Source: Flavobacterium sp. Root935 (GTDB lineage: Bacteria; Bacteroidota; Bacteroidia; Flavobacteriales; Flavobacteriaceae). Taken from it: a stretch of 64,000 nucleotides of DNA. The notes beneath the pieces were generated by a model. That model did not search any database. It saw nothing but the letters and a program-made list of their open reading frames with translations, and was not told the origin of the DNA. Made by a program: the position numbers and the translations under genes. Positions 1 through 64,000 of this stretch are shown piece after piece (the stretch's first letter is position 1; every line of letters starts with the position of its first letter). The stretch covers positions 124,381 through 188,380 of the forward strand of contig NZ_LMJL01000007.1 of NCBI RefSeq assembly GCF_001429295.1. Direction: 5' to 3'.

Positions 1-2
1 AA

Positions 3-116
3 ATAAAATATTTCGAAACTTTTCATACAAGAAGTGAAGCTTACCAAAGAGAAATGCAAATTAAAAAAATGAAAAGTAGAAAATACATTGAGAATCTCAT
101 AGCTACAAAAGGCTAA
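3..116 (+). CDS. GIY-YIG nuclease family protein, C-terminal end only
   Basis: The reading frame enters from the left edge and stops at 114-116, so only about 37 residues are in the window. They read like the C-terminus of the small (about 80-100 residue) GIY-YIG nucleases common in Bacteroidota: an aromatic strand with Y-F-E-T-F, the run T-R-S-E-A-Y-Q-R-E-M, then K-K-M-K-S-R-K-Y-I-E. In this family the R-E-x-x-I-K helix carries the metal-binding glutamate. The catalytic GIY and YIG motifs lie outside the window. The stop codon sits just before a tRNA-like T-arm, an arrangement often seen with these genes. Confidence 0.75.
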   Translation: MKYFETFHTRSEAYQREMQIKKMKSRKYIENLIATKG

Positions 117-168
117 AGTATCCCGATGGATCGGGAAGGTGATCGGTTCGAATCCGATATTCTCCCCA
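89..168 (+). pseudogene. tRNA-like 3' remnant (Ser-type long variable arm) overlapping the GIY-YIG gene end
   Basis: A perfect T-arm is present: stem ATCGG/CCGAT at 142-146 and 154-158 with loop TTCGAAT. It is followed by ATTCTC, which can pair with GAGAAT at 90-95 as an acceptor stem, and preceded by a 16-nt hairpin (121-136, TCCCGAT/ATCGGGA) in the place of a class II variable arm. Only about 25 nt separate the acceptor from the variable arm, too few for both a D-arm and an anticodon arm, so this cannot be a normal tRNA. The 5' part overlaps the GIY-YIG coding sequence. I read it as a remnant of a class II tRNA gene left beside the nuclease gene. Confidence 0.45.
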
Positions 169-169
169 G

Positions 170-200
170 AAACCGTATTACTTAGTTGTGATACGGTTTT
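170..200 (+). terminator. Rho-independent terminator after the tRNA-like element
   Basis: Inverted repeat AAACCGTAT / ATACGGTTT with a 12-nt loop and a trailing T tract. It directly follows the tRNA-like fragment, so it probably ended transcription of the nuclease/tRNA unit. Confidence 0.7.
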
Positions 201-405
201 TTATTTAGATAGCGACAAAAAACGTAGAATGGAAATTTAAACTTCAACAATAGCCTTTTGCATTAATATGTAATAGCAGAATTACAGCTTTTAAAAGACA
301 ACCTGCACAAATAAAAACATTTTTAAGTAACTTACATTAAATTATAACCTTAGCAAAATTTAAGCTTTACCATACAAATTACTAATCTGTAAAATCGACT
401 TAAAA

Positions 406-759
406 ATGACATTATTATTACGATGGTTATTACTACCAATAATAGCTTTGATTGCATTATTATTCTGGAAAGGAAGTCCGCTTCTTATAAAATCAACATT
501 ATTAATTATTCCGCTAGCTTTAATTATTGGCTGGTTTGCTCATGAAGGCGCTTTTAGCGGAAGCGGCGGATTAGAAAAAGTATATGGTTTATTAACCTTA
601 ATTGGTTTTCTATTATTTTACGAAATCGGAATGTTGATCGATCGTTATTATCTAGTCAAAAAAAGCATTAGTTCTGCGGAAGATGACATATTACTAATCA
701 TCGGATTAGTTCTCTTAATTGTATCTGTTATTTATTTTGTAATAATAATTTCAGAATAA
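406..759 (+). CDS. Small integral membrane protein of unknown function
   Basis: The product is 117 residues with four predicted membrane segments (about residues 4-20, 28-44, 60-78 and 92-113) linked by short polar loops; a G-S-G-G loop lies near residue 52. No family motif is recognisable. It stands alone between the tRNA-like element and a lipoprotein gene on the same strand. The ATG at 406 is the first in frame and puts the first hydrophobic helix at the N-terminus. Function unknown. Confidence 0.7.
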   Translation: MTLLLRWLLLPIIALIALLFWKGSPLLIKSTLLIIPLALIIGWFAHEGAFSGSGGLEKVYGLLTLIGFLLFYEIGMLIDRYYLVKKSISSAEDDILLIIGLVLLIVSVIYFVIIISE

Positions 760-925
760 AACCATAATTAAGCACTATTATCAAAATTATGATTTAGAAG
801 TTTTGGACCAAAGAATTCTTTTATGGCATCATTTTTTTTCTAAAAAAATGTCCTAATTTATTATATTTAAAACTAAACCAGTATCTCGTTCAAATTTCAT
901 CGAATCAATTTTGTAAAAAAATTTA

Positions 926-1336
926 ATGATGAAAAAATTAATAGTTTTACTAAGTCTAGTTTTTATGTATTCATGTTCATCTGACGAAAGTCAAGATGGT
1001 ATGAGTATTGATGGTGGTTATAATATCAATGCTAAAATTAATCCTCCTCAGTGGATTCAAGGAACATGGATTGACTCTAAAGGTCAAATATTTGAATTTA
1101 CAAAATCTGATATTACTTGTAACTCTTATGGAAATCTTTATTCGGCTAAAGGAGAAGTACAGTATTACATCATTCAGGATGAAGATCCAGAAATTACGCA
1201 AACACAAACCGATGATTCTTATATTTTACAATATAAAAATTCTGCTTCTTCCAAAAGAACTTATAGTTTTGTCAAAATATCAGATACAGAAATAGAATCT
1301 AAAGGAGCTTTTAAAGGAATTTATACTAAAAAATAA
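926..1336 (+). CDS. Small lipoprotein of unknown function
   Basis: The product is 136 residues. A K-K start, hydrophobic core and lipobox ending Y-S-C at about residue 17 mark a type II signal peptide; the S-S-D-E after the Cys resembles the acidic surface-export signal of Bacteroidota lipoproteins. The mature part contains W-x-x-G-T-W (near residue 43) and a beta-rich sequence, suggesting a small beta-sandwich or lipocalin-like fold, as in many Bacteroidota lipoproteins. Two ATGs lie in tandem at 926 and 929; either could be used. It is followed by a shared terminator and converges with the small gene at 1400-1576. Confidence 0.8.
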   Translation: MMKKLIVLLSLVFMYSCSSDESQDGMSIDGGYNINAKINPPQWIQGTWIDSKGQIFEFTKSDITCNSYGNLYSAKGEVQYYIIQDEDPEITQTQTDDSYILQYKNSASSKRTYSFVKISDTEIESKGAFKGIYTKK

Positions 1337-1364
1337 AATCTACCTTTTTATAAAATAAACGATA

Positions 1365-1395
1365 AAAACCGCATAGCAACTAGTTATGCGGTTTT
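1365..1395. terminator. Bidirectional terminator between convergent genes
   Basis: An 11-bp perfect stem (AAAACCGCATA / TATGCGGTTTT) with a 9-nt loop, A-rich on one side and T-rich on the other. It sits between the lipoprotein gene and the convergent 58-residue protein gene and can serve both. Confidence 0.85.
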
Positions 1396-1399
1396 ATTT

Positions 1400-1576
1400 T
1401 TATTTTTCATTTGCCGAATCTTCAGCATCTACGTCGTCTTTGTCTGTTTTTTTGAAATCATTATTCAGCAAATTTTCCAATTTCCTTTTTTCTTTTTGGT
1501 TTTTTCTGAGTGTCAAAATAACCAAGATGATAACCAATAGCGCTACAACTCCTATTACAATCCAATTAATTTCCAT
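1400..1576 (-). CDS. Small single-pass membrane protein (58 residues)
   Basis: Reading the minus strand from the ATG at 1576 gives 58 residues ending at the TAA at 1400. An N-terminal hydrophobic helix (about residues 4-22, rich in V, I and L) is followed by a strongly charged cytoplasmic tail: K-N-Q-K-E-K-R-K, then D-K-D-D and a final E-D-S-A-N-E-K. This is the build of the small membrane-anchored proteins often found singly in Flavobacterium genomes. It is easily missed because it is under 60 codons. Function unknown; it shares a terminator with the lipoprotein gene opposite. Confidence 0.75.
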   Translation of the reverse strand: MEINWIVIGVVALLVIILVILTLRKNQKEKRKLENLLNNDFKKTDKDDVDAEDSANEK

Positions 1577-1736
1577 AGTTTGAATTTTAATTAAATGTAA
1601 AGATTTTAATTATTAAGCATATTATCAAAAGGTTAAGTGTTTCTTTAAAGTTAAACAATGCCAATTCCCGAAATATTTCTTTATTTTTATTTTTGTCAAA
1701 ATCTAAACAAGTAAACCTTTCGGACAATAAAAACAA

Positions 1737-2189
1737 ATGGATCAAACCTTAAAAATTAAATTATTCCCTTTATTACTAAAACTTTCTATAACTGCGATTA
1801 CAATTTTCATTGTTACTTTTATACAAATTTACTGGACAATGGGAAGCCTTTCTGAAAGAAGTTCAAGCAGCTGTCTCGACTGTTCTTTTTCTTATGACGC
1901 TTATTTAATGTCTTTCATTTGTTCAATTTTATTATCAATAGTTTTTCGGTTTCTTTCTTTCCTTAAAAACAGCTATTCAATAGTTTTTCTTCAATTATTA
2001 TTCTTAATTTCAATATGGTTTTTCTGGAATTACAGCATTTTTGTTGATCGAGAATCTTCGTGGAGCACATTTCTATTTACAGAAGAATTGCTTCATACGC
2101 TTACATTGTCATTTTTACCTATTTCCATTTTATCTATAATTACAGTATTTACATTACATTATATTCTAAAAAAGCATGAGTCGAAATAA
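1737..2189 (+). CDS. Membrane protein of unknown function
   Basis: The product is 150 residues with about four membrane helices (roughly 12-34, 57-74, 82-101 and 118-143). Between the first two lies a loop containing C-x-x-C (S-S-S-C-L-D-C), which could be a disulfide or metal site; this loop would be extracytoplasmic if the N-terminus is inside. No recognised family. The gene is monocistronic as far as can be seen. Confidence 0.7.
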   Translation: MDQTLKIKLFPLLLKLSITAITIFIVTFIQIYWTMGSLSERSSSSCLDCSFSYDAYLMSFICSILLSIVFRFLSFLKNSYSIVFLQLLFLISIWFFWNYSIFVDRESSWSTFLFTEELLHTLTLSFLPISILSIITVFTLHYILKKHESK

Positions 2190-2304
2190 AAAATAGTATT
2201 GAGATTCGATCTCATTATCAGTATATTTCTTTATATAAATTTCAAAATAATCGTTAAAAACAAACCGCTGATTGTTTAATTATGTTTCATTAAAATCTTA
2301 AATA

Positions 2305-2865
2305 ATGTCTGAATTAAGTTCTTTATTCTCTAAAGTAAAAATCACAAAAGCGCAGCTAGAAAATTTTTTAAAAAGCGCTCCCGAAAAACCAACCTTAAAC
2401 GACAACTGGCAAAAATGGTGGGACAGCCGTGAAATGTATTCTAAAATGGATTTAACGCCAGAATATCTTCGTTCCTACAATGAAAAAACCAATCAGGAAG
2501 TTCTTGATGGATGGATGGAATACAAACAAGCAATGGCTTTTTCAGACTATGATGAAGCGAAAGAAGAATGGAAATGGGGATTGCTGTTTTTCAGTGAAAA
2601 TTATGTTGAAATGCTGCCCATGCTTGCTTTTATCGTCAGTATGGAAAAATTCGTTACCGAAAGCACGGAAAACAGAGCAATAGTTTACCCATACTTTTGG
2701 GGAGACAGCAATGTTGATGCTTATATTTATTTCGAAAATGGAAAAGCAGTATTAAGTCCGCAAGTAAAAAGCACTTCTGATGTGAATGTCGCTCTAATGG
2801 AAAATACTATAGTTTGTCTGGATCAAAAATGGGAGGATTTGTCTAAAAACATGGAAATGGATTAA
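2305..2865 (+). CDS. Soluble protein of unknown function (186 residues)
   Basis: No signal peptide or membrane segment. The sequence is rich in Trp (W-Q-K-W-W near residue 37, E-E-W-K-W near residue 90) and acidic residues, with alpha-helical N-terminal and mixed C-terminal halves. This composition resembles small cytoplasmic immunity-like proteins of polymorphic toxin systems, but no toxin gene is adjacent, so that is only a suggestion. The first ATG gives a plausible start. Confidence 0.65.
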   Translation: MSELSSLFSKVKITKAQLENFLKSAPEKPTLNDNWQKWWDSREMYSKMDLTPEYLRSYNEKTNQEVLDGWMEYKQAMAFSDYDEAKEEWKWGLLFFSENYVEMLPMLAFIVSMEKFVTESTENRAIVYPYFWGDSNVDAYIYFENGKAVLSPQVKSTSDVNVALMENTIVCLDQKWEDLSKNMEMD

Positions 2866-2920
2866 ATCCGAAAGCATTTAAAGTAGATAGCGTGGATTTG
2901 TAAAAAATTTTCACTTATTA

Positions 2921-3262
2921 TCAAACTTCTTCCTTCATGTATTTTAAGTAATACTTCAAAAAATACAAAGGAAAAAATGCCCCAGCAACTGGTATACCCC
3001 AAAGAGCCTCATAATTCATAGTCTGCTTTTGTACAATCATTAATAAAATAGAGATAAGAATAGGAAATATGTAGTAAGTTCTTTTTTCGTTTTCTCTATC
3101 AAAATAAATAAATATTGACGAAAGGAATAAAAGGGCATACAAGAACAGATTAAACATAGAAATCAGAATCAATCCTCTATCATTGTATTTGTAATAAAAA
3201 TAGGTTAAGAATAGTAATAAAATAAATCCAACGACAAGTTTGGAATCAAAAACGATCCCCAT
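2921..3262 (-). CDS. Small integral membrane protein of unknown function
   Basis: 113 residues with three or four membrane segments (about 8-24, 30-52, 63-78 and 87-105) and a charged loop D-R-E-N-E-K-R near the middle. No motif links it to a known family. It sits upstream of the LpxR/MtgA operon's 3' end but on the same strand, with 120 bp between. Confidence 0.6.
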   Translation of the reverse strand: MGIVFDSKLVVGFILLLFLTYFYYKYNDRGLILISMFNLFLYALLFLSSIFIYFDRENEKRTYYIFPILISILLMIVQKQTMNYEALWGIPVAGAFFPLYFLKYYLKYMKEEV

Positions 3263-3382
3263 TTATAGCTCATAAAAGCATAAAAGACAAAAAAGAAGAA
3301 CAAGAAAAAATAATTCCACATAACTTTTAAACTTTCATTTTAAAAAAATCTTCACGTCTTAACGCCTTTGTGCATAGAAAAT

Positions 3383-4342
3383 CTACCTCAACAAAAATCC
3401 CATTCGAATCGATCCATAAAAATAACCGCGATTTGTATCATTAACATCACCTTTTGATTCGCGTCCACGGTAAAGGAAGGAATACGAAATATTGAAATTA
3501 TTGTGACGGTATTTTAAACCTGCTTCACCATTAAAACGAAGTGGAACCAAATCGAAGGTAATTGGGTTGGTATGATTAAACAAGCTGCCTTCGATTGTGG
3601 CATCGTAAAATTGGTAATTGACACTTGGTGCCATGTAGAAATAAAACTCCCTTATATTAGGCTGTGCTTCTGAATTTACAGAAGCATGATACATATTAGA
3701 ATTGTAAATTGGCGTCAGTCTTTTAAAACCAAATCTTGCCATAAAACCTGTTGAAACACCTGTATAAATTGTTCCCAGTCTACCTTCTGATTGAAAGTAC
3801 AGATCGACAAAATCGTTGTGTTTTGAAGGAAACATTTTTTTTGAATACATTACATGCGCTTGTATTCCAAAAGCGTTATGAAGTTGATGTTCCCAGCCGT
3901 ATACTTTTTTGTAGCCAATTAAATTATGAAAACCCACCTGTGTTTCTTCCCCTAAAGCATTTGGTCCCATAAAGCCCAGCTGAAAATCGGTTTTTAAAAC
4001 TGACTCACTTTGATAAAAAAAGCTTCTCCCTGCTTCTGCAAAAAGATAGGCAGTAAAGGGCCGATCGCTTACATACTCTGCTTCTTTATTTATAAATCTC
4101 GGATTATAAATATATTGTCCGATACGGAACTCTGTTACTTTTTTATTGATTTTCGGATTTTCATTCTTTGATAAAAAACGATAAAAAATCTCCAATCCGT
4201 TAGTGTAATACATGTCATTTTTAGACGAAGTATACAAATCGTTATCCGATATAAAACCTATTTCTGAAGTTTTTCCTTGTCCAAAAGTCAACGTTACTGT
4301 TAATATCAGAAAAGCAAAAAAAGTCTTTTTACTTTTTCCCAT
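3383..4342 (-). CDS. LpxR-family lipid A 3'-O-deacylase, outer membrane
   Basis: LpxR-type enzymes (DUF2219) are 12-stranded outer-membrane barrels that remove the 3'-acyloxyacyl chain of lipid A. After a signal peptide (residues 1-22 from this start) the N-terminal motif reads D-N-D-L-Y-T, then Y-Y-T-N-G, matching the N/D and T active-site residues of the family; D-R-P-F-T-A-Y-L-F matches its D-R-P-Y-A-G-W-L-F. A His at about residue 139 (V-G-F-H-N-L) is the likely catalytic base. Length about 319 is typical. The ATG at 4342 places the signal peptide correctly and overlaps the end of the transglycosylase gene by 14 bp; an in-frame extension to 4387 lies wholly in that gene. Role inferred from family. 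Confidence 0.8.
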   Translation of the reverse strand: MGKSKKTFFAFLILTVTLTFGQGKTSEIGFISDNDLYTSSKNDMYYTNGLEIFYRFLSKNENPKINKKVTEFRIGQYIYNPRFINKEAEYVSDRPFTAYLFAEAGRSFFYQSESVLKTDFQLGFMGPNALGEETQVGFHNLIGYKKVYGWEHQLHNAFGIQAHVMYSKKMFPSKHNDFVDLYFQSEGRLGTIYTGVSTGFMARFGFKRLTPIYNSNMYHASVNSEAQPNIREFYFYMAPSVNYQFYDATIEGSLFNHTNPITFDLVPLRFNGEAGLKYRHNNFNISYSFLYRGRESKGDVNDTNRGYFYGSIRMGFLLR

Positions 4343-5114
4343 CACCTTTATAATTGATTTTTCCAACGTATCGCATTTCGCGCACAATTCGTTCTTTTCT
4401 TCTATTTATATAACTTGAAGAACCTGTAGCCTTAAATTTTCTTGGATTTGGAAGAATGGCCGCAATTCCTGCCGCCTGCATTGGCGTTAAACTTGAAGCA
4501 TCACGACGGTACCAATGTTCTGTTGCAGCATAAGCTCCATAAACACCATCACCCATTTCGATACTGTTTAGATAAACTTCCATAATACGCTCTTTGCCCC
4601 AAATCAATTCTATTAAAACCGTAAAATAAGCTTCGAGGCCTTTTCGCAAATAACTTTTTCCCTGCCATAAAAAGACGTTTTTGGCGGTTTGTTGCGAAAT
4701 AGTACTTCCACCGCGAATTCGGCGTCCGCGTTCATTGCTTTTATAGGCTTTTTGAAGTGCTTTAAAATCAAAGCCATTATGCGTTAAGAAAGTAGCGTCT
4801 TCACTAGCAATTACTGCTTTTTGCAGATTCATTGAGATTTTCTCAATTGGTTCCCAATCGTGATCAAAATAAACTTCCTTTCCTCCCATTTTATTTTCGA
4901 TAGCTCGAATGATCATTAAGGGTGTAAAAGGAACGGGAACATATTTAAAAAATATAACCGACCCAATTGATAGTCCGAAAAACCATAAAGCTGCTTTTAT
5001 AAAAAACCACTTTATTTTTTCTCCTAAAGATCGATTTCCTTTTTTAGGAGACGATTTTGGTTTTGGTTTCGCTGCGGTTGTTTTTTTTGGTACTGGTTTT
5101 TTGGGTGCTGCCAT
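4329..5114 (-). CDS. mtgA: Monofunctional biosynthetic peptidoglycan transglycosylase
   Basis: GT51 glycosyltransferase that polymerises lipid II into glycan strands at the inner membrane. A lysine/proline-rich cytoplasmic tail (residues 1-30) precedes one membrane helix (about 38-58). Family motifs are present in order: A-S-E-D-A-T-F with the catalytic Glu, R-G-G-S-T-I-S-Q-Q, then N-V-F-L-W, K-E-R-I-M-E-V-Y-L-N and E-M-G-D-G-V-Y-G. No transpeptidase domain follows, so it is monofunctional. The start codon overlaps the stop of the upstream oxidoreductase gene as TAATG, indicating translational coupling. Confidence 0.93.
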   Translation of the reverse strand: MAAPKKPVPKKTTAAKPKPKSSPKKGNRSLGEKIKWFFIKAALWFFGLSIGSVIFFKYVPVPFTPLMIIRAIENKMGGKEVYFDHDWEPIEKISMNLQKAVIASEDATFLTHNGFDFKALQKAYKSNERGRRIRGGSTISQQTAKNVFLWQGKSYLRKGLEAYFTVLIELIWGKERIMEVYLNSIEMGDGVYGAYAATEHWYRRDASSLTPMQAAGIAAILPNPRKFKATGSSSYINRRKERIVREMRYVGKINYKGDGKK

Positions 5115-6226
5115 TATATTAAATCTGCTAATTCTGTTCCTATTAAACTGCCTATTGCTACTCCCATTCCGCCTAAACGCACTCCACAAAACACGTTTTC
5201 AGACAGTTGAGAAACAACAGGGTTTTTACTGTTTCCGACTCCCATTATGCCGCTCCATCGGTGCGCGATCTGAAAATCCTGATTTGGTAAAATTACATTT
5301 TTCAGCAAATCTTCCAATTTATTTTGTACAATTTTCGTCTGTCCAAATTCGATTGTGGTTTCTGCCTCAAAATCTAAATTTCGTCCTCCTCCTAATAAAA
5401 TTCGATTATCAATATTTCTAAAATAATAATAACCGCGATCTAAATGAAACGTTCCTCTTATATCTAAATTGTGAATGGGTTCTGTAATTAAAACTTGCGC
5501 CCTTGCGGGTTTTACAGCTCCGCTGGTTAAAGATCCCGCAAAACCATTTGTTGCAAAAAGCAATTTATGGGTTGTAAAATTAAAATTGTTCAGAACAACT
5601 TCAACATGATTTCCCGTATCTGCATAAGAAGTTACCGTTTGCTGATTTAGAATTAAAATATTGGCAGCAACTGCCTGCTTCAATAATTCCTGCATCATAT
5701 TTCCAGTATCAATCTGCGCTTCAAACGGATTAAAAATCAAATATTCCTGAATATTTCCAAATCCAAAACGGTCTATTTCTTTAGAAAAAACATCAGCTTT
5801 GAAAAGTGGTTTTAGCACTTCATTGATAAAAGAAATTTTAGAAACACATTCATTAAATCCGAATTCATCTTCTTTCAAAAACAATTCATATCCTCCGTAA
5901 GGTTTAAAATCGATCGCAGAATCTCCTAATCTTTTTCGAAGAAGCTGCAAACCTCTCCAGCGTTTTTCTATAAGATTTACTACATCATCTTCTGAATGTG
6001 TTTTTAAATCTTCCAAAATTTCAGAAAGGCTTCCAAAACAGGCAAAACCTGCATTCTTTGTACTTGCACCCTGAGGCAGCATTCCTCTTTCGAGAACAAG
6101 AATTTTAGCTGTCGGAAATCTTTCGCGTAAGCGCAATGCCGTATGCAGGCCAACGATTCCGCTTCCCACAATTGTATAATCAATATTCGTGAACCAGTTT
6201 TTTAATTCCCAATAACTTAATTCCAT
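5114..6226 (-). CDS. FAD-dependent oxidoreductase (DAO family)
   Basis: The N-terminus carries a Rossmann FAD motif, I-V-G-S-G-I-V-G, followed by L-R-E-R and an E at the end of strand 2 (V-L-E-R-G). The body resembles D-amino-acid oxidase/glycine oxidase-like flavoproteins (S-T-K-N-A-G-F-A motif after the FAD site; C-terminal R-L-G-G-M-G-V-A-I-G). The substrate cannot be told from sequence. The ATG at 6226 (370 residues) puts the dinucleotide motif near residue 20, as usual; the frame stays open to 6409 but that part is AT-rich intergenic repeat and is unlikely to be coding. Confidence 0.85.
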   Translation of the reverse strand: MELSYWELKNWFTNIDYTIVGSGIVGLHTALRLRERFPTAKILVLERGMLPQGASTKNAGFACFGSLSEILEDLKTHSEDDVVNLIEKRWRGLQLLRKRLGDSAIDFKPYGGYELFLKEDEFGFNECVSKISFINEVLKPLFKADVFSKEIDRFGFGNIQEYLIFNPFEAQIDTGNMMQELLKQAVAANILILNQQTVTSYADTGNHVEVVLNNFNFTTHKLLFATNGFAGSLTSGAVKPARAQVLITEPIHNLDIRGTFHLDRGYYYFRNIDNRILLGGGRNLDFEAETTIEFGQTKIVQNKLEDLLKNVILPNQDFQIAHRWSGIMGVGNSKNPVVSQLSENVFCGVRLGGMGVAIGSLIGTELADLI

Positions 6227-6460
6227 CTTTTCTAAATTCCAATATTGGGTTAAATTACAATTTTTTAAATTCCAAATTTTAAATAAATTCCAATATTTTA
6301 TCCCAAGGGTTCGGGACCAAATTTCGAGTTTTCTTTTTAAATTTTCAATCACCACAATTTTTGGAATTTGTTCCCGAACCCTCGGGATAAAAATTAGAAC
6401 TTTTAACATTTTTTGGGATTTGGAATTTAAAATATTGGAATTTTATTGTTGTATTTTTAG
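6227..6460. repeat. Intergenic repeat patch: AAATTCC/CCAATATT direct repeats plus paired 16-nt hairpins
   Basis: This stretch contains many variants of AAATTCCAATATT and AAATTCCAAATTTT on both strands. It also holds two copies of a TCCCRAGGGTTCGGGA hairpin (6301-6316 and, inverted, 6372-6387), each flanked by TTTATCCC... and ...GGGAMCAAATT. The two copies face each other and could fold into one large stem. It lies between divergent genes. Confidence 0.7.
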
Positions 6461-6487
6461 CGCCACAAAAAATAGAATAATTTGATT

Positions 6488-8389
6488 ATGAAAAAAGTAT
6501 TATTAACAACCTTAATAATGATGAGTTTAAACGCTATCGGACAGAATGTTATGTCACCAGAATTGTTATGGAAATTAGGAAGAGTGACACCTCTTGGCAT
6601 TTCTAAAGATGCAAAAAATGTTGTTTTTAAAGTTTCTACGCCTTCTGTAGAAGAAAATAAATCGACTTCTAAAATTTACACAATTCCTGTAAACGGAGGA
6701 AATGCAGTTGAAATTAAGGATACAAAAGATATCTTGGCTGATAAAAACATTTCGCCAGACGGAAAATTTATCGTTTATAATGAAGAAGTAAAAATCGATA
6801 AAGTTTTAGGAAAAGATTTTTATCCGAAATTAACCAAATCTGATGCACAAATTTATGATGGTTTAGATTACCGTCACTGGGATACTTGGAACGAGGGAAA
6901 ATTTAACCATGTTTTTTATAAAGAAAACAAAGACGGCGCAAAAGGAATCGACATTTTAAAAGGCGAAACTTTTGATTCTCCGCAAAAACCTTTTGGCGGT
7001 GACGAGGATTATATCTGGTCGCCAGATAGCAAAAGTATTTTGTATGTGTGCAAGAAAAAAGCAGGAACTGCTTATGCGATTTCTACAAACACAGATATTT
7101 ATGAGTACAATTTAGAAACTCAAAAAACTATTAATAAAACCGAAGGTAATTTAGGTTATGATACTGCACCGCAGTTTTCTCCAACAGGAAATTTAACTTG
7201 GTTACAAATGAAACGCGACGGTTACGAGTCTGATAAAAACGATATTATTGTTGAGTTTAAAGGAATCAAAACTAACTTAACTGCAAACTGGGACGGAACT
7301 GTAGATAATTTTATCTGGAGTAAAGACGGAAAAACAGTTTTCTTTGTGGCTCCAATTGACGGAACAAAACAACTTTTCTCTGTTAATTTTCCAGGTTTGA
7401 CTAAAATCGCAATCAACGTTCGCCAATTGACAAACGGAGATTTTGATGTGAATGATTTAGTAGGTTTTTCTGGAGATGATATTATTGTTACAAGAAGTGA
7501 CATGAATCATGCTGGTGAAATTTTCTCTTTCAATTTGAAGAAAAATACTTGGAAACAGCTTTCAAATGTGAATACAGAAACGTACAAGTCTTTAACTTTA
7601 AGTAAGACTGAAAAACGTTACGTTACAACTACTGATGGCAAAAAAATGCTGGTTTGGGTAATTTTACCTCCAAATTTTGATGCCTCTAAAAAATATCCAA
7701 CTTTATTATTCTGTCAAGGCGGACCACAAAGTGCATTGACTCAATCGTATTCTTTCCGTTGGAATTTCTCTTTGATGGCCGCAAAAGGCTATGTGGTAGT
7801 TGCTCCAAACCGTCGTGGAATGCCAGGACATGGTGTTGAATGGAACGAGCAAATTAGTAAAGATTGGGGCGGACAAGTTATGGACGATTATCTTTCTGCA
7901 ATTGATGATGTTGCTAAAGAAAAATACGTTGATAAAACTCGTTTAGGATGCGTTGGTGCTAGTTATGGAGGATATTCTGTGTTTTATTTAGCTGGAATTC
8001 ACAAAAACCGTTTCAAAACTTTTATCGCTCACGATGGTGTTTTCAATACTGTTTCAATGTTAGGAACTACTGAGGAAGTTTTCTTTAACAACTGGGATTT
8101 TGGCGGACCTTACTGGGAAAAAGATAATGCTGTAGCTCAAAAAGCTTATACAACTTTTAATCCAGCAACTTTGGTTCAGAACTGGAACAAACCAATTTTG
8201 ATTTTCCAAGGAGGAAAAGATTTCCGCGTGCCAATCGGGCAGGGACAAGAAGCTTTTCAAGCAGCACAGTTAAGAGGCATTAAAAGCCGTTTTGTTTATT
8301 TTCCAGATGAAAATCACTGGGTGTTAAAACCTCAAAATGCTCAGGTTTGGCAAGGTGAATTTTTTAAATGGTTAGATGAAACTCTTTAA
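6488..8389 (+). CDS. Secreted S9-family serine peptidase (dipeptidyl/oligopeptidase)
   Basis: A 19-residue signal peptide (ends N-A-I-G-Q) precedes a beta-propeller region with repeated blade-like S-P-D-G-K / S-P-D-S-K motifs (about residues 40-350) and a C-terminal alpha/beta-hydrolase domain. The catalytic triad is visible: Ser in G-A-S-Y-G-G (about 492), Asp in G-G-K-D-F-R-V-P (about 578), His in E-N-H-W (about 610). Such enzymes trim peptides in the periplasm. The ATG at 6488 is preferred over the in-frame TTG at 6482 because it starts directly with K-K. Monocistronic with its own terminator. Confidence 0.92.
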   Translation: MKKVLLTTLIMMSLNAIGQNVMSPELLWKLGRVTPLGISKDAKNVVFKVSTPSVEENKSTSKIYTIPVNGGNAVEIKDTKDILADKNISPDGKFIVYNEEVKIDKVLGKDFYPKLTKSDAQIYDGLDYRHWDTWNEGKFNHVFYKENKDGAKGIDILKGETFDSPQKPFGGDEDYIWSPDSKSILYVCKKKAGTAYAISTNTDIYEYNLETQKTINKTEGNLGYDTAPQFSPTGNLTWLQMKRDGYESDKNDIIVEFKGIKTNLTANWDGTVDNFIWSKDGKTVFFVAPIDGTKQLFSVNFPGLTKIAINVRQLTNGDFDVNDLVGFSGDDIIVTRSDMNHAGEIFSFNLKKNTWKQLSNVNTETYKSLTLSKTEKRYVTTTDGKKMLVWVILPPNFDASKKYPTLLFCQGGPQSALTQSYSFRWNFSLMAAKGYVVVAPNRRGMPGHGVEWNEQISKDWGGQVMDDYLSAIDDVAKEKYVDKTRLGCVGASYGGYSVFYLAGIHKNRFKTFIAHDGVFNTVSMLGTTEEVFFNNWDFGGPYWEKDNAVAQKAYTTFNPATLVQNWNKPILIFQGGKDFRVPIGQGQEAFQAAQLRGIKSRFVYFPDENHWVLKPQNAQVWQGEFFKWLDETL

Positions 8390-8410
8390 TTCATAAAAAA
8401 GATCAATTCA

Positions 8411-8440
8411 CAGCCGTAGATTTTACATAATCTACGGCTG
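8411..8440 (+). terminator. Terminator of the S9 peptidase gene
   Basis: A 12-bp perfect stem, CAGCCGTAGATT / AATCTACGGCTG, 6-nt loop, then TTTTT, 21 nt after the stop codon. Confidence 0.9.
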
Positions 8441-8566
8441 TTTTTATTTGCAGACCTTATAATTATGTAACATATCGAAGAGATTTACTTTTCGGTAAAC
8501 AGATTTTTTTAGATAAATTGCAGGAGTTTAGATTCATCCCAAATTTACAAACATTTTCAGCAAAAT

Positions 8567-11002
8567 ATGGAGAGCAAAAGAAGTTACACAGCACTCAAAG
8601 TTTTATTCAGCTATGTTGCATTATTGGCTTTGGTTGTTACAGTTGGATGGTTTTTATATTCTGAAAATGTCGTTTACAACAAACTGGAAGACAAAATTGC
8701 TTTCGAAAAAACCAAAATTCTTAGAGTCAGTAAACTTTTCTCGAACGTTTATAAAACAGAAAGTTTAGCAAGACAGACTATTCAAAATAACTCCGAAAAA
8801 GATTTTAAAAATTATTTGATCGAGACAGATTCGCTTCGTCTTCGCATCGATACTTTAAAACAAATTGTTACTACAGAATATCAAAAAACACTTTTGGACA
8901 GTGTGACTTATCTTTTATCTGAAAAGACTAAAAATATCAAGCAGTTAAAAGAAATTAAAAATAAAGCAGATGACGAAACTTCTGTAAATAATGCTATTGA
9001 CGAAATCACGAAAATGGAGTTTAATTTAAGAAAACTCGAACTTCAGGATTTCACCAAAAACCCAAACCAATTGGGAAGTTATCAGCGAGGCGTTTTACAG
9101 CGATATGTAGATTATCTCAATCAAAATATTCCAGACGACAGCACCAATACGTTGAGCAAAAAAGCTTCGGATTCTATTTTAGCAAATTCTAAAAAGCTGT
9201 TGAGCACCGTGAAAATGAAAGCTGAAAAGAAAAAAGAATCCCTAAATTTTGAAGAAAACAAACTGCTTCAAAACGAAATGGCGATTTCAGATCAGCTGCG
9301 AAAAGTACTTCGAATTATTGAACGAGAAATCATTATCAATTCGATAAAAAACAATTCACTAAAAGAAAAATCACTAAAAAGAGTCAATGAAATCGTGACG
9401 GCTTCTGCTGTTATTGGTTTATTGCTGACAGTGTTTTTCTCTATTTTAATTGTGAGTGATTATTCTAAATCACAGGTTTATAAAAAACAACTGGAAATTG
9501 CCAATTTCAAAACCAAAAACCTTCTTAAAAGCCGCGAGCAATTAATCTCGACTGTAAGCCACGATTTAAAAACTCCTTTGAGTACGATTGTGGGATATTC
9601 TGAACTTTTAGGAAATTCAGATATTAATACCAAGCAGTCTTATTTTGTAAAAAACATTAAAAATTCTTCTGAATATATTACACAGCTAGTACAGGATTTA
9701 TTGGACTTTTCGAAGATCGAAGCGGGAAAAATTGCCATCGAAAAAGTTCCGTTTTTACTTCCCGAAATTATTGAAGATGTTGCCAAAAACATTCAAACTG
9801 TTTACAAGGAAAAAAATATTGACCTGATTATTAATGTCGATGAAAAGTTTCAGAAACGCATTGTTGGTGATCCTTTTCGACTAAAACAAATCTTAACCAA
9901 TATTATTGGAAACGCATATAAATTTACAGAGGAAGGACATATTAGAATTGCCGCTTACGCGAATGAAGACCAGACTTTTACTATTTCTATTCAAGATACG
10001 GGAATTGGAATTGAAAAAGGAAATCAAAAATTAGTTTTTGAAGAATTTGCACAAGCCAATGAAAATATCGAGAAAAAATATGGTGGCACTGGTTTAGGAT
10101 TATCGATCTGCCAAAAGATTATTTCTATTTTGGGCGGAACTTTAAGTTTAGAAAGTATTTATGGCAAAGGAAGCACCTTTAAAGTTGAACTGCCATTAAT
10201 TTTTGATAATAGCCAGCCAACTACGACTAAAGTCAAAAACAAGCCATTAAAAAACACTAAAAAACAAACTTTTATTGTTGTTGACGATGACATTAATCTG
10301 TTGAATCTGACAAGTGGTGTTTTAAAACAAGAACAACATCAGGTTTTATCTTTTAGCAATCCTGCAAAGGCTTTAGAAACCATTCAAAACACGCCTTTTG
10401 ATTTTGTGATTACTGATATTCAGATGCCAGAAATCGACGGATTTTTGTTCTTAGAAAAGCTTCGTGAACTTCCTGATTCTGTTTTCAAAAATCAGCCCGT
10501 AATAGCGTTAACTGGTCGAACAGATTTGGACCTTTCGGTTTATAAAGAAGCTGGTTTTTCTACTGTTGTCAAAAAGCCATATTCGCCAAAAATTTTGCTC
10601 GAAACTATCCAGCATATTTTAGACAATGAAGAAATTCCGGATACTGAATTTTCAGAAACTGCAGAAAATCATTCTTCTCAAATGTATTCTTTAGATACTT
10701 TAAAAGATTTTCTTGGTCAAGATGAATCCGCTTTGAAAGAGGTTCTAAAATCTTTCATAGACAGCAGTATAGAAAATATAGGTCTTTTGAGCACGGCTAT
10801 ACAAGAAAACAATCACGACGAAATAAAATCGATTGCACATCGTATTGCGCCAATGTTTAAACAAATTCAGGCGAATGAAATTGGTGAGATTTTAAAGAAA
10901 TTAGAAAAAGACGATTTGAATACTTTAGATTTGGAAAGTATGTTTATCGATTTAAAAGAAAAAATGAATGTCTTTTTTGAAGAATTAAAACAAGAAGTAT
11001 AA
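8567..11002 (+). CDS. Hybrid sensor histidine kinase with receiver and Hpt domains
   Basis: 811 residues. Membrane helix 1 (about 14-31), a mostly helical periplasmic sensor region (32-276), membrane helix 2 (277-297), HisKA with phospho-acceptor H332 in T-V-S-H-D-L-K-T-P-L, HATPase (N-box near 445-449, D-T-G-I-G-I at 477-482, G-G-T-G-L-G-L near 506-512), receiver domain with D617 in V-I-T-D-I-Q-M-P, and a C-terminal Hpt domain with H758 in I-A-H-R-I-A-P. The separate Hpt His allows a phosphorelay to another receiver. The convergent neighbour is a sigma-54-type response regulator, the obvious partner. The sensor region has no recognisable PAS or Cache domain, so the signal is unknown. Confidence 0.93.
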   Translation: MESKRSYTALKVLFSYVALLALVVTVGWFLYSENVVYNKLEDKIAFEKTKILRVSKLFSNVYKTESLARQTIQNNSEKDFKNYLIETDSLRLRIDTLKQIVTTEYQKTLLDSVTYLLSEKTKNIKQLKEIKNKADDETSVNNAIDEITKMEFNLRKLELQDFTKNPNQLGSYQRGVLQRYVDYLNQNIPDDSTNTLSKKASDSILANSKKLLSTVKMKAEKKKESLNFEENKLLQNEMAISDQLRKVLRIIEREIIINSIKNNSLKEKSLKRVNEIVTASAVIGLLLTVFFSILIVSDYSKSQVYKKQLEIANFKTKNLLKSREQLISTVSHDLKTPLSTIVGYSELLGNSDINTKQSYFVKNIKNSSEYITQLVQDLLDFSKIEAGKIAIEKVPFLLPEIIEDVAKNIQTVYKEKNIDLIINVDEKFQKRIVGDPFRLKQILTNIIGNAYKFTEEGHIRIAAYANEDQTFTISIQDTGIGIEKGNQKLVFEEFAQANENIEKKYGGTGLGLSICQKIISILGGTLSLESIYGKGSTFKVELPLIFDNSQPTTTKVKNKPLKNTKKQTFIVVDDDINLLNLTSGVLKQEQHQVLSFSNPAKALETIQNTPFDFVITDIQMPEIDGFLFLEKLRELPDSVFKNQPVIALTGRTDLDLSVYKEAGFSTVVKKPYSPKILLETIQHILDNEEIPDTEFSETAENHSSQMYSLDTLKDFLGQDESALKEVLKSFIDSSIENIGLLSTAIQENNHDEIKSIAHRIAPMFKQIQANEIGEILKKLEKDDLNTLDLESMFIDLKEKMNVFFEELKQEV

Positions 11003-11006
11003 AAAA

Positions 11007-11034
11007 AGTAAAGCATTTTTTTAAATGCTTTACT
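11007..11034. terminator. Bidirectional terminator between kinase and regulator genes
   Basis: AGTAAAGCATTT / AAATGCTTTACT stem with a T-only loop, A tract on the left. It overlaps the stop codon of the regulator gene on the minus strand and lies 5 nt after the kinase stop. Confidence 0.85.
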
Positions 11035-12379
11035 CTATGTTGTATTGTTTCAATTTATTGTAAAGCGTCTTCCTAGTAATTTTTAAGAGCTTCGCTGCCT
11101 CCGATTTATTATTCTGTGCTTTTGATAAAGCGTGAATAATAGTCTCTCTTTCATTTTCAGATAATGACATTCCTGCTGCAGGCTGTTGTTTTTGAATTTG
11201 AAAAAATTCTGCTGGAAGTACATCACTTTCAATAAAATTACCACGAGATAAAAGAGTTGCACGTTTTACGCAATTCTGCAATTCTCTTAGATTTCCAGGC
11301 CAGCTATAATTTTGAAAAATAGAAACTACTTCTGGAGAAAATCCGATGATATCTTTATTTAACTGCTGATTTGCTTTTTCTAAGAAATAATCGGCAAAAA
11401 CCATTAAATCTTCATCACGATCTTTTAAAGATGGAGACTGAATCGAAAACTCGTTGATTCTATGGTATAAATCTTCTCTAAAATCGCCGTTTTTTACTGC
11501 CTCGCGCAAATCTTCATTTGTAGCTGTAATAATGCGTATATCGACGTTTATTTCTTTATTACTTCCAACGGGTTTAATTTTTCTTTCTTGAAGTGCTCTT
11601 AACAACTGAATTTGATTTTCGTATGAAAGATTTCCAATTTCATCCAAAAATAATGTTCCACCATTTGCTGCTTCAAAATAACCCATTTTATCACTGATCG
11701 CTCCTGTAAAAGATCCTTTTAAATGACCAAAAAATTCACTCGCAGCTAATTCTTTCGGAATAGCACCGCAGTCAACTGCTATAAAATTATTGTTTTTTCT
11801 CTGGCTTTGCTGATGTATACTTTTTGCAATAATTTCTTTTCCAGTTCCGCTTTCGCCGATAATTAAAACCGACATATCAGTAGGACTGACTAATTCAATA
11901 TGATCTAACAGTTTTTTAGAAGCAACAGAAATTCCTTTTACAAACTCATTTTCTGTAGAAACTGTTTTTTTGACTTTCTTTTTTTCTTTAACCGGAGTTT
12001 CGGTTTCGTCTTCCAGCTCTTGCGATTTTAGAGCGTTAGTAATAACTAATAAAACCTCATCGGGATTGAAAGGTTTAGAAATATAATCTGCCGCGCCATT
12101 CTTAATGGCTTTAACTGCAGTATTTACATCCGAATATCCCGTCATCAAAATGACTGGAATATTAGGGTATGAATTTTTGAATTCTGACATTAAAGCAATA
12201 CCGTCAAAATCAGGCAGACGAAGATCTGTCAAAATCAAATCGAAAGATTCGTTTTTAACTGCTGTACGCGCTTCTGCAGCAGAGAAAGCTATCGTTACAT
12301 CGTAAGCTTTTTTAATTAGAAATTTTTCTAATAATTTGCAAAACGCGATGTCATCTTCTATCAATAATATCTTCGGCAT
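11030..12379 (-). CDS. NtrC-type sigma-54-dependent response regulator
   Basis: 449 residues: receiver domain (D52 in L-T-D-L-R-L-P, acidic pair E-D-D at 8-10, K near 102), a lysine/glutamate-rich linker (about 125-145), AAA+ sigma-54 activation domain with Walker A G-E-S-G-T-G-K-E, the sigma-54 contact loop as G-S-F-T-G-A and Walker B G-T-L-F-L-D-E-I, and a Fis-type HTH at the C-terminus (N-K-S-E-A-A-K-L-L-K-I-T-R). It activates sigma-54 promoters after phosphorylation. It lies between its probable kinase and the five PepSY-like genes, which makes that array a candidate target. Confidence 0.94.
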   Translation of the reverse strand: MPKILLIEDDIAFCKLLEKFLIKKAYDVTIAFSAAEARTAVKNESFDLILTDLRLPDFDGIALMSEFKNSYPNIPVILMTGYSDVNTAVKAIKNGAADYISKPFNPDEVLLVITNALKSQELEDETETPVKEKKKVKKTVSTENEFVKGISVASKKLLDHIELVSPTDMSVLIIGESGTGKEIIAKSIHQQSQRKNNNFIAVDCGAIPKELAASEFFGHLKGSFTGAISDKMGYFEAANGGTLFLDEIGNLSYENQIQLLRALQERKIKPVGSNKEINVDIRIITATNEDLREAVKNGDFREDLYHRINEFSIQSPSLKDRDEDLMVFADYFLEKANQQLNKDIIGFSPEVVSIFQNYSWPGNLRELQNCVKRATLLSRGNFIESDVLPAEFFQIQKQQPAAGMSLSENERETIIHALSKAQNNKSEAAKLLKITRKTLYNKLKQYNIE

Positions 12380-12446
12380 TTGAGTTTAGGGAGTTTTTTG
12401 CTAAAATAAGACTATTAAAATTGTATTTTCACAAAATTATGCAAAA

Positions 12447-12477
12447 AAAAAGAGATTGCACGTCGCAATCTCTTTTT
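12447..12477 (-). terminator. Terminator of the PepSY-like array
   Basis: AGAGATTGC / GCAATCTCT stem (12451-12473) with A and T tracts on either side. It separates the last PepSY-like gene from the response regulator gene, so the array and the regulator need not share a transcript. Confidence 0.85.
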
Positions 12478-12507
12478 CACCAAAAACATAAATCTAAATT
12501 CACCTAA

Positions 12508-12804
12508 TTATATCTTCAACCAGTTACCATTGACATCTGAGTAAACAGTAGCCTTTTGGTCTCCAACTGATATTTCGAGTTTATACTCTTTTTTTTCGTT
12601 TACAAATGCTTTCTCCAATTTTGCACCTGGATAAGCTGTCTGCAAGGCTGTTTTTACAGCTGCAGGCACAGCATCTGCAGCAACTTCTGTATATTCGGAC
12701 TGAATAATGACAGTAGTTTTAATATCTTCTGAAACTGGCAATACATCTGCATGAATTGACATTGTTCCAAAAAGGATAACTGCTGATAACATTAATTTTT
12801 TCAT
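12508..12804 (-). CDS. Secreted PepSY-like protein, paralogue 5 of a tandem array
   Basis: 98 residues: signal peptide (M-K-K-L-M-L-S-A, ends near H-A-D) and one PepSY-like domain (family formerly DUF2874). The signature is E-V-A-A-D-A-V-P-A-A-V-K, then A-Y-P-G-A-K-L-E-K-A, E-Y-K-L-E-I and a C-terminal beta hairpin with D-V-N-G-N-W. PepSY-like domains are small periplasmic folds thought to bind peptides or inhibit enzymes; the exact role is not known. It is the most downstream gene of five, 15 bp from its neighbour, and probably translated from the common mRNA. Confidence 0.85.
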   Translation of the reverse strand: MKKLMLSAVILFGTMSIHADVLPVSEDIKTTVIIQSEYTEVAADAVPAAVKTALQTAYPGAKLEKAFVNEKKEYKLEISVGDQKATVYSDVNGNWLKI

Positions 12805-12819
12805 GATGCTGATTTTTAA

Positions 12820-13113
12820 TTATTTTTTAATGATATTACCAGAAGCATCTGTAAAAATAGTATACTTCTTGTCTCCATTTGAAATCTCAAGTTTGTACTC
12901 GTTTTTCTCGTTTTTATAAGCTTTTTCAAGCTTAGTTTTCGGGAAAGATTTTTCAACTGTAGACTTTACTGCTGCTGGAACGGCGTCTGCAGCTACTTCA
13001 GTAAATTCATCTTGAATTAGTACTGATTGAGAAATCGAAATTGCTGGCAGTATAGCGGCATTTACCGATAAACTTCCTAAAACAATCGCTGCTGATAAGA
13101 TTAACTTTTTCAT
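12820..13113 (-). CDS. Secreted PepSY-like protein, paralogue 4
   Basis: 97 residues. The signal peptide M-K-K-L-I-L-S-A-A-I-V-L-G-S-L-S is nearly identical to that of paralogue 3, showing recent duplication. The mature domain keeps V-P-A-A-V-K, F-P-K-T-K-L-E-K-A-Y-K-N-E, E-Y-K-L-E-I and a final D-A-S-G-N. It shares F-T-E-V-A-A-D-A-V-P with paralogue 5, suggesting those two diverged from each other after the leader was copied. Spacing to the next gene upstream is 18 bp. Confidence 0.85.
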   Translation of the reverse strand: MKKLILSAAIVLGSLSVNAAILPAISISQSVLIQDEFTEVAADAVPAAVKSTVEKSFPKTKLEKAYKNEKNEYKLEISNGDKKYTIFTDASGNIIKK

Positions 13114-13131
13114 AATATTGTGGTTTAAAAA

Positions 13132-13422
13132 TTATTTTTTAAGAATGTTACCAGAAGCGTCTGTAAAGACAATTGACTTTTCACCTCTAACAGTGATCTC
13201 AATTTTGTACTCCTTTTTGTCATTTACCCATGCTTTTTCAAGCACTACACCAGGATAAGCCTCGTCTAAGCCTTTCTTTACAGCTGCCGGAACTCCGTCT
13301 ACTTCTTTATATCCATCCTGATCATTAACTGTCTGTACCATTGGGCTGGTTACAGCAGTGGTTTCTGCGTGCATCGACAAACTGCCTAAAACAATTGCTG
13401 CCGATAGAATCAACTTTTTCAT
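13132..13422 (-). CDS. Secreted PepSY-like protein, paralogue 3
   Basis: 96 residues with the same signal peptide as paralogue 4 and a PepSY-like domain: Y-K-E-V-D-G-V-P-A-A-V-K-K, A-Y-P-G-V-V-L-E-K-A-W-V-N, E-Y-K-I-E-I, and F-T-D-A-S-G-N. It is the most acidic at the mature N-terminus (N-D-Q-D-G) and lacks the A-A-D-A insertion of paralogues 4 and 5. Same strand, 29 bp from paralogue 2. Confidence 0.85.
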   Translation of the reverse strand: MKKLILSAAIVLGSLSMHAETTAVTSPMVQTVNDQDGYKEVDGVPAAVKKGLDEAYPGVVLEKAWVNDKKEYKIEITVRGEKSIVFTDASGNILKK

Positions 13423-13451
13423 AGTAATAGTTTTTAAGGGTTAGTCTTAGA

Positions 13452-13748
13452 TTATTTTTTAATCCAAGTTCCGTCTGCGTTTGCAAAAAGATTTCCTGTT
13501 TTATCTCCAACAGTTACTTCTAACTTGTACTCAGATTTTGTGTTTTTAAATGCTTTAGTAAGCACAGCATCTGGATATGCTTTTTTAAGAGCATCTGTTA
13601 CTGCTGTTGGAAGCTCTTCCAATTTAATTTCTGTATAATCATCTTGGATAGAGATTGTTTTTACGATAGTATTTGAAATTGGCGAAGTTGAAGCAAATGA
13701 TGTTAAACCTCCCAAAACGATTGCGGCTGATAAAAATAAATTTTTCAT
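13452..13748 (-). CDS. Secreted PepSY-like protein, paralogue 2
   Basis: 98 residues; signal peptide M-K-N-L-F-L-S-A-A-I-V-L-G and mature domain with Y-T-E-I-K-L-E-E-L-P, A-Y-P-D-A-V, E-Y-K-L-E-V and ending N-A-D-G-T-W-I-K-K. About three quarters of its residues match paralogue 1, the closest pair in the array. A 75-bp gap to paralogue 1 could hold a secondary promoter but no clear element is visible. Confidence 0.85.
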   Translation of the reverse strand: MKNLFLSAAIVLGGLTSFASTSPISNTIVKTISIQDDYTEIKLEELPTAVTDALKKAYPDAVLTKAFKNTKSEYKLEVTVGDKTGNLFANADGTWIKK

Positions 13749-13823
13749 GATAGTTATATTTTAATGTTGTTAATTTTATTTTAGTATTCTTGAACTGGAT
13801 TTTCACACCAATCTATTTTTAGA

Positions 13824-14120
13824 TTATTTTTTAATCCAAGTTCCGTCTGCATTAGCGAAAAGATTTCCAACTTTGTCACCAACAGTAACGTCAAGTTTGT
13901 ACTCTGATTTTTCGTTTTTATATGCTTTTGTAATTACTGCTTCTGGATATGCTTTTTTCAAAGCTTCTGTAATTGCAGCTGGTAATTCTTCTAATTTGAT
14001 CTCTGTGTATTCGTCTTCAATAGAAATCGTTTTTACGATTGTATTTGTTACTTGTGTATTTGAAGCGAATGAAGTTAAACTTCCTAAGACAATTGCGGCT
14101 GATAAAAATAAATTTTTCAT
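13824..14120 (-). CDS. Secreted PepSY-like protein, paralogue 1 (first gene of the array)
   Basis: 98 residues with the leader M-K-N-L-F-L-S-A-A-I-V-L-G-S-L-T, E-I-K-L-E-E-L-P-A-A-I-T, A-Y-P-E-A-V-I-T-K-A-Y and C-terminal N-A-D-G-T-W-I-K-K. As the promoter-proximal gene it follows a roughly 320-bp upstream region containing a sigma-54-like -24 element and inverted repeats, which suggests regulated expression of the whole set. Function of the family is not established; periplasmic location is clear from the leader. Confidence 0.87.
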   Translation of the reverse strand: MKNLFLSAAIVLGSLTSFASNTQVTNTIVKTISIEDEYTEIKLEELPAAITEALKKAYPEAVITKAYKNEKSEYKLDVTVGDKVGNLFANADGTWIKK

Positions 14121-14184
14121 AACGTATATATTTAATATTAATAGTTGTTTACGCTTTAGGTAATGAAATTATTATGCCGTAATA

Positions 14185-14202
14185 GAAAAGAACTGTGCCA
14201 AA
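14185..14202 (-). promoter_or_regulatory. Candidate sigma-54 promoter (-24 element strong, -12 weak)
   Basis: On the minus strand a TTTGGCAC motif (14202-14195) matches the sigma-54 -24 consensus TTGGCAC exactly. At the proper 10-nt distance the -12 dinucleotide is TT instead of GC, so the match is partial. Two further GGCAT motifs flank it (near 14177 and 14242). It lies 75 bp upstream of the first PepSY-like gene, next to a gene for a sigma-54 activator. Confidence 0.35.
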
Positions 14203-14208
14203 CGCCAT

Positions 14209-14231
14209 AAACCCTTATTTTTAAAGGGTTT
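14209..14231. promoter_or_regulatory. Inverted repeat upstream of the PepSY array (possible activator site)
   Basis: AAACCCTT / AAGGGTTT, 8-bp arms and 7-bp centre, lying just upstream of the sigma-54-like element with respect to the array. Further upstream (14266-14312) GTGTGTAA occurs twice and is followed by AAACAC and AGTGTAA. Any of these could be bound by the neighbouring NtrC-type regulator. The repeat lacks a T tract on the array side and so is not an obvious terminator. Confidence 0.35.
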
Positions 14232-14438
14232 GATTAATTATGCCAAAAAAAGATAAATTTCAAAAAGTGTGTAAAAGATAAAAAAGGTGTGTAATAAGTA
14301 AACACTTAAAGTGTAACCTTAGAAGAAATTTCAAATTTTAAAATTCCAAATTCCAATGTTTGAGATTCAAATTATAACTCCAAGTTGGAATTTGGAGTTT
14401 ATTTATTGGAATTTTAAATAAAGTGCATATAAAAGAAA

Positions 14439-14467
14439 AAAGGCTGTCAAAAAAATTGACAGCCTTT
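14439..14467 (-). terminator. Terminator of the accB-accC operon
   Basis: AAAGGCTGTCAA / TTGACAGCCTTT, 12-bp stem, 5-nt loop, A-rich on the downstream (left) side so that the minus-strand RNA ends in U residues. It lies 5 nt after the accC stop codon. Confidence 0.88.
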
Positions 14468-14471
14468 ATAA

Positions 14472-15818
14472 TTATTCTGGATCTTTCATTTTAAATGTAT
14501 CCATAAATGCAGTTGTATAATCTCCTGCAATATATTGTGGATCATCCATTAATTGTCTATGGAAAGGTATTGTAGTTTTTACACCTTCAATTACGAACTC
14601 GTCCAAAGCTCTACGCATTTTGCTGATAGCTTCTTCACGAGACTGCGCTGTTGTAATTAACTTAGCAATCATAGAATCGTAGTTTGGCGGGATACTATAA
14701 CCTGAATATACGTGAGTATCTAAACGTACTCCGTGTCCTCCTGGCATATGAAGCGTAGTAATTTTTCCTGGTGAAGGACGAAAATCGTTATAAGGATCTT
14801 CAGCATTAATACGACATTCGATAGCGTGTAATTCTGGAAGATAGTTTTTACCAGAAATTGGAATTCCAGCAGCAACCATAATCTGCTCACGGATCAAATC
14901 ATAATCAATAACTTGTTCTGTGATTGGATGCTCAACTTGGATACGAGTATTCATTTCCATAAAATAGAAGTTTCTGTGTTTGTCCACTAAAAATTCTACA
15001 GTTCCAGCTCCTTCGTATTTAATGAATTCAGCCGCTTTTACAGCCGCTTCTCCCATTCTTGTACGTAAGTCATCTGTCATGAAAGGTGAAGGAGTTTCTT
15101 CAGTAAGTTTTTGGTGACGACGTTGTACAGAGCAGTCTCTTTCAGAAAGGTGACAGGCTTTTCCGTAAGAATCGCCAACAACTTGAATTTCGATATGGCG
15201 TGGTTCTTCAATAAGCTTTTCCATGTACATTCCGTCATTTCCGAATGCAGCAGCAGCTTCTTGACGCGCGCTTTCCCAAGCTTTTAAAAGCTCTTCTTCT
15301 TTCCAGATAGCACGCATTCCTTTTCCACCACCACCAGCAGTAGCTTTCATCATAACTGGATAACCAATTTCTTTAGCTACTTTTTGTGCATGCTCGTAAG
15401 ATTCTAATAATCCGTCTGAACCTGGCACACAAGGAACTCCTGCTGCTTTCATTGTAGCTTTTGCAGAAGCTTTATCACCCATTCTGTCAATCATTTCTGG
15501 AGCAGCACCGATAAATTTAATTCCGTGCTCTTGACAAATTTTTGAGAATTTAGCATTCTCAGAAAGAAAACCGTATCCTGGGTGTATTGCATCTGCATTT
15601 GTAATTTCTGCAGCTGCAATGATATTTGACATTTTCAAATACGATAAGTTACTCGGAGGAGGACCAATACAAACCGCTTCATCAGCAAATTTAACATGTA
15701 AACTTTCTGCGTCGGCTGTAGAGTAAACTGCAACAGTTTTGATTCCCATTTCCTTACATGTACGAATTACACGAAGTGCAATTTCTCCTCTATTCGCAAT
15801 TAATATTTTTTTAAACAT
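14472..15818 (-). CDS. accC: Acetyl-CoA carboxylase, biotin carboxylase subunit
   Basis: 448 residues, the standard AccC length. It carboxylates the biotin of AccB with ATP and bicarbonate, the first step of fatty-acid synthesis. N-terminal [10 protein letters not shown], the ATP-grasp glycine loop G-G-G-G-K-G-M-R, the bicarbonate/biotin site [10 protein letters not shown] and [11 protein letters not shown] are all intact. accB and fabH lie upstream on the same strand, giving one fatty-acid operon. Confidence 0.97.
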
Positions 15819-15936
15819 CTTATTTTAATTAGATAATTAGATAATTAGACAATTTGATAATTAGATAATTTTAGATGATTAACAAAACTTATATTATGAA
15901 CCATTCTAAAATCTAAAATCTAAAATCTAAATTTAT
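15819..15936. repeat. Short AT-rich tandem repeats between accB and accC
   Basis: ATTAGATAATTAGATAATTAGACAATTTGATAATT is a run of 9-10-bp units of the form GATAATTA; after a gap TCTAAAATC recurs as three head-to-tail AAAATCTA units (about 15903-15926). Such arrays are common in Flavobacterium intergenic DNA. No gene fits here. Confidence 0.65.
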
Positions 15937-16422
15937 TTATGATGGATCTACTAAGAATAAAGGTTGGTCAAATTCTACTGGAGACATATCGTCAACAAGA
16001 ATTTTTACAATTTTACCAGAAACTTCAGATTCGATTTCGTTGAATAATTTCATTGCTTCAATTACACAAAGAACATCTCCTTTTGAAATAGTGCTTCCTA
16101 CTTCTGTGAAAACTGGTTTGTCTGGAGATGGTTTTCTATAAAAAGTTCCAATGATTGGAGATTTTATAGTTATGTATTTAGAATCGTTAGCAGCTGGTGC
16201 TTCTGGAGTTACATTTACAACTGTTGGAGCAGTAACTTGTGGAGCTGTTACCTGAGGTAAAGCTGCCTGAGTTGGTAATTGCTGCACGTAAGTTGCCTCA
16301 GTTACATTTGTTTCTAAAGTTGTTCTGATCGTGATTTTTACATCATCCATTTCTAACTTCACTTCTGCAACGCCCGAATTTGCAACAAATTTGATTAGGT
16401 TTTGAATTTCTTTTAAATCCAT
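15937..16422 (-). CDS. accB: Acetyl-CoA carboxylase, biotin carboxyl carrier protein
   Basis: 161 residues: an N-terminal helix-strand region, a Pro/Thr/Val-rich linker (about 45-78), and a C-terminal biotinyl domain whose biotin lysine lies in [11 protein letters not shown]. AccB carries carboxybiotin between AccC and the carboxyltransferase. Length and domain order are normal. It is 23 bp downstream of fabH. Confidence 0.96.
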
Positions 16423-16445
16423 AATGATTCGTTTTTAGTTTTAAT

Positions 16446-17444
16446 TTATTTCTTATCGTAAGCCCATTTTAAATAGATAGATCCCCAAGTGAATCCACCA
16501 CCAAAAGCAGCAAAGATAACATTATCTCCTTTTTTAAGCTTATCTTCAAAATCTGCCAATACTAATGGTAAAGTTCCAGAAGTAGTATTACCATATCTTT
16601 CGATATTTACTAATACTTTAGAATCATCCAATTCCAATCTTCCAGCAGTAGCATCAATAATACGTTTGTTAGCTTGGTGTGGCACTAACCAATCTACATC
16701 TTGATTTGTCAAATTATTTCTTTGTAAAATCAATTCGCTGGCATCGGCCATATTAGTCACAGCATATTTGAAAACAGTTTTTCCGTCTTGCATAATATTG
16801 TGCTGTCTGTTTTTTACAGTTTCTTCAGAAGGCGGAATCAAAGATCCTCCAGCTGGAATTTTAAGAAAATCGCGTCCTACACCGTCACTTCTTAAGTATT
16901 CATCCTGCAAACCTAGACCTTCGTAATTTGGTTCAAAAAGAACTGCACCAGCTCCATCACCAAAAATAATACAAGTTGCTCTGTCTGTATAATCTACAAT
17001 TGATGACATTTTATCGGCACCAATTAAAAGTACTTTTTTGTAACGTCCTGACTGAACATAAGCTGCAGCAGTAGACATTCCGTATAAGAAACTTGAACAT
17101 GCAGCCTGCAGATCGTATGCAAATGCATTTGTAGCCCCAATTTCTGTTGCAACAAATACTCCTGTAGAAGCCACCATCATATCTGGTGTTGCTGTTGCCA
17201 TTATAATCATATCAATCTCTAAAGGATCAATATTTGCTTTTGCAATTAAATCTTGCGCTGCTTTTATAGCAAGATAAGATGTGCCTTTATCAGCATCTTT
17301 AAGAATTCTTCTCTCTTTAATTCCTGTTCGAGTAGTAATCCACTCGTCATTGGTATCAACCATTGTTTCTAAAACTTTGTTAGAAAGTACAAAGTCAGGA
17401 ACGTAAGCGCCAACAGCGGTAATAGCGGCTGTGATTTTATTCAT
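16446..17444 (-). CDS. fabH: 3-oxoacyl-ACP synthase III (KAS III)
   Basis: 332 residues, normal for FabH, which condenses acetyl-CoA with malonyl-ACP to begin fatty-acid elongation. The Cys-His-Asn triad is visible: Cys in L-Q-A-A-C-S-S-F, His in V-P-H-Q-A-N-K-R-I, Asn in R-Y-G-N-T-T-S-G-T. The G-G-G-F-T-W-G C-terminal motif is intact. Its place after rpmF and a yceD-like gene repeats the classical yceD-rpmF-(plsX)-fabH order, with plsX missing. Confidence 0.96.
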   Translation of the reverse strand: MNKITAAITAVGAYVPDFVLSNKVLETMVDTNDEWITTRTGIKERRILKDADKGTSYLAIKAAQDLIAKANIDPLEIDMIIMATATPDMMVASTGVFVATEIGATNAFAYDLQAACSSFLYGMSTAAAYVQSGRYKKVLLIGADKMSSIVDYTDRATCIIFGDGAGAVLFEPNYEGLGLQDEYLRSDGVGRDFLKIPAGGSLIPPSEETVKNRQHNIMQDGKTVFKYAVTNMADASELILQRNNLTNQDVDWLVPHQANKRIIDATAGRLELDDSKVLVNIERYGNTTSGTLPLVLADFEDKLKKGDNVIFAAFGGGFTWGSIYLKWAYDKK

Positions 17445-17572
17445 TATATTCTATTATTTCCTTTCAAATACTGCGATTTGAAAAATTTTTAAAAGACTTG
17501 AAAATTACAAAAAAAAACGAAGCGATTTTGTCTATATTTTCTTAAAAAACAAAAATTATAACCAACAAAAAA

Positions 17573-17593
17573 AACTCTCACTATGTGAGAGTT
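17573..17593 (-). terminator. Terminator between rpmF and fabH
   Basis: AACTCTCAC / GTGAGAGTT, 9-bp stem with a 3-nt loop, A tract on the left so the minus-strand RNA ends in U. It lies 24 nt after the rpmF stop, so fabH probably has its own promoter in 17445-17570. Confidence 0.8.
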
Positions 17594-17616
17594 CTAGTAT
17601 AATTTACAAAAACGTA

Positions 17617-17811
17617 TTAAGCAACCGCTTCAGATTTATCGATAACAACTTGCCCTCTGTAGTACATTTTACCTTCATGCCAGTAAGCTCTGTGGTATAA
17701 ATGCGCTTCACCTGTAATAGGACATGTAGCGATTTGAGCTACAGTAGCTTTATAATGTGTTCTTCTCTTATCTCTTCTTGTTTTCGAGGTTTTTCTCTTA
17801 GGATGTGCCAT
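17617..17811 (-). CDS. rpmF: Large ribosomal subunit protein bL32
   Basis: 64 residues with the bL32 start [17 protein letters not shown] and [12 protein letters not shown]. Only one Cys is present, so it is the zinc-free (C-) form usual in Bacteroidota. It sits 9 bp downstream of the yceD-like gene and will be cotranscribed with it. Confidence 0.97.
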
Positions 17812-17820
17812 TTTACTATA

Positions 17821-18363
17821 TTATTTATCCGTTAATAGTTTCTTTAATTTTTCCCAACGCGGGTCAATATCTTCTTCTTTATTACTCTCTTCCTTTTGTT
17901 CTTTTACACTTAATTCATTCAATTTTGTCAAAGCTTCGGTTTGTAATGTTCCGTCTTTAACACCTGGATGAATTCTTTTTTGAGGCACCGAAAGTGCAAT
18001 CATTTCATAAATGTATTGTGACACATCTAATTCATGTTCTCCATGCGGCAAAATCAACAATTCTTCATTATCATTATTGAACTCGTCTCCAAAGCGAACA
18101 ATTAATTTCATTTTCCCTTTTATAGGAAGATCAAAATCTTCGCCTGTTAGATCACAAGGCACATTTACAGTTCCTTTGTGTTTGAATTCTAACTCTAACA
18201 TGTTGCTTTTCTTTTCGAAAACCAAATTCACTTTAATATCTGAACTTTGAAACTCTTCATAGTCAAAGTCCTTAAAGAACGTGTTATTTATTTGATACTC
18301 AAAATGGTGTTTTCCTAGTTTTAATCCTACGAAAGGAATTAAAAATTCTTTTGTTTTGCTCAT
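17821..18363 (-). CDS. YceD/DUF177-family protein
   Basis: 180 residues; the DUF177 core shows V-P-C-D-L-T-G-E-D-F-D-L-P, here with the single conserved Cys, and the C-terminal D-P-R-W-E-K-L. Family members are linked to 23S rRNA accumulation and are almost always encoded directly before rpmF, as here. An acidic Glu/Lys-rich segment precedes the C-terminus. Confidence 0.9.
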   Translation of the reverse strand: MSKTKEFLIPFVGLKLGKHHFEYQINNTFFKDFDYEEFQSSDIKVNLVFEKKSNMLELEFKHKGTVNVPCDLTGEDFDLPIKGKMKLIVRFGDEFNNDNEELLILPHGEHELDVSQYIYEMIALSVPQKRIHPGVKDGTLQTEALTKLNELSVKEQKEESNKEEDIDPRWEKLKKLLTDK

Positions 18364-18417
18364 TTCAACATCAATTTGATCAATTCAGTTCTATAACTAG
18401 ATGTCTGAATTGGGGTG

Positions 18418-18425
18418 CAAAGATA
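18418..18425 (-). promoter_or_regulatory. Bacteroidota-type -7 element for the yceD-rpmF operon
   Basis: Minus strand TATCTTTG followed by C, a perfect match to TAnnTTTG, 55 bp before the start codon. No clear TTG at -33. Confidence 0.5.
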
Positions 18426-18468
18426 TAAAATTATTATAAATCTAATAATCTTATTCACCTTTTTTTGT

Positions 18469-19518
18469 TTATAACTGTTTTTCTTTTATTTTAAGAGGTT
18501 TTTGGCTAATCTCCTCATACTGATTACGCGAGCGAAAAATGTCTATTGCAAGATATACTGCCTCTGTAAATGAATTGTGATCTGCCATGTCTTTTCCTGC
18601 AATATCATAAGCTGTACCATGATCTGGAGAAGTCCTAACTCTATTCAAACCAGCTGTATAGTTCACGCCTTTTCCAAAAGATAATGTTTTAAACGGGATC
18701 AATCCTTGGTCGTGATACATTGCTACAATAGCATCATATTTTTCGTATTGACCGCTTCCAAAAAAACCATCCGCAGGAAATGGACCAAAAACCATTGTTC
18801 CAGAATCGAATAGCTTCTTTAAAACTGGCTTCAAAACCAAATCATCTTCTTTTCCAATGACACCACCATCACCTGCATGCGGATTTAATCCTAAAACTGC
18901 AATTTTCGGCTTCACTATACTAAAATCTTGAATTAAAGATTTTTTAATCGTTTCAATTTTTTTAGTAATCAATTCTTCTGTTAAATGAGAAGCCACCTCA
19001 TTTAAAGGCACATGATCTGTAATTAAACCCACTCTTAAGTTATCCTGCACCATCATCATAAGCGCATTGCCTTCTAATTCCTGATTTAGATAATCTGTAT
19101 GTCCTGGAAATTTAAAACCTTCAGATTGTATGTTATACTTATTAATAGGTGCTGTTACCAGAACATCTATTTCGTCATCTTTTAAAGCTTTTGTTGCTGC
19201 TGCAAAAGATTTTATCGCATACTCCCCTATTTTTGGATCATTTACACCAAAATTTACATCAATACTTTCTTTCCAAAGATTTAAAACATTTACTTTTCCA
19301 GGTACAACTTGATCTAATTTATCAATCCCGTGAAACTGAACTGTAGAGGTAAAACTTTTTTTTACGAAAGAAAGAATTTTAGCATTTGCAAAAATAACCG
19401 GCGTACACAATTCTAACATGCGAGAATCCTCGAATGTTTTTAATATAACTTCGCTTCCAATACCGTTTAAATCTCCTACTGAAATTCCAACAATTATATT
19501 TTCTGCTTTTTTATTCAT
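18469..19518 (-). CDS. pdxA: 4-hydroxythreonine-4-phosphate dehydrogenase
   Basis: 349 residues. PdxA oxidises 4-phosphohydroxy-L-threonine in pyridoxal phosphate synthesis. Start S-V-G-D-L-N-G-I-G, metal-site residues in F-P-G-H-T-D-Y-L and A-M-Y-H-D-Q-G-L-I-P-F-K, and the active-site S-P-D-H-G-T-A-Y-D-I-A-G motif are all present. It is divergent from ribE with a 57-bp gap; the minus strand has TAAATTTG (19559-19552) as a possible -7 element. Confidence 0.95.
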   Translation of the reverse strand: MNKKAENIIVGISVGDLNGIGSEVILKTFEDSRMLELCTPVIFANAKILSFVKKSFTSTVQFHGIDKLDQVVPGKVNVLNLWKESIDVNFGVNDPKIGEYAIKSFAAATKALKDDEIDVLVTAPINKYNIQSEGFKFPGHTDYLNQELEGNALMMMVQDNLRVGLITDHVPLNEVASHLTEELITKKIETIKKSLIQDFSIVKPKIAVLGLNPHAGDGGVIGKEDDLVLKPVLKKLFDSGTMVFGPFPADGFFGSGQYEKYDAIVAMYHDQGLIPFKTLSFGKGVNYTAGLNRVRTSPDHGTAYDIAGKDMADHNSFTEAVYLAIDIFRSRNQYEEISQKPLKIKEKQL

Positions 19519-19575
19519 GAGCTCAGTTTATTTATTACTAATTTTGATGTGCAAATTTAGTAAAATAAAACCACA

Positions 19576-20166
19576 ATGTTCACAGGAATTATAGAAACCC
19601 TTGGTACGATTCACGAAATCAAAAAAGACCTTAACAATCTTCACGTAACAGTAGACTCTTCGATAACTAACGAATTAAAAATAGATCAAAGCGTTTCGCA
19701 TAACGGAATCTGTCTTACCGTTGTAGCCATTAAAGATTCTCTTTATACCGTAACAGCAATCGATGAGACAATTTCAAAAACCAATATTGGTGATTGGAAA
19801 GCAGGCGATATTGTAAATTTAGAACGAGGCATGAAACTTGGCGATCGTCTTGACGGACATATTGTTCAAGGCCATGTTGACCAAACAGGAACGTGTATTA
19901 AAATTGAAGAAGCCAACGGAAGCTGGAATTACACTTTTGAATACGATAAAGATTTAAATAACATTACAATAGAAAAAGGTTCGATTACTGTAAACGGAGT
20001 AAGTCTTACAGTTGTGAATTCTAAAACTCATGAATTTAGTGTTTCAATTATTCCTTATACTTATGAACACACTAACTTTAAAGACTTCAAAGTTGGAACA
20101 AAAATAAATTTAGAATTTGATGTAGTTGGAAAATACATTTCAAGACTTTATTCTATTAATAAATAA
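19576..20166 (+). CDS. ribE: Riboflavin synthase, alpha chain
   Basis: 196 residues made of two lumazine-binding repeats, the first beginning M-F-T-G-I-I and holding H-N-G-I-C-L-T-V, the second G-H-I-V-Q-G-H-V-D and V-N-G-V-S-L-T-V. It dismutates two 6,7-dimethyl-8-ribityllumazine molecules into riboflavin. No FMN riboswitch is visible in the 57-bp upstream gap. Its terminator is shared with the convergent gene. Confidence 0.96.
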   Translation: MFTGIIETLGTIHEIKKDLNNLHVTVDSSITNELKIDQSVSHNGICLTVVAIKDSLYTVTAIDETISKTNIGDWKAGDIVNLERGMKLGDRLDGHIVQGHVDQTGTCIKIEEANGSWNYTFEYDKDLNNITIEKGSITVNGVSLTVVNSKTHEFSVSIIPYTYEHTNFKDFKVGTKINLEFDVVGKYISRLYSINK

Positions 20167-20182
20167 CTTACTGATTTCCTAT

Positions 20183-20217
20183 AAAAAAAGCTTCAATTTA
20201 AATTGAAGCTTTTTTTG
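20183..20217. terminator. Bidirectional terminator, near-perfect palindrome
   Basis: AAAGCTTCAATTT / AAATTGAAGCTTT is a perfect 26-bp palindrome flanked by A and T tracts. It serves ribE and, on the other strand, overlaps the last codons of the small gene at 20198-20464. Confidence 0.88.
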
Positions 20218-20464
20218 TTTGATTTTTATATATTACGGTCGCACCTAATGCTAAACCGCCAATTAGTAAAAACACGATATTTTGATCTATTGGAAATGGC
20301 GGGTTACAAAATGGCTCACAATCATCCTCACTCATTGTGGTCATACTTTCAGTACTTTTCCCTGCCATATCTGGAGGGGGAGGATTACTTGATCCAGCTG
20401 CCATAAAGGAAACATTTAAAATTATTAAAGCAACTGCTAAAAATGGGGCTTTTAGATTTTTCAT
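20198..20464 (-). CDS. Small secreted protein with C-terminal P-I-D / TM / basic tail sorting signal
   Basis: 88 residues from the ATG at 20464: a signal peptide (K-N-L-K-A-P-F-L-A-V-A-L), a mature linker rich in Pro (N-P-P-P-P-D-M), two Cys (E-P-F-C and upstream D-D-C), then F-P-I-D-Q-N, a membrane helix (I-V-F-L-L-I-G-G-L-A-L-G) and a basic end K-N-Q-T-K-K. This tripartite C-terminus is the PID-CTERM type of sorting signal of Flavobacteriia, which resembles PEP-CTERM and is thought to be processed by an exosortase-like enzyme. No exosortase gene lies in the window. The frame is open further upstream to 20587, but that adds a second unlikely hydrophobic segment. Confidence 0.75.
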   Translation of the reverse strand: MKNLKAPFLAVALIILNVSFMAAGSSNPPPPDMAGKSTESMTTMSEDDCEPFCNPPFPIDQNIVFLLIGGLALGATVIYKNQTKKASI

Positions 20465-20651
20465 AAAATTCAAGCTGCTAAAGCAAGCTATAATTATTAA
20501 CAAATATTCTTTAATAGAAATTTTGCATAAATACATTCCTATTTGCAAAATCTTGGACAAAAGTATAAGTTTTTTGCACAAAAGCAATATTTAAAACAAA
20601 AAACATAAAACAAATTTTAACACTTTTTTCAACAAATAGCTTAATCCCTTT

Positions 20652-20825
20652 TTAGAAAACGTTGTAGCTCATAAAAAGCTCATTTTCATTACTATTTACT
20701 AATTCAACAAGCTTATAAGAATTTCCTGATTTTAAAAAAAGAACAATAACTGTAACCAAAATTTCTTCATTAAAAGTTACGTAAAAACTTAAACCTTGGA
20801 TCTTATTTTTTTTACACGGGAACAA
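20652..20825 (-). pseudogene. Possible gene fragment between the sorting-signal protein and the methyltransferase
   Basis: The minus strand holds an open frame of 57 residues with protein-like composition (L-S-F-Y-V-T-F-N-E-E, K-S-G-N-S-Y-K-L-V-E-L and a C-terminal F-M-S-Y-N-V-F) but no ATG start; TTG at 20825 is the only candidate, and a stop codon lies just upstream. It looks like the C-terminal end of a degraded gene. I do not recognise the family. Confidence 0.3.
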
Positions 20826-20838
20826 TCTTTTGAATTAA

Positions 20839-20846
20839 TATATTTG
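20839..20846 (+). promoter_or_regulatory. -7 element for the cytosine methyltransferase gene
   Basis: TATATTTG fits TAnnTTTG exactly, 49 bp before the start codon. No TTG at the expected -33 distance. Confidence 0.45.
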
Positions 20847-20895
20847 CATTGGCTATCAATAAAAAAACAAGCTCTTTTTTAAAAACCAAAAAACA

Positions 20896-21882
20896 ATGAA
20901 AAACAAATATACAGTTGGAAGTTTATATGCTGGTGTCGGCGGTATTTGTTTAGGCTTTGAAAATGCAGGTTTTAAACTAGAATGGGCGAATGAATTTGAT
21001 AAAAAAGCCTGTATCACTTACAGAAACAATTTCAACCATACTCTTATAGAAGGTGATGTAATGGAGATTGATGTTAAAAATCTTAAAAAAATTGACATTC
21101 TTACCGCAGGATTTCCTTGCCAGCCATTTTCTCTTGCTGGTCATAGAAAAGGCTTTAATGACAGCAGGGGAAATCATTTTTTTAAAATATTGGATTTCAT
21201 TGACGAGATGAGGCCGAAGGTTGTATTTCTTGAAAATGTAAAAAATTTAAAAAGTCATGATAACGGAAATACAATGAAAGTAATTCAAAGCGAAATAAAA
21301 AAACGCAATTATACTTTTGACAGCGCTATTTTGAATACCAAAGATTTTGGAAACATTCCGCATAGTCGTGAAAGGATTTTCATGGTTGCTTTCGATAAAA
21401 GTTTCGTAAAAAAAGGCTTTAAATTTACCTTTCCTGAAAAAGAGCCGTTAACTAAAAAGATTACTGATTTAATCACAAAAGAAAATGTCGATAAAAAATT
21501 CTATTACACGGAAGAGAAATATATGTACAACATGCTGAAAGAAGCTGTTGTGAGTAAAGACAGAATTTACCAGTTTAGAAGACAATACGTAAGAGAAAAT
21601 AAATCTAAAGTCTGCCCTACGCTAACTGCAAATATGGGAACCGGCGGACATAATGTTCCTATTATAACGACAGATTTTGGTTTTAGAAAATTAACCCCAA
21701 GAGAATGTTTTCGTTTTCAAGGTTTTCCCGACACTTATAAACTACCTTCTATTTCAAATTCTAGTCTTTATAAGCAGGCTGGAAATTCCGTAAGCATGCC
21801 CGTGATTGAAAGATTGGCCTCGGAAATATTTAAGTGCATTGAAAAAATTGAAACCAAGAAAGCAAAAGCTCAAAAGGTTTAA
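20896..21882 (+). CDS. DNA (cytosine-5-)-methyltransferase
   Basis: 328 residues with the ordered C5-methyltransferase motifs: I (Y-A-G-V-G-G-I-C-L-G-F-E), IV with catalytic Cys (A-G-F-P-C-Q-P-F-S), VI (F-L-E-N-V-K-N), VIII (near residues 155-160, S-R-E-R-I-F), then a short target-recognition region (about 190-245), IX (R-K-L-T-P-R-E-C-F-R-F-Q-G-F-P) and X (A-G-N-S-V-S-M-P-V). The recognition sequence cannot be read from the protein. No restriction endonuclease gene is adjacent; the convergent Vsr-like gene overlaps its stop codon, so this is a methyltransferase/repair pair. Confidence 0.95.
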   Translation: MKNKYTVGSLYAGVGGICLGFENAGFKLEWANEFDKKACITYRNNFNHTLIEGDVMEIDVKNLKKIDILTAGFPCQPFSLAGHRKGFNDSRGNHFFKILDFIDEMRPKVVFLENVKNLKSHDNGNTMKVIQSEIKKRNYTFDSAILNTKDFGNIPHSRERIFMVAFDKSFVKKGFKFTFPEKEPLTKKITDLITKENVDKKFYYTEEKYMYNMLKEAVVSKDRIYQFRRQYVRENKSKVCPTLTANMGTGGHNVPIITTDFGFRKLTPRECFRFQGFPDTYKLPSISNSSLYKQAGNSVSMPVIERLASEIFKCIEKIETKKAKAQKV

Positions 21883-22298
21883 ATACTTAAAAGCATTATT
21901 GCTCCTTCAATTTTAGCCAAACAAACTTCTAAGTTTTTTCTAATTTCTTGACTCCAAAACCTTAGAACTGTCCAATTTTCTGAAACTAGAAAAGCATTGA
22001 CTTCTTCATCTCTTTTCATATTCCTTTCAATTTTCGGAATCCAATATTCGCGATTTGATTTAATTCTCAATTGCTGGACTTCCCAATCTTTTCCGTGAAA
22101 AAATTCACTGTCTACAAAAATGGCAATTTTATATTTGGCAAAAGTAATATCAGGTTTACCAAATATCTTTTTATTGTTTTTTCGATATCGGTAACCGAGA
22201 TTCCACAAAGCTTTAGCAAGCCTTATTTCGTCTTTTGTAGCAGTACTTTTTATCGCCTGCATATTTTTCCTCCTTTGTTCGGGAGTTAAATTATCCAT
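21879..22298 (-). CDS. vsr: Very-short-patch repair endonuclease (Vsr-like)
   Basis: 139 residues. Vsr nicks next to T:G mismatches that arise when 5-methylcytosine deaminates, protecting the host from its own methyltransferase. The N-terminal R-S-x-R-like region is M-Q-A-I-K-S-T-A-T-K-D-E; the catalytic Asp is D50 in G-K-P-D-I-T-F, followed by K-Y-K-I-A-I-F-V-D. Canonical Vsr has Cys/His zinc ligands in H-G-C-F-W-H-G-H; here the segment is D-S-E-F-F-H-G-K-D-W and lacks the Cys, so the zinc site seems lost or altered. Stop codon overlaps the methyltransferase stop by 4 bp, tail to tail. Confidence 0.85.
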   Translation of the reverse strand: MDNLTPEQRRKNMQAIKSTATKDEIRLAKALWNLGYRYRKNNKKIFGKPDITFAKYKIAIFVDSEFFHGKDWEVQQLRIKSNREYWIPKIERNMKRDEEVNAFLVSENWTVLRFWSQEIRKNLEVCLAKIEGAIMLLSI

Positions 22299-22414
22299 CG
22301 TAAGATTAAATTTGTTTCTGACAGATAAAGTTAGTTATTTAACGGAAATGAAAATTCAATTATTTGAGGTTAAATATTGTATTATTTTCATTTTAAAATA
22401 GGAAGAAAAACAAA

Positions 22415-22442
22415 AAAGCCTTTACATTTCTGCAAAGGCTTT
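22415..22442 (-). terminator. Terminator downstream of the tRNA gene
   Basis: AAAGCCTTT / AAAGGCTTT stem, 10-nt loop, with A tract on the left side of the stem. It lies 16 nt beyond the 3' end of the tRNA on the minus strand. Confidence 0.75.
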
Positions 22443-22457
22443 CTATTTCTAAAGAAG

Positions 22458-22531
22458 TGGTCCCACCTGGGCTCGAACCAGGGACCACCTGATTATGAGT
22501 CAGGTGCTCTAACCAGCTGAGCTATAGGACC
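22458..22531 (-). tRNA. tRNA with CAU anticodon (elongator Met, or Ile2 if lysidine-modified)
   Basis: A 74-nt cloverleaf on the minus strand: acceptor GGTCCTA pairs with TGGGACC (one T-G wobble), D-arm with A-G-C-T-C-A-G, anticodon loop CTCATAA inside a CCTGA/TCAGG stem, and T-arm CCTGG TTCGAGC CCAGG, discriminator A. CCA is not encoded. CAU can be Met or, after lysidine modification, Ile(AUA); sequence alone does not settle this, though elongator Met is the usual reading. Confidence 0.95.
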
Positions 22532-22677
22532 GGTTTAGAGGATGCAATATTACTACTATTTTTGATTCACTCCAAATATTTTAAGACATCATTTGTATTT
22601 AATTTTAAATCTTTTGCTGAATTTCAAAAACGAAATTGATTTTCAATGTCTTATTTAAAAATTAAAATGACATTTTT

Positions 22678-23082
22678 TTATTTAATTTCCTGACAAAGCT
22701 CCACCAAAACACCATTTGTGTTCTTCGGATGAAGAAAAACAACCAATTTATTATCGGCGCCCTTCTTCGGAATTTCATTTATCAGAACAAAACCTTCTTT
22801 TTTGAGGCGGATAATTTCTGCTTCGATATCATCAACGTCAAAAGCAATGTGATGAATTCCTTCTCCTTTTTTTTCTAGAAATTTAGCAATCGGACTTTCT
22901 GGATTTGTCGCTGCCAGAAGTTCAATTTTATTATTGCCCGTTTGAAAGAAAGAAGTCAGTACGCCTTCGCTTTCTACAGCTTCCATTTTATAGGAAGGAA
23001 CGCCCAGCATTTTTTCGAACAAAACATTGGCATCATCCATGTTTTTTACTGCAATTCCGATATGTTCTATTTTGTTTACCAT
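22678..23082 (-). CDS. mce: Methylmalonyl-CoA epimerase
   Basis: 134 residues, one glyoxalase-fold unit pair. It interconverts (R)- and (S)-methylmalonyl-CoA. Metal ligands appear as His in I-E-H-I-G-I-A-V, His in G-I-H-H-I-A-F-D-V and Glu in V-E-L-C-Q; the catalytic Glu-rich loop L-A-A-T-N-P-E-S-P-I matches the family. It is the last gene of a minus-strand run following the two large envelope proteins, 10 bp away. Confidence 0.93.
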   Translation of the reverse strand: MVNKIEHIGIAVKNMDDANVLFEKMLGVPSYKMEAVESEGVLTSFFQTGNNKIELLAATNPESPIAKFLEKKGEGIHHIAFDVDDIEAEIIRLKKEGFVLINEIPKKGADNKLVVFLHPKNTNGVLVELCQEIK

Positions 23083-23092
23083 TGTTAAAATT

Positions 23093-25450
23093 TTATTGAT
23101 TTACATAAGTATTAAAATAACCACATTCTGCAATTACATCTTGATAATACTTTGTATCTGAATAGTCTTTCTTTAAAGCTTTAAAAGAATTCCAAGCAAT
23201 AAAATTAACTTTATCATCTTGAATTTCCCAGTAACTGTTTATGTTATTATACTTTTTATTGTAATAATCATTTCGTTCGCATTTTGAAATCAGATACAGA
23301 CATTTTGCTTTTTGTTCTTTGTTCGAAGCAGCTTCAAAAGCTTTTTGGTAATACATTTTCGAAACTGAATTATTGGTAATCATTTCTTTCATTGCATTTC
23401 TAAACGAATACGGACTCGAGCCATAACCCACAATATTAATTTCGTAGAAAGTTCTTCCGTTCCCGAAATGAGAAATATTATAAAATGCATTTCCTAACAA
23501 AAGACTATTGGTATAAACATCTTCTTTCTGCGCCAATTTTTCCTGCATCGATTTTATCGTAGTCAGAAAATCCATGTAGGTATATTTTCTTTTTTGATAA
23601 GCGACATGATCACAATCGTGACAATCTTTAATACTTCCGTTGAACGGATTTCCTAAAAATTTATAATATTGCACTGAATCTGCCTGTTTCAAATATTCGA
23701 TCGCTTCAGGAATTTTGTTTTTGAAAGTCGCCTGAACTGCCTGAAAATTATTAATATCTTTCAATTTCAAACTATAAATTCCAGCACCAATTTTCTCGAT
23801 TTCGGTTTTATTGGTTTTTTCTAAAAAAGCTTTCATTGCCAGCAAGTCCTTTTCATTATCATAAAATGAATTTCCATCATTCCAATAGCTGTAACGAGAC
23901 TCATTAAACAATTCTGCCATTACTGGATTTGACTTAGCTTTGTATAAAGCTGCCAAATAATTTTTACTCCATTGAAAAGCATTTTGATAACGGAACTCAC
24001 TTCTTTTATAATTTTTTGGCAGTTCAAAATAAATCCAATTTAGATCTGCTAAAACGGTTTTTACATTGTTATCATCTAGTTTATCTATTTTGCTCAAGTT
24101 ATTTACAAAACGCAATAATCGAATCTGATAACTTGCCAGTTCGGTTTTTGGCAGCGTTTTTACTGCTTTAGTGTAATTCTTGTCTGCATTGGCATAATCG
24201 CCTTTTAGTGTTTGAAGATAGCCTATTGCAATATCCCATAAATATGGTTTTTCAGTATTTCCCGCTGCAGAAATTTTAGCAATTAAATCAAATGCACTTT
24301 TATCAATCTTTGCTTGATTTTCACTTTTATTTTCTGCTATTGTCTGAGGCTTGGTCGGTTGATTTTCGCCTGCATTCTGCTGAAAAGAATTATTTATTTT
24401 TTGCTCCAGTGAATTCACCAATCTTGTTGCCAGATAGTTTAAATGTTCGCTTTTCGGATCTAATTCATAAATCTTTTCGATCGCCTGTTTTTCATCTTTA
24501 TAATAACCATGAATTGCCCAAAGCGCCGCTTTCTCACTATTATTTTTAGCCATTGCTAAAGCTTTAGTCCAATCCGATTCATTTTTGGGGTGAAAACTAT
24601 ACGCAGTTACCACGCGTAATTCTGGACATTTATCAAAAACCTGGGCATATAAATAGTTAGAAACCGCATATTTTTTCTGTTGGTAATTGATTCCTGCAAC
24701 ATACGCCAAAGCACGATAATACAAAGTATTTTTTGCAACAGAACTTTCTGTTTTATTAAAAAAATCAATTGCTTTTTGTTTATCATTGCTATAAAAACGA
24801 GCCTTCATCGTTAAAAACCAATATCTGTTTTTCAAAAATGGATCTGATAAAGTATTGTACACATTTTCGATAGATTGAATCATCTTCGCATCATTGAATG
24901 TTTTTGCCACAACTGGATCGTAACTCCAGTAATCTTCTCCAATCGAAACGGTTTCAATTTTTTGAGCCAAATACAAGAATTCAATAAAATCCTTAATCTT
25001 CTCGTCTTTCAAATTAATCTTTTTTCCCCATTTCTGCGAACTCTTATTTTCTTTTTTGCTTTTATAAAAAACATGCAGATCTGTAATTTCTTCTTTGTTT
25101 TTAATCACATTTTTATCGTCAGAATAGTATCTTGGTTTTTCGTCACCAATCAAAAAATAATTTACCGTTGTAGTGTCCACTTTACCTTTAAGGTAATTGG
25201 CCCAATCTGATTTTATGTTTCCGTTAAAACGGGAATTGTGCTGGGTATCAAAACCAATTCCATAAAAAATTCCTCCTGACAAGAACAAGGGAGAATACGA
25301 TTTGTCTGCAAAAGTTTCTGGCGTAAAATTAGAATTGTAACCAAAGAAATCCCAGTCGTCTCCGCCGGCGCAGGCATAAATAATTCCGTATATCGAAAGT
25401 AAAGCGAGGCTAAAACTCAGAAATAACTTGTTCAAAAATATTCTTTTCAT
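23093..25450 (-). CDS. Large exported protein of unknown function, TPR-like helical repeats
   Basis: 785 residues. The N-terminus has a signal peptide with a possible lipobox (I-I-Y-A-C-A-G-G at about residue 27). The rest is mostly helical with many Tyr/Trp and repeats of the form A-L-x-Y-x-A-x-x-Y, like tetratricopeptide or Sel1 units (for example near 205-270 and 400-470). A pair C-H-D-C-D-H near residue 613 could bind metal or heme-like ligands weakly. Its start overlaps the end of the upstream lipoprotein gene by 41 bp, so the two are coupled. I do not recognise the family. Confidence 0.8.
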   Translation of the reverse strand: MKRIFLNKLFLSFSLALLSIYGIIYACAGGDDWDFFGYNSNFTPETFADKSYSPLFLSGGIFYGIGFDTQHNSRFNGNIKSDWANYLKGKVDTTTVNYFLIGDEKPRYYSDDKNVIKNKEEITDLHVFYKSKKENKSSQKWGKKINLKDEKIKDFIEFLYLAQKIETVSIGEDYWSYDPVVAKTFNDAKMIQSIENVYNTLSDPFLKNRYWFLTMKARFYSNDKQKAIDFFNKTESSVAKNTLYYRALAYVAGINYQQKKYAVSNYLYAQVFDKCPELRVVTAYSFHPKNESDWTKALAMAKNNSEKAALWAIHGYYKDEKQAIEKIYELDPKSEHLNYLATRLVNSLEQKINNSFQQNAGENQPTKPQTIAENKSENQAKIDKSAFDLIAKISAAGNTEKPYLWDIAIGYLQTLKGDYANADKNYTKAVKTLPKTELASYQIRLLRFVNNLSKIDKLDDNNVKTVLADLNWIYFELPKNYKRSEFRYQNAFQWSKNYLAALYKAKSNPVMAELFNESRYSYWNDGNSFYDNEKDLLAMKAFLEKTNKTEIEKIGAGIYSLKLKDINNFQAVQATFKNKIPEAIEYLKQADSVQYYKFLGNPFNGSIKDCHDCDHVAYQKRKYTYMDFLTTIKSMQEKLAQKEDVYTNSLLLGNAFYNISHFGNGRTFYEINIVGYGSSPYSFRNAMKEMITNNSVSKMYYQKAFEAASNKEQKAKCLYLISKCERNDYYNKKYNNINSYWEIQDDKVNFIAWNSFKALKKDYSDTKYYQDVIAECGYFNTYVNQ

Positions 25451-26414
25451 AATTGTTTAAATTGAATTCGTCTAAATCGTAAAATATAATTTCTTTTGGT
25501 TTTTGCGGCAGATTTTCATCCAGATCTTCTGCCATTTCTTTTAAATCTTTTGTGCTGATTTCTTCTATTTTCAGCAAATCTTTCTCTTCGTAAAAAACAC
25601 CATTTTTATAATTAGATTGTTTTGCTCTAAAAAAAATCGGGCTTATTTTTTCAAAATTCGAATCTTGAAGAAGGTCTTTAATATTCATTTTCGAACGAAG
25701 TCCTATTACTTTATTATTTCTAATGTGAACTCCCCAAGAATAAATGGGAAGTGCCAAATCAAGATGAAGCGGATATTTCTTCAAACTCTTCAAATATTTT
25801 GAAGCCGCTTTTTGATCGTAAATAGAATTTAGCGAATCTGGTGCAATCGACCCCATGTTGTAATACATTAAAACTCCAGAATCGACATTTGGGATTTTTG
25901 TTTTTTTGAAATATTTGACTTGATGCAGTCGGATTGTTGCCGAAAGCTTCTTCTTCGATAGCTTTTTAAAAACTTCCACAAACTTCAAATAATTGTCTTT
26001 GCTATTCAATGTCCAATCGCAGTCAATTTGAATTTCGTCACAAGATATTTTATTCTTTTGGTTGATCTGTTCAATAAAACCAAATGTTTTCTCAGCCAAA
26101 TCATTTACCTCCAGATTGGGCTGCAGCATTACTTTGTTCTGAATAAAGACAACTGGAACAACAGCATATTGATTAAGATTTTCGTCAAAGCGAATTGGAC
26201 TAACCGGAATTGGATTTTTCGTTTCTGGATGAACTCCAATATCAAAATACCTTATATAAAGCTTTTGAACATTGTTTTCATTTAAAACTTCTCTTTCCGT
26301 TTTTGAAAATTTTAATATTGTTTTCCAATAATAAAAAGAAATAACAGGCTTTTCGTTTTTACTGCAGGAGAAGAGTAAAAAGAGAAATAAAATTGGAAAA
26401 AGTCGCTTTAACAA
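25410..26414 (-). CDS. Lipoprotein of unknown function, paired with the 785-residue protein
   Basis: From a TTG start at 26414 the product is 334 residues with K-R then a hydrophobic run and lipobox F-S-C at about residue 17. The body contains a beta/alpha pattern (I-R-Y-F-D-I-G-V, C-D-E-I-Q-I-D-C-D-W, R-L-H-Q-V, L-D-L-A-L-P-I-Y) recalling TIM-barrel glycosidase-like proteins, including a possible D-C-D-W active region. The frame stays open to an ATG at 26537, but a TAnnTTTG element lies inside that extension and the lipobox fits the TTG start. Operon mate of the 785-residue protein. Role unknown. Confidence 0.72.
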   Translation of the reverse strand: MLKRLFPILFLFLLFSCSKNEKPVISFYYWKTILKFSKTEREVLNENNVQKLYIRYFDIGVHPETKNPIPVSPIRFDENLNQYAVVPVVFIQNKVMLQPNLEVNDLAEKTFGFIEQINQKNKISCDEIQIDCDWTLNSKDNYLKFVEVFKKLSKKKLSATIRLHQVKYFKKTKIPNVDSGVLMYYNMGSIAPDSLNSIYDQKAASKYLKSLKKYPLHLDLALPIYSWGVHIRNNKVIGLRSKMNIKDLLQDSNFEKISPIFFRAKQSNYKNGVFYEEKDLLKIEEISTKDLKEMAEDLDENLPQKPKEIIFYDLDEFNLNNYEKNIFEQVISEF

Positions 26415-26438
26415 AACTTGGAAAATTACATTTAAACC

Positions 26439-26446
26439 CAAAAGTA
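26439..26446 (-). promoter_or_regulatory. -7 element TACTTTTG inside the apparent long reading frame
   Basis: A perfect TAnnTTTG on the minus strand 25 nt before the TTG codon at 26414. It argues that translation starts at the TTG and not at the ATG at 26537. Confidence 0.45.
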
Positions 26447-26586
26447 AGAAATTATGGCTCTTTAAATATTCGAAACCATAAAAAATAAACAGAAATGTAA
26501 TTTTTTTAAATCCTAATAAATGGATAAAAAATTTCAATTAAAGCAAATATAATCGTTATTTTGTGCAATCAAATTGAAAACCCGTT

Positions 26587-28275
26587 ATGTTGAAAAACAC
26601 TCTAAAATATATTTCATTTATAATTTTAATATCAATGATAAGCTGCGCTAAAAGAGGCAGTATTACAGGCGGTTTAAAAGATACTTTAGCACCGGTTTTG
26701 GTATCAAGTTATCCTGAAAATTATAGTACAAACTTTAAAGGAAACACTATCACTTTAAATTTCGACGAATATGTTAAGCTGAAAAATACCAATAAACAGT
26801 TGATTATTTCTCCGCCATTAAAGAATGAACCGTTAATAACACCAAGTACCGTTAGTAAATTTATTAAGATTGAAATTAAAGATACTTTACAGCCCAACAC
26901 AACTTACAGTTTAAATTTCGGGCAGGCTATTACGGATAATAATGAAGGAAATGCTTTAAACCAATTCAAATATATTTTCTCCACAGGATCTCATATTGAT
27001 TCGCTTAAACTGAACGGACGAATTAAAGATTCATACGAAAAACATGTAGATAATTTTGTTTCGGTAATGCTTTATGAAGTAAATGATAAATTTAAAGATT
27101 CTACTATTTACAAAGAATTTCCGCGTTATATCACCAACACTTTGGATAGTATGCGAACTTTCCAGTTTGAAAATCTAAAAGAAGGAAAATATCTTTTAGT
27201 GGCATTAAAGGATAAGGGAAGCAACAATAAATTTAATCCGAAAGATGATAAAATTGGGTTTCTTAAAAATTACGTTACGATTCCGACTGACACTGTTTAC
27301 GAAGTAGAATTATTTAAAGAAACACTGCCTTTAAAAACTTTTAAACCTATTCAAGCTTCTGGAAATAGATTGTTTCTTCCTTATGAAGGAAAACAGAATT
27401 TTAAGAATTCGAAACCGAAAATTGTCCTTAAAAACGGAAGCGAAGTTCTAGAAACTATAGTTACGCAGTTTCCTAAAAAGGATTCCCTGCAAGTTTGGTA
27501 CAAACCGATAAAAGCAGATTCATTATCGCTTGAAGTTTCAAAAGAAAACTATGACAAGAGGTTTTCTTTTAAAATCAAAGCTTTAAAAAAGGATACTCTT
27601 AATATCAAAGCAGTACAAAATGGCCAAATTAATTTTAGAGAACGCTTTACATTGGAGACCGAAACTCCTTTGGTAAAATTTGACAAATCTAAAATCACTT
27701 TAGTCAATAAAGATTCTGTAGCAGTTCCGTATACGACTGAATATGACGAATTTGATCAAAAACTATATATTGATTTCAAAAAAGAGCCTTTAGAAAAATA
27801 CAATTTTACTTTCCTGCCAGGCGCTTTGACTGATTTTTATGAAAAAACAAACGATACATTATCTTACAAACTCAGCACCAAAGAAGCAGCGGATTATGGA
27901 AACATCATTTTAAATCTAAAAAATGTAAAACGTTTTCCTATAATTGTCGAATTGACGAATAAAAAAGGAGATGTTGTTTTAGCCAGCGATTATTCTGAAG
28001 GTGCAACAACTTTAGAATTTAATTTACTCCAGCCAGAAGTTTTTACGGTGCGTATTATTTACGATGACAACAAAAACAAGATGTATGACACGGGTAGTTT
28101 CTTAGAAAAACGATACTCTGAAGAAGTATTCTACAATCAGGAAGAATTTGATGTCCGCGCCAATTGGGATCGAAACGAAACTATCGATTTAAGTGTTCCG
28201 TTTAATCCAGAAGTCGAGAAAAAACAAGACGAGAAAAAGAAAAAAGATGAAGAAAAGAAACGGAAAGCTTTCTAG
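26587..28275 (+). CDS. Ig-like domain lipoprotein
   Basis: 562 residues. Lipobox I-S-C at about residue 20, then an Ig-like SbsA-type domain (about 30-130) with L-A-P-V-L-V-S-S-Y-P, I-T-L-N-F-D-E-Y and L-Q-P-N-T-T-Y-S-L-N-F, typical of a widespread Bacteroidota lipoprotein family. The middle and C-terminal parts are beta-rich; the tail is a charged K/E stretch (D-E-K-K-K-K-D-E-E-K). Role unknown, probably outer-membrane associated. Divergent from the previous pair and tail to tail with the amidase gene, overlapping by 4 bp. Confidence 0.85.
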   Translation: MLKNTLKYISFIILISMISCAKRGSITGGLKDTLAPVLVSSYPENYSTNFKGNTITLNFDEYVKLKNTNKQLIISPPLKNEPLITPSTVSKFIKIEIKDTLQPNTTYSLNFGQAITDNNEGNALNQFKYIFSTGSHIDSLKLNGRIKDSYEKHVDNFVSVMLYEVNDKFKDSTIYKEFPRYITNTLDSMRTFQFENLKEGKYLLVALKDKGSNNKFNPKDDKIGFLKNYVTIPTDTVYEVELFKETLPLKTFKPIQASGNRLFLPYEGKQNFKNSKPKIVLKNGSEVLETIVTQFPKKDSLQVWYKPIKADSLSLEVSKENYDKRFSFKIKALKKDTLNIKAVQNGQINFRERFTLETETPLVKFDKSKITLVNKDSVAVPYTTEYDEFDQKLYIDFKKEPLEKYNFTFLPGALTDFYEKTNDTLSYKLSTKEAADYGNIILNLKNVKRFPIIVELTNKKGDVVLASDYSEGATTLEFNLLQPEVFTVRIIYDDNKNKMYDTGSFLEKRYSEEVFYNQEEFDVRANWDRNETIDLSVPFNPEVEKKQDEKKKKDEEKKRKAF

Positions 28276-29039
28276 ATTTTAATTTCGAAAGTATCACGAT
28301 CACCTAGAAAATTAAGTTTTCTTCGGGTTTCTAACATTATATTTTTATCCAATTCAGCCACAAAAACACCTGCTGTTTCTTGTGGCTTTATTATATAATT
28401 TCCCCAGAAATCAATTAATTGGGTATGACCATTATGTTCAAAATTATTATCATCAAAACCTACCCTATTTACGCCGGCAACATAACTTAAATTTTCTATG
28501 GCGCGCGCGTTTAGCAAAGTGTCCCAAGCGTTTATTCTAACTTTTGGCCAATTGGCAACATACAAAAGAAGATCATAATTTTCGACATTTCTAGCGAAAA
28601 CAGGAAAACGCAGATCGTAACAAATTTGAAGACAAATTTTCCATTCTAAATATTCAACAATTACTTTCTGATTTCCAGCAGTGTAAAACTGGTCTTCTCC
28701 CGCCAGCGAAAACAAATGTCTTTTATCATAATATTGAAAATCTCCTGACGGAAAAACAAAAAACATTCGGTTATAAAATGAACCGTTTTCTGTAATAACG
28801 ATACTTCCTGTTATTGCAGCGTTTTTTTGTTTTGCTTTTAATTTCATCCATTCAATGGTTTCACCGTTCATGGTTTCTGCAGCCTCCGCAGCATTCATGG
28901 TAAATCCCGTTGAAAACATTTCTGGAAGTACAATCAAATTTACTTCAGAATTGATTTCATTGATTTTGAGATCAAAATTTTCTCTGTTTACAGCCGCATT
29001 TTCCCAGGTAAGATCAGATTGGATTAAAGCAATTTTCAT
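28272..29039 (-). CDS. Nitrilase-family amidohydrolase (YafV/omega-amidase type)
   Basis: 255 residues with the nitrilase catalytic triad: Glu in V-L-P-E-M-F-S-T-G-F, Lys in Y-D-K-R-H-L-F, Cys in L-Q-I-C-Y-D-L-R-F-P. The last motif and length match the YafV/Nit2 omega-amidase branch, which hydrolyses alpha-ketoglutaramate and alpha-ketosuccinamate. N-terminal A-L-I-Q-S-D-L-T-W is typical. Cytoplasmic. Stop codon overlaps the converging lipoprotein gene. Confidence 0.88.
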   Translation of the reverse strand: MKIALIQSDLTWENAAVNRENFDLKINEINSEVNLIVLPEMFSTGFTMNAAEAAETMNGETIEWMKLKAKQKNAAITGSIVITENGSFYNRMFFVFPSGDFQYYDKRHLFSLAGEDQFYTAGNQKVIVEYLEWKICLQICYDLRFPVFARNVENYDLLLYVANWPKVRINAWDTLLNARAIENLSYVAGVNRVGFDDNNFEHNGHTQLIDFWGNYIIKPQETAGVFVAELDKNIMLETRRKLNFLGDRDTFEIKI

Positions 29040-29115
29040 TTCAAATTATTTTGATATAAAGGTAGAAAACATCAGCCTATTCTTTAGTTATAACCGAACA
29101 ATTTTAACATTACCA

Positions 29116-29150
29116 TTGCAAAAAAAATGCAGTTTTTGCAAAAAAAATGC
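29116..29150 (+). promoter_or_regulatory. Direct-repeat operator candidate upstream of the GntP gene
   Basis: Two identical 15-mers, TTGCAAAAAAAATGC, begin at 29116 and 29136, exactly 20 bp apart, or two helical turns. Each is itself bounded by GCA/TGC. They lie 20 bp upstream of a -7 element for the GntP gene, covering the place of the -33 element, so a bound protein could either recruit or block RNA polymerase. Confidence 0.55.
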
Positions 29151-29169
29151 GATGTGTGAAATTATTTTA

Positions 29170-29177
29170 TATATTTG
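29170..29177 (+). promoter_or_regulatory. -7 element of the D-amino-acid cluster promoter
   Basis: TATATTTG, perfect TAnnTTTG, 46 bp before the GntP start. The -33 position reads ATG rather than TTG, as might be expected for an activator-dependent promoter. Confidence 0.5.
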
Positions 29178-29222
29178 AAATTCCAACCACAATTATAACT
29201 AACTAAAAACCAATACAAAATC

Positions 29223-30542
29223 ATGAGCATTCTTATACTCACAGCTTGCATTATTTTCTTGATTTTACAGATTGCTTGGTTTAAAATTAATCCGTTTATT
29301 GCCTTTATAATTACTTCACTTTTAGCAGCACTTTTTCTCGGTCTGCCTATCGAAAATATTTCGCCCGTTTTACAAAAGGGTCTTGGTGAAATGCTTGGTT
29401 CGATAACATTAATTATTGTTTTCGGAACTTGCATTGGGAAACTTGCCGTTTCATCTGGAGCTGCGAAAGTAATTGCTAAAACCGTAATGAATTGGACAGG
29501 CAGAAAGTATGTTCGTTTAGGATTAATGGTTACGGGTTTCATAATTGGAATTCCGCTTTTTTACAGCGTTGGATTTGTGCTTTTGGTCCCGCTTATTTTT
29601 TCTGTTGCGCATCAATTTAAATTATCAAAAGTTTATTTAGGAATACCAATGCTAGCTTCGCTTTCTGTTGCACACGGTTTTCTTCCTCCCCATCCTTCGC
29701 CAATGGCATTGAGCAGTATTTTAAAAGCCGATATTGGCTTGGTTTTAATTTACGGAATTATAATTGCAATTCCGACCATCTTAATTGCTGGTTTATGGTT
29801 CTCAACTCGTTTTAAAAACATTAAAACAGAATCTGATCACGAAATTCTAAATGTTGAAGAAATTACAAATGAAGGTAAGCTGCCCAGTTTTGGCTTAAGT
29901 TTATTCTCTGCCTTATTTCCCGTTTTTGGATTAACAATTACTTCTTTGCTTCCGTTAATTTCAAATAATGCAAAATTAATCTCAATATGTAAAATCATTG
30001 GAGACCCAAGCATAATTATGCTGCTTTCACTGCTTCTTTGCACCTATACTTTAGGAATTAAAATGAATAGAAGCATGTCTTCTGTAATGGATGATTATAC
30101 ACAGGCCATAAAGGATGTTGCTTTAATTGTGCTGATTGTTGGAGGTGCAGGCTGTCTCAAAGAAGTTATGATTGTAAGCGGAGTAAATGAAACTATCGTC
30201 GCCACATTAAACCAAGTTAATATTCACCCCTTCTTATTAGCTTGGTTTATGGCGGCGATTATTCGTGTTTGTGTGGGTTCTGCAACAGCTGCAGGATTAA
30301 TGACTGCCAGCGTTTTACTACCTTTACTACAATCAAACGATCTCGACCCCAATCTCTTTGTACTTTCTGTTGGCGCTGGAAGTTTAATGTGTTCCCATGT
30401 TAACGATCCAAGTTTCTGGATGTTCAAAGAATATTTTAATATCAGTCTTAAAGACACTTTTAAATCCTGGACAGTAATGGAATCAATGGTTTCTGTTTTA
30501 GGAATTGTATTTATTTTTATTTTAAACGCTTTAATACATTAA
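29223..30542 (+). CDS. GntP-family permease (DsdX/gluconate type)
   Basis: 439 residues with about 12 hydrophobic helices. Family marks are G-I-P-L-F-Y-S-V-G-F-V-L-L-V-P-L and A-H-G-F-L-P-P-H-P-S-P near the first third, and G-S-A-T-A-A-G-L-M-T-A and H-V-N-D-P-S-F-W near the end. GntP members import gluconate-like sugar acids, but the branch including E. coli DsdX imports D-serine. The downstream genes (RidA, PLP dehydratase-like enzyme, dipeptidase) favour a D-amino acid. First gene of a four-gene operon with 4-39 bp spacings. Confidence 0.9.
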   Translation: MSILILTACIIFLILQIAWFKINPFIAFIITSLLAALFLGLPIENISPVLQKGLGEMLGSITLIIVFGTCIGKLAVSSGAAKVIAKTVMNWTGRKYVRLGLMVTGFIIGIPLFYSVGFVLLVPLIFSVAHQFKLSKVYLGIPMLASLSVAHGFLPPHPSPMALSSILKADIGLVLIYGIIIAIPTILIAGLWFSTRFKNIKTESDHEILNVEEITNEGKLPSFGLSLFSALFPVFGLTITSLLPLISNNAKLISICKIIGDPSIIMLLSLLLCTYTLGIKMNRSMSSVMDDYTQAIKDVALIVLIVGGAGCLKEVMIVSGVNETIVATLNQVNIHPFLLAWFMAAIIRVCVGSATAAGLMTASVLLPLLQSNDLDPNLFVLSVGAGSLMCSHVNDPSFWMFKEYFNISLKDTFKSWTVMESMVSVLGIVFIFILNALIH

Positions 30543-30546
30543 AATC

Positions 30547-31014
30547 ATGAGTTTAAATCCACAAGAAAAATTCGAAAGTCTTAGACTGTCACTTCCTCCT
30601 GCTCCACAGCCTTTAGGAATTTACAAACCTTATTTAGTAGACGGAAAATATCTATATCTATCTGGCCACGGTCCCGTGCAGGATGATAAATCTTTAATAA
30701 TTGGACGCATTGGAGAAGATATTGATATCGAAGCAGGAAAATTAGCGGCAAGGCAAGTTGGACTAACAATGCTTTCTACAATCGTAACCAATTTTGGAAG
30801 CTTAAGTAAAGTCAAAAGAGTGATCAAAGTGCTAGGAATGGTGAATTGTACATCTGATTTCTTAAAACATCCTTATGTGATTAATGGATGCAGCGAATTA
30901 TTTGCAGAAGTTTGGGGACAGGAAAACGGAATCGGAGTAAGGAGTGCAGTCGGATTTGGTTCGCTTCCTGATAATATTCCTGTCGAAGTTGAGGCACTTT
31001 TTGAATTGTATTAA
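30547..31014 (+). CDS. RidA-family enamine/imine deaminase
   Basis: 155 residues, the longer RidA-type. RidA proteins hydrolyse 2-aminoacrylate and related imines released by PLP dehydratases. The arginine that holds the substrate carboxylate appears in G-V-R-S-A-V-G-F, followed by L-P-D-N-I-P-V-E-V-E-A-L-F, which matches the C-terminal family signature. Start 5 bp after the permease stop. Its neighbour is just such a PLP enzyme. Confidence 0.9.
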   Translation: MSLNPQEKFESLRLSLPPAPQPLGIYKPYLVDGKYLYLSGHGPVQDDKSLIIGRIGEDIDIEAGKLAARQVGLTMLSTIVTNFGSLSKVKRVIKVLGMVNCTSDFLKHPYVINGCSELFAEVWGQENGIGVRSAVGFGSLPDNIPVEVEALFELY

Positions 31015-31053
31015 GCCTAAAACACTTTTATAAATTGCTAAAAACCAAGATTT

Positions 31054-32145
31054 ATGCAAAAGAACTGGTGGAAAATAAATTCCGAAACACTTATTGACAC
31101 TCCGTTTTTAGCAGTTTACGAAGATCGAGTACGTCAAAATATCGAAAAGTTGATTTCTTATGTAAAAGGCGACACACAACGATTACGTCCGCACATTAAA
31201 ACACATAAAAATGCCGAAGTTTTAGAGCTTTTTAAAATTTACAACATCAAGAAAATCAAATGCGCTACAATAGCCGAAGCAGAACTTGCCGCAAATCAGA
31301 AGATCGAAGACATTCTTTTAGCGTATCAACCTGTTGGATTAAAAGCGGAAAGATGGATTTCATTAATTAAAAAATTTCCTGAAACTCATTTTTCAACTAT
31401 TGCAGACAATCTGAAAACAGCTTCAGATTTAAACGAAATTGCCAAAAGAAATAATCTCGTTCTTTACGTTTATTTAGATTTAAATACAGGAATGAACCGA
31501 ACTGGTTTTTCGATTTCAGAAAATTGGACTGGTTTAATTGATGCTATTTTACAATTAAAAAATCTTCAGTTTGAAGGAATTCATATTTATGATGGCCATA
31601 TAAAAGGAACCGTTGAAGAAAGAAATTCAGAAGCTTCTAAGTCTTTTGAACAGATTATCAATAAAGCAGAAAGCTTTAAAATTGTCGCTGGCGGTTCTAA
31701 TACTTTTCCATTTTATGCAGCACAGGAAAATGTAGAATGCAGTCCGGGAACTTTTGTTTTTTGGGATTCGAATTATCAAATTCATTTACCTGAACAAGAT
31801 TTCAAACCTGCGTTAGTAATCGTTGGAACAATAATTTCTAAACCGACTAAAAATACATTTTGCGTAGATATTGGCTATAAAGCCGTTTCATCTGAAAATC
31901 CGATTGATAAAAGATTGACCATTTTAAATGATGAAAACTTGATTCCAATCGCACATTCAGAAGAACATTTGATTCTTGAAAATAAAGGTCAAAACCAATA
32001 TGAAATTGGCGATATTATTTATGCGGAACCTTATCATGTCTGCCCGACTGTTGCTTTGTACGATAATCTTCAGGCAGTAAACAAAAAACAGCAAATTTAT
32101 GCGCAATGGCCAGTTGGTGCGCGAGGCCGAAAAAATACTATTTAA
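31054..32145 (+). CDS. D-serine/D-threonine-type PLP enzyme (alanine racemase N-terminal fold)
   Basis: 363 residues. N-terminal fold-III barrel with the PLP lysine in R-P-H-I-K-T-H-K (K49). The C-terminal barrel carries H328-x-C330 in E-P-Y-H-V-C-P-T-V. In this family H-x-C is the zinc site of eukaryotic D-serine dehydratase and D-threo-3-hydroxyaspartate dehydratase, while D-threonine aldolases have H-x-D. The motif therefore favours an ammonia-lyase (dehydratase) over an aldolase. The dehydratase product would be a reactive enamine, which the RidA gene immediately upstream could handle. Substrate not proven. Confidence 0.85.
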   Translation: MQKNWWKINSETLIDTPFLAVYEDRVRQNIEKLISYVKGDTQRLRPHIKTHKNAEVLELFKIYNIKKIKCATIAEAELAANQKIEDILLAYQPVGLKAERWISLIKKFPETHFSTIADNLKTASDLNEIAKRNNLVLYVYLDLNTGMNRTGFSISENWTGLIDAILQLKNLQFEGIHIYDGHIKGTVEERNSEASKSFEQIINKAESFKIVAGGSNTFPFYAAQENVECSPGTFVFWDSNYQIHLPEQDFKPALVIVGTIISKPTKNTFCVDIGYKAVSSENPIDKRLTILNDENLIPIAHSEEHLILENKGQNQYEIGDIIYAEPYHVCPTVALYDNLQAVNKKQQIYAQWPVGARGRKNTI

Positions 32146-32157
32146 ATTTTAAATGCT

Positions 32158-33228
32158 ATGTTTATACTAGATGCCCACTTAGATCTCAGCATGAATGCGA
32201 TGGAATGGAATCGTGATCTGAGAAACGATGTTCCGACTTTACGAAACTTAGAAAAAGGAATGACCGACAAACCAGATCGCGAACGTGCAACGGTTTCTTT
32301 TCCTGATCTCAGAAGAGGTAATATCGGAATTGTGGTCGCCACACAAATTGCAAGATTTGTAAAACCTGATAGTATTATTCCAGGGTGGAATTCTCCAGAA
32401 CAAGCTTGGTCGCAAACACAAGGTCAGCTTGCGTGGTATAAAAGCATGGAAGAAGCTGGGCAAATGACGCAGATTACAGATAAAAAATCGCTTTTAAATC
32501 ATTTTAATTTATGGAATAATGGAACTCCAAACGACCAAAAACCAATTGGATATATTTTGAGTTTAGAAGGAGCAGATTCTATAATCGATATTTCTTATTT
32601 AGAAAAAGCCTATAATTACGGATTGAGAGCTGTTGGCCCCGCACATTATGGTCCTGGCCGATATGCAAACGGAACTGATGCAACTGGAAAAATGAATCAA
32701 AATGGCATCGAATTATTGAAAGAAATGGAGCGTTTAAATATTATTCTCGATGCAACGCATTTGTGCGACGATGCCTTTTGGCAAGCCTTGGATCATTTTA
32801 ATGGCGCGGTTTGGGCAAGTCACAACAATTGCAGAGCTTTGGTTGATCATAATAGGCAATACAGTGATGAAATGATCAAAGCTTTAGTTTCAAGAGGAGC
32901 TGTTATTGGTGGCGCTTTAGATGCATGGATGATGGTTCCAAATTGGGAAAGAGGAATTTCTGATCCAAAAAAAATGAATTGCAGCTTAGAAACTGCTTTT
33001 CGGCACATGGATCATATTTGCCAGCTTGCAGGAAATGCAAATCATATCGGAATTGGTTCTGATTTGGATGGCGCTTTTGGAACAGAACAATGTCCGTATG
33101 ATTTAGATACGATTGCTGATTTACAAAAACTGGTTTTAATTTTTAAAAATCACGGTTATTCTGATGAAGATTTAAAGAAAATTTTTCATCAAAATTGGAT
33201 TGATTTTTTAGTAAAACATTGGGATTAG
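32158..33228 (+). CDS. Membrane dipeptidase (renal dipeptidase family)
   Basis: 356 residues of the M19 amidohydrolase fold. The binuclear zinc site begins with D-A-H-L-D (H7, D9), the bridging Glu is in S-L-E-G-A-D, and His ligands are in L-D-A-T-H-L-C-D and A-S-H-N-N-C-R-A-L. M19 enzymes split dipeptides and accept D-residues at the C-terminal side. No signal peptide is visible, so it is probably cytoplasmic. It starts 12 bp after the PLP enzyme, and so would supply that enzyme with free D-amino acid. Confidence 0.9.
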   Translation: MFILDAHLDLSMNAMEWNRDLRNDVPTLRNLEKGMTDKPDRERATVSFPDLRRGNIGIVVATQIARFVKPDSIIPGWNSPEQAWSQTQGQLAWYKSMEEAGQMTQITDKKSLLNHFNLWNNGTPNDQKPIGYILSLEGADSIIDISYLEKAYNYGLRAVGPAHYGPGRYANGTDATGKMNQNGIELLKEMERLNIILDATHLCDDAFWQALDHFNGAVWASHNNCRALVDHNRQYSDEMIKALVSRGAVIGGALDAWMMVPNWERGISDPKKMNCSLETAFRHMDHICQLAGNANHIGIGSDLDGAFGTEQCPYDLDTIADLQKLVLIFKNHGYSDEDLKKIFHQNWIDFLVKHWD

Positions 33229-34001
33229 ATCACAATAAGACTTGGAACGGCGCTTTTGTATTTCTGTAATTTTTCGTGATTGGGTTCTTCTTCGGTAATT
33301 ACATAATTCAGTTCAGATAAATTAGCAATTTTCATTTTGAGAACTGTATTTAATTTTTCTGTAATAGTCAAAACTGCCGTTTTTTTAGAAGCTTGAATCA
33401 TTGCTTTTTTTACCTGAACAGTTTCCCAGTCCGAATCAGAATAACCACCGTCTACGTCTAATGCATTTGTTCCCAAAACCAAAAGATCTGCTTTTATGTT
33501 GGCTAATTGATGAAAAGCTTCTCCGCTCACACACATTTGACTGTAAGAAGAAATACTGCCGCCAATCATGATCGTTTTAATATTAGGCTTATCTAAAAGT
33601 TGTACGGCCGTTAAAGCTGTAATGGTAAAAACGGTTAAATTAAGATCGTTTGGAATTAATCGGATGAATTCACGAATGGTAGTTCCTCCGTCAACAATCA
33701 AAACCATTCCGTCATGAAGAAGTCCGACTGCTTTTTGAGCAATAACCTGTTTGGCTTCGACTGCATAAGTCTGGTTAGATGAAGAATAGTGATATCCCTT
33801 GGTCATCGCGCCGCCTTTTACTTTAATCAAAAGTGCATCAGCGTCGAGTTCATTAATATCACGGCGAATAGTATCTTCAGAAACACCAAGTTTAGCTGAA
33901 AGAGTTTCAAAACTTACACGCGTGTGCAGATTGATCTCTTTTAAAATATGATTTTTACGTTCTTCTTTACTATAATTTAAAACTTCATTTTCAGTGCTCA
34001 T
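33225..34001 (-). CDS. DeoR/GlpR-family transcriptional regulator
   Basis: 258 residues from the ATG at 34001. N-terminal winged HTH (H-T-R-V-S-F-E-T-L-S-A-K-L-G-V-S-E-D-T-I-R-R-D) and C-terminal sugar-phosphate-isomerase-like sensor domain (I-V-D-G-G-T-T, then I-M-I-G-G, L-G-T-N-A-L-D). DeoR members usually bind a phosphorylated sugar or related effector. It is tail to tail with the dipeptidase gene (4-bp overlap), and is the only regulator near the cluster. An in-frame extension to 34037 is possible but the shorter form fits the family better. Confidence 0.9.
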   Translation of the reverse strand: MSTENEVLNYSKEERKNHILKEINLHTRVSFETLSAKLGVSEDTIRRDINELDADALLIKVKGGAMTKGYHYSSSNQTYAVEAKQVIAQKAVGLLHDGMVLIVDGGTTIREFIRLIPNDLNLTVFTITALTAVQLLDKPNIKTIMIGGSISSYSQMCVSGEAFHQLANIKADLLVLGTNALDVDGGYSDSDWETVQVKKAMIQASKKTAVLTITEKLNTVLKMKIANLSELNYVITEEEPNHEKLQKYKSAVPSLIVI

Positions 34002-34159
34002 GCCGATTGTTTTTTTTCTTACTACAAAAATAAACATTTCAGTAAATAATTCATTGAAACCAAAAGCTCGATTATTAATAAAAAAATTTAAAAATCTGAT
34101 TTTAAAACCATTTACTATCTTTAAAACTCCATTTTAATAAATTCTAAAGTTTTTCTTTT

Positions 34160-36451
34160 ATGAAAAAATTCCTTTACCTCTTTTTTGTTCTTTCTTTTTT
34201 AAATGGAACCGCACAAAATTTCCAGCAGAATAACTCTATTATTCCATCTCCAAATTTCTACAAATTAACAGGAGACAGTATTCGTATAATTGGAAAAGTT
34301 CAAATCAATTTTGTGAATAAAAATTACAGTGAAAGGGAATTTAAATCGGCTCAAATTTTAGAAACGGCTTTCAATTCTCAAACTGCTTCAAAGAAATCAG
34401 ATGTAAAAATTGACTTTAATACAAATGTGAATTTCACATCAAAAGAAGCCTATAAAATCGAAATTACTTCTAAAAAAATTATAGTTTCAGGAAAAGAAGA
34501 AGGGTTGTTTTATGGAGTTCAAACTTTACTGCAGCTTCTTCCAAACAAAATTTCAAAAGAAATCAAACTTCCCTGCCTAATTATTGAAGATCAACCCCGA
34601 TATTCTTACCGAGGCCTGCATTTAGAGGTCTGCCGTCATTTTTTCTCTGTTGCTGTCATAAAAGATTTTATCAGACAAATGTCCAGCTATAAATTAAATA
34701 ATTTTCACTGGCATTTAACCGACGATCAAGGATGGAGGATCGAAATAAAAAAATATCCGAAACTGACCGAAGTTGGTTCAAAAAGAGCTCAAACTTTAGT
34801 GGGAAATAAATTTGAACGATCGCCATTTTTTTTCGACGGAAATCCATACGGAGGATTTTACACTCAGGAAGAAATTAAAGATGTTGTGAAATTTGCCGAA
34901 GAAAATTACGTGAATGTTATTCCAGAAATCGAAATGCCGGGCCATGCTTCTGCCGCCGTTACAGCATATCCAAATTTAGCTTGTTTTCCAGATCGAAATT
35001 ATAAAGTTATAGAATCTTGGGGTGTTTTTGAAGATGTATTTTGTGCGGGAAAAGATGAAACTTTTACTTTTTTAGAAGATGTTTTAACCGAAGTCATGGC
35101 ATTATTTCCAAGTAAAAATATTCATGTCGGTGGAGACGAATGCCCAAAAACAAGATGGAAAACCTGCCCAAATTGCCAAAAGAGAATTACAGCTTTAGGT
35201 TTAAAAGATGAGCATGAATTACAGAGTTATTTTATTAAAAGAATTGAAAAATTCTTGAATGCTAATGGAAGACAGATTTTTGGCTGGGATGAAATCCTCG
35301 AAGGTGGACTCGCCCCAAACGCTGCCGTTATGTCTTGGCGTGGAGAATCGGGCGGAATTCATGCGGCAAAACTGAAACACCCAGTTGTAATGACACCAGA
35401 AGGAACGGTTTATTTTGATTACAATCAGGGATATTCTCCAAATGAACCGCTTACCGTTGGCAGATTAAGTACTTTAGAAAAAGTATACAACTACAACCCA
35501 ACTCCGGTTGACAGTTTATCGGTTGAAGAACAAAAATATATTATCGGAGTTCAAGCCAATCTTTGGTCAGAATATTTAACTAGCCCAGCAAAATTGAATT
35601 ATATGCTTTATCCGCGTGTTTTGGCTTTAGCAGAAATCGCTTGGACAGAACCAAAAAATAAAAACTACAACCATTTTATTCAAAATCAACTGCCCTATCA
35701 TTTAGAAAAGTTAGAATTAGAAGATCGATTGTATAAAGTTCCGACGCCATTTGGTGCTGATGAAATGGCTTTAATTGCATCAAAATATATTTTAGATTTA
35801 AAACCAACTATAAAAAACGGAAAGATCTTTTATACAATTGACGGTTATAATCCTGATGAAACGGCAGAATTGTATCAAAATCCAGTGCTCATAAATATTC
35901 CAAAAGGAGAATATCGAATCATCAAAACGATTCAAATCAGCGAAAGCGGTAAAAGAAGTTCCATTAATAAAATCATAGTTCGAAATCCAGATTTAAAATC
36001 AGCCTTGGCCATTCAGCCTAAGAAAAATGGTTTGAAATATGAATATTATACAGGAACATTTAAACAAGTTCTGGATTTGGAGCTTTCAAAACCTGCAGCG
36101 ACAGGAATTTTTGAAGGCAAAATCAGCGTTGAAAAATGGAAAACAAAATTAGAACGTTATATTGGTTTAAAATTTAACGGATACATCTTTATACCTGAAA
36201 CTGGAAATTATACTTTTTCGACCCTTTCAGACGACGGATCGAAGCTTTTTATTGATGATGAATTGATTGTTGATAATGACGATATTCATTGGGCAAATGA
36301 AGCTTACGGAGCAGTTAAACTAGAAAAAGGTTTTCATAAAATCAACATCAGTTATTTTGACTTAACCGGCGGTACAATTTTAAATTGTTTTATTCAGAAA
36401 GAAGGAAAAAAGAAAGAAGAAATTACAGCATCGCAGTTATTTTATGAATAA
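34160..36451 (+). CDS. GH20 beta-N-acetylhexosaminidase with C-terminal PA14 domain
   Basis: 763 residues. Signal peptide (ends N-G-T-A-Q), GH20b domain (about 25-145), catalytic (beta/alpha)8 barrel with the Asp-Glu pair D326-E327 in H-V-G-G-D-E-C-P-K and H-W-H-L-T-D-D-Q-G-W-R earlier; a short linking domain with chitobiase-like fold; and a C-terminal PA14-like carbohydrate-binding domain (about 625-760: F-N-G-Y-I-F-I-P-E-T-G-N-Y-T-F-S, L-F-I-D-D-E-L-I-V-D-N). It releases terminal GlcNAc or GalNAc in the periplasm or outside. Own terminator. Confidence 0.94.
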   Translation: MKKFLYLFFVLSFLNGTAQNFQQNNSIIPSPNFYKLTGDSIRIIGKVQINFVNKNYSEREFKSAQILETAFNSQTASKKSDVKIDFNTNVNFTSKEAYKIEITSKKIIVSGKEEGLFYGVQTLLQLLPNKISKEIKLPCLIIEDQPRYSYRGLHLEVCRHFFSVAVIKDFIRQMSSYKLNNFHWHLTDDQGWRIEIKKYPKLTEVGSKRAQTLVGNKFERSPFFFDGNPYGGFYTQEEIKDVVKFAEENYVNVIPEIEMPGHASAAVTAYPNLACFPDRNYKVIESWGVFEDVFCAGKDETFTFLEDVLTEVMALFPSKNIHVGGDECPKTRWKTCPNCQKRITALGLKDEHELQSYFIKRIEKFLNANGRQIFGWDEILEGGLAPNAAVMSWRGESGGIHAAKLKHPVVMTPEGTVYFDYNQGYSPNEPLTVGRLSTLEKVYNYNPTPVDSLSVEEQKYIIGVQANLWSEYLTSPAKLNYMLYPRVLALAEIAWTEPKNKNYNHFIQNQLPYHLEKLELEDRLYKVPTPFGADEMALIASKYILDLKPTIKNGKIFYTIDGYNPDETAELYQNPVLINIPKGEYRIIKTIQISESGKRSSINKIIVRNPDLKSALAIQPKKNGLKYEYYTGTFKQVLDLELSKPAATGIFEGKISVEKWKTKLERYIGLKFNGYIFIPETGNYTFSTLSDDGSKLFIDDELIVDNDDIHWANEAYGAVKLEKGFHKINISYFDLTGGTILNCFIQKEGKKKEEITASQLFYE

Positions 36452-36473
36452 ATAAAAAACACGTAATTAACTA

Positions 36474-36518
36474 AAAAAAGAAAGGCTGTTACAATTGTTA
36501 GTAACAACCTTTCTTTTT
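36474..36518. terminator. Bidirectional terminator after the hexosaminidase gene
   Basis: AGAAAGG/CCTTTCT outer stem and TGTTAC/GTAACA inner stem, flanked by A and T tracts. Used by the hexosaminidase gene and the convergent lipoprotein gene. Confidence 0.85.
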
Positions 36519-36533
36519 TTATATAGGACAGAA

Positions 36534-38966
36534 TTATCTTCGACCTCTAAAACCACCGCCCCTAAAACCGCCGCCGCCAAATTGGCCTCCGTTATTTCTA
36601 AAATTGCTGTTGTTTCTAAAGTTTTGGAAATTTTGATTTCTCACTTCACCCTGTGATCTAGAGTTTTCAAAATGATCCAGATCTCTTGTTACATTTTGTC
36701 CTCCAGCTTCACCTAAAGGTTTTTCTGGTCTACCCAATGTCTGATCTGCTTTTGGAAAATTATCAGCACGATCCCCGAGACGATTGTTTTCTCCTAAAGG
36801 TTTATTTGCCAGTCCCGATTCTCTATCCCTTTTCGGTAAGTTATTAAGATCTGGTTTATCAGCTTTACGCTGTGATCCACCGAGAGTTCCAGCTTGAGTC
36901 CAGCCTCCATTTCCATTATTATAATGACTCCAATTGCCATTTTGATCTCTTTTGTAAATATGTCCGTCATGTCCTGCGTACATATTGTTATTAGTATGAA
37001 TAGTCGTTCCGCCGCCTCTTCTATGGGTGATAACGCCTTTATTTCCACCAGAAGTTTCATACCCAACCGCGGTGCCTCGTCTTGTAGTGACATGCCCCGT
37101 TTGAACCCAATCATGTCCGTTTGTTGCAGCCGAATGACCCCATTGTGCGTAAGCATTATGTCCCTGAATAGTTTGCCCGTAATTTCCTGTCCACGGATTA
37201 TAAGTATTGGCCGCAGTCCTACCTCCGTACCACCCTTGCACACTTGCAGAACGTCCGTACCTGCCTGTTGCTGGATTATACCAAGCAGATGTTCCAGCAG
37301 CACCGTAAGGTCCGTAAACCCTTCTTCCGGCTTCCCAGCCCCCTGTCCACGGATTATAAACGGCTCCCGCTCCATAAGTACATGGCCATGGTCGATAAAT
37401 TGGATACAATCCTCCGTAGTAATAATAAGGCGGGTAGTAATATCCTGTACCATAAGTTAAAATTGCACCAACAGTTGCTCCTATTATAAAGGCTCCAAAA
37501 TAACCTGCAGTTGTATTACTTTCTACAGTTGTATCAGTCACATTAGTTTGAGTAACATATGTTACATTATAAACAGGCGAACTTGGTGGAATGGTATAAA
37601 TTTCTTTGGGAACAGAATTTGTAACTTTCCAAGGTCCGTTTGGACTTGTAGACATAAACCACACAGCTTGAAAGCACAGATAATATAGATCACCCACTTT
37701 TATGACTTTTTCCTGCGTATTGCTGGCATACTGCATTTTTGTTCCTTCGATTGGTTTAAATTGAGGCGTACCATCGTAAACGACTTTTGCTTTTGCTTCT
37801 GCATCAGCTTTGTTTACTATTGCAGTTGTGGGCACCTGCGCTAACATTACGGCATCTTTTGCTTCCTGAGTTCCAGGAACAGAAGCCAAAACACTTGCCC
37901 TTGGAGAATCTTTTGGAATTTTGGCAAAATCGGCTGGAAGATTATTCCCTGCATAGCTCCACGGTCCGTTCAAGCTTTTAGAACCAAACCATCTTCCTGA
38001 TAAAAGCACATAATATTGTCCCTGCGCTTCATTGGCAAAAACATCATTTTCTGTATTATCAATATACAGTAATTGAGTGCCTGGTATTTTTTCAAATTTT
38101 GGAGGGCCATTTACTAAGATTAATTCAGCAGGTACTTTGCTAAAGAAAACATTTGGCGCAGTACCTGATTCTGGAGGCGGAATCATTTTTTTAACTTCGT
38201 CGAAATTTTGTCCCGATGGCAGATTTTTCAAACCATCTGGAAGTTTTGTCGCTTTTGTCCATTTACCGTCAAGTTTTTTAGAGCTCAGCCAAATATTCTC
38301 GGCAAGTAAATAATAATCACTAGTAGTTTTATCAAAAAACAAATCCCAATTTGTATTTACCACATACTGGATCTCTGATTTTTCTACAGGAACCAAAACA
38401 GGTTCTCCCTGAACAATTAGCAATATTGCTGGACTTGAACTGTAAAAAATCGGCGGTGGAGTATTTTGCGCAGCAATTCCTTTCGCAGGACTTGTAGTTT
38501 TATCTAAATCTGCCAGGATACGATCCACAGAAACGGGATCACCTCCTTTCGGAAGTGTTTCTTTGAATAGCTTTTCCATTTCGGGAATCTTTTTTTCATC
38601 AAGAGATGGAAAGCGAACATCGGTTACTTTAATATCTTTAAAGAAAACACTTCGACTGTCTTTATCTACTAAAGTTGACGCTTGTAAAGATGCAACACCC
38701 AAAACTTGCTTTCCATCCTTAGGAGTTAATGAAAAAGCTAGTCTTGCTTTAATTTCCTTGTGGTCATCCCAGCTATCGACCTGCGGCTGATAATAAACCA
38801 GTTTTGTCCCATTATTTGTTATCTCGCGCGGCCAGCCATTATCAGCAATATCTGTAGAATCTTTCTGATCGGCTACAGCCATTTTTTGATCATCGACATC
38901 TTTCTCTTTTTTGCAAGATAAAAGAATGTAGGCGCAACATGTAATTAGTACTAAAATCTTTTTCAT
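36534..38966 (-). CDS. Large lipoprotein with three W-x-G-P-W-type modules and a Gly/Tyr/Asn-rich tail
   Basis: 810 residues. Lipobox L-L-S-C at about residue 18. The middle (about 165-470) holds three related modules, each with a Tyr strand (D-Y-Y-L-L / Q-Y-Y-V-L-L / L-Y-Y-L-C), a W-L-S/W-F-G/W-F-M segment and G-K-W/G-P-W/G-P-W. A hydrophobic segment (about 495-510, G-A-F-I-I-G-A-T-V-G-A) precedes a low-complexity region rich in Y, G, W and N, and it ends in repeated N-F-R-N and an R-G-G tail. Homologues are found in Proteobacteria as well, often annotated as carbohydrate-binding, but the role is unknown. The tail is likely disordered. Confidence 0.8.
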   Translation of the reverse strand: MKKILVLITCCAYILLSCKKEKDVDDQKMAVADQKDSTDIADNGWPREITNNGTKLVYYQPQVDSWDDHKEIKARLAFSLTPKDGKQVLGVASLQASTLVDKDSRSVFFKDIKVTDVRFPSLDEKKIPEMEKLFKETLPKGGDPVSVDRILADLDKTTSPAKGIAAQNTPPPIFYSSSPAILLIVQGEPVLVPVEKSEIQYVVNTNWDLFFDKTTSDYYLLAENIWLSSKKLDGKWTKATKLPDGLKNLPSGQNFDEVKKMIPPPESGTAPNVFFSKVPAELILVNGPPKFEKIPGTQLLYIDNTENDVFANEAQGQYYVLLSGRWFGSKSLNGPWSYAGNNLPADFAKIPKDSPRASVLASVPGTQEAKDAVMLAQVPTTAIVNKADAEAKAKVVYDGTPQFKPIEGTKMQYASNTQEKVIKVGDLYYLCFQAVWFMSTSPNGPWKVTNSVPKEIYTIPPSSPVYNVTYVTQTNVTDTTVESNTTAGYFGAFIIGATVGAILTYGTGYYYPPYYYYGGLYPIYRPWPCTYGAGAVYNPWTGGWEAGRRVYGPYGAAGTSAWYNPATGRYGRSASVQGWYGGRTAANTYNPWTGNYGQTIQGHNAYAQWGHSAATNGHDWVQTGHVTTRRGTAVGYETSGGNKGVITHRRGGGTTIHTNNNMYAGHDGHIYKRDQNGNWSHYNNGNGGWTQAGTLGGSQRKADKPDLNNLPKRDRESGLANKPLGENNRLGDRADNFPKADQTLGRPEKPLGEAGGQNVTRDLDHFENSRSQGEVRNQNFQNFRNNSNFRNNGGQFGGGGFRGGGFRGRR

Positions 38967-39220
38967 AATATTAGAATTAGATTGCTTTATAAATTGAAAT
39001 TATCTTTTTGCTCCTCAAAACAGCACGTGGATTAAAAACACTGCTTTTACACTGTAAATCTGTTGGTTAAAATTAGACTTTGACTTACAAAAAATCAAAA
39101 TTTGAGAATGCTAGTTGGTTTCAAATTATAAAATGCTACAAAAAAACTGCACCATTATAAAAATTACTACGGTAGAACATATGACCTTAAGCAGGATTGA
39201 CATTCAAATAGATCACAAAA
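38967..39220. other. Gene-free intergenic region
   Basis: About 250 bp between the lipoprotein gene and the sdhB terminator. AT-rich; I see no reading frame, hairpin or repeat of note. It must contain the lipoprotein promoter but no clear TAnnTTTG is visible. Confidence 0.6.
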
Positions 39221-39250
39221 AAAAACGCATTCAAAAATGAATGCGTTTTT
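39221..39250 (-). terminator. Terminator of the sdhCAB operon
   Basis: AAAAACGCATTCA / TGAATGCGTTTTT stem with a 4-nt loop, 22 nt after the sdhB stop. Confidence 0.9.
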
Positions 39251-39271
39251 TATATAGTAATTGGATTTTTA

Positions 39272-40018
39272 TTATCCTTTCAAGCTTGCTGCTAAATACT
39301 CACGGTTCATACGTGCAATATTTTCAAGAGAAATTCCTTTTGGACATTCGATTTCACAAGCTCCTGTATTTGTACAGTTACCAAAACCTTCGTGATCCAT
39401 TTGGTGTACCATGTTTAAAACACGATCAACTGCTTCAACTTTACCTTGTGGCAATAATGCATATTGAGAAACCTTTGCCGCAACGAATAACATTGCCGAT
39501 GAGTTTTTACAAGTTGCAACACATGCTCCACAACCAATACATGCAGCAGCATCAAATGATTTATCTGCATCGTGTTTGTTAATTGGAATTGTATTCGCAT
39601 CGATTGTATTTCCTGAAGTATTTACAGAGATAAATCCACCTGCGTGTTGAATTCTGTCAAAAGAACTTCTGTCTACAACTAAATCTTTAATTACTGGGAA
39701 AGCTTTTGCTCTAAATGGCTCGATAAAAATTGTATCACCATCTTTAAACATACGCATGTGTAATTGACAAGTTGTAACACCTCTGTCTGGTCCGTGTGCT
39801 TCTCCATTAATGAATAATGAACACATTCCGCAGATTCCCTCACGACAATCGTGATCAAATGCTACTGGCTCTTCTCCTCTATTGATCAATTGTTCGTTAA
39901 GAACATCAAGCATTTCAAGGAAAGACATATCTGGTTCGATTCCGTCGATTGGGTATTCAACGATTCCCCCTTTATCTTGGGCGTTTTTTTGACGCCATAT
40001 TTTTAATGTAAGTTTCAT
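39272..40018 (-). CDS. sdhB: Succinate dehydrogenase/fumarate reductase iron-sulfur subunit
   Basis: 248 residues. Ligands for [2Fe-2S] are in C-R-E-G-I-C-G-M-C and T-C-Q-L-H, for [4Fe-4S] in [11 protein letters not shown], and for [3Fe-4S] in [12 protein letters not shown]. It passes electrons from SdhA flavin to the membrane quinone site. Third gene of sdhCAB, 52 bp after sdhA; that gap contains short TTAAGTA repeats. Confidence 0.97.
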
Positions 40019-40070
40019 TTTGTATAAGTATTAAGTATTAAGAAATAAGTATCAAGACTTTTTTCAAATA

Positions 40071-42071
40071 CTATTTATAGCTTCTTTGAACTAATTTAAT
40101 GTTTTCGTAATTAAGAGGTTCTTTGTGTAATACGGCGTCACTTGGTTTTCCTTTGTATTCCCAAGCTGCAACGTATGCAAAGTTTTCATCATCACGAAGT
40201 GCTTCTCCTTCTTCTGTTTGATATTCCTCACGGAAGTGACCACCACAAGATTCGTTACGGTGTAAAGCATCTTTCGCGAACAATTCTCCTAATTCTAGGA
40301 AATCGGCAACACGAGTCGCTTTTTCTAATTCCTGATTAAATTCGTTAGCGCTTCCAGGAACTTTTACATCTCTATAAAACTCTTCACGTAAAGCAGCAAT
40401 TTCTTCGATAGCCTCAGTTAAACCTTTAGCGTTACGAGCCATACCTACTTTATCCCACATGATTTTCCCCAATTTTTTATGGAAATAATCTACAGAATGC
40501 TTTCCGTTATTGTTGATAAATCTGTCGATTTGATCTTTTACATTTTTTTCAGCTTCAACGAATTCTGGTAAGTCTGTAGAAATTGGACCCATTTTAATAT
40601 CTGGAGCTAAATAATCTCCGATAGTATAAGGAAGTACGAAATATCCATCAGCTAATCCCTGCATCAAAGCAGAAGCTCCAAGTCTGTTTGCTCCGTGGTC
40701 AGAGAAGTTAGATTCTCCAATTGAGAAACATCCAGGAATTGTAGTCATTAAGTTATAATCAACCCAAGTTCCACCCATTGTGTAGTGTACCGCTGGGTAA
40801 ATCATCATTGGTGTTACATAAGGATCTTCGTCTACAATTTTCAAGTACATTTGGAACAAGTTTCCATATTTACTTTTTACAATTGCAGTTCCTAATTTCG
40901 TAACCAAAGCGGCATCATTAGCATCTAAACCTTTTACGTAAGCTTCTTCAGTTCCGTAACGTTTGATCGCTGCAGCGAAATCTAAGTAAACTGCTTCTCC
41001 AGTTTTGTTAACTCCAAAACCAGCATCACATCTTTCTTTAGCTGCACGAGACGCAACGTCACGAGGTACTAAGTTACCAAAAGCAGGATATCTTCTTTCT
41101 AAGAAATAATCTCTTTCTTCTTCAGATAAATCAGTTGCTTTTTTTCTTCCTTCACGAATTGCCTGAGCATCTTCTAATTTTGCAGGAACCCAAATACGAC
41201 CGTCATTACGTAAAGACTCAGACATCAAAGTCAGTTTTGACTGGTGATCTCCAGAAACTGGAATACATGTTGGGTGAATTTGTGTGTAACAAGGATTTGC
41301 AAAAAACGCTCCTTTTTTATGAATTTTCCAAGCTGCTGTTGCGTTACTTCCCATAGCATTTGTTGAAAGGAAAAATACGTTTCCGTATCCTCCAGAACCA
41401 ATTACTACCGCGTGAGCAGAATGTCTTTCTATTTCTCCAGTGATTAAGTTACGAGCGATAATACCTCTCGCTTTTCCATCAACGATTACTAAATCCAGCA
41501 TTTCGTGACGGTTGTACATTTTAATTTTTCCACGACCAATCTGACGGTTCATTGCAGAATAAGCTCCTAACAATAATTGCTGTCCAGTTTGTCCTTGTGC
41601 ATAAAATGTACGAGAAACCAAAGTTCCCCCAAATGAACGGTTATCTAAAAGTCCGCCATATTCACGAGCCAATGGCACCCCTTGAGCCACACATTGGTCA
41701 ATAATATTTGCAGAAACTTCAGCCAAACGGTGAACGTTTGCCTCACGTGCACGGTAGTCACCTCCTTTTACAGTATCGTAGAACAATCTGTAAACTGAGT
41801 CACCGTCACCTTTATAATTTTTTGCCGCATTGATACCCCCTTGTGCAGCAATAGAGTGCGCACGACGTGGTGAATCTTGGAAACAAAATGCTTTTACGTT
41901 ATATCCTAACTCAGCTAGAGTAGCCGCAGCAGAACCTCCAGCCAAACCTGTACCAACTACAATAATATCTAAATTACGTTTGTTAGCAGGGTTTACTAAA
42001 TTAATATGATCTTTATAATTTGTCCATTTGTCCGCTATAGGACCATTTGGAATTTTTGAATCTAATGCCAT
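40071..42071 (-). CDS. sdhA: Succinate dehydrogenase/fumarate reductase flavoprotein subunit
   Basis: 666 residues, the length of the Bacteroidota type-B (epsilon-like) enzymes. FAD motif [10 protein letters not shown], covalent-FAD His in [11 protein letters not shown], and substrate-site H-P-T and the capping Arg region (R-N-D-G-R-I-W-V). It oxidises succinate to fumarate. sdhC lies 11 bp upstream. Confidence 0.97.
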
Positions 42072-42082
42072 TATAATTGATA

Positions 42083-42748
42083 TTAATTATTGAAATGATG
42101 AAATAATGCGATAATTACGAAAAGTGCTGGAACAACAACTGCGAACCAGTAACCTACTTTTGCTAAAAATCTTGAATATTTGTTGTGCATCCCCATTGAT
42201 TGAAGAGAAGATGCGAACCCGTGCCATAAGTGGAATCCTAAAAGGACAAAAGACACGCAGTATAATCCTGTACGGATTGGATCGTGAAATTTATGAACTA
42301 ACTCTCCATAATACCTTGTAGCATTTGGTACTTCTCCTGCTATATACTTATAGTTAACTTCAGGAAACCAAAAATCATAAAAATGCAATCCTAAGAATGC
42401 CAAGATAACCAATCCAGAAATAATCATATTTCTAGAACTCCAAGAAGCATTTGCCGCTCCGTTGTATTTTGCATACGCAATTGGTCTTGCTGCGCTGTTT
42501 TGAGCTGTTAGAACAAATCCCATAACGAAATGGAAAATTACCCCAAATGCCAAAACTGGCTGCATTACATATTGTATCAGCGGATTGTATCCCATAAAGT
42601 GAGAAGCCTCATTGAAAACGTCTTCACTAATAATAGAAATAAAATTTAAGGAAACATGCAGCGCTAAAAACGTGATTAAGAATATTCCCGAAAGAGCCAT
42701 AGCTACTTTCTTTAAGATGGAAGCATTCAACTGTGCAGATTGTGCCAT
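42083..42748 (-). CDS. sdhC: Succinate dehydrogenase cytochrome b subunit
   Basis: 221 residues, five membrane helices, with His in helix positions suited to two hemes (A-L-H-V-S, V-I-F-H-F-V, G-L-H-F-Y, G-F-H-L-W-H). A single large anchor subunit in place of SdhC plus SdhD is the Bacteroidota arrangement. First gene of the operon with a good promoter directly upstream. Confidence 0.95.
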
Positions 42749-42781
42749 AAGTGTTTAAGTAGTTTGTTTTAAAAAATTAGA

Positions 42782-42812
42782 CAAAAATAACTCAATTACA
42801 AAAGAACTACAA
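42782..42812 (-). promoter_or_regulatory. Promoter of sdhCAB (Bacteroidota consensus)
   Basis: Minus strand: TTG at 42812-42810, 20-nt spacer, TATTTTTG at 42789-42782. This fits TTG-N19-21-TAnnTTTG and leaves a 33-nt leader. Confidence 0.6.
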
Positions 42813-43055
42813 CCATTTCGTTGTTATTTATAATGATTTTAAAATAGCCTAGTTCTACGTATTTTTACGTACAAAAAATATACTGCTAAAAAATAATTCA
42901 CTATAGCAATTCTCAAACCACTGTTTTCTAAGTAAAATCGAGAGAAATCAATTCTAAGTAGATTATCAAAAATTATCATATTGCTATTTTATTCAAAGTT
43001 TTGATTTATTTTCTTTAAAAGTTTCACTGCGCATAAATTTTGTCTGAGTAAAAAA

Positions 43056-43085
43056 TTGTCATTCCGCAACATAGTTTTACCTTTA
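43056..43085 (+). promoter_or_regulatory. Promoter of mvaS
   Basis: TTG at 43056-43058, a 19-nt spacer and TACCTTTA at 43078-43085 (one mismatch to TAnnTTTG), 19 nt before the ATG. Confidence 0.5.
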
Positions 43086-43104
43086 GCGGCTCAAAAAAAT
43101 AAGA

Positions 43105-44466
43105 ATGAAAACAGGAATTGATGCTATTTCTTTTGATGTAGCAAACATACATTTACCCATAAAAACTTTGGCGGCTGCCAGAAATATTGAACCAGAAAAA
43201 TTAGAAAAAGGTCTCGGATTACTAAAAATGACTTTCCCAGACGTTCATCAGGACACGGTTGTTTTTGGAGCAAACGCTTTAACCAGACTTATTACTGATA
43301 ATAAAATCAATCTAAACGAAATAAGCAGAATCTATGTTGGTACCGAAAGCGGTATTGACAGTTCAAAACCAATCGCTTCTTATTTGATTAATTTAATGGA
43401 GCAAAAATTTGGTGAAGATTCATTAGCAGAATGCGATGTTGTCGATTTTACTTTTGCCTGCATTGGCGGTGTAGACGCATTACAAAACTGTCTGGACTTT
43501 GTAAAATTAAATCCGACTAAAAAAGCAATTGTAGTTACGACTGATTTTGCCAAATACGATTTGAATTCAGGCGGAGAATATACTCAAGGGGCCGGGGCTG
43601 TTGCAATGCTGATTACCTCAAATCCAAAAATTATTGCTTTTGATGATAATTGGTCAACGAGCACAAAAGGTGTTTTTGACTTCTTTAAACCTTACAGAAC
43701 TATTTCTAAAGAAGAAATTACACAAAACACTAACAATGATTCTTGGTTTGACAATTTAGAAGCCGAAATCGAAATCCACAAAGACCAGCCCGTTTTTGAC
43801 GGTCAATATTCTAACCAATGTTATATGGATCGTACTCGTAATGCTTACTTTTCATTTAAAAAATTAAAAAACACGACCGAAACTTTATACAACACTTGGC
43901 ACACTATTGTGATGCACTTGCCATATTCTTTCCAAGGAAGAAGGATGTTATCTGAAATCTATGCTTTAGATAGTGCCGAAAAAATTATTGCCGATGATAT
44001 TGCACCTGCAGATTATCAAGTTAAAATTAAGGAAGTAGCAAAATCTGACGATTACAAAAGTTTTGTAACTGAGAAATTACAACCTGCAGAATTGGCTTCT
44101 TCTTTAATCGGAAATCTTTATACAGGTTCTATTTTCATGGGACTGTTATCTACTTTGGCTCATTTTTATGATACCAATAAAGAAGTTGACGGAACTAAAT
44201 TTGGTTTCCTGGCTTACGGAAGCGGATCGAAATCGAAAGTTTTTGAAGGAACGATTCAGCCAGAATGGAAATCGGCTTTGGCCAATGTAAATCTTTTTGA
44301 AAATTTAGCTGAAAGCGTAGAAATTGATTTCAATACATATGAAAGTCTTCATAAAAAAGAACAAAAACAAAGTGTAAGAACTCCTAAAAACGAATGGGTT
44401 TTAGATCGAATCGAAAAAGAGATTCCAGTTTTGATTGGGGCGAGATATTATAAATGGGTTGATTAA
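43105..44466 (+). CDS. mvaS: Hydroxymethylglutaryl-CoA synthase
   Basis: 453 residues, thiolase fold. Catalytic Cys in T-F-A-C-I-G-G-V-D-A; Glu in the N-terminal half (V-G-T-E-S); His in the H-L-P-Y-S-F motif near residue 271. It condenses acetyl-CoA with acetoacetyl-CoA in the mevalonate pathway to isoprenoids, which some Flavobacteriia use. No other mevalonate gene is in the window. Confidence 0.93.
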   Translation: MKTGIDAISFDVANIHLPIKTLAAARNIEPEKLEKGLGLLKMTFPDVHQDTVVFGANALTRLITDNKINLNEISRIYVGTESGIDSSKPIASYLINLMEQKFGEDSLAECDVVDFTFACIGGVDALQNCLDFVKLNPTKKAIVVTTDFAKYDLNSGGEYTQGAGAVAMLITSNPKIIAFDDNWSTSTKGVFDFFKPYRTISKEEITQNTNNDSWFDNLEAEIEIHKDQPVFDGQYSNQCYMDRTRNAYFSFKKLKNTTETLYNTWHTIVMHLPYSFQGRRMLSEIYALDSAEKIIADDIAPADYQVKIKEVAKSDDYKSFVTEKLQPAELASSLIGNLYTGSIFMGLLSTLAHFYDTNKEVDGTKFGFLAYGSGSKSKVFEGTIQPEWKSALANVNLFENLAESVEIDFNTYESLHKKEQKQSVRTPKNEWVLDRIEKEIPVLIGARYYKWVD

Positions 44467-44484
44467 GAAATTCTAAATTTTTTA

Positions 44485-44500
44485 TCCCGAGGCTTCGGGA
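44485..44500. repeat. Interspersed 16-nt hairpin, copy in mvaS downstream region
   Basis: TCCCGAGGCTTCGGGA, preceded by TTTTTTA and followed by CCAGATTCCA. Same unit as at 121-136, 6301-6316 and, inverted, 6372-6387. Confidence 0.75.
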
Positions 44501-44513
44501 CCAGATTCCAATA

Positions 44514-44545
44514 AAAAAACCGAAGCGATTTGCTTCGGTTTTTTG
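44514..44545 (+). terminator. Terminator of mvaS
   Basis: AAAACCGAAGC / GCTTCGGTTTT stem, 5-nt loop, T tract after. About 50 nt beyond the stop codon, just after the 16-nt hairpin. Confidence 0.88.
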
Positions 44546-44562
44546 TTTTTATACCATACAGT

Positions 44563-44668
44563 TTGTCATCCTGAGCGAAGTCGAAGGACACGCTAGTAGC
44601 TCTAAAAAGATTGGCGATTTTACATGCGGAATTTCTAGTGTGATTTCTCCTTCAGTCGAAATGACAAG
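44563..44668. repeat. Interspersed REP-like element (TTGTCATCCTGAGCGAAGTCGAAGGA type)
   Basis: The left end reads GTCATCCTGAGCGAAG then TCGAAGGA, the right end, inverted, TTGTCATTTCGACTGAAGGA. The ends are imperfect inverted repeats around about 60 bp containing CGCTAGTAGCTC and a second arm TTTCTAGTG. This family is scattered in Bacteroidota intergenic regions. It has no reading frame. Confidence 0.7.
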
Positions 44669-44738
44669 ATTACGCTAAAAATTTTGTCAAAAACTACAGA
44701 AACCTTTTTTTATTCCATAGAGCGGTCTTTTATAAAAA

Positions 44739-46094
44739 TCATTGAGAATCAATAACTTCATAATGTTTTTTAACATCTTTTAATATCGCATAAGTGACAT
44801 CCATATTTCCTTCCTGATTTCTTCTTGCCCAAAAGCTGTAAATCCAAACTGCTGTCGCTTTAGTATTATAGTCAGTTTTTCTATTTTGCTTAGAATTTCT
44901 CTTGATCAAACCCCATGTTTTTTTTGAAACAAAAGGACTAATTTGACTAAAATGATCATTTGGAAACTCTTTTTCAGCATCAGAAGTCATTGTTTTATAA
45001 ATCATATCTAGTACTTCAATTTCACCTTTATTTTCATTTTCAGCACGCGAAATATCATCTCTGCTCGAAATCAAAACCTCTATAAGTAAATCTACATTTG
45101 AATCGTTATATATACTTCTTGACAAGAGCGCAAACAAAATTGGTCTGTAACTTTCATATGCATCTCTAAGTACATCAGGATTCTCTCTTAACTTATCCGC
45201 GATAAACTTCGTTTCATATACATATTCATCAGCATGTAACCCAATTTTAGTTTCATTTCTATAACCTGTTAAAGACTGGTTTTTCCTTAAATACAAAAAA
45301 TCTGCGAAAAAAAATTTTATCTCGTTACTTATTCTAGAATCGCTATATTCTTCATCATATCGATTCCTCAAAAATCCAGTAGATTTTATATTAGAGGTAT
45401 TCATATCTCTAAAACCATAATAATCCTCTACATATTTCATTCCTGATCCAATTACTTCAGTGTCTTCTACAGTACTGCTATCAATTACGGCCAGTCTTTC
45501 ATCTACTAACGGCATTACTTTTATAGCGTCAAACATTACATTTAAATAAAGTTCCGAAGTAGCCATGTTTCCAACCCCAATAAAGAAAGCACCTCCAAAA
45601 AGAATTAGCGAAAGAAAAATCATTAAAGCACTGAGCATTTTACTTACCTCATTAACCTTTTCTTTTACCTTTAAAAAAAGACCAATAATTAAGCTTACTG
45701 CTATTAAAAGAACTATGAAAATACAGAGCTTTAAAATAAAAACTTTATACTCTTCTGCTGCACTTCTGAAACTTAAAGCAAAAGCAATGAGAGAAGTTAA
45801 AAACATAAAACTCCCAAAAATTACATATGTAAAAAAAGAAATGGTCCAAAATCTATCTTCATCTTCTTTTTCAGAATGATTTTTTGATGAATCAGAATAA
45901 ATAACTGTTAATACTAATCGCTGTACTAGAATAGAGATACCTAATAAAATAAGAGGAAAAAAGCCAATTAAGAATAATGGGATTTTTGTAATTATCGAAA
46001 AATATTCGTCATACTCTACCTTATAAAAGGTAAAACCTAGTGCGACAAGTATGAAAAACTGAACTATTAAAATTATTTTATACGATTTTATCAT
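44739..46094 (-). CDS. Multipass membrane protein of unknown function, paralogue A
   Basis: 451 residues. N-terminal half has five or six membrane helices (about 5-28, 36-58, 85-108, 118-142, 150-170); the C-terminal half (about 190-451) is soluble and helical. It ends with W-I-Y-S-F-W-A-R-R-N-Q-E-G-N, which has a close copy in the upstream gene (W-F-Y-G-F-W-A-R-R-N-N-E-G-N). The two genes overlap by 4 bp and are clearly duplicates. Domain otherwise unrecognised. Confidence 0.75.
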   Translation of the reverse strand: MIKSYKIILIVQFFILVALGFTFYKVEYDEYFSIITKIPLFLIGFFPLILLGISILVQRLVLTVIYSDSSKNHSEKEDEDRFWTISFFTYVIFGSFMFLTSLIAFALSFRSAAEEYKVFILKLCIFIVLLIAVSLIIGLFLKVKEKVNEVSKMLSALMIFLSLILFGGAFFIGVGNMATSELYLNVMFDAIKVMPLVDERLAVIDSSTVEDTEVIGSGMKYVEDYYGFRDMNTSNIKSTGFLRNRYDEEYSDSRISNEIKFFFADFLYLRKNQSLTGYRNETKIGLHADEYVYETKFIADKLRENPDVLRDAYESYRPILFALLSRSIYNDSNVDLLIEVLISSRDDISRAENENKGEIEVLDMIYKTMTSDAEKEFPNDHFSQISPFVSKKTWGLIKRNSKQNRKTDYNTKATAVWIYSFWARRNQEGNMDVTYAILKDVKKHYEVIDSQ

Positions 46095-47353
46095 TCTTCA
46101 GAATTTTCATAATGTTCTTTTATTTCTTTTAAAATCAAGGCTACCTCTTTCAAATTCCCTTCATTATTTCTTCTGGCCCAAAAGCCATAGAACCATCTCA
46201 TATCGGATGATAAATAAAAATCGTTGGAAACTTTTAAAGCATAAAGTTTTCTAACCGTTTCTTCAGAAAAATTATATTCAAAGGTTTCAAAAAAATCAGT
46301 GTTATCTCCTTCGTCTTTTGCATTGGACTTCATTACTTTGTACATTTCACTAAGCAAATCTTTTTCACCACCAATATCTTCGTGAGCCAATAATAATCCT
46401 TCTACAATTTTATCAAAATGAGCCCTGCGATAGGTATTTTCGGATACAGCGCTGTAGAATACAGGTTTAAATGTTTCAAATTCAGAATAAATCTCATCAG
46501 GTTTATTTCTTAAATTATCTATGAAATTGAGGAGATAATAATCATCTTTATAAGAAATTTGTTCTTGCTGTGCTATTTCGATCAAATTTCTAATATTAAA
46601 AAATTGTTCTTTACCATCGGTTCCACCACAATTCTCAATTAAAGAAATCCAAGATTCATACAACAAAGTGGCAGTGTTTTCGCTTTCGCCGTCAGCTTCT
46701 TCGCTTTCGCCATAATCTTCATAAACTTCTTCTTGATTTCCAGTTTGTTTTTGTGCTTTAGCAATAAAATGTCTTTCTGAATTTTCTATAAATACTGAAA
46801 CAAAAACCAATTCAAAAACAGTCGAAACAGTTAGGATTAAGAAACTAAATATCAAGATAACCGTAGCCAATGATTTATTTATTTTCCAATAGAGACCAGC
46901 CGCTAATAAAAAAGAGGCCACAACCAAACTGATTATAATAACTAGCAGGAATCTAGAAAAAATTATTGCATAAAAATGAATCGGCTGATCAATAATTAAA
47001 GCATCTTTTTGAAAAACCAATACTGAAAACATACCAATAACGAACAATAAAAAAACGTTGCAATAGAAGGCAAATTTCCAAAAGTTCTGTTTACGTTTTC
47101 TTTTCAAAATTTCTTCATCATCTTCTGGAGCATCTGGCGTTTTTGGAAACAAAGTAAAAAGGGCAACCATACAGCAGACAGCAAAAAAAATTAAAGGCAA
47201 CAATTCGCCATAATTAAATTCGTAAGGATGAAGTTGTCTAATTTTCAGTATTTTTTGCTCTCTAAAATTGGAAACAATAAAAAGACAAAGTAAAAGAAGG
47301 GGTATAAATTGTAGTATTACGGCATTTTTAAAAAATCTGGTTTTACGATCCAT
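46091..47353 (-). CDS. Multipass membrane protein of unknown function, paralogue B
   Basis: 420 residues from the ATG at 47353. The same plan as paralogue A: about five membrane helices in the first 180 residues, then an acidic loop (E-V-Y-E-D-Y-G-E-S-E-E-A-D) and a soluble helical part (about 220-420) ending in the shared W-A-R-R-N-N-E-G-N and E-H-Y-E. An upstream in-frame ATG (47383) overlaps a TAGTTTTG -7-like element, so the later start is preferred. Coupled with paralogue A. Confidence 0.72.
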   Translation of the reverse strand: MDRKTRFFKNAVILQFIPLLLLCLFIVSNFREQKILKIRQLHPYEFNYGELLPLIFFAVCCMVALFTLFPKTPDAPEDDEEILKRKRKQNFWKFAFYCNVFLLFVIGMFSVLVFQKDALIIDQPIHFYAIIFSRFLLVIIISLVVASFLLAAGLYWKINKSLATVILIFSFLILTVSTVFELVFVSVFIENSERHFIAKAQKQTGNQEEVYEDYGESEEADGESENTATLLYESWISLIENCGGTDGKEQFFNIRNLIEIAQQEQISYKDDYYLLNFIDNLRNKPDEIYSEFETFKPVFYSAVSENTYRRAHFDKIVEGLLLAHEDIGGEKDLLSEMYKVMKSNAKDEGDNTDFFETFEYNFSEETVRKLYALKVSNDFYLSSDMRWFYGFWARRNNEGNLKEVALILKEIKEHYENSEE

Positions 47354-47501
47354 ATTAAAATTTTGATGTAGGAATTTGCTCAAAACTATTAAAAAAAATT
47401 TAACTCGAAAAATATTGCTAAAAATGATTTTTGAATTTCAGCATTTCAAAACCTTTGTAAAAGTTTTAAGCCTTGATAAAGGCCACAGCACAAACAAGCA
47501 A

Positions 47502-47588
47502 TCAATCCTTTTTATGCTGTTCAGTATATTTTTGATTGCCTTTAATTCGAGTATCTTCAGTATGCATTCCGTTTGCCATTCCTAACAT
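47502..47588 (-). pseudogene. Possible remnant of a small membrane protein gene
   Basis: A minus-strand frame open from about 47660 reads K-R-P-L-P-H-W-I-K-R-K-F, a hydrophobic stretch I-I-I-I-T-A-F-M-L-G-M and a charged tail ending K-K-D. The first ATG is at 47588 in the hydrophobic part, giving only 28 residues; there is no ATG before it. It may be a decayed gene or use an unusual start. Confidence 0.25.
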
Positions 47589-47896
47589 AAAGGCTGTAAT
47601 TATAATTATAAATTTTCTTTTTATCCAATGAGGAAGTGGTCGCTTAGATCGCTCTAAACGTGTTTATTTATTTTGTTTATACATTTTGAAAATGATAAAT
47701 GATTAGACATTATTTAATCATTCTATGCTCAGAAATAAATTTTCTTAAGCGCTGTATAAACTTTTACTGAAGTGTTTTGAAGTGATTATTTCATTCATAA
47801 AAACAGATTGATTTATAAATGAAATTAGTTTTTGATGAAGCAGATCTTGCAGTTTTTTAATTTGAAAAGTAAAGGCATTTTTTGTTTTAAGAAAAT
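47589..47896. other. Gene-poor intergenic region
   Basis: About 300 bp of AT-rich sequence. Beyond the upstream part of the possible remnant above I see no convincing gene or repeat. Confidence 0.5.
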
Positions 47897-48106
47897 TTAA
47901 AACAATTGAGAATCTCGTTTTATTCCAAGAAGCAATTTGTCCGAACTTATATAACGAGAGCTTTTAAGATTTAATTCTCTTCTTAAAACTACAAATGAAG
48001 ACTCGTAATATTTTGCCGATTTAGATTGAGAATATAAAGTACCATCACCCGCAATCACAACAAAAGTCAGAAAGAGTGCAATTAAGTATTTTATATGTTT
48101 TTTCAA
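47897..48106 (-). CDS. Small exported protein of unknown function
   Basis: 69 residues from a TTG start. K-K-H-I-K then a hydrophobic stretch (L-I-A-L-F-L-T-F-V-V-I-A-G) and L-Y-S-Q form a signal peptide; the mature part is short, polar and basic (V-L-R-R-E-L-N-L-K-S-S-R-Y). No recognised family. Confidence 0.5.
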   Translation of the reverse strand: MKKHIKYLIALFLTFVVIAGDGTLYSQSKSAKYYESSFVVLRRELNLKSSRYISSDKLLLGIKRDSQLF

Positions 48107-48167
48107 TTTATTTATGGATCATTTTATTTTGTGAGACAAAAATACGAACTAAAATATTTTTTTTAAG

Positions 48168-48725
48168 CTACTTTTTCAGTTCATTTTCTTCTTTTGCGAA
48201 CAGCAAAAGTCCCAATCCCAAAACAAAAACCAGACAGCTCAAAACCATCAAAATCCCATTTTTCAAAGCAAAAAAAGAAATTCCAACAGCGACAGAACCA
48301 ACAATTACCATTAAAGATTTTAGAGTTTCGGTCTTTATATAAGCAAATGCATGCAAAGCCAAACCAAGAAAAAGCAAAGACGGACCAACGGCCACAAACG
48401 GATAAAAAATCAATGGTGAATTACTGATATGCTGGCTTAAATGTTCTTTTGCAATTTCATTATTTCCATAACTTGACATTATAAAATCGATTGTACAAAG
48501 TCCGATATGAGCAATAACACCTAAAGTTGTCAGTACAGAAGCAACAGAATTTATTTTGTTTTTAGGAAATACATCATTAAATGACAACAAAAAACAAGCT
48601 CCAATTAAGTTAAACCAATGTGCAAAATCTACTGAGTCGCTAAAACTTGGCAAAAGTTTGGAAAAGAATAAATAACTGATTAGAAAAAACACTAATCCGA
48701 TCAAGCAACGTTGTTTTGTATTCAT
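48168..48725 (-). CDS. Integral membrane protein of unknown function
   Basis: 185 residues from the ATG at 48725 with six hydrophobic helices; charged C-terminus A-K-E-E-N-E-L-K-K. The gene is 18 bp after the GNAT gene on the same strand (TTG codon at 48740 would shorten that to 3 bp). No family motif. Confidence 0.65.
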   Translation of the reverse strand: MNTKQRCLIGLVFFLISYLFFSKLLPSFSDSVDFAHWFNLIGACFLLSFNDVFPKNKINSVASVLTTLGVIAHIGLCTIDFIMSSYGNNEIAKEHLSQHISNSPLIFYPFVAVGPSLLFLGLALHAFAYIKTETLKSLMVIVGSVAVGISFFALKNGILMVLSCLVFVLGLGLLLFAKEENELKK

Positions 48726-48743
48726 AGTTTGTTTTCTCAACTT

Positions 48744-49184
48744 TTATTGTTTATAAATCGTAAACTTATTATGACTCAAAGTAAAACCAAGATTTTCATA
48801 AATTGCCACATTCTCTACTCGCTTTTTATTTGTTGTAACTTCAATACTTTTTAGATCATTTTGAGTAGCAAAATCTAAAATCTCACTAATTAGTAATCTT
48901 CCAACGCCTTGACCTCGGTATTTTTGATGAATAAAAAACTCCTGAATTTCACCAACCAATCCGCAATGATGCAAAAGATTTTGGGTGTGGAAACTAATAA
49001 ATCCCAAACATTCATTTTCATTTTCGGCGATTAGATAAAGATTTTTTGGGTTAGATATGTTTTCATTGAATAGTGTTTCGAACATTTTAAAATCTAAAAC
49101 TTCGTTTTCGAGTTCGCAAATTGCTTTGTAAACGAAATCTAAGTCGTAATTTTCTACTTTTCTGATGTTTACTTTTAGATTCAT
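48744..49184 (-). CDS. GNAT-family N-acetyltransferase
   Basis: 146 residues with the acetyl-CoA loop R-G-Q-G-V-G-R-L-L (motif A, Q/R-x-x-G-x-G/A) after the beta strand E-I-Q-E-F-F-I-H, and the C-terminal N-V-A-I-Y-E-N-L-G-F. Target amine not known. The ATG at 49184 follows the stop of the upstream gene by 4 bp; the open frame extends to 49202. Confidence 0.88.
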   Translation of the reverse strand: MNLKVNIRKVENYDLDFVYKAICELENEVLDFKMFETLFNENISNPKNLYLIAENENECLGFISFHTQNLLHHCGLVGEIQEFFIHQKYRGQGVGRLLISEILDFATQNDLKSIEVTTNKKRVENVAIYENLGFTLSHNKFTIYKQ

Positions 49185-49188
49185 AACT

Positions 49189-49566
49189 CTAACTAATATC
49201 AATCAGTTTTACAATCTTATCGTCCAAGAATTGAAAAATCGATTTTCCTTTCATATTTAATTCTTGACCAGCTTTTAATCCGTTTGGGAAATCTACTGCT
49301 AGAACAGCATAATAATCAATGTCAATTATTGCTGTAATCTCATCTTGCTTAATTGATGTAATAGTTTGTTTTCGTGCTGAGAAATATTCTTTGCCTTTTT
49401 CGGCCTGGACTGTAAATTCTTTTATTCCAGTCAAAGTCAAGTTGATTTCGCCATTTTGAATGTTTTCAAAAATAACCGATTCGTCAAAATCGGCAATCAT
49501 TTTATCAATATCAAATTGATTATATCCTTCGATATAATTTTGAATTATTTTTTCTTTGTTGTTCAT
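49189..49566 (-). CDS. NTF2-like (SnoaL-type) protein
   Basis: 125 residues from the ATG at 49566. The pattern E-K-I-I-Q-N-Y-I-E-G-Y-N-Q-F-D, then M-I-A-D-F-D-E-S-V-I-F-E-N, and a following beta sheet to L-N-M-K-G-K-S-I-F-Q-F-L-D-D-K-I-V-K is the NTF2/SnoaL cone fold. Such proteins are small ligand-binding enzymes or binding folds; role unknown. Open frame upstream to 49626 is not needed. Confidence 0.8.
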   Translation of the reverse strand: MNNKEKIIQNYIEGYNQFDIDKMIADFDESVIFENIQNGEINLTLTGIKEFTVQAEKGKEYFSARKQTITSIKQDEITAIIDIDYYAVLAVDFPNGLKAGQELNMKGKSIFQFLDDKIVKLIDIS

Positions 49567-49588
49567 AATATTTCCTTCAATGTTTTTA

Positions 49589-50178
49589 TTACCTCTTTTT
49601 CGGCTCAATAAGCCATTCAATAGCAATAACTTTTGAACATTTATCTTTCACATCACTTCCCGCCCAATCAATTAAAATTGCGGCACCATCATTTTTTATT
49701 TCATTTTTAACAAAATCAAATGTTTTTATAGCTCCAACAGAAACTTCTCCACTTAAATCAAAAACTATATTTTTTGTTTTCGTAAAAACTGAATATAAAG
49801 AAAGTAACTTTTTTTGACTATAATCAAGGCTTTTTACTTTATCATTTTTAGAAATACCATTTTCTTTAAAGATTTTTGGAACTGAGTGTTCATTCAAATT
49901 TGTATTTCTTTTTAAGTATCTACTTACTGTTATAGAATTAAAAATACGTTCAAATCTTGATTCTTTAAAATTCTCAGCAAAAGTTAAGGCATGTAATATC
50001 TTTACATTCTCATGTTGTGTTTTTCCTGTAAAAATATCTGTTAACTCTGCTTTCATTTCATAAAAACAAACTGTTCCATGTATATGAATGAGAAGCAGTT
50101 CTCCTTTCTAAGTTCAAAAGCCGGTATAAAATACTCGCTAGTTTTTATTCCTTTACTTTCAATTAATAGCTCTTTCAT
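49589..50178 (-). pseudogene. ABC-ATPase-like protein split by a frameshift
   Basis: The N-terminal part starts at the ATG at 50178 (41 codons: M-K-E-L-L-I-E-S-K-G..., F-E-L-R-K-E-N-C) and stops at a TGA at 50053-50055. The second frame starts at 50056, overlapping as ATGA, and gives 155 residues that align with the C-terminal half of an ABC ATPase: D-Y-S-Q-K-K-L-L-S-L in the signature place, N-I-V-F-D-L-S-G-E at Walker B, V-K-N-E-I after it. There is no normal Walker A. The frame-2 reading continues upstream without a stop through the end of frame 1. It was probably one protein of about 195 residues; a real ATGA overlap cannot be excluded. Confidence 0.55.
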
Positions 50179-51518
50179 TTCTCAAGTCGTTCAAATTTCT
50201 GTTTATACTTTTGAACATAATTATTCCATGTTTCTTTAAAAACTTCATTATCATAAACTAAAGCAGCATAGTCAACTGTTTCCTGGCTAAAATGATTTCC
50301 AAAAATATTATTCAAATATTCAATTCCTGAATCAATTACTTTTTTTAGAATTTGTAATTTATCAATCCCACTTCCTTTACAGGCTTTATCAAGCCATAAT
50401 CCTTTTCCAATTTTCACATATTCTACAAGAAGGTTTTCTGTTATAAATTGAAAAGGAACATCATTAATATCTGGTTCATGTTTTCCGTTTTTGAAAACTA
50501 ATAGAATCAATTCTTCAGAATAATATGCTGACGGAATTAATCTTAGCATTGTACCGCTTTCAGCAGCTTTAAAACATAATTCTTTTGTGATAAACTCGTC
50601 TGGAATAACCTGAATTGCAAAACCATCTTTACTGACTAATCTTTCGCAGAGTTCATATGTTATTAAGTCCTGATCGATAAATGGCAGAGCGTGGAAGGTT
50701 TTATTCAATGCCAAATTACAAAGTTCTTCGGTTTTAAATTCTTTTGGAACTAGTTTTAGATTTCTATAATTTTCTGAAACACTATTACGCCAGTATTCAT
50801 AAGTTTTAGCGGGTGGATTATTTTGTTTTAAAACCAATTCGCCTTTTGCCAGCTCTCTTTCTAATTCTTCAAAAGTTTCAATTAGTTGATTATCAAGTAA
50901 TTTTCGGATTTCGTTTGAAATAATTTCATCACCTGTTTCATCATCATATTTACATTCATTTTTTGGATCTACATCATCGTCCCTGTCATTATAATAGAAC
51001 AAATCATTTTTTCTTTCTGCAAATGTTGTATTATGATCATTAACAATAAAAACTGGAGAATCAATTAACCCCGAACAATTAAAATTACCATGATTATAAT
51101 AAGTCATCACAACTTCTTTTACTGTAATTTTCCCTTTTATTTCAACATTAGCGCCGCCAAGTAAAAGACTTTGACACATTACATTTCCGTTAATAAAAAC
51201 ATACGGGCCATAATCGCCTTCTGCATTAATAATCGAACCGCTTACAGAAAAATTTCCATTTATAAAAATGCCTTCTATTCTTATTTCTTCTATCTTCTTA
51301 ACTGAGAGGTTTAGCAAATTGGCAAGCCATTTTTTCTCTTTCTCTTCATAAACATCTAAATAAAAATTGCCATCAAAATTTACATCTTCGTCTGCAATGA
51401 GAAAAAAATCTTCATTTTCCCATTCTTCAAAATAATCGAACTTTTCATCTTCTGTTAAAAAAGGATATTTTGTTTTGATTTCGGCTATTGTGATTAATTT
51501 GAAATTGATTGTGGTCAT
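50175..51518 (-). CDS. Beta-helix-like N-terminus and repeat C-terminus protein, unknown function
   Basis: 447 residues from the ATG at 51518. The N-terminal part (about 75-160) has short repeats F-I-N-G-N-F-S-V-S-G-S-I, Y-V-F-I-N-G-N-V, V-E-I-K-G-K-I-T, like a bactofilin-type beta-helix. The C-terminal part (about 265-400) has four helical repeats: K-E-F-K-T-E-E-L-C, Q-D-L-I-T-Y-E-L-C, D-E-F-I-T-K-E-L-C, S-A-Y-Y-S-E-E-L-I. Stop codon overlaps the ATG of the split ABC-like gene (ATGA), so they form one unit. Soluble. The family is often seen beside toxin/immunity genes. Confidence 0.72.
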   Translation of the reverse strand: MTTINFKLITIAEIKTKYPFLTEDEKFDYFEEWENEDFFLIADEDVNFDGNFYLDVYEEKEKKWLANLLNLSVKKIEEIRIEGIFINGNFSVSGSIINAEGDYGPYVFINGNVMCQSLLLGGANVEIKGKITVKEVVMTYYNHGNFNCSGLIDSPVFIVNDHNTTFAERKNDLFYYNDRDDDVDPKNECKYDDETGDEIISNEIRKLLDNQLIETFEELERELAKGELVLKQNNPPAKTYEYWRNSVSENYRNLKLVPKEFKTEELCNLALNKTFHALPFIDQDLITYELCERLVSKDGFAIQVIPDEFITKELCFKAAESGTMLRLIPSAYYSEELILLVFKNGKHEPDINDVPFQFITENLLVEYVKIGKGLWLDKACKGSGIDKLQILKKVIDSGIEYLNNIFGNHFSQETVDYAALVYDNEVFKETWNNYVQKYKQKFERLEK

Positions 51519-51650
51519 TATATCTAAAAAGAAAATTAAACTTAGTAAGTACAAATTAACATCATCTTACTGACATATTCTCACATACTCAGTTCTTTTC
51601 TTACAAAATTTATAACAACTTCCTCATATCAATCTTTGTCGAATTACTAC

Positions 51651-51677
51651 CGTGATCTCTCCTTTGTCGCAATGACA
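51651..51677. repeat. Right half of the REP-like element
   Basis: GTGATCTCTCCTTTGTCG then CAATGACA is nearly identical to the right end of the 44563-44668 element (GTGATTTCTCCTTCAGTCG, AATGACA). The left half is missing or much degraded. Confidence 0.6.
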
Positions 51678-51763
51678 TAAATTGAGAAAAATTCTTTAAT
51701 CCCTCAAATCTGTGGCTAAAAAATTAGAACCAAAACAAATAAGAAAACTTTAATAAATCAATC

Positions 51764-51795
51764 TTGTGCCACTTCTTCAAAAATCACTAATTTTG
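51764..51795 (+). promoter_or_regulatory. Promoter of pepP
   Basis: TTG at 51764-51766, 21-nt spacer, TAATTTTG at 51788-51795, 28 nt before the ATG. Confidence 0.55.
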
Positions 51796-51823
51796 AAATT
51801 CGAAGTTCAAAAACGAAATAATT

Positions 51824-53116
51824 ATGAAATATCATCAAATAAACAGCGCTCTTTTTGTAAAAAACCGCAGAAAATTCACGGCAGAAATGAAACCTAATTC
51901 GGTTGCCGTTTTCAACTCTAATGACATTTACCCAATTAGTGCCGACAGTACTTTACCGTTTGCACAACATAGAGATATTTTTTACCTGAGCGGTGTTGAT
52001 CAGGAAGAAAGTGTTTTGCTTTTGTTTCCAGATGCGCCTTATGAGCACCAAAGAGAAATTCTTTTTTTAAGAGAAACCAACGATCATATTGCAGTATGGG
52101 AAGGTGAAAAACTGACTAAAGAACGTGCTTTTCAGGTTTCTGGAATTAGAACAGTTTATTGGTTACAAGATTTTCATAAAGTTTTGAACGAAATGATGAC
52201 GTACGCCGATACGATGTACATCAACACCAACGAACATTACCGCGCGACTGTTGAAACTGAAACTCGCGAAGCTCGTTTTGTAAAATGGTGGAAAGAGCGT
52301 TATCCTGCGCACAATGTGGCAAAAAGCAACCCGATTTTACAGCGAATTCGTTCTGTAAAAGAAAGCGAAGAAATCGATTTGATTCAGCAAGCCTGCGATA
52401 TTACAGAAAAAGGTTTCCGCAGATTGCTTTCATTTGTAAAACCAAATGTTACTGAATATGAAATCGAAGCTGAATTAGCACACGAATTTATCCGTAACCG
52501 CTCTAAAGGTTTTGCTTACACGCCAATTATCGCTTCTGGAAATAATGCGAATGTTTTACATTATATCGAAAATAATCAGCAATGTAAAGCCGGCGACTTG
52601 ATCTTATTAGACGTTGCTGCTGAATATGCTAACTATTCAAGCGATATGACTAGAACAATTCCTGTTTCTGGTAAATTCTCTGAAAGACAAAAAGCAGTTT
52701 ACAATGCTGTTTTGAGAGTTAAGAACGAAGCTACAAAAATGTTGACTCCAGGAACGCTTTGGAAACAATATCATATCGAAGTTGGTAAAATTATGACTTC
52801 TGAATTACTTGGTTTAGGTTTATTAGACAAAGCTGATGTTCAGAATGAAAATCCAGAATGGCCTGCTTATAAAAAATATTTCATGCACGGAACTTCTCAC
52901 CACATGGGATTGGACACGCACGATTACGGATTGCTGCACGAGCCAATGAAAGCAAATATGGTCTTTACGGTTGAGCCGGGAATTTATATTCCGGCAGAAA
53001 AATTCGGAATTCGTTTGGAGGATAATGTCGTAGTTCAGGAAAAAGGAGAACCTTTTAACTTAATGAGAAACATTCCAGTTGAAGTTGACGAAATCGAAAC
53101 TTTGATGAATTCTTAA
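51824..53116 (+). CDS. pepP: Xaa-Pro aminopeptidase
   Basis: 430 residues, the pita-bread M24 fold. The dinuclear metal ligands are in L-D-V-A-A-E (Asp), S-S-D-M-T-R (Asp), M-H-G-T-S-H-H-M-G-L (His), V-E-P-G-I-Y (Glu) and R-L-E-D-N-V (Glu). The N-terminal domain with Q-H-R-D-I-F-Y-L-S-G is typical of aminopeptidase P. It removes N-terminal residues before proline. Monocistronic. Confidence 0.95.
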   Translation: MKYHQINSALFVKNRRKFTAEMKPNSVAVFNSNDIYPISADSTLPFAQHRDIFYLSGVDQEESVLLLFPDAPYEHQREILFLRETNDHIAVWEGEKLTKERAFQVSGIRTVYWLQDFHKVLNEMMTYADTMYINTNEHYRATVETETREARFVKWWKERYPAHNVAKSNPILQRIRSVKESEEIDLIQQACDITEKGFRRLLSFVKPNVTEYEIEAELAHEFIRNRSKGFAYTPIIASGNNANVLHYIENNQQCKAGDLILLDVAAEYANYSSDMTRTIPVSGKFSERQKAVYNAVLRVKNEATKMLTPGTLWKQYHIEVGKIMTSELLGLGLLDKADVQNENPEWPAYKKYFMHGTSHHMGLDTHDYGLLHEPMKANMVFTVEPGIYIPAEKFGIRLEDNVVVQEKGEPFNLMRNIPVEVDEIETLMNS

Positions 53117-53149
53117 AAGAGAAAAGAAAACAGATTATAGAATAAAGAT

Positions 53150-53178
53150 AAACGGCTTTCATAAATGAAGGCCGTTTT
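53150..53178 (+). terminator. Terminator of pepP
   Basis: AAACGGCTTTCAT / ATGAAGGCCGTTT stem with one wobble pair and short loop, followed by TAT. Confidence 0.8.
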
Positions 53179-53276
53179 ATTTGCCTTATAAACTATAAGA
53201 TCATTTAAAATTGAACTGAAAGAACATTAGTTTTAACTCAAATGAACTTATATTTCTTATATGGTTTTACCTTTTT

Positions 53277-53284
53277 TATCTTTG
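53277..53284 (+). promoter_or_regulatory. -7 element TATCTTTG inside the apparent start of the alpha/beta hydrolase frame
   Basis: A perfect TAnnTTTG. Transcription would start near 53291, so the ATG at 53261 cannot be the start; the TTG at 53309 is. Confidence 0.55.
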
Positions 53285-53308
53285 CACTTTACATTTAAAA
53301 ACACCGTT

Positions 53309-54085
53309 TTGAAAAATATTTTTTATAAAAATACCAAAATCTCTTTTACAGACTCAGGAGAAGGAAATACAATAGTTTTTCTTCACGGTTTTCTGGAAAA
53401 CAAAAAAATGTGGACAGAATATGCTTCTTTTTTTTCAGAAAAATATCGTGTTGTAACCATCGATTTATTAGGCCACGGCGAATCTGATTCCTTAGGCTAT
53501 GTTCACGAAATGGAAGAAAATGCTCAAGCTGTTAACGAAGTTTTAGAACATTTAAAAATTGAAAAAGCTACAATTGTCGGGCACTCTATGGGCGGTTATG
53601 TTGCTTTGGCTTTCGCCGAATTATATCCGCAGAAAATCCAAAAATTAGTTTTACAGAATTCCACTTCTAAAGAAGATAATGCTGAAAAAAAATTAAATAG
53701 AACCCGTGCCATAAAAGCCGTAAAACAGAATTATGTAAGTTTTGTTAGTTTAGCAATCGCTAATTTATTTAGTGAAAATAATAGAACCCGCTTGGCTGAC
53801 GAAATTGAAAAAGTAAAAGAGCAGGCTTTAAAAACACCATTACAAGGAATCGTAGCATCTCTTGAAGGAATGAAGATACGAAAAGATAGAGAATGGCTTT
53901 TACACGAAAATCGTTTTCCTCTTCTATTAATTCTAGGAAAGAAGGATCCTGTTTTAAATTACGAAGAAAATCTTGCTCAGATTGAAGACACCACAGCAGA
54001 ATTAGTTTCTTTTGAAGATGGACACATGAGCCATATTGAAAACAAGGAAGCTTTGAATACTATTTTGTTCGATTTCTTCGAATAA
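53309..54085 (+). CDS. Alpha/beta hydrolase
   Basis: 258 residues from the TTG at 53309. H-G-F-L-E-N (oxyanion), nucleophile Ser in V-G-H-S-M-G-G, acid in G-K-K-D-P-V-L, His in G-H-M-S-H-I. Lipase/esterase or haloalkane-dehalogenase-like; the substrate is not evident. An in-frame ATG lies at 53261, but a promoter -7 element is between it and the TTG. Terminator follows. Confidence 0.85.
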   Translation: MKNIFYKNTKISFTDSGEGNTIVFLHGFLENKKMWTEYASFFSEKYRVVTIDLLGHGESDSLGYVHEMEENAQAVNEVLEHLKIEKATIVGHSMGGYVALAFAELYPQKIQKLVLQNSTSKEDNAEKKLNRTRAIKAVKQNYVSFVSLAIANLFSENNRTRLADEIEKVKEQALKTPLQGIVASLEGMKIRKDREWLLHENRFPLLLILGKKDPVLNYEENLAQIEDTTAELVSFEDGHMSHIENKEALNTILFDFFE

Positions 54086-54102
54086 TTTGAACTTTACAAA
54101 AT

Positions 54103-54143
54103 CAAAAAAGGCCATTTCTAACCGAGGTTGGAATAGCCTTTTT
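54103..54143. terminator. Terminator between the hydrolase and Roadblock genes
   Basis: AAAAGGC / GCCTTTT outer arms with an imperfect inner pairing (ATTTCTAACC / GGTTGGAAT). A and T tracts on both ends; serves the convergent genes. Confidence 0.7.
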
Positions 54144-54166
54144 ATCATTCTGGGGGCAAAATGTTA

Positions 54167-54541
54167 TTATAACTTTGAAGTAATATCTTTTTTGTATTTA
54201 GATAAAGTAGCTCTTGTTAATCCAAGATTTGCTTTAGTTGAGTCTACAGCTAAATAGATAAAATACCTTCCGTCTTCAGACACGTCAATTATATGTATTT
54301 GATCTGTAAGTGTAATTAAAATATCATTGATTTTTTGGTTTAATCCTAAAGCTTTAATAGCGTTTAGTTTTGCTTTAACTACTTCTAAATTGTAAGCAGA
54401 TGCTAATTCTGGATCAAAATTAGGATTTACAGTAAGTGAGCAGTAAGACATCCCTGTTTCAACTTCAGTTACTGAAACAGCGATAAATCCGTTAACATTC
54501 TCTTTTAAATCGTTTTGAAAATTTTGTAAAAAATCTGACAT
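54167..54541 (-). CDS. Roadblock/LC7-like protein 2
   Basis: 124 residues with the Roadblock/LC7 pattern: helix, beta strand (G-F-I-A-V-S-V-T-E-V-E-T-G), helix, two strands (D-I-L-I-T-L, Y-F-I-Y-L-A-V-D) and C-terminal helix (L-T-R-A-T-L-S-K-Y). These folds dimerise and often regulate small GTPases (MglB). No GTPase gene is nearby. 23 bp after the other Roadblock gene; one operon. Confidence 0.8.
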   Translation of the reverse strand: MSDFLQNFQNDLKENVNGFIAVSVTEVETGMSYCSLTVNPNFDPELASAYNLEVVKAKLNAIKALGLNQKINDILITLTDQIHIIDVSEDGRYFIYLAVDSTKANLGLTRATLSKYKKDITSKL

Positions 54542-54564
54542 GTTTATTAAATATTGGTTTTAAA

Positions 54565-54885
54565 TTAATTATTAAAAACAGAATCCATTCTTCTCAGTAA
54601 TAGACCCATTTTACTTAAATCTTTAGAAAGCAACGCGATACAATTATCTTCTTGATTTTTGCTTGCCACTACAATTCCGTCATTATTCTTAATCATTACT
54701 TGTTTAAGATCTCCGTTGTTAATGTCTTCAGACATTTCGAGGCACATTTTCAAGATCATTCCGATCATCGCAGCAATATTCCCGTCGTATTCTAAATTAA
54801 CCGACTCGTTTAAGATTCCATCAATATTAAAACTCAATCCAGATTCTGCTCCAGTCTCTTCTACTAGTGTTTGTAAATCAATCAT
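54565..54885 (-). CDS. Roadblock/LC7-like protein 1
   Basis: 106 residues. L-V-E-E-T-G-A-E-S-G-L-S-F-N, N-I-A-A-M-I-G-M-I-L-K-M and G-I-V-V-A-S-K, then L-L-R-R-M: the same fold as its neighbour but shorter, missing the first helix. First gene of the pair, with a TATCTTTG -7 element 30 bp upstream. Likely forms a heterodimer with the downstream protein. Confidence 0.72.
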   Translation of the reverse strand: MIDLQTLVEETGAESGLSFNIDGILNESVNLEYDGNIAAMIGMILKMCLEMSEDINNGDLKQVMIKNNDGIVVASKNQEDNCIALLSKDLSKMGLLLRRMDSVFNN

Positions 54886-54914
54886 ATTCTTTATTTGTCA
54901 TGTTTTGGAAGCGT

Positions 54915-54922
54915 CAAAGATA
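54915..54922 (-). promoter_or_regulatory. -7 element of the Roadblock pair
   Basis: TATCTTTG on the minus strand, perfect TAnnTTTG, 30 nt before the start codon at 54885. No TTG at -33. Confidence 0.45.
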
Positions 54923-55124
54923 TTTCAATATTAACAATTGTCGCCTAAACACTTGTTAAAAAAACAGCCGATATAACATCCTGAGCCACTTTTATTTATA
55001 GCATAATTAATCGTATTTTTTCGGATAAAATATTTAAAAAAAATTAACAGAAAAAACATATTATACTAAAATCGTAACATTTCATTTGATAAAACTCAAT
55101 TCTAAAATTAACATATAGAGATTG

Positions 55125-55156
55125 TTGCATTACCCAAAAGTTTTTATATAGATTTG
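55125..55156 (+). promoter_or_regulatory. Promoter of the 47-residue protein gene
   Basis: TTG at 55125-55127, 21-nt spacer, TAGATTTG at 55149-55156, 17 nt before the ATG. The best evidence that the short gene is real. Confidence 0.6.
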
Positions 55157-55172
55157 CAAAAAATTTATACAA

Positions 55173-55316
55173 ATGAAAACTGTTGACGAATTACGCTTTG
55201 ACCTAAATGTAAAATTGATGAAGTTTAGAAGATTTCGTATTGAAAACGGAAACATCAATACTACAAATGCAGAAGAAAATACTAAAAAAGGTTTCTTTAA
55301 AAAAATATTTAGCTAA
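55173..55316 (+). CDS. 47-residue charged protein, unknown function
   Basis: M-K-T-V-D-E-L-R-F-D-L-N, then L-M-K-F-R-R-F-R-I-E-N-G, then a polar loop and a basic C-terminus K-K-G-F-F-K-K-I-F-S. It looks like a short amphipathic helix followed by a membrane-touching basic end. It has its own promoter and lies divergent from the two Roadblock genes, so could belong with them. The gene is too short for usual gene calling. Confidence 0.55.
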   Translation: MKTVDELRFDLNVKLMKFRRFRIENGNINTTNAEENTKKGFFKKIFS

Positions 55317-55322
55317 TAGCTT

Positions 55323-55997
55323 TTAAAAATCAGCCGGACGTGTTAGATAACCATTTTTTACTAGTTCGGCTTTTTCATTGATTTTATGCAACTTACCGCC
55401 TTTCAACAATAACAATATTGTTGAAATTTTCATCACATTTTCGTATTGATGATCGGTTATGAGAATTCCTTTTTCTCGAGAATTTTCTTTAATTAACTGA
55501 ACTATAATTTCAATCATTTTTGGTGACAATCCGCTGAACGGTTCATCTAAAAGAATAAATTTCGACGAATTAAAAAGGACTAATTTTACTTGAAGATATC
55601 GCAATTCTCCAAATGATAGGTTTTTGATTTTTTGTCTTAAAAAAGGTTTTAGGAAGTCATCTTCATAAAAAAGATTCAATTTTTGTTTAGCGACTGATAA
55701 TTCAATTGTCCTTAATACGGACAAATGGTTTGGAATAAATTGATCTTGACACATATAACTAATTTCATTGACCACCTCTGAACAATTATTCCTTGAAACT
55801 CCATCAATAAATATACTTTTATCCGAAGCAGTTAAATTACAAGAGATAATTTTTAATAAAGTCGATTTGCCAGAACCGTTATGTCCGAGCAGACCTACTA
55901 TTTCACCTGTTCCAATTTTCAAATAAATATCTGAAAGTACAAGTTTATCACTAAACTTTTTTTGAATACCGCTAACTTCTAAAATATGTTTTTTCAA
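55323..55997 (-). CDS. ABC transporter ATP-binding protein
   Basis: 224 residues from a TTG start. Walker A G-L-L-G-H-N-G-S-G-K-S-T, Q-loop near M-C-Q-D-Q-F, signature L-S-F-G-E (in place of L-S-G-G-Q), Walker B F-I-L-L-D-E-P-F-S, H-loop I-T-D-H-Q-Y. The TTG overlaps the TGA of the small membrane gene upstream by 4 bp. Possibly involved in export of a small hydrophobic substrate; the substrate is unknown. Confidence 0.9.
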   Translation of the reverse strand: MKKHILEVSGIQKKFSDKLVLSDIYLKIGTGEIVGLLGHNGSGKSTLLKIISCNLTASDKSIFIDGVSRNNCSEVVNEISYMCQDQFIPNHLSVLRTIELSVAKQKLNLFYEDDFLKPFLRQKIKNLSFGELRYLQVKLVLFNSSKFILLDEPFSGLSPKMIEIIVQLIKENSREKGILITDHQYENVMKISTILLLLKGGKLHKINEKAELVKNGYLTRPADF

Positions 55998-56287
55998 TAT
56001 ATTTTTTGAATAAAGATTACTACAATTCCAAATAGAACAATGAAGAAAATATTCATTAAAAAACTATAAAAGAGAAGTTTATTTTTTGAAATTCCGTTGT
56101 TAGCATAAAATAAATATTCGCTTTTACGATACAATTCCTTAAATCCTATACTGGATAAAAACCCAATTGTAGCGAGAATAAACAGAAAATAATTAACGCT
56201 TCCAAAAAGGATTGCAGGAATAGAAACAACTAAATTTATAATTAAAGTTGTTTTATAAAACTCAAATATGTTCCAAATTTTTCTGAT
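55994..56287 (-). CDS. Small ABC-associated membrane protein without a usual start codon
   Basis: A minus-strand frame ending in TGA at 55994, continuous for about 97 codons with coding character: V-V-S-I-P-A-I-L-F-G-S-V-N-Y-F-L-F-I-L-A-T-I-G-F-L, then F-K-E-L-Y-R-K-S-E-Y, and a second helix I-F-F-I-V-L-F-G-I-V-V-I-F-I-Q. The frame has no ATG, GTG or TTG upstream of the helices; ATC at 56287 or ATT at 56278 would be the likely starts. The 4-bp overlap with the TTG of the ABC gene is a strong sign it is translated. A partner membrane subunit of that transporter. Confidence 0.6.
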   Translation of the reverse strand: MRKIWNIFEFYKTTLIINLVVSIPAILFGSVNYFLFILATIGFLSSIGFKELYRKSEYLFYANNGISKNKLLFYSFLMNIFFIVLFGIVVIFIQKIY

Positions 56288-56294
56288 AAGCCGT

Positions 56295-59057
56295 TTAAAT
56301 TTTTTCTTCGAATGGAATAGCTATATCAAAAATCTCACTTAACAAATTCGCAATTTCATCTAAATAAGAATTCAGTATTTCTGATGTCACAATAGCTTTT
56401 AAATCTTTATCTTCTTTAAACCCGAAAGGTAAAAAACCAGATTTGAGATTTTTAAAAGAAATAATCCCGACTTCGATCGGAAGCCCTCCAGCTTCTTTCT
56501 CAAACATGAAAGCGTATGCTAATACTTGAATAATTTTATCATTTTTAAGCTCTTCTGTCAATCCATTCCATGTTTTCAGCACAACATTCGACTTCTCAAC
56601 TTTTCCTGTCTTATAATCGATAATTCTAATTTTCCCGTCACGTCGTTCGATACGGTCAACATTTCCTTTTATCAAAATAGGAAATGGAAGTTTCGGATGA
56701 ACAAATTCACGCTCAAAAGTCTGCTCTAGGGCAATAATCTGAATCGCTTCATCATTTTTAATAGATTCTAATTCCATTCTTAAAAAATTAGAAACATTTC
56801 GTTTGGCGACCTCAAAAGCCAGCAGATTTCGTCCTTTCTTAATTTCTCCTTCTTTATAAACCAATTTAAACTGCTTAAGAACTTCATCATCCAATAATTT
56901 AAAGCAGTTTAAAATATCATTTTCTGAAATAAATTTACCAATAAAAGGTTCATAAAGTGCCTTTAAAGTTTCATGAATGATAGTTCCTAAAGTATTTAAA
57001 GCGATATTTTCTTCCACTTCCTCCACTTCTCGAATCCTCAAGACTTTCTGAAAATAAAACTCAATCGGATTTCGGATGTAACTTGTTAATGCCGACGGTG
57101 AAAAACCTGTTATTGCTATTTCCTTTAAACGCTCCATTACTGATTCTGATTTAGCAACCGAAATAGGTTCGTAAGCCGTATTAGGAAGTACCGGATTATA
57201 GATATCAAACGTAAGATTATGATTTCTCTGTTTTTCAACTTCTAACTGTGTAATGAAACGACTTCTTTCACCAGCATCTAAACCATCATTTTCAGTATTA
57301 TAAATGAGATATATGTTCTTAGCTCTTTGTAATAAATGATAAAAATGGTAGGTATAGATCGCATCTTTCTCCTTAAAAGTCGGCAGCCCTAATTCTCGTT
57401 TTACATCATAAGGAATAAATGAATTCTGAGATTTTCCTGCTGGAAATTTTCCTTCATTCATTGATGTTATAATAACTGTTTCAAAATCTAAAACACGGCT
57501 TTCTAAAACTCCCATAATCTGCAAACCTCTTAAAGGCTCACCTTCAAAAGATACTTCTGCTAAATCTATAATCTGTTTGTAAATGGCGTGAAGCGTATCT
57601 ATATTATCGATATGATAATGTTTGGAGTAGTAATTTATTAGTTTATTTATGACTTTAAAAACTCCGTAAACAAATGCTTTTGCAATTTTCTCCTGTTCAT
57701 TATCATTACTGAAATGTTCCTTTATAACAATTAGCAATGCCGAAATATTCTTTAAAACTGCAACAGAACCATTTTCCCATTTTTCAAACAACAAATTAAA
57801 AAAATGAGAAGGACTTGGATGAAGCTCTAAAATTTTATGATGCGTAATAAAAGTATAATTATTCTCTTTGATAATTTTTACCAACATTTGAGCATTTGCA
57901 TAAGGCTCTACTAATGGATGTGTTAAAACATCCAATACATCTTTATAATAAAAAACATAACTGCCTCCCTTACGCGAAAGCGCATTAGTATGCATTTTAA
58001 ACAACTTGGCAACTAAAATTTGAGATGGATTATTTTTACCCGAATATCCCATGGTAATGTTTAAAAATCCAACAGAAGAAGGTAGTGAATATAAAACTGG
58101 AATCAATAAATTTTCCTCACCTAGCACAACGGCTACTTTGTCTAAAGACGCCGCAGGATCATTGTTTATTAAATCTTCAATTATACTTCCTGTTAATTTT
58201 GCCTGCCCTATAGTTTTAGGAGTTCCAATAATCTGGATATTTTTTGATTGCGAAAAATCATCCACAATCCATTCAAAGATATTTGATTTGTAATGTTTCC
58301 AACTTTCTTTAAAACGTCTTAAAAAAAGTCCCGCATCATGATATGGATCATTGAGAAAAGTTTGATCGGCATCCCAATAAATTTTAGCCTGACCTAAAGC
58401 TAATAAATGCTGTACAATTTTTTCTTCAGCAGCATTTAGAGCATTAAATCCTGCGAAAATAAAAATTCGATTACCGATAGTATTTGAAAAATGATTCAAA
58501 TTATTGACCGCTTCTCTATAAACTAGTCCCTGGTACCCAATAGATTTAAACAACAAATGATTATAAAGCGAATCATAATACAAAGGAAGAAGCTTCCAGA
58601 AATCAATGTAATTTTCTAAAAGTTTTGTTTTTTGATCCACTTCTAATCCCCATTTTTTTATGTCTTCAATATCTTTTAAATAAGACAAAACATGTGAAGG
58701 ATCTAAAAGATATCGATCAATTTCATTAAAGTCTTGAAGGAGCGTTTTCCCCCAATTTGCAAACAATTCAAATGACTGCTGATTCTTTTTCTCTGTAACC
58801 GATAAATAAACCTCATAAAATTCAAATAAAAGTTCAATTGAATCAATAGAGCGAATTGAAGCGACATCTTGTACAAAATCTTCAATACTTGTAATTTCAG
58901 GTGCAATTATAGTTTTATCAGTTTCTTTTTTAAGAGCATCAATCAAAAAAACTTTAGCTCTTTTATTTGGAAGAATTATAGTTATTTCTGAAAGTTTCAG
59001 TGCGTAATCTTGAATTACAACACCAGCTATTTTTTGAAGAAAAGAAGTATTTATCAT
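56295..59057 (-). CDS. AddB-like PD-(D/E)XK nuclease family protein
   Basis: 920 residues from the ATG at 59057. N-terminal helicase-like region (I-I-L-P-N-K-R-A-K-V-F-L), weak AddB-type motifs through the centre (R-G-L-Q-I-M-G-V-L-E-S-R, then S-M-N-E-G-K-F-P), and a C-terminal RecB-family nuclease (I-R-I-I-D-Y-K-T-G-K). It acts with AddA in double-strand break end processing. The AddA-like gene is 2.9 kb away on the same strand with kbl and an OmpA gene between. Confidence 0.88.
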   Translation of the reverse strand: MINTSFLQKIAGVVIQDYALKLSEITIILPNKRAKVFLIDALKKETDKTIIAPEITSIEDFVQDVASIRSIDSIELLFEFYEVYLSVTEKKNQQSFELFANWGKTLLQDFNEIDRYLLDPSHVLSYLKDIEDIKKWGLEVDQKTKLLENYIDFWKLLPLYYDSLYNHLLFKSIGYQGLVYREAVNNLNHFSNTIGNRIFIFAGFNALNAAEEKIVQHLLALGQAKIYWDADQTFLNDPYHDAGLFLRRFKESWKHYKSNIFEWIVDDFSQSKNIQIIGTPKTIGQAKLTGSIIEDLINNDPAASLDKVAVVLGEENLLIPVLYSLPSSVGFLNITMGYSGKNNPSQILVAKLFKMHTNALSRKGGSYVFYYKDVLDVLTHPLVEPYANAQMLVKIIKENNYTFITHHKILELHPSPSHFFNLLFEKWENGSVAVLKNISALLIVIKEHFSNDNEQEKIAKAFVYGVFKVINKLINYYSKHYHIDNIDTLHAIYKQIIDLAEVSFEGEPLRGLQIMGVLESRVLDFETVIITSMNEGKFPAGKSQNSFIPYDVKRELGLPTFKEKDAIYTYHFYHLLQRAKNIYLIYNTENDGLDAGERSRFITQLEVEKQRNHNLTFDIYNPVLPNTAYEPISVAKSESVMERLKEIAITGFSPSALTSYIRNPIEFYFQKVLRIREVEEVEENIALNTLGTIIHETLKALYEPFIGKFISENDILNCFKLLDDEVLKQFKLVYKEGEIKKGRNLLAFEVAKRNVSNFLRMELESIKNDEAIQIIALEQTFEREFVHPKLPFPILIKGNVDRIERRDGKIRIIDYKTGKVEKSNVVLKTWNGLTEELKNDKIIQVLAYAFMFEKEAGGLPIEVGIISFKNLKSGFLPFGFKEDKDLKAIVTSEILNSYLDEIANLLSEIFDIAIPFEEKI

Positions 59058-59069
59058 AGTATAAAAATA

Positions 59070-59100
59070 AAAAAAGCCATTCAATTAAGAATGGCTTTTC
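59070..59100 (-). terminator. Terminator of the OmpA-family gene
   Basis: AAAAGCCATTC / GAATGGCTTTT stem, 6-nt loop. Confidence 0.85.
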
Positions 59101-59120
59101 CTTTTTATTTAGAAAGTAAA

Positions 59121-60587
59121 TTAGATTTTACCTTGGTATTTAGAACCAATGTGTCTAATTTCTGTTCTTCTGTTTTGAGCTTTACCTGCAGCAGTTTTGT
59201 TACTTGCAACTGGTTGGCTAGAACCAAATCCTTTAGACTCTAAGTTCTCTGGATTAACACCTCTTTGGATTAAAGCGTTTAATACAGCAGCAGCTCTGTC
59301 TTCAGATAATTTTTGGTTGATTTTTGCAGAACCTGTACTATCTGTGTGTCCTTCAATAGAGAATTTCGCGTTTGGATAGTTTTTAAGGATTTCTTTAATA
59401 GCATCTAATCTAGCTGGAGTTTCTTTGTCACCAGTTTTGAAAGTAGCTTTTCCTGAGTTGAAGTAGATTGCTCTAGCTTGAACTTTAAGATCTTCTAACG
59501 CCTCAGAAGTTACTTCTGGACATCCTCTGTTACTAGCAGGACCATAAACTGTTGGACAGTCATCATCTTTATCAGCAACACCATCTTTATCAGCGTCTAA
59601 GAATGGGCAACCACCGTTTTCTTTAGGACCAGCAACTGTAGGACATTTGTCATCTTTATCAGCGATTCCGTCTCCGTCAGTATCAGGACAACCTTTTAAA
59701 GCAGCTAAACCAGCAACATCTGGACAAGCATCATCTTTATCAGCAATTCCGTCTCCGTCAGTATCAGGACATCCGTTTAATGCAGCTAAACCAAATACAT
59801 CTGGACAAGCGTCAGAAGCATCAACGATTCCGTCTCCGTCAGTATCAGGACATCCGTTGAATTGTTTTAAACCAGCAACATCTGGACAAGCATCGTCTTT
59901 GTCATAGATTCCGTCTCCGTCAGTATCTTTACCTCCGAATTTGAAAACTAAACCTGCAGTGTGTTGGAAGTGAGATGGAGCATCTGGAGTTCCAGAAGCA
60001 TCAACTCTATCGCCACTAACAGCCCATTTGTATCTTGTAGCAAGCTCAAGACCAATAGCATCTGTAAACCAAAAAGTTAAACCAGCACCTGGGTTAACAG
60101 TTCCATAGCTGCTATCTCCGAAGAAAGTATAACCTCCACCAACAGATAACGAAGGATCAATCACTTTAGATTTGATTAATTCTTGGAAGCTGTATTTGAT
60201 AGTAGCATCAATTCCGTAGTACATTAAGTCTCCAGGATTCACAACAGCATTTCCTCTTGAATCAGTATTACTTAAAGTTGGGTCATTAAAAACAACAAAT
60301 TTATCAATTTTGTTTACAGATCCTTGTAAACCAACTGAGAAACCACTACCTACATATCTATTTACACCAATGTAAGATAGAGAAGGAAGAATATTCCAGT
60401 TGTCTTTTACTGCGAATGGCTGAGAGAAGTGTTGATCAAAAAATCCACTACCAGCTCCAGAACTAGTCCTTGTATCCACAGCATTAACCCCGAAAGAGAT
60501 CGCCCATGGATTGTTACTGTCTTGTGCGTGAGAACTTAAACCCATCGCCATCAATACAGCAACTAAAAGTTTGTTAAGATGTTTCAT
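59121..60587 (-). CDS. OmpA-family outer-membrane protein with thrombospondin type-3 repeats
   Basis: 488 residues. Signal peptide (ends S-S-H-A-Q), an eight-stranded beta barrel (about 25-235), five calcium-binding TSP3 units of the form D-T-D-G-D-G-I-x-D-K-D-D-x-C-P (about 240-350), and a C-terminal OmpA-like peptidoglycan-binding domain ([29 protein letters not shown]). It links the outer membrane to the cell wall. Its promoter is the best in the window. A major outer-membrane protein in this group. Confidence 0.94.
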
Positions 60588-60624
60588 ACTTAATTTTTTT
60601 AATTACAATTTAGTTAATTACAAG

Positions 60625-60655
60625 CAAAAGTAACACCAAATTTTTTAAATACAAA
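60625..60655 (-). promoter_or_regulatory. Strong promoter of the OmpA-family gene
   Basis: Minus strand: TTTG at 60655-60652, 19-nt spacer, TACTTTTG at 60632-60625. This is an exact match to TTTG-N19-TAnnTTTG; the leader is about 30 nt. Confidence 0.75.
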
Positions 60656-60700
60656 ATGAAATGTTAAAAAAAACCTACAAAAATTTGACCAAAGTGGTAA

Positions 60701-61894
60701 TTATATAACTTTTAACATTTTACCGACAACTGTGAACGCATTTATAGCCTTATCCAAGTGTTCTTTTTCATGCGCTGCAGACAGCTGTACGCGTATTCTA
60801 GCCTTTTCTTTAGGAACAACAGGAAAGAAAAAACCAATAACATAAATTCCTTGCTTTAAAAGTTCATTTGCCATCGTTTGTGACAATTTTGCATCGTATA
60901 ACATTACTGGAACAATAGCAGAATCTCCATCGATAATATCAAAACCCGCTTTTTTCATACCTTCTTTAAAATAGTTAGTATTCCATTCTAGTTTATCGCG
61001 AAGCGTCGTATCTTTTTCTAATAATTCAAAAACTTTTATTGAAGCTCCAACAATTGCCGGCGCTAGAGAATTTGAAAACAAATAAGGTCTCGATCTTTGG
61101 CGCAGTAATTCAATTATTTCTTTCTTAGCCGTTGTATATCCGCCCATTGCACCACCTAAGGCTTTTCCAAGTGTTCCTGTGATAATATCAACTCTACCCA
61201 TCACTCCTTTTGCTTCAAGCGTCCCTTTTCCTGTAGCACCAATAAATCCGGCTGCATGGCATTCATCAACCATAACCATCGCATCATATTTATCTGCTAA
61301 ATCGCAAATTTTATCTAAAGGCGCAACTAAGCCGTCCATAGAGAACACACCATCTGTCACAATAAGTTTAAAACGAGCTCCAGCTTCGTTAGCTTTAATT
61401 AGCTGTTGCTCTAAATCTTCCATATTGTTATTTTCATAACGGTAACGCGCTGCTTTACAAAGACGAACACCATCAATAATAGAAGCGTGATTCAAGCTGT
61501 CAGAAATAATTGCATCATTTTCACCAAGTAAAGGTTCGAAAACACCTCCATTTGCATCGAATGCAGCTGCATATAAAATAGTATCTTCTGTACCATAAAA
61601 ATCAGCAATCTTTTTTTCTAATGTCTTGTGAATATCTTGCGTCCCACAGATAAAACGAACAGATGACATTCCGAAACCATGAGTATCCATCGCATCTTTG
61701 GCTGCCTGCACAACTTCTGGATGAGACGAAAGTCCCAAATAGTTATTGGCACAAAAATTTAAAACTGTTTCTCCTGTTGAAATTTTAATTTCAGCACCTT
61801 GAGGAGATGTAATAATTCTCTCCTTTTTAAAAATTCCATTTTCTTCGATTGTCTGCAGCTCGCTTTGCAGATGCTCTTTAATTTTACCGTACAT
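60701..61894 (-). CDS. kbl: Glycine C-acetyltransferase (2-amino-3-ketobutyrate CoA ligase)
   Basis: 397 residues, alpha-oxoamine synthase family. PLP lysine in [16 protein letters not shown] near the start, D-E-C-H-A-A-G-F and [10 protein letters not shown]. It cleaves 2-amino-3-ketobutyrate with CoA to glycine and acetyl-CoA in threonine breakdown. No threonine dehydrogenase gene is adjacent. TAATTTTG at 61940-61933 could be its -7 element. Confidence 0.94.
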
Positions 61895-61976
61895 TTTTTA
61901 TATATTTAAAACGTTAAAAATTAACAACTTAACAAAATTAAAGCTTCGTTATTTCTTTAACATCTGATTAATTTTT

Positions 61977-64000
61977 TCACAAATTTACCACTTCAATTTC
62001 CGAACCGATATATACCAATGCCTTTTTTAACACTTTGTATCCTAAATCTTCAATTGCATCCTGATATTCTTGAATTTGATTTTGATATTTCGCATTAACT
62101 GCGCCCGTTTTATAATCCAAAAGATAAGCTTCTTTATTCTCTAAAAATACAATACGATCTGGTTTTAAAATTCTTCCTTCTTTTTGAACAATGGTCTGCT
62201 CATTCAAAACAGTATCATTTCCATTAAAACAAATGGATAATTCAGGATGATTTACAATTTCTCTTAAAGTCTTCAATACTTGCTCGACTTGATCAAAAGT
62301 AATTAACCCATTTTCGAGTGATTTTGTTACCGCCAGATCAATGTCTGATTTATCTTTAACAAAAGCCAAAATCTCATGTACAATATTTCCATACGAAATC
62401 GCTTCTTGTTGATGTGTTCCCCACATTAAAGCTTCACGCTGGGCAATTTTAATATTTTTAGGATTTAAAACTTCTTTTACGACTGGAATTGATTTTACTA
62501 AATCAACCGTTTTTGTGTTTTTTGAAAGTCTTAATTTATTCCCAAATTCATAATTCAGTTTCTCTTCATCATAAATCCCTTCATTAATTAAATACTTAAT
62601 AAAGAATGAAGCCATATTATTTGGATATTCACCGTCATTTTTTGCTTTCAGCGATTGAGAAATCACATACAATTGTTCTTCAGCACGAGTTAACGCAACG
62701 TACAAAACATTGATATTGTCCAATAATTCTTCTTGCTTTTTCAAGTTGAAAACTGCAGAAGCACTTTCACCAAAACTCTCCACAACACTGCTATTATCCA
62801 CCAGCGCTTTCGGAACCCCTAAATTCGTTTCTTCAGTGTCGAGCCATAATTTATCTTTTGGTTTACGATTATAATCTTCATCGGCAAAAGGCATAATTAC
62901 AACTGGAAATTCTAAACCTTTCGATTTATGGATTGTCATAATACGAACAGCATTATTTCCTTCCGGCGATGGAATACTAAATTTCTCTGCATTCTTATCC
63001 CAGAAAACTAAAAAATCTGCCACTCCTGATTGATTTCGAATATCACGCTCTAAAACAATATCCAGAAAAAACTGAACATAAGCATTTCCTTCTGAAGGAA
63101 GAATAAATTTAGAAATGATAATTTCAACCGCCTCGTAAAGAGATTTTTTTCGCACATCTTCAAAAGAAAAAGAAACATCAAAAGTTAAAAGCCATTCTTC
63201 AAATTCTTTCTCAAATCTATAACTCATCCCTTTAGCTATAAAATCATGAACTGGCATTGCCAAATCTTTAGTTGAAGCCAAGAAATGAAGAAAATTAGCT
63301 TTTGATTCTAAATTTGCACTGTTATTCAAATATCGAAGTAAATGAACTATCAAGCGAACTTCTGCCGCATTTTGAATCATCAAGGTTTCTGAAGACAAAA
63401 GCGGAATTCCTTGTTCGGTTAAATAATTAGCAACTGCAATTCCCTGATCTCTTTTTCGGGTCAGAATTACAATATCTTTATATTCAAAACCTTGTTTTAC
63501 CACTTCTTGAATGGTATTTAAAGTCGCTAAGACATACAAATCAGATTTCTCTACAGCTTCTTCATCATCAGCAAAATCATTTTTATCAACGACCGGTAGA
63601 AATGAAATATTGACGTAACCTCCGTTTTTTGAATTTATATTCTGAAAACTATGATTTTCGTATAAATCTTTATAATCTTCGTTTGAAAATTCAGCCGAGA
63701 TCAATTTAAAAAATGCATTATTGAACTCTATAACTTCGCTGTAGCTTCGATAATTGGTATTTAAATGCTTAATTGCCTTATCTGGGTTATTGAACGGATT
63801 TACATCTTTACTCAATTCAATAAACTGCTCTGCTTTACCGCCGCGCCAGCGATAAATCGACTGTTTAGGATCGCCAACAATCATCAATGTTCCTTTATTT
63901 CCTAAATCGTCTAAACCAGAAAGCGAATTATCAATTAACGGAATTAAATTCTGCCATTGCATTTCAGAAGTATCTTGAAATTCATCAATAAAAAAATGAC
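61977..64000 (-). CDS. AddA/UvrD-like helicase-nuclease, 5' end outside the window
   Basis: The gene enters from the right edge; 674 residues are present. Superfamily 1 motifs follow: F-I-D-E-F-Q-D-T-S (motif II, near the edge), V-G-D-P-K-Q-S-I-Y-R-W-R-G (III), N-Y-R-S (IV), M-T-I-H-K-S-K-G-L-E-F (V), V-A-L-T-R-A-E-E-Q (VI), and a C-terminal RecB nuclease with Y-L-L-D-Y-K-T-G. Walker A lies outside. With the AddB-like protein downstream it would form the double-strand break resection complex. Confidence 0.93.
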   Translation of the reverse strand, partial: HFFIDEFQDTSEMQWQNLIPLIDNSLSGLDDLGNKGTLMIVGDPKQSIYRWRGGKAEQFIELSKDVNPFNNPDKAIKHLNTNYRSYSEVIEFNNAFFKLISAEFSNEDYKDLYENHSFQNINSKNGGYVNISFLPVVDKNDFADDEEAVEKSDLYVLATLNTIQEVVKQGFEYKDIVILTRKRDQGIAVANYLTEQGIPLLSSETLMIQNAAEVRLIVHLLRYLNNSANLESKANFLHFLASTKDLAMPVHDFIAKGMSYRFEKEFEEWLLTFDVSFSFEDVRKKSLYEAVEIIISKFILPSEGNAYVQFFLDIVLERDIRNQSGVADFLVFWDKNAEKFSIPSPEGNNAVRIMTIHKSKGLEFPVVIMPFADEDYNRKPKDKLWLDTEETNLGVPKALVDNSSVVESFGESASAVFNLKKQEELLDNINVLYVALTRAEEQLYVISQSLKAKNDGEYPNNMASFFIKYLINEGIYDEEKLNYEFGNKLRLSKNTKTVDLVKSIPVVKEVLNPKNIKIAQREALMWGTHQQEAISYGNIVHEILAFVKDKSDIDLAVTKSLENGLITFDQVEQVLKTLREIVNHPELSICFNGNDTVLNEQTIVQKEGRILKPDRIVFLENKEAYLLDYKTGAVNAKYQNQIQEYQDAIEDLGYKVLKKALVYIGSEIEVVNL

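Follow-up and report, generated by a model that had tools for sequence, protein, structure and literature searches.

The locus lies in a 64,000-nt stretch of the genome of Flavobacterium sp. Root935 (GCF_001429295.1, contig NZ_LMJL01000007.1, positions 124,381-188,380), referred to in full as the window. It contains a hybrid histidine kinase gene on the plus strand (8567-11002), an NtrC-type regulator gene on the minus strand (11030-12379) and, also on the minus strand, an array of five genes for small exported PepSY-like proteins (14120-12508). All of these are present where a first-pass annotation had placed them. That annotation also described the genes as one back-to-back module, and the gene order holds. 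The kinase is convergent to the regulator, and a terminator-like hairpin, found in a scan of both strands, separates the two (11005-11036; minus-strand folding -14.7 kcal/mol, z -5.96). A second terminator-like hairpin sits between array and regulator on the minus strand (12446-12478); it is absent from the hairpin scan list and was recognized by folding (12436-12490, -19.4 kcal/mol, z -4.67). Given the kinase orientation and these hairpins, kinase, regulator and array are probably not one operon. A scan for sigma-70 style promoters returned 23, against 22.3 expected.

The kinase is an 811-residue protein with the Pfam architecture HisKA-HATPase-REC-Hpt, and its phospho-residues are H332 (HisKA), D617 (REC) and H758 (Hpt). 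The Hpt had been described as separate; the kinase is indeed hybrid, but the Hpt is its C-terminal domain, within one open reading frame. Its Pfam score of 22.3 bits is under the 24.6 cut-off, and H758 is invariant in 152/152 aligned kinase homologs. No homolog departs from the kinase phospho-residues, in Flavobacterium (80/80) or elsewhere (72/72), and the His-Asp-His-Asp residues of the predicted relay are kept in all 152 kinases and all 154 regulators. These counts were taken from alignment columns; simple regular expressions undercounted distant homologs (Hpt 40/72). By eye, the kinase has an extracytoplasmic helical sensor flanked by two hydrophobic stretches. A model of residues 1-320 is all-helical (pLDDT 72.5) and resembles only a generic helical bundle, the closest solved fold being a weak match to the McpS ligand-binding domain.

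The 449-residue regulator has the domains of the sigma-54 enhancer-binding class by Pfam, namely a REC domain with D52, a sigma-54 AAA+ domain with GSFTGA at residues 222-227, and a Fis-type HTH (HTH_8). D52 is kept in 80/80 Flavobacterium regulators and 74/74 from other genera, and GxFTGA is equally complete in both sets. The loop reads GSFTGA in the window, in all 80 near homologs and in 70 of the 74 far ones, the other 4 having GAFTGA. Regulator identity is 83-94% among the 80 near loci and 51-64% across other genera. The best NCBIfam match is ZraR, far under its cut-off (394.9 vs 760 bits).

The array runs from the promoter-proximal gene 1 (13824-14120, 98 aa) through gene 2 (13452-13748, 98 aa, 83% identity to gene 1), gene 3 (13132-13422, 96 aa, 46% identity to gene 1, without a Pfam match) and gene 4 (12820-13113, 97 aa) to the regulator-proximal gene 5 (12508-12804, 98 aa), all on the minus strand. 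The products are 96-98 aa long, share 42-83% identity with gene 1, and have N-termini that look signal-peptide-like by eye. The first-pass description of five secreted PepSY-like proteins therefore stands for the genes and their N-termini, with a narrower family assignment: gene 4 alone passes the PF11396 cut-off (32.1 against 28.3 bits), gene 5 reaching 23.3 bits. Because four of the five fall under this cut-off, we term the proteins PepSY-like or PF11396-related; they are not full PF11396 members. A profile of all five matches the PF11396-type structures 3due and 3db7. For the gene 1 model (pLDDT 68), the closest solved folds are 3u1w, 3db7 and 4fr9, with the best PDB matches belonging to the PF11396 family at a probability of 1.00 but an E-value of 0.011 at best. 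None of the five has a ZraP-type Pfam or NCBIfam match. Across species, and over the five-gene loci (50 of 80), the best match occupied the same position in 100, 100, 96, 85 and 82% of comparisons, counted from the regulator, which fits specialized rather than redundant copies. The paralog comparison covered six of seven loci (L007 yielded no protein), and a search of six loci turned up no hidden genes between the array genes.

Array and regulator are largely inherited together. Among 299 Flavobacteriaceae genomes, the array profile is found in 122, the regulator in 102 and both in 99, so that an array match accompanies the regulator in 99 of 102 genomes. Conversely, the regulator is present in 89/89 genomes with an array at E<1e-12, a threshold set after the data were seen; the Fisher test of this association ignores phylogeny. 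Arrays without the regulator are thus not the general case. In three genomes (G044, G193 and G286) the regulator occurs without an array match, and in G193 and G286 the kinase lies beside it. The sigma-54 gene rpoN occurs in the Root935 genome and in 299/299 of those searched, and is of no use as a discriminating test.

The layout is also maintained. In Flavobacterium, the array adjoins the regulator in 80/80 loci, with a convergent kinase in 80/80. Regulator and convergent kinase accompany the array in 54 of 60 other-genus loci (57 genomes, mostly one per genus), chosen among the matches listed from the 122 genomes. Twenty loci were fetched by regulator from regulator genomes with a weak array, with none, with one located elsewhere, or still to be examined for one; six of these are without an array and two are without a kinase in the stretch. 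At the class level, the regulator has matches in 94/396 genomes, from which 20 regions were picked. Both regions from the genus Flavobacterium have the array. Among the other 18, three (L300, L303 and L306) combine a convergent kinase with an upstream gene for a small PepSY-like or similar protein, with no TTACAC word in the 1.6 kb scanned; in L295 the profile match lies instead downstream of the regulator, and no array was found in the remaining 14.

This synteny bears on the suggestion that the array proteins inhibit the neighboring S9 peptidase. The peptidase adjoins the array in the window and in 79/80 Flavobacterium loci, and DUF2874 proteins have been proposed as inhibitors in passages of PMC2954215; against this, it is present in 0/80 loci of other genera, behaving like the other housekeeping neighbors tested. 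We have accordingly dropped the peptidase as a circuit member and consider such inhibition extremely unlikely.

The region upstream of the array contains GTGTGTAA copies beginning at 14267 and 14287, and the repeats noted in the first pass proved to be conserved, with TTACAC at -215 to -140 in 79 of 81 upstream regions. Read on the minus strand, they form a half-site TTACACAC (14267-14274; GTGTGTAA on the plus strand) that is conserved in register, a dyad GTGTTTAC-TTA-TTACACAC (14287-14305) in which TTACACAC is exact in 60/80 aligned rows, and an overlapping upstream dyad, TTACACTTTAAGTGTTTAC (14298-14316), that is a conserved block. The next half-site follows at 20 bp in 68 of 110 pairs, and the exact TTACACAC pair is unique within its own genome. 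Over the 80 loci, a tandem pattern has 87 matches in array upstream regions and 0 elsewhere in 1.37 Mb; a stricter form is found in 56/80 loci. L059 was excluded from the upstream alignment, the aligned-column counts and the spacing counts, and included in the regular-expression counts over 81 regions. Judged from sequence, the GTGTGTAA repeats are conserved enhancer-like sites.

Nearer the array lies a conserved promoter element, CGGCATAATAATTTC (14165-14179, minus strand), with GGCAT as the candidate -24 and TTTC as the candidate -12. The pattern GGCAY-N5-TTTC is kept in 81/81 upstream regions, window included, and its spacing places the predicted start near 14153. A longer form of the pattern has its sole exact match in the genome at 14165-14179. 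The first-pass annotation had instead proposed a perfect TTGGCAC (14195-14201, minus strand), part of a TTGGCAC-N5-TTTTC (14185-14201) that lies 20 bp farther from the gene. This heptamer is present but poorly conserved, being kept in place in 12/81 regions (window included; 26/81 for TTGGCAY); we ruled it out on conservation, and TTGGCAC-N5-TTTTC is probably not the main promoter. Between the enhancer sites and the promoter, an 8-bp inverted repeat, AAACCCTT/AAGGGTTT (14209-14231; arms 14209-14216 and 14224-14231, folding z -2.19), is likewise present but not conserved, with arms of at least 7 bp in that interval in 8/81 regions, and was set aside as a conserved element.

The textbook sigma-54 -12 box is TTGC. 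Relative to it, the TTTC found in all 81 regions keeps the C and replaces the G with T, and the window's -24 opens CGGCAT. The canonical TTGGCAY-N5-TTGC is not enriched in the Root935 genome (2 matches vs 3 in the control). Scanning the groES upstream regions strictly for a GGCA/TTGC-type element gave no match; by inspection afterwards, the upstream region of groES in the same genome was seen to carry TGGCACAATTTCTGA, without TTGC, and that of grpE TTGGCAGTACTTTTGC, with TTGC. Sigma-54 promoters, the groES counterpart among them, are described as mapped in F. psychrophilum in passages of PMC9723704.

Both signals recur in other genera, for which we used 68 upstream regions (of the 74 loci that have the regulator, six lack an adjacent array). 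TGGYAY occurs in 58/68 (shuffles 4.0), TGGCAY in 46/68 (shuffles 1.4), and the strict forms GGCAY-N5-TTTC and GGCAY-N5-YYYC in 28/68 and 41/68, respectively. The enhancer word is found in 53/68, and 40/68 have at least two copies (shuffles 0.5). The enhancer sites fall mostly 115-157 bp before the predicted start, a usual place for activators of this class. A different reading is that a housekeeping (sigma-A, TAnnTTTG) promoter drives the array, with the TTACACAC repeats binding another regulator and the NtrC-type protein merely a conserved neighbor. The departure of the -12 box from TTGC and the presence in the conserved block of TAATTTCA, which loosely resembles TAnnTTTG, would suit it. However, the fixed GGCA/TTTC spacing that recurs across genera, the position of the enhancer sites and the regulator's presence in every strong-array genome all speak against a housekeeping promoter, which we regard as improbable.

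The signals are not confined to the head of the array. In other genera with widely spaced array genes, TGGYAY-N5-TTTC is present in 30/35 long internal gaps (shuffles 0.04) and the enhancer word in 29/35 (shuffles 4.0). The array-to-regulator gaps, which are on average shorter, have TGGYAY in 12/68 and the enhancer word in 5/68. None of 19 short array gaps has either motif, a weak control as most are too short for the sites. Six arrays do not adjoin a regulator; five have the enhancer word and three TGGYAY-N5-TTTC, the latter missing from L180 and L205, and both signals from L233. Two loci of one other genus, L239 and L243, carry enhancer words and TGGCAC-N5-TTTC 420-720 bp before the regulator (in L243, which is in none of the promoter counts, enhancer words and TGGCACGTTATTTTC lie at least 423 bp upstream of it). 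No PepSY-like ORF was found at either locus, and the sites may therefore not always serve an array. The internal and, in part, the non-adjacent copies also weigh against the view that the linkage is passive synteny and the promoter likeness shared ancestry only. The 80 near loci are closely related and could be read in this way, but the signal persists across many genera at far lower regulator identity, where the tested neighbors have been lost. We find passive synteny hardly credible.

From these parts, their co-inheritance and the conserved sites and phospho-residues, we infer that the locus very likely encodes a dedicated phosphorelay and sigma-54 activator circuit with the PepSY-like array as its output. 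An extracytoplasmic signal would act on the helical sensor of the kinase, and phosphate would pass from H332 to D617, to H758 and on to the regulator at D52. Once phosphorylated, the regulator would bind the TTACACAC/GTGTnTA sites and drive sigma-54 RNA polymerase at the GGCAY-N5-TTTC promoter, yielding the small exported PepSY-like proteins as a set. The earlier proposal that a sigma-54-type promoter, activated by the regulator, switches on the array thus gains support from comparative genomics, in co-occurrence, in the paired enhancer and promoter signals, in their internal copies and, partly, in the non-adjacent arrays.

What the array proteins do in the periplasm can be judged only from their fold family, on which basis there is about an even chance that, by binding other proteins, they inhibit them or buffer them in a chaperone-like way. 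They may also feed back on the kinase. In one form of this idea, the PepSY-like proteins are feedback or sensing partners that hold the kinase off until misfolded envelope material titrates them, like CpxP/CpxA or ZraP/ZraSR. CpxP behaves in this manner in enteric bacteria according to passages of PMC6737893, and kinase, regulator and array are inherited together; nevertheless, the regulator is kept without an array match in G044, G193 and G286, the latter two with the kinase, so the pair can persist alone. We hold this form to be rather unlikely. It is compatible with the dedicated circuit. Still more speculative is the idea that the array is a multi-channel envelope rheostat, in which each positional paralog would cap a different class of periplasmic client, all would be made from one sigma-54 phosphorelay, free proteins would shut the kinase off, and the number and mix of paralogs would set the response. 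The stable positions of the paralogs across species fit specialized copies of this kind, but we think the rheostat doubtful.

The dedicated circuit would place one large PepSY-like group under a specific switch, inheritable and with enhancer, promoter and phosphorelay all predicted, and makes the inducer and the job of these proteins testable questions. It also offers, from many genera of one family, a collection of sigma-54-type promoters whose -12 box reads TTTC, along with candidate enhancers.

The Bacteroidota PepSY-like/DUF2874 proteins are described in a passage of PMC2954215 as lacking any biochemically characterized member. The PF11396/DUF2874 BLIP-like proteins BVU2987 and BT0923 resemble the array proteins by a weak sequence and fold match and in being exported. 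We know of no DUF2874 member characterized biochemically since. BVU2987 is a tandem repeat in the account of PMC2954215, whereas each array protein is a single domain. PG0717 of Porphyromonas gingivalis is a DUF2874 protein whose gene lies in the region of the HaeSR two-component genes; it differs in being one lipoprotein with four domains, and the relevant passages of PMC3764172 give no link to sigma-54. ZraPSR, as presented in passages of PMC4987338, is similar in being a two-component system whose response regulator, a sigma-54 activator, controls the gene of a small periplasmic protein from a sigma-54 promoter. There, zraSR is likewise under ZraR, through a divergent sigma-54 promoter, and a reference title in PMC6737893 cites ZraP as a ZraSR repressor. 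Here, in contrast, REC and Hpt domains make the kinase a hybrid, the output is a multi-gene PepSY-like array rather than ZraP, and the motifs are rare in array-to-regulator gaps. CpxP-CpxAR differs from the array circuit in fold and regulator class. The likeness lies in CpxP, a small periplasmic protein that passages of PMC6737893 describe as highly expressed within its regulon and mainly negative in its signaling role. Finally, although the word PepSY does not occur in the main text of PMC9723704, the sigma-54 (SM4) regulon of F. psychrophilum treated in its passages places sigma-54 promoters within the genus and links them to protein quality control and envelope stress.

The signalling half of the module consists of a kinase gene (8567-11002, plus strand), a single ORF encoding HisKA, HATPase, REC and C-terminal Hpt domains, and a convergent regulator gene (11030-12379, minus strand) encoding an NtrC-type protein with REC, sigma-54 AAA+ and Fis HTH domains. 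Upstream of the regulator on the minus strand, the array (14120-12508) encodes five small, predicted exported PepSY-like proteins, which show 42-83% identity to the first of them, and an array profile search of the genome returns only these five genes. Hairpins at the kinase/regulator and array/regulator junctions are equalled by none of 200 shuffles and, together with the convergent kinase, indicate that kinase, regulator and array probably form three transcription units and not one operon. The genome's single rpoN match (G000:C5:111604-112083) shares the contig with the module, 12.3 kb before the window start, with the kinase gene some 21 kb away.

Among 80 Flavobacterium loci whose regulators are 83-94% identical to that of the window, every one has an upstream array of 3-7 genes (five genes in 50, six in 27, and three, four and seven in one each) and a convergent kinase. 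Flavobacterium johnsoniae strain CI04 (L039) also carries the module. The housekeeping neighbours are equally conserved (S9 in 79, FAD oxidoreductase in 78 and accC in 80), so synteny in the genus proves little by itself. Of 60 array loci from other genera, 54 combine a convergent kinase with the regulator, here at 51-64% identity; L226 has its kinase at a distance of about 2 kb. Twenty further loci, chosen via the regulator, have the kinase in 18 cases and the array in 14 within the fetched stretch, and none of the three housekeeping genes is found in these 80 other loci (60 array-based, 20 regulator-based).

The first-pass annotation had tied the array to the regulator, and the distribution of the two across 299 Flavobacteriaceae genomes supports this. 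Counting one regulator match per genome (E≤1e-120), the array profile matches in 122 genomes, the regulator in 102 and both in 99 (Fisher p = 3.5e-52; neither this value nor any of the counts in this analysis takes the relatedness of the genomes into account). All 89 genomes with an array E below 1e-12, a threshold set after the data were seen, also have the regulator, and the 23 array genomes that lack it have weaker array matches, with E of 2e-12 or worse. In this sample the regulator occurs without an array match in 3 of 102 genomes and strong array matches never occur without the regulator, an asymmetry that one would predict for an array acting as the output.

Several individual loci deserve mention. 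By eye, L250 has an apparent decayed PepSY-like gene some 270-500 bp before an intact-looking regulator and kinase. In several genera (L241, L244, L245, L246), a gene bearing SSGxGGQHVNKT, which we take to be peptide-release-factor-like, sits upstream of the module. Outside the family, L300, L303 and L306 combine a regulator, a small PepSY-like or similar gene and a convergent kinase, and TTACAC, the putative enhancer word, is absent from the scanned stretch of these triads.

The array promoter had initially been placed, as a candidate only, at a -24 element, TTGGCAC (14195-14201, minus strand), an assignment that gives way to the candidate GGCAY-N5-TTTC (14165-14179, minus strand; predicted start near 14153, some 33 nt ahead of the first ATG and 12 nt beyond the C of TTTC). 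In 81 upstream regions, from the 80 Flavobacterium loci and the window, TTGGCAC is at its place in only 12, whereas all 81 have GGCAY-N5-TTTC, beginning 54-65 bp ahead of the start codon. Across 68 upstream regions from other genera, TGGCAY occurs in 46 (1.4 in shuffles) and TGGYAY in 58 (4.0), with GGCAY-N5-YYYC in 41 and GGCAY-N5-TTTC in 28 (0.0 for each). Textbook sigma-54 boxes end in TTGC; the candidate -12 box reads TTTC, or TTCC/TCCC in some other genera, and the strict TTGGCAY-N5-TTGC shows no enrichment in this genome. Sigma-54 promoters of F. psychrophilum, including those of groES and grpE, have been mapped by 5'-end RNA-seq (PMC9723704). In this genome the groES upstream region has TGGCACAATTTCTGA and that of grpE has TTGGCAGTACTTTTGC, so the genus is not uniform in its -12 box. 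Around the predicted start (14130-14165), the window and aligned loci share a strongly conserved stretch, TAAAGCGTAAACAACTATTAA, which includes the half-site-like word GTAAAC and is perhaps a second regulatory site. A further TTGGCA-type element with no clear -12 partner, some 128 bp before the first ATG (near 14240), recurs in many Flavobacterium upstream regions.

Of the 81 Flavobacterium regions, 79 carry TTACAC between -215 and -140, with copies 20 bp apart in 68 of 110 pairs and 22 bp apart in 22, often in dyad with GTGTnTA. Unbiased counting in the regions from other genera gives AGTGTG, ACACAC, TACACA and GTGTAA as the top 6-mers, and the 95 putative enhancer sites there have a median position of -137 from the predicted start (10-90% range, -157 to -115). 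The tandem pattern matches 87 times in the regions preceding arrays, its stricter form being present at 56 of 80 loci, and not once elsewhere in 1.37 Mb of the same 80 loci; the window's genome has no second copy of the exact TTACACAC pair. Between -170 and -60, 18 of the 68 regions from other genera match the IHF-type consensus, WATCARNNNNTTR (0.9 in shuffles), which suggests a DNA-bending site.

The strongest test of what these motifs accompany comes from 35 gaps of at least 200 bp between array genes, drawn from 25 loci. Of these, 30 contain TGGYAY-N5-TTTC (shuffles 0.04, maximum 1), 33 contain TGGYAY (3.5) and 29 contain the enhancer word (4.0). Of the 68 array-to-regulator gaps, which are shorter (averaging about 205 bp), 12 contain TGGYAY and 5 the enhancer word, which argues that the promoter and enhancer motifs accompany the array genes. 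Neither TGGYAY nor the enhancer word appears in the short array gaps (0/19), most of which are too short to hold the sites. Six arrays without a nearby regulator, all from genomes that carry it elsewhere, provide mixed support in the region before the first gene: L182, L185 and L232 have the enhancer word and TGGCAY-N5-TTTC, L180 and L205 have enhancer and TGGYAY words but no TTTC, and L233 has neither the enhancer word nor TGGYAY-N5-TTTC. A point against the association comes from L239 and L243, of one other genus, where enhancer words and TGGCAC-N5-TTTC lie 420-720 bp before the regulator, with no PepSY-like ORF found beside them; the fetched stretch also lacks a kinase. Possible explanations are the loss of a gene, a small RNA or an extended leader of the regulator.

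The predicted phosphorelay residues of the kinase (H332, D617 and H758) are conserved in 80/80 Flavobacterium and 72/72 other proteins, as are regulator D52 (80/80 and 74/74) and the GxFTGA loop (154/154 regulators). The HTH of regulators from other genera averages 59% identity to that of the window (minimum 48%), compared with 32-41% for six paralogs in the same genome. The sensor is predicted to be all-helical, and McpS, the structure closest to it, matches only weakly (TM 0.28-0.37).

Only one array gene, 12820-13113, passes the Pfam cut-off for PF11396. The five-protein profile matches the PDB chains 3due (4.1e-5) and 3db7 (0.0022), and a predicted model (pLDDT 68) resembles 3u1w, 3db7 and 4fr9 with an E of 0.011 at best. 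Each array protein appears to be a single-domain relative of the DUF2874 (BLIP-like) group, for which an inhibitory role has been proposed (PMC2954215), and any function suggested for the array proteins derives from this fold family. A literature search covering mostly non-subscription papers found no report of PepSY-like arrays controlled by a regulator of the NtrC type. The known system whose logic comes closest is ZraPSR (PMC4987338), from which the module differs in both its output and its kinase.
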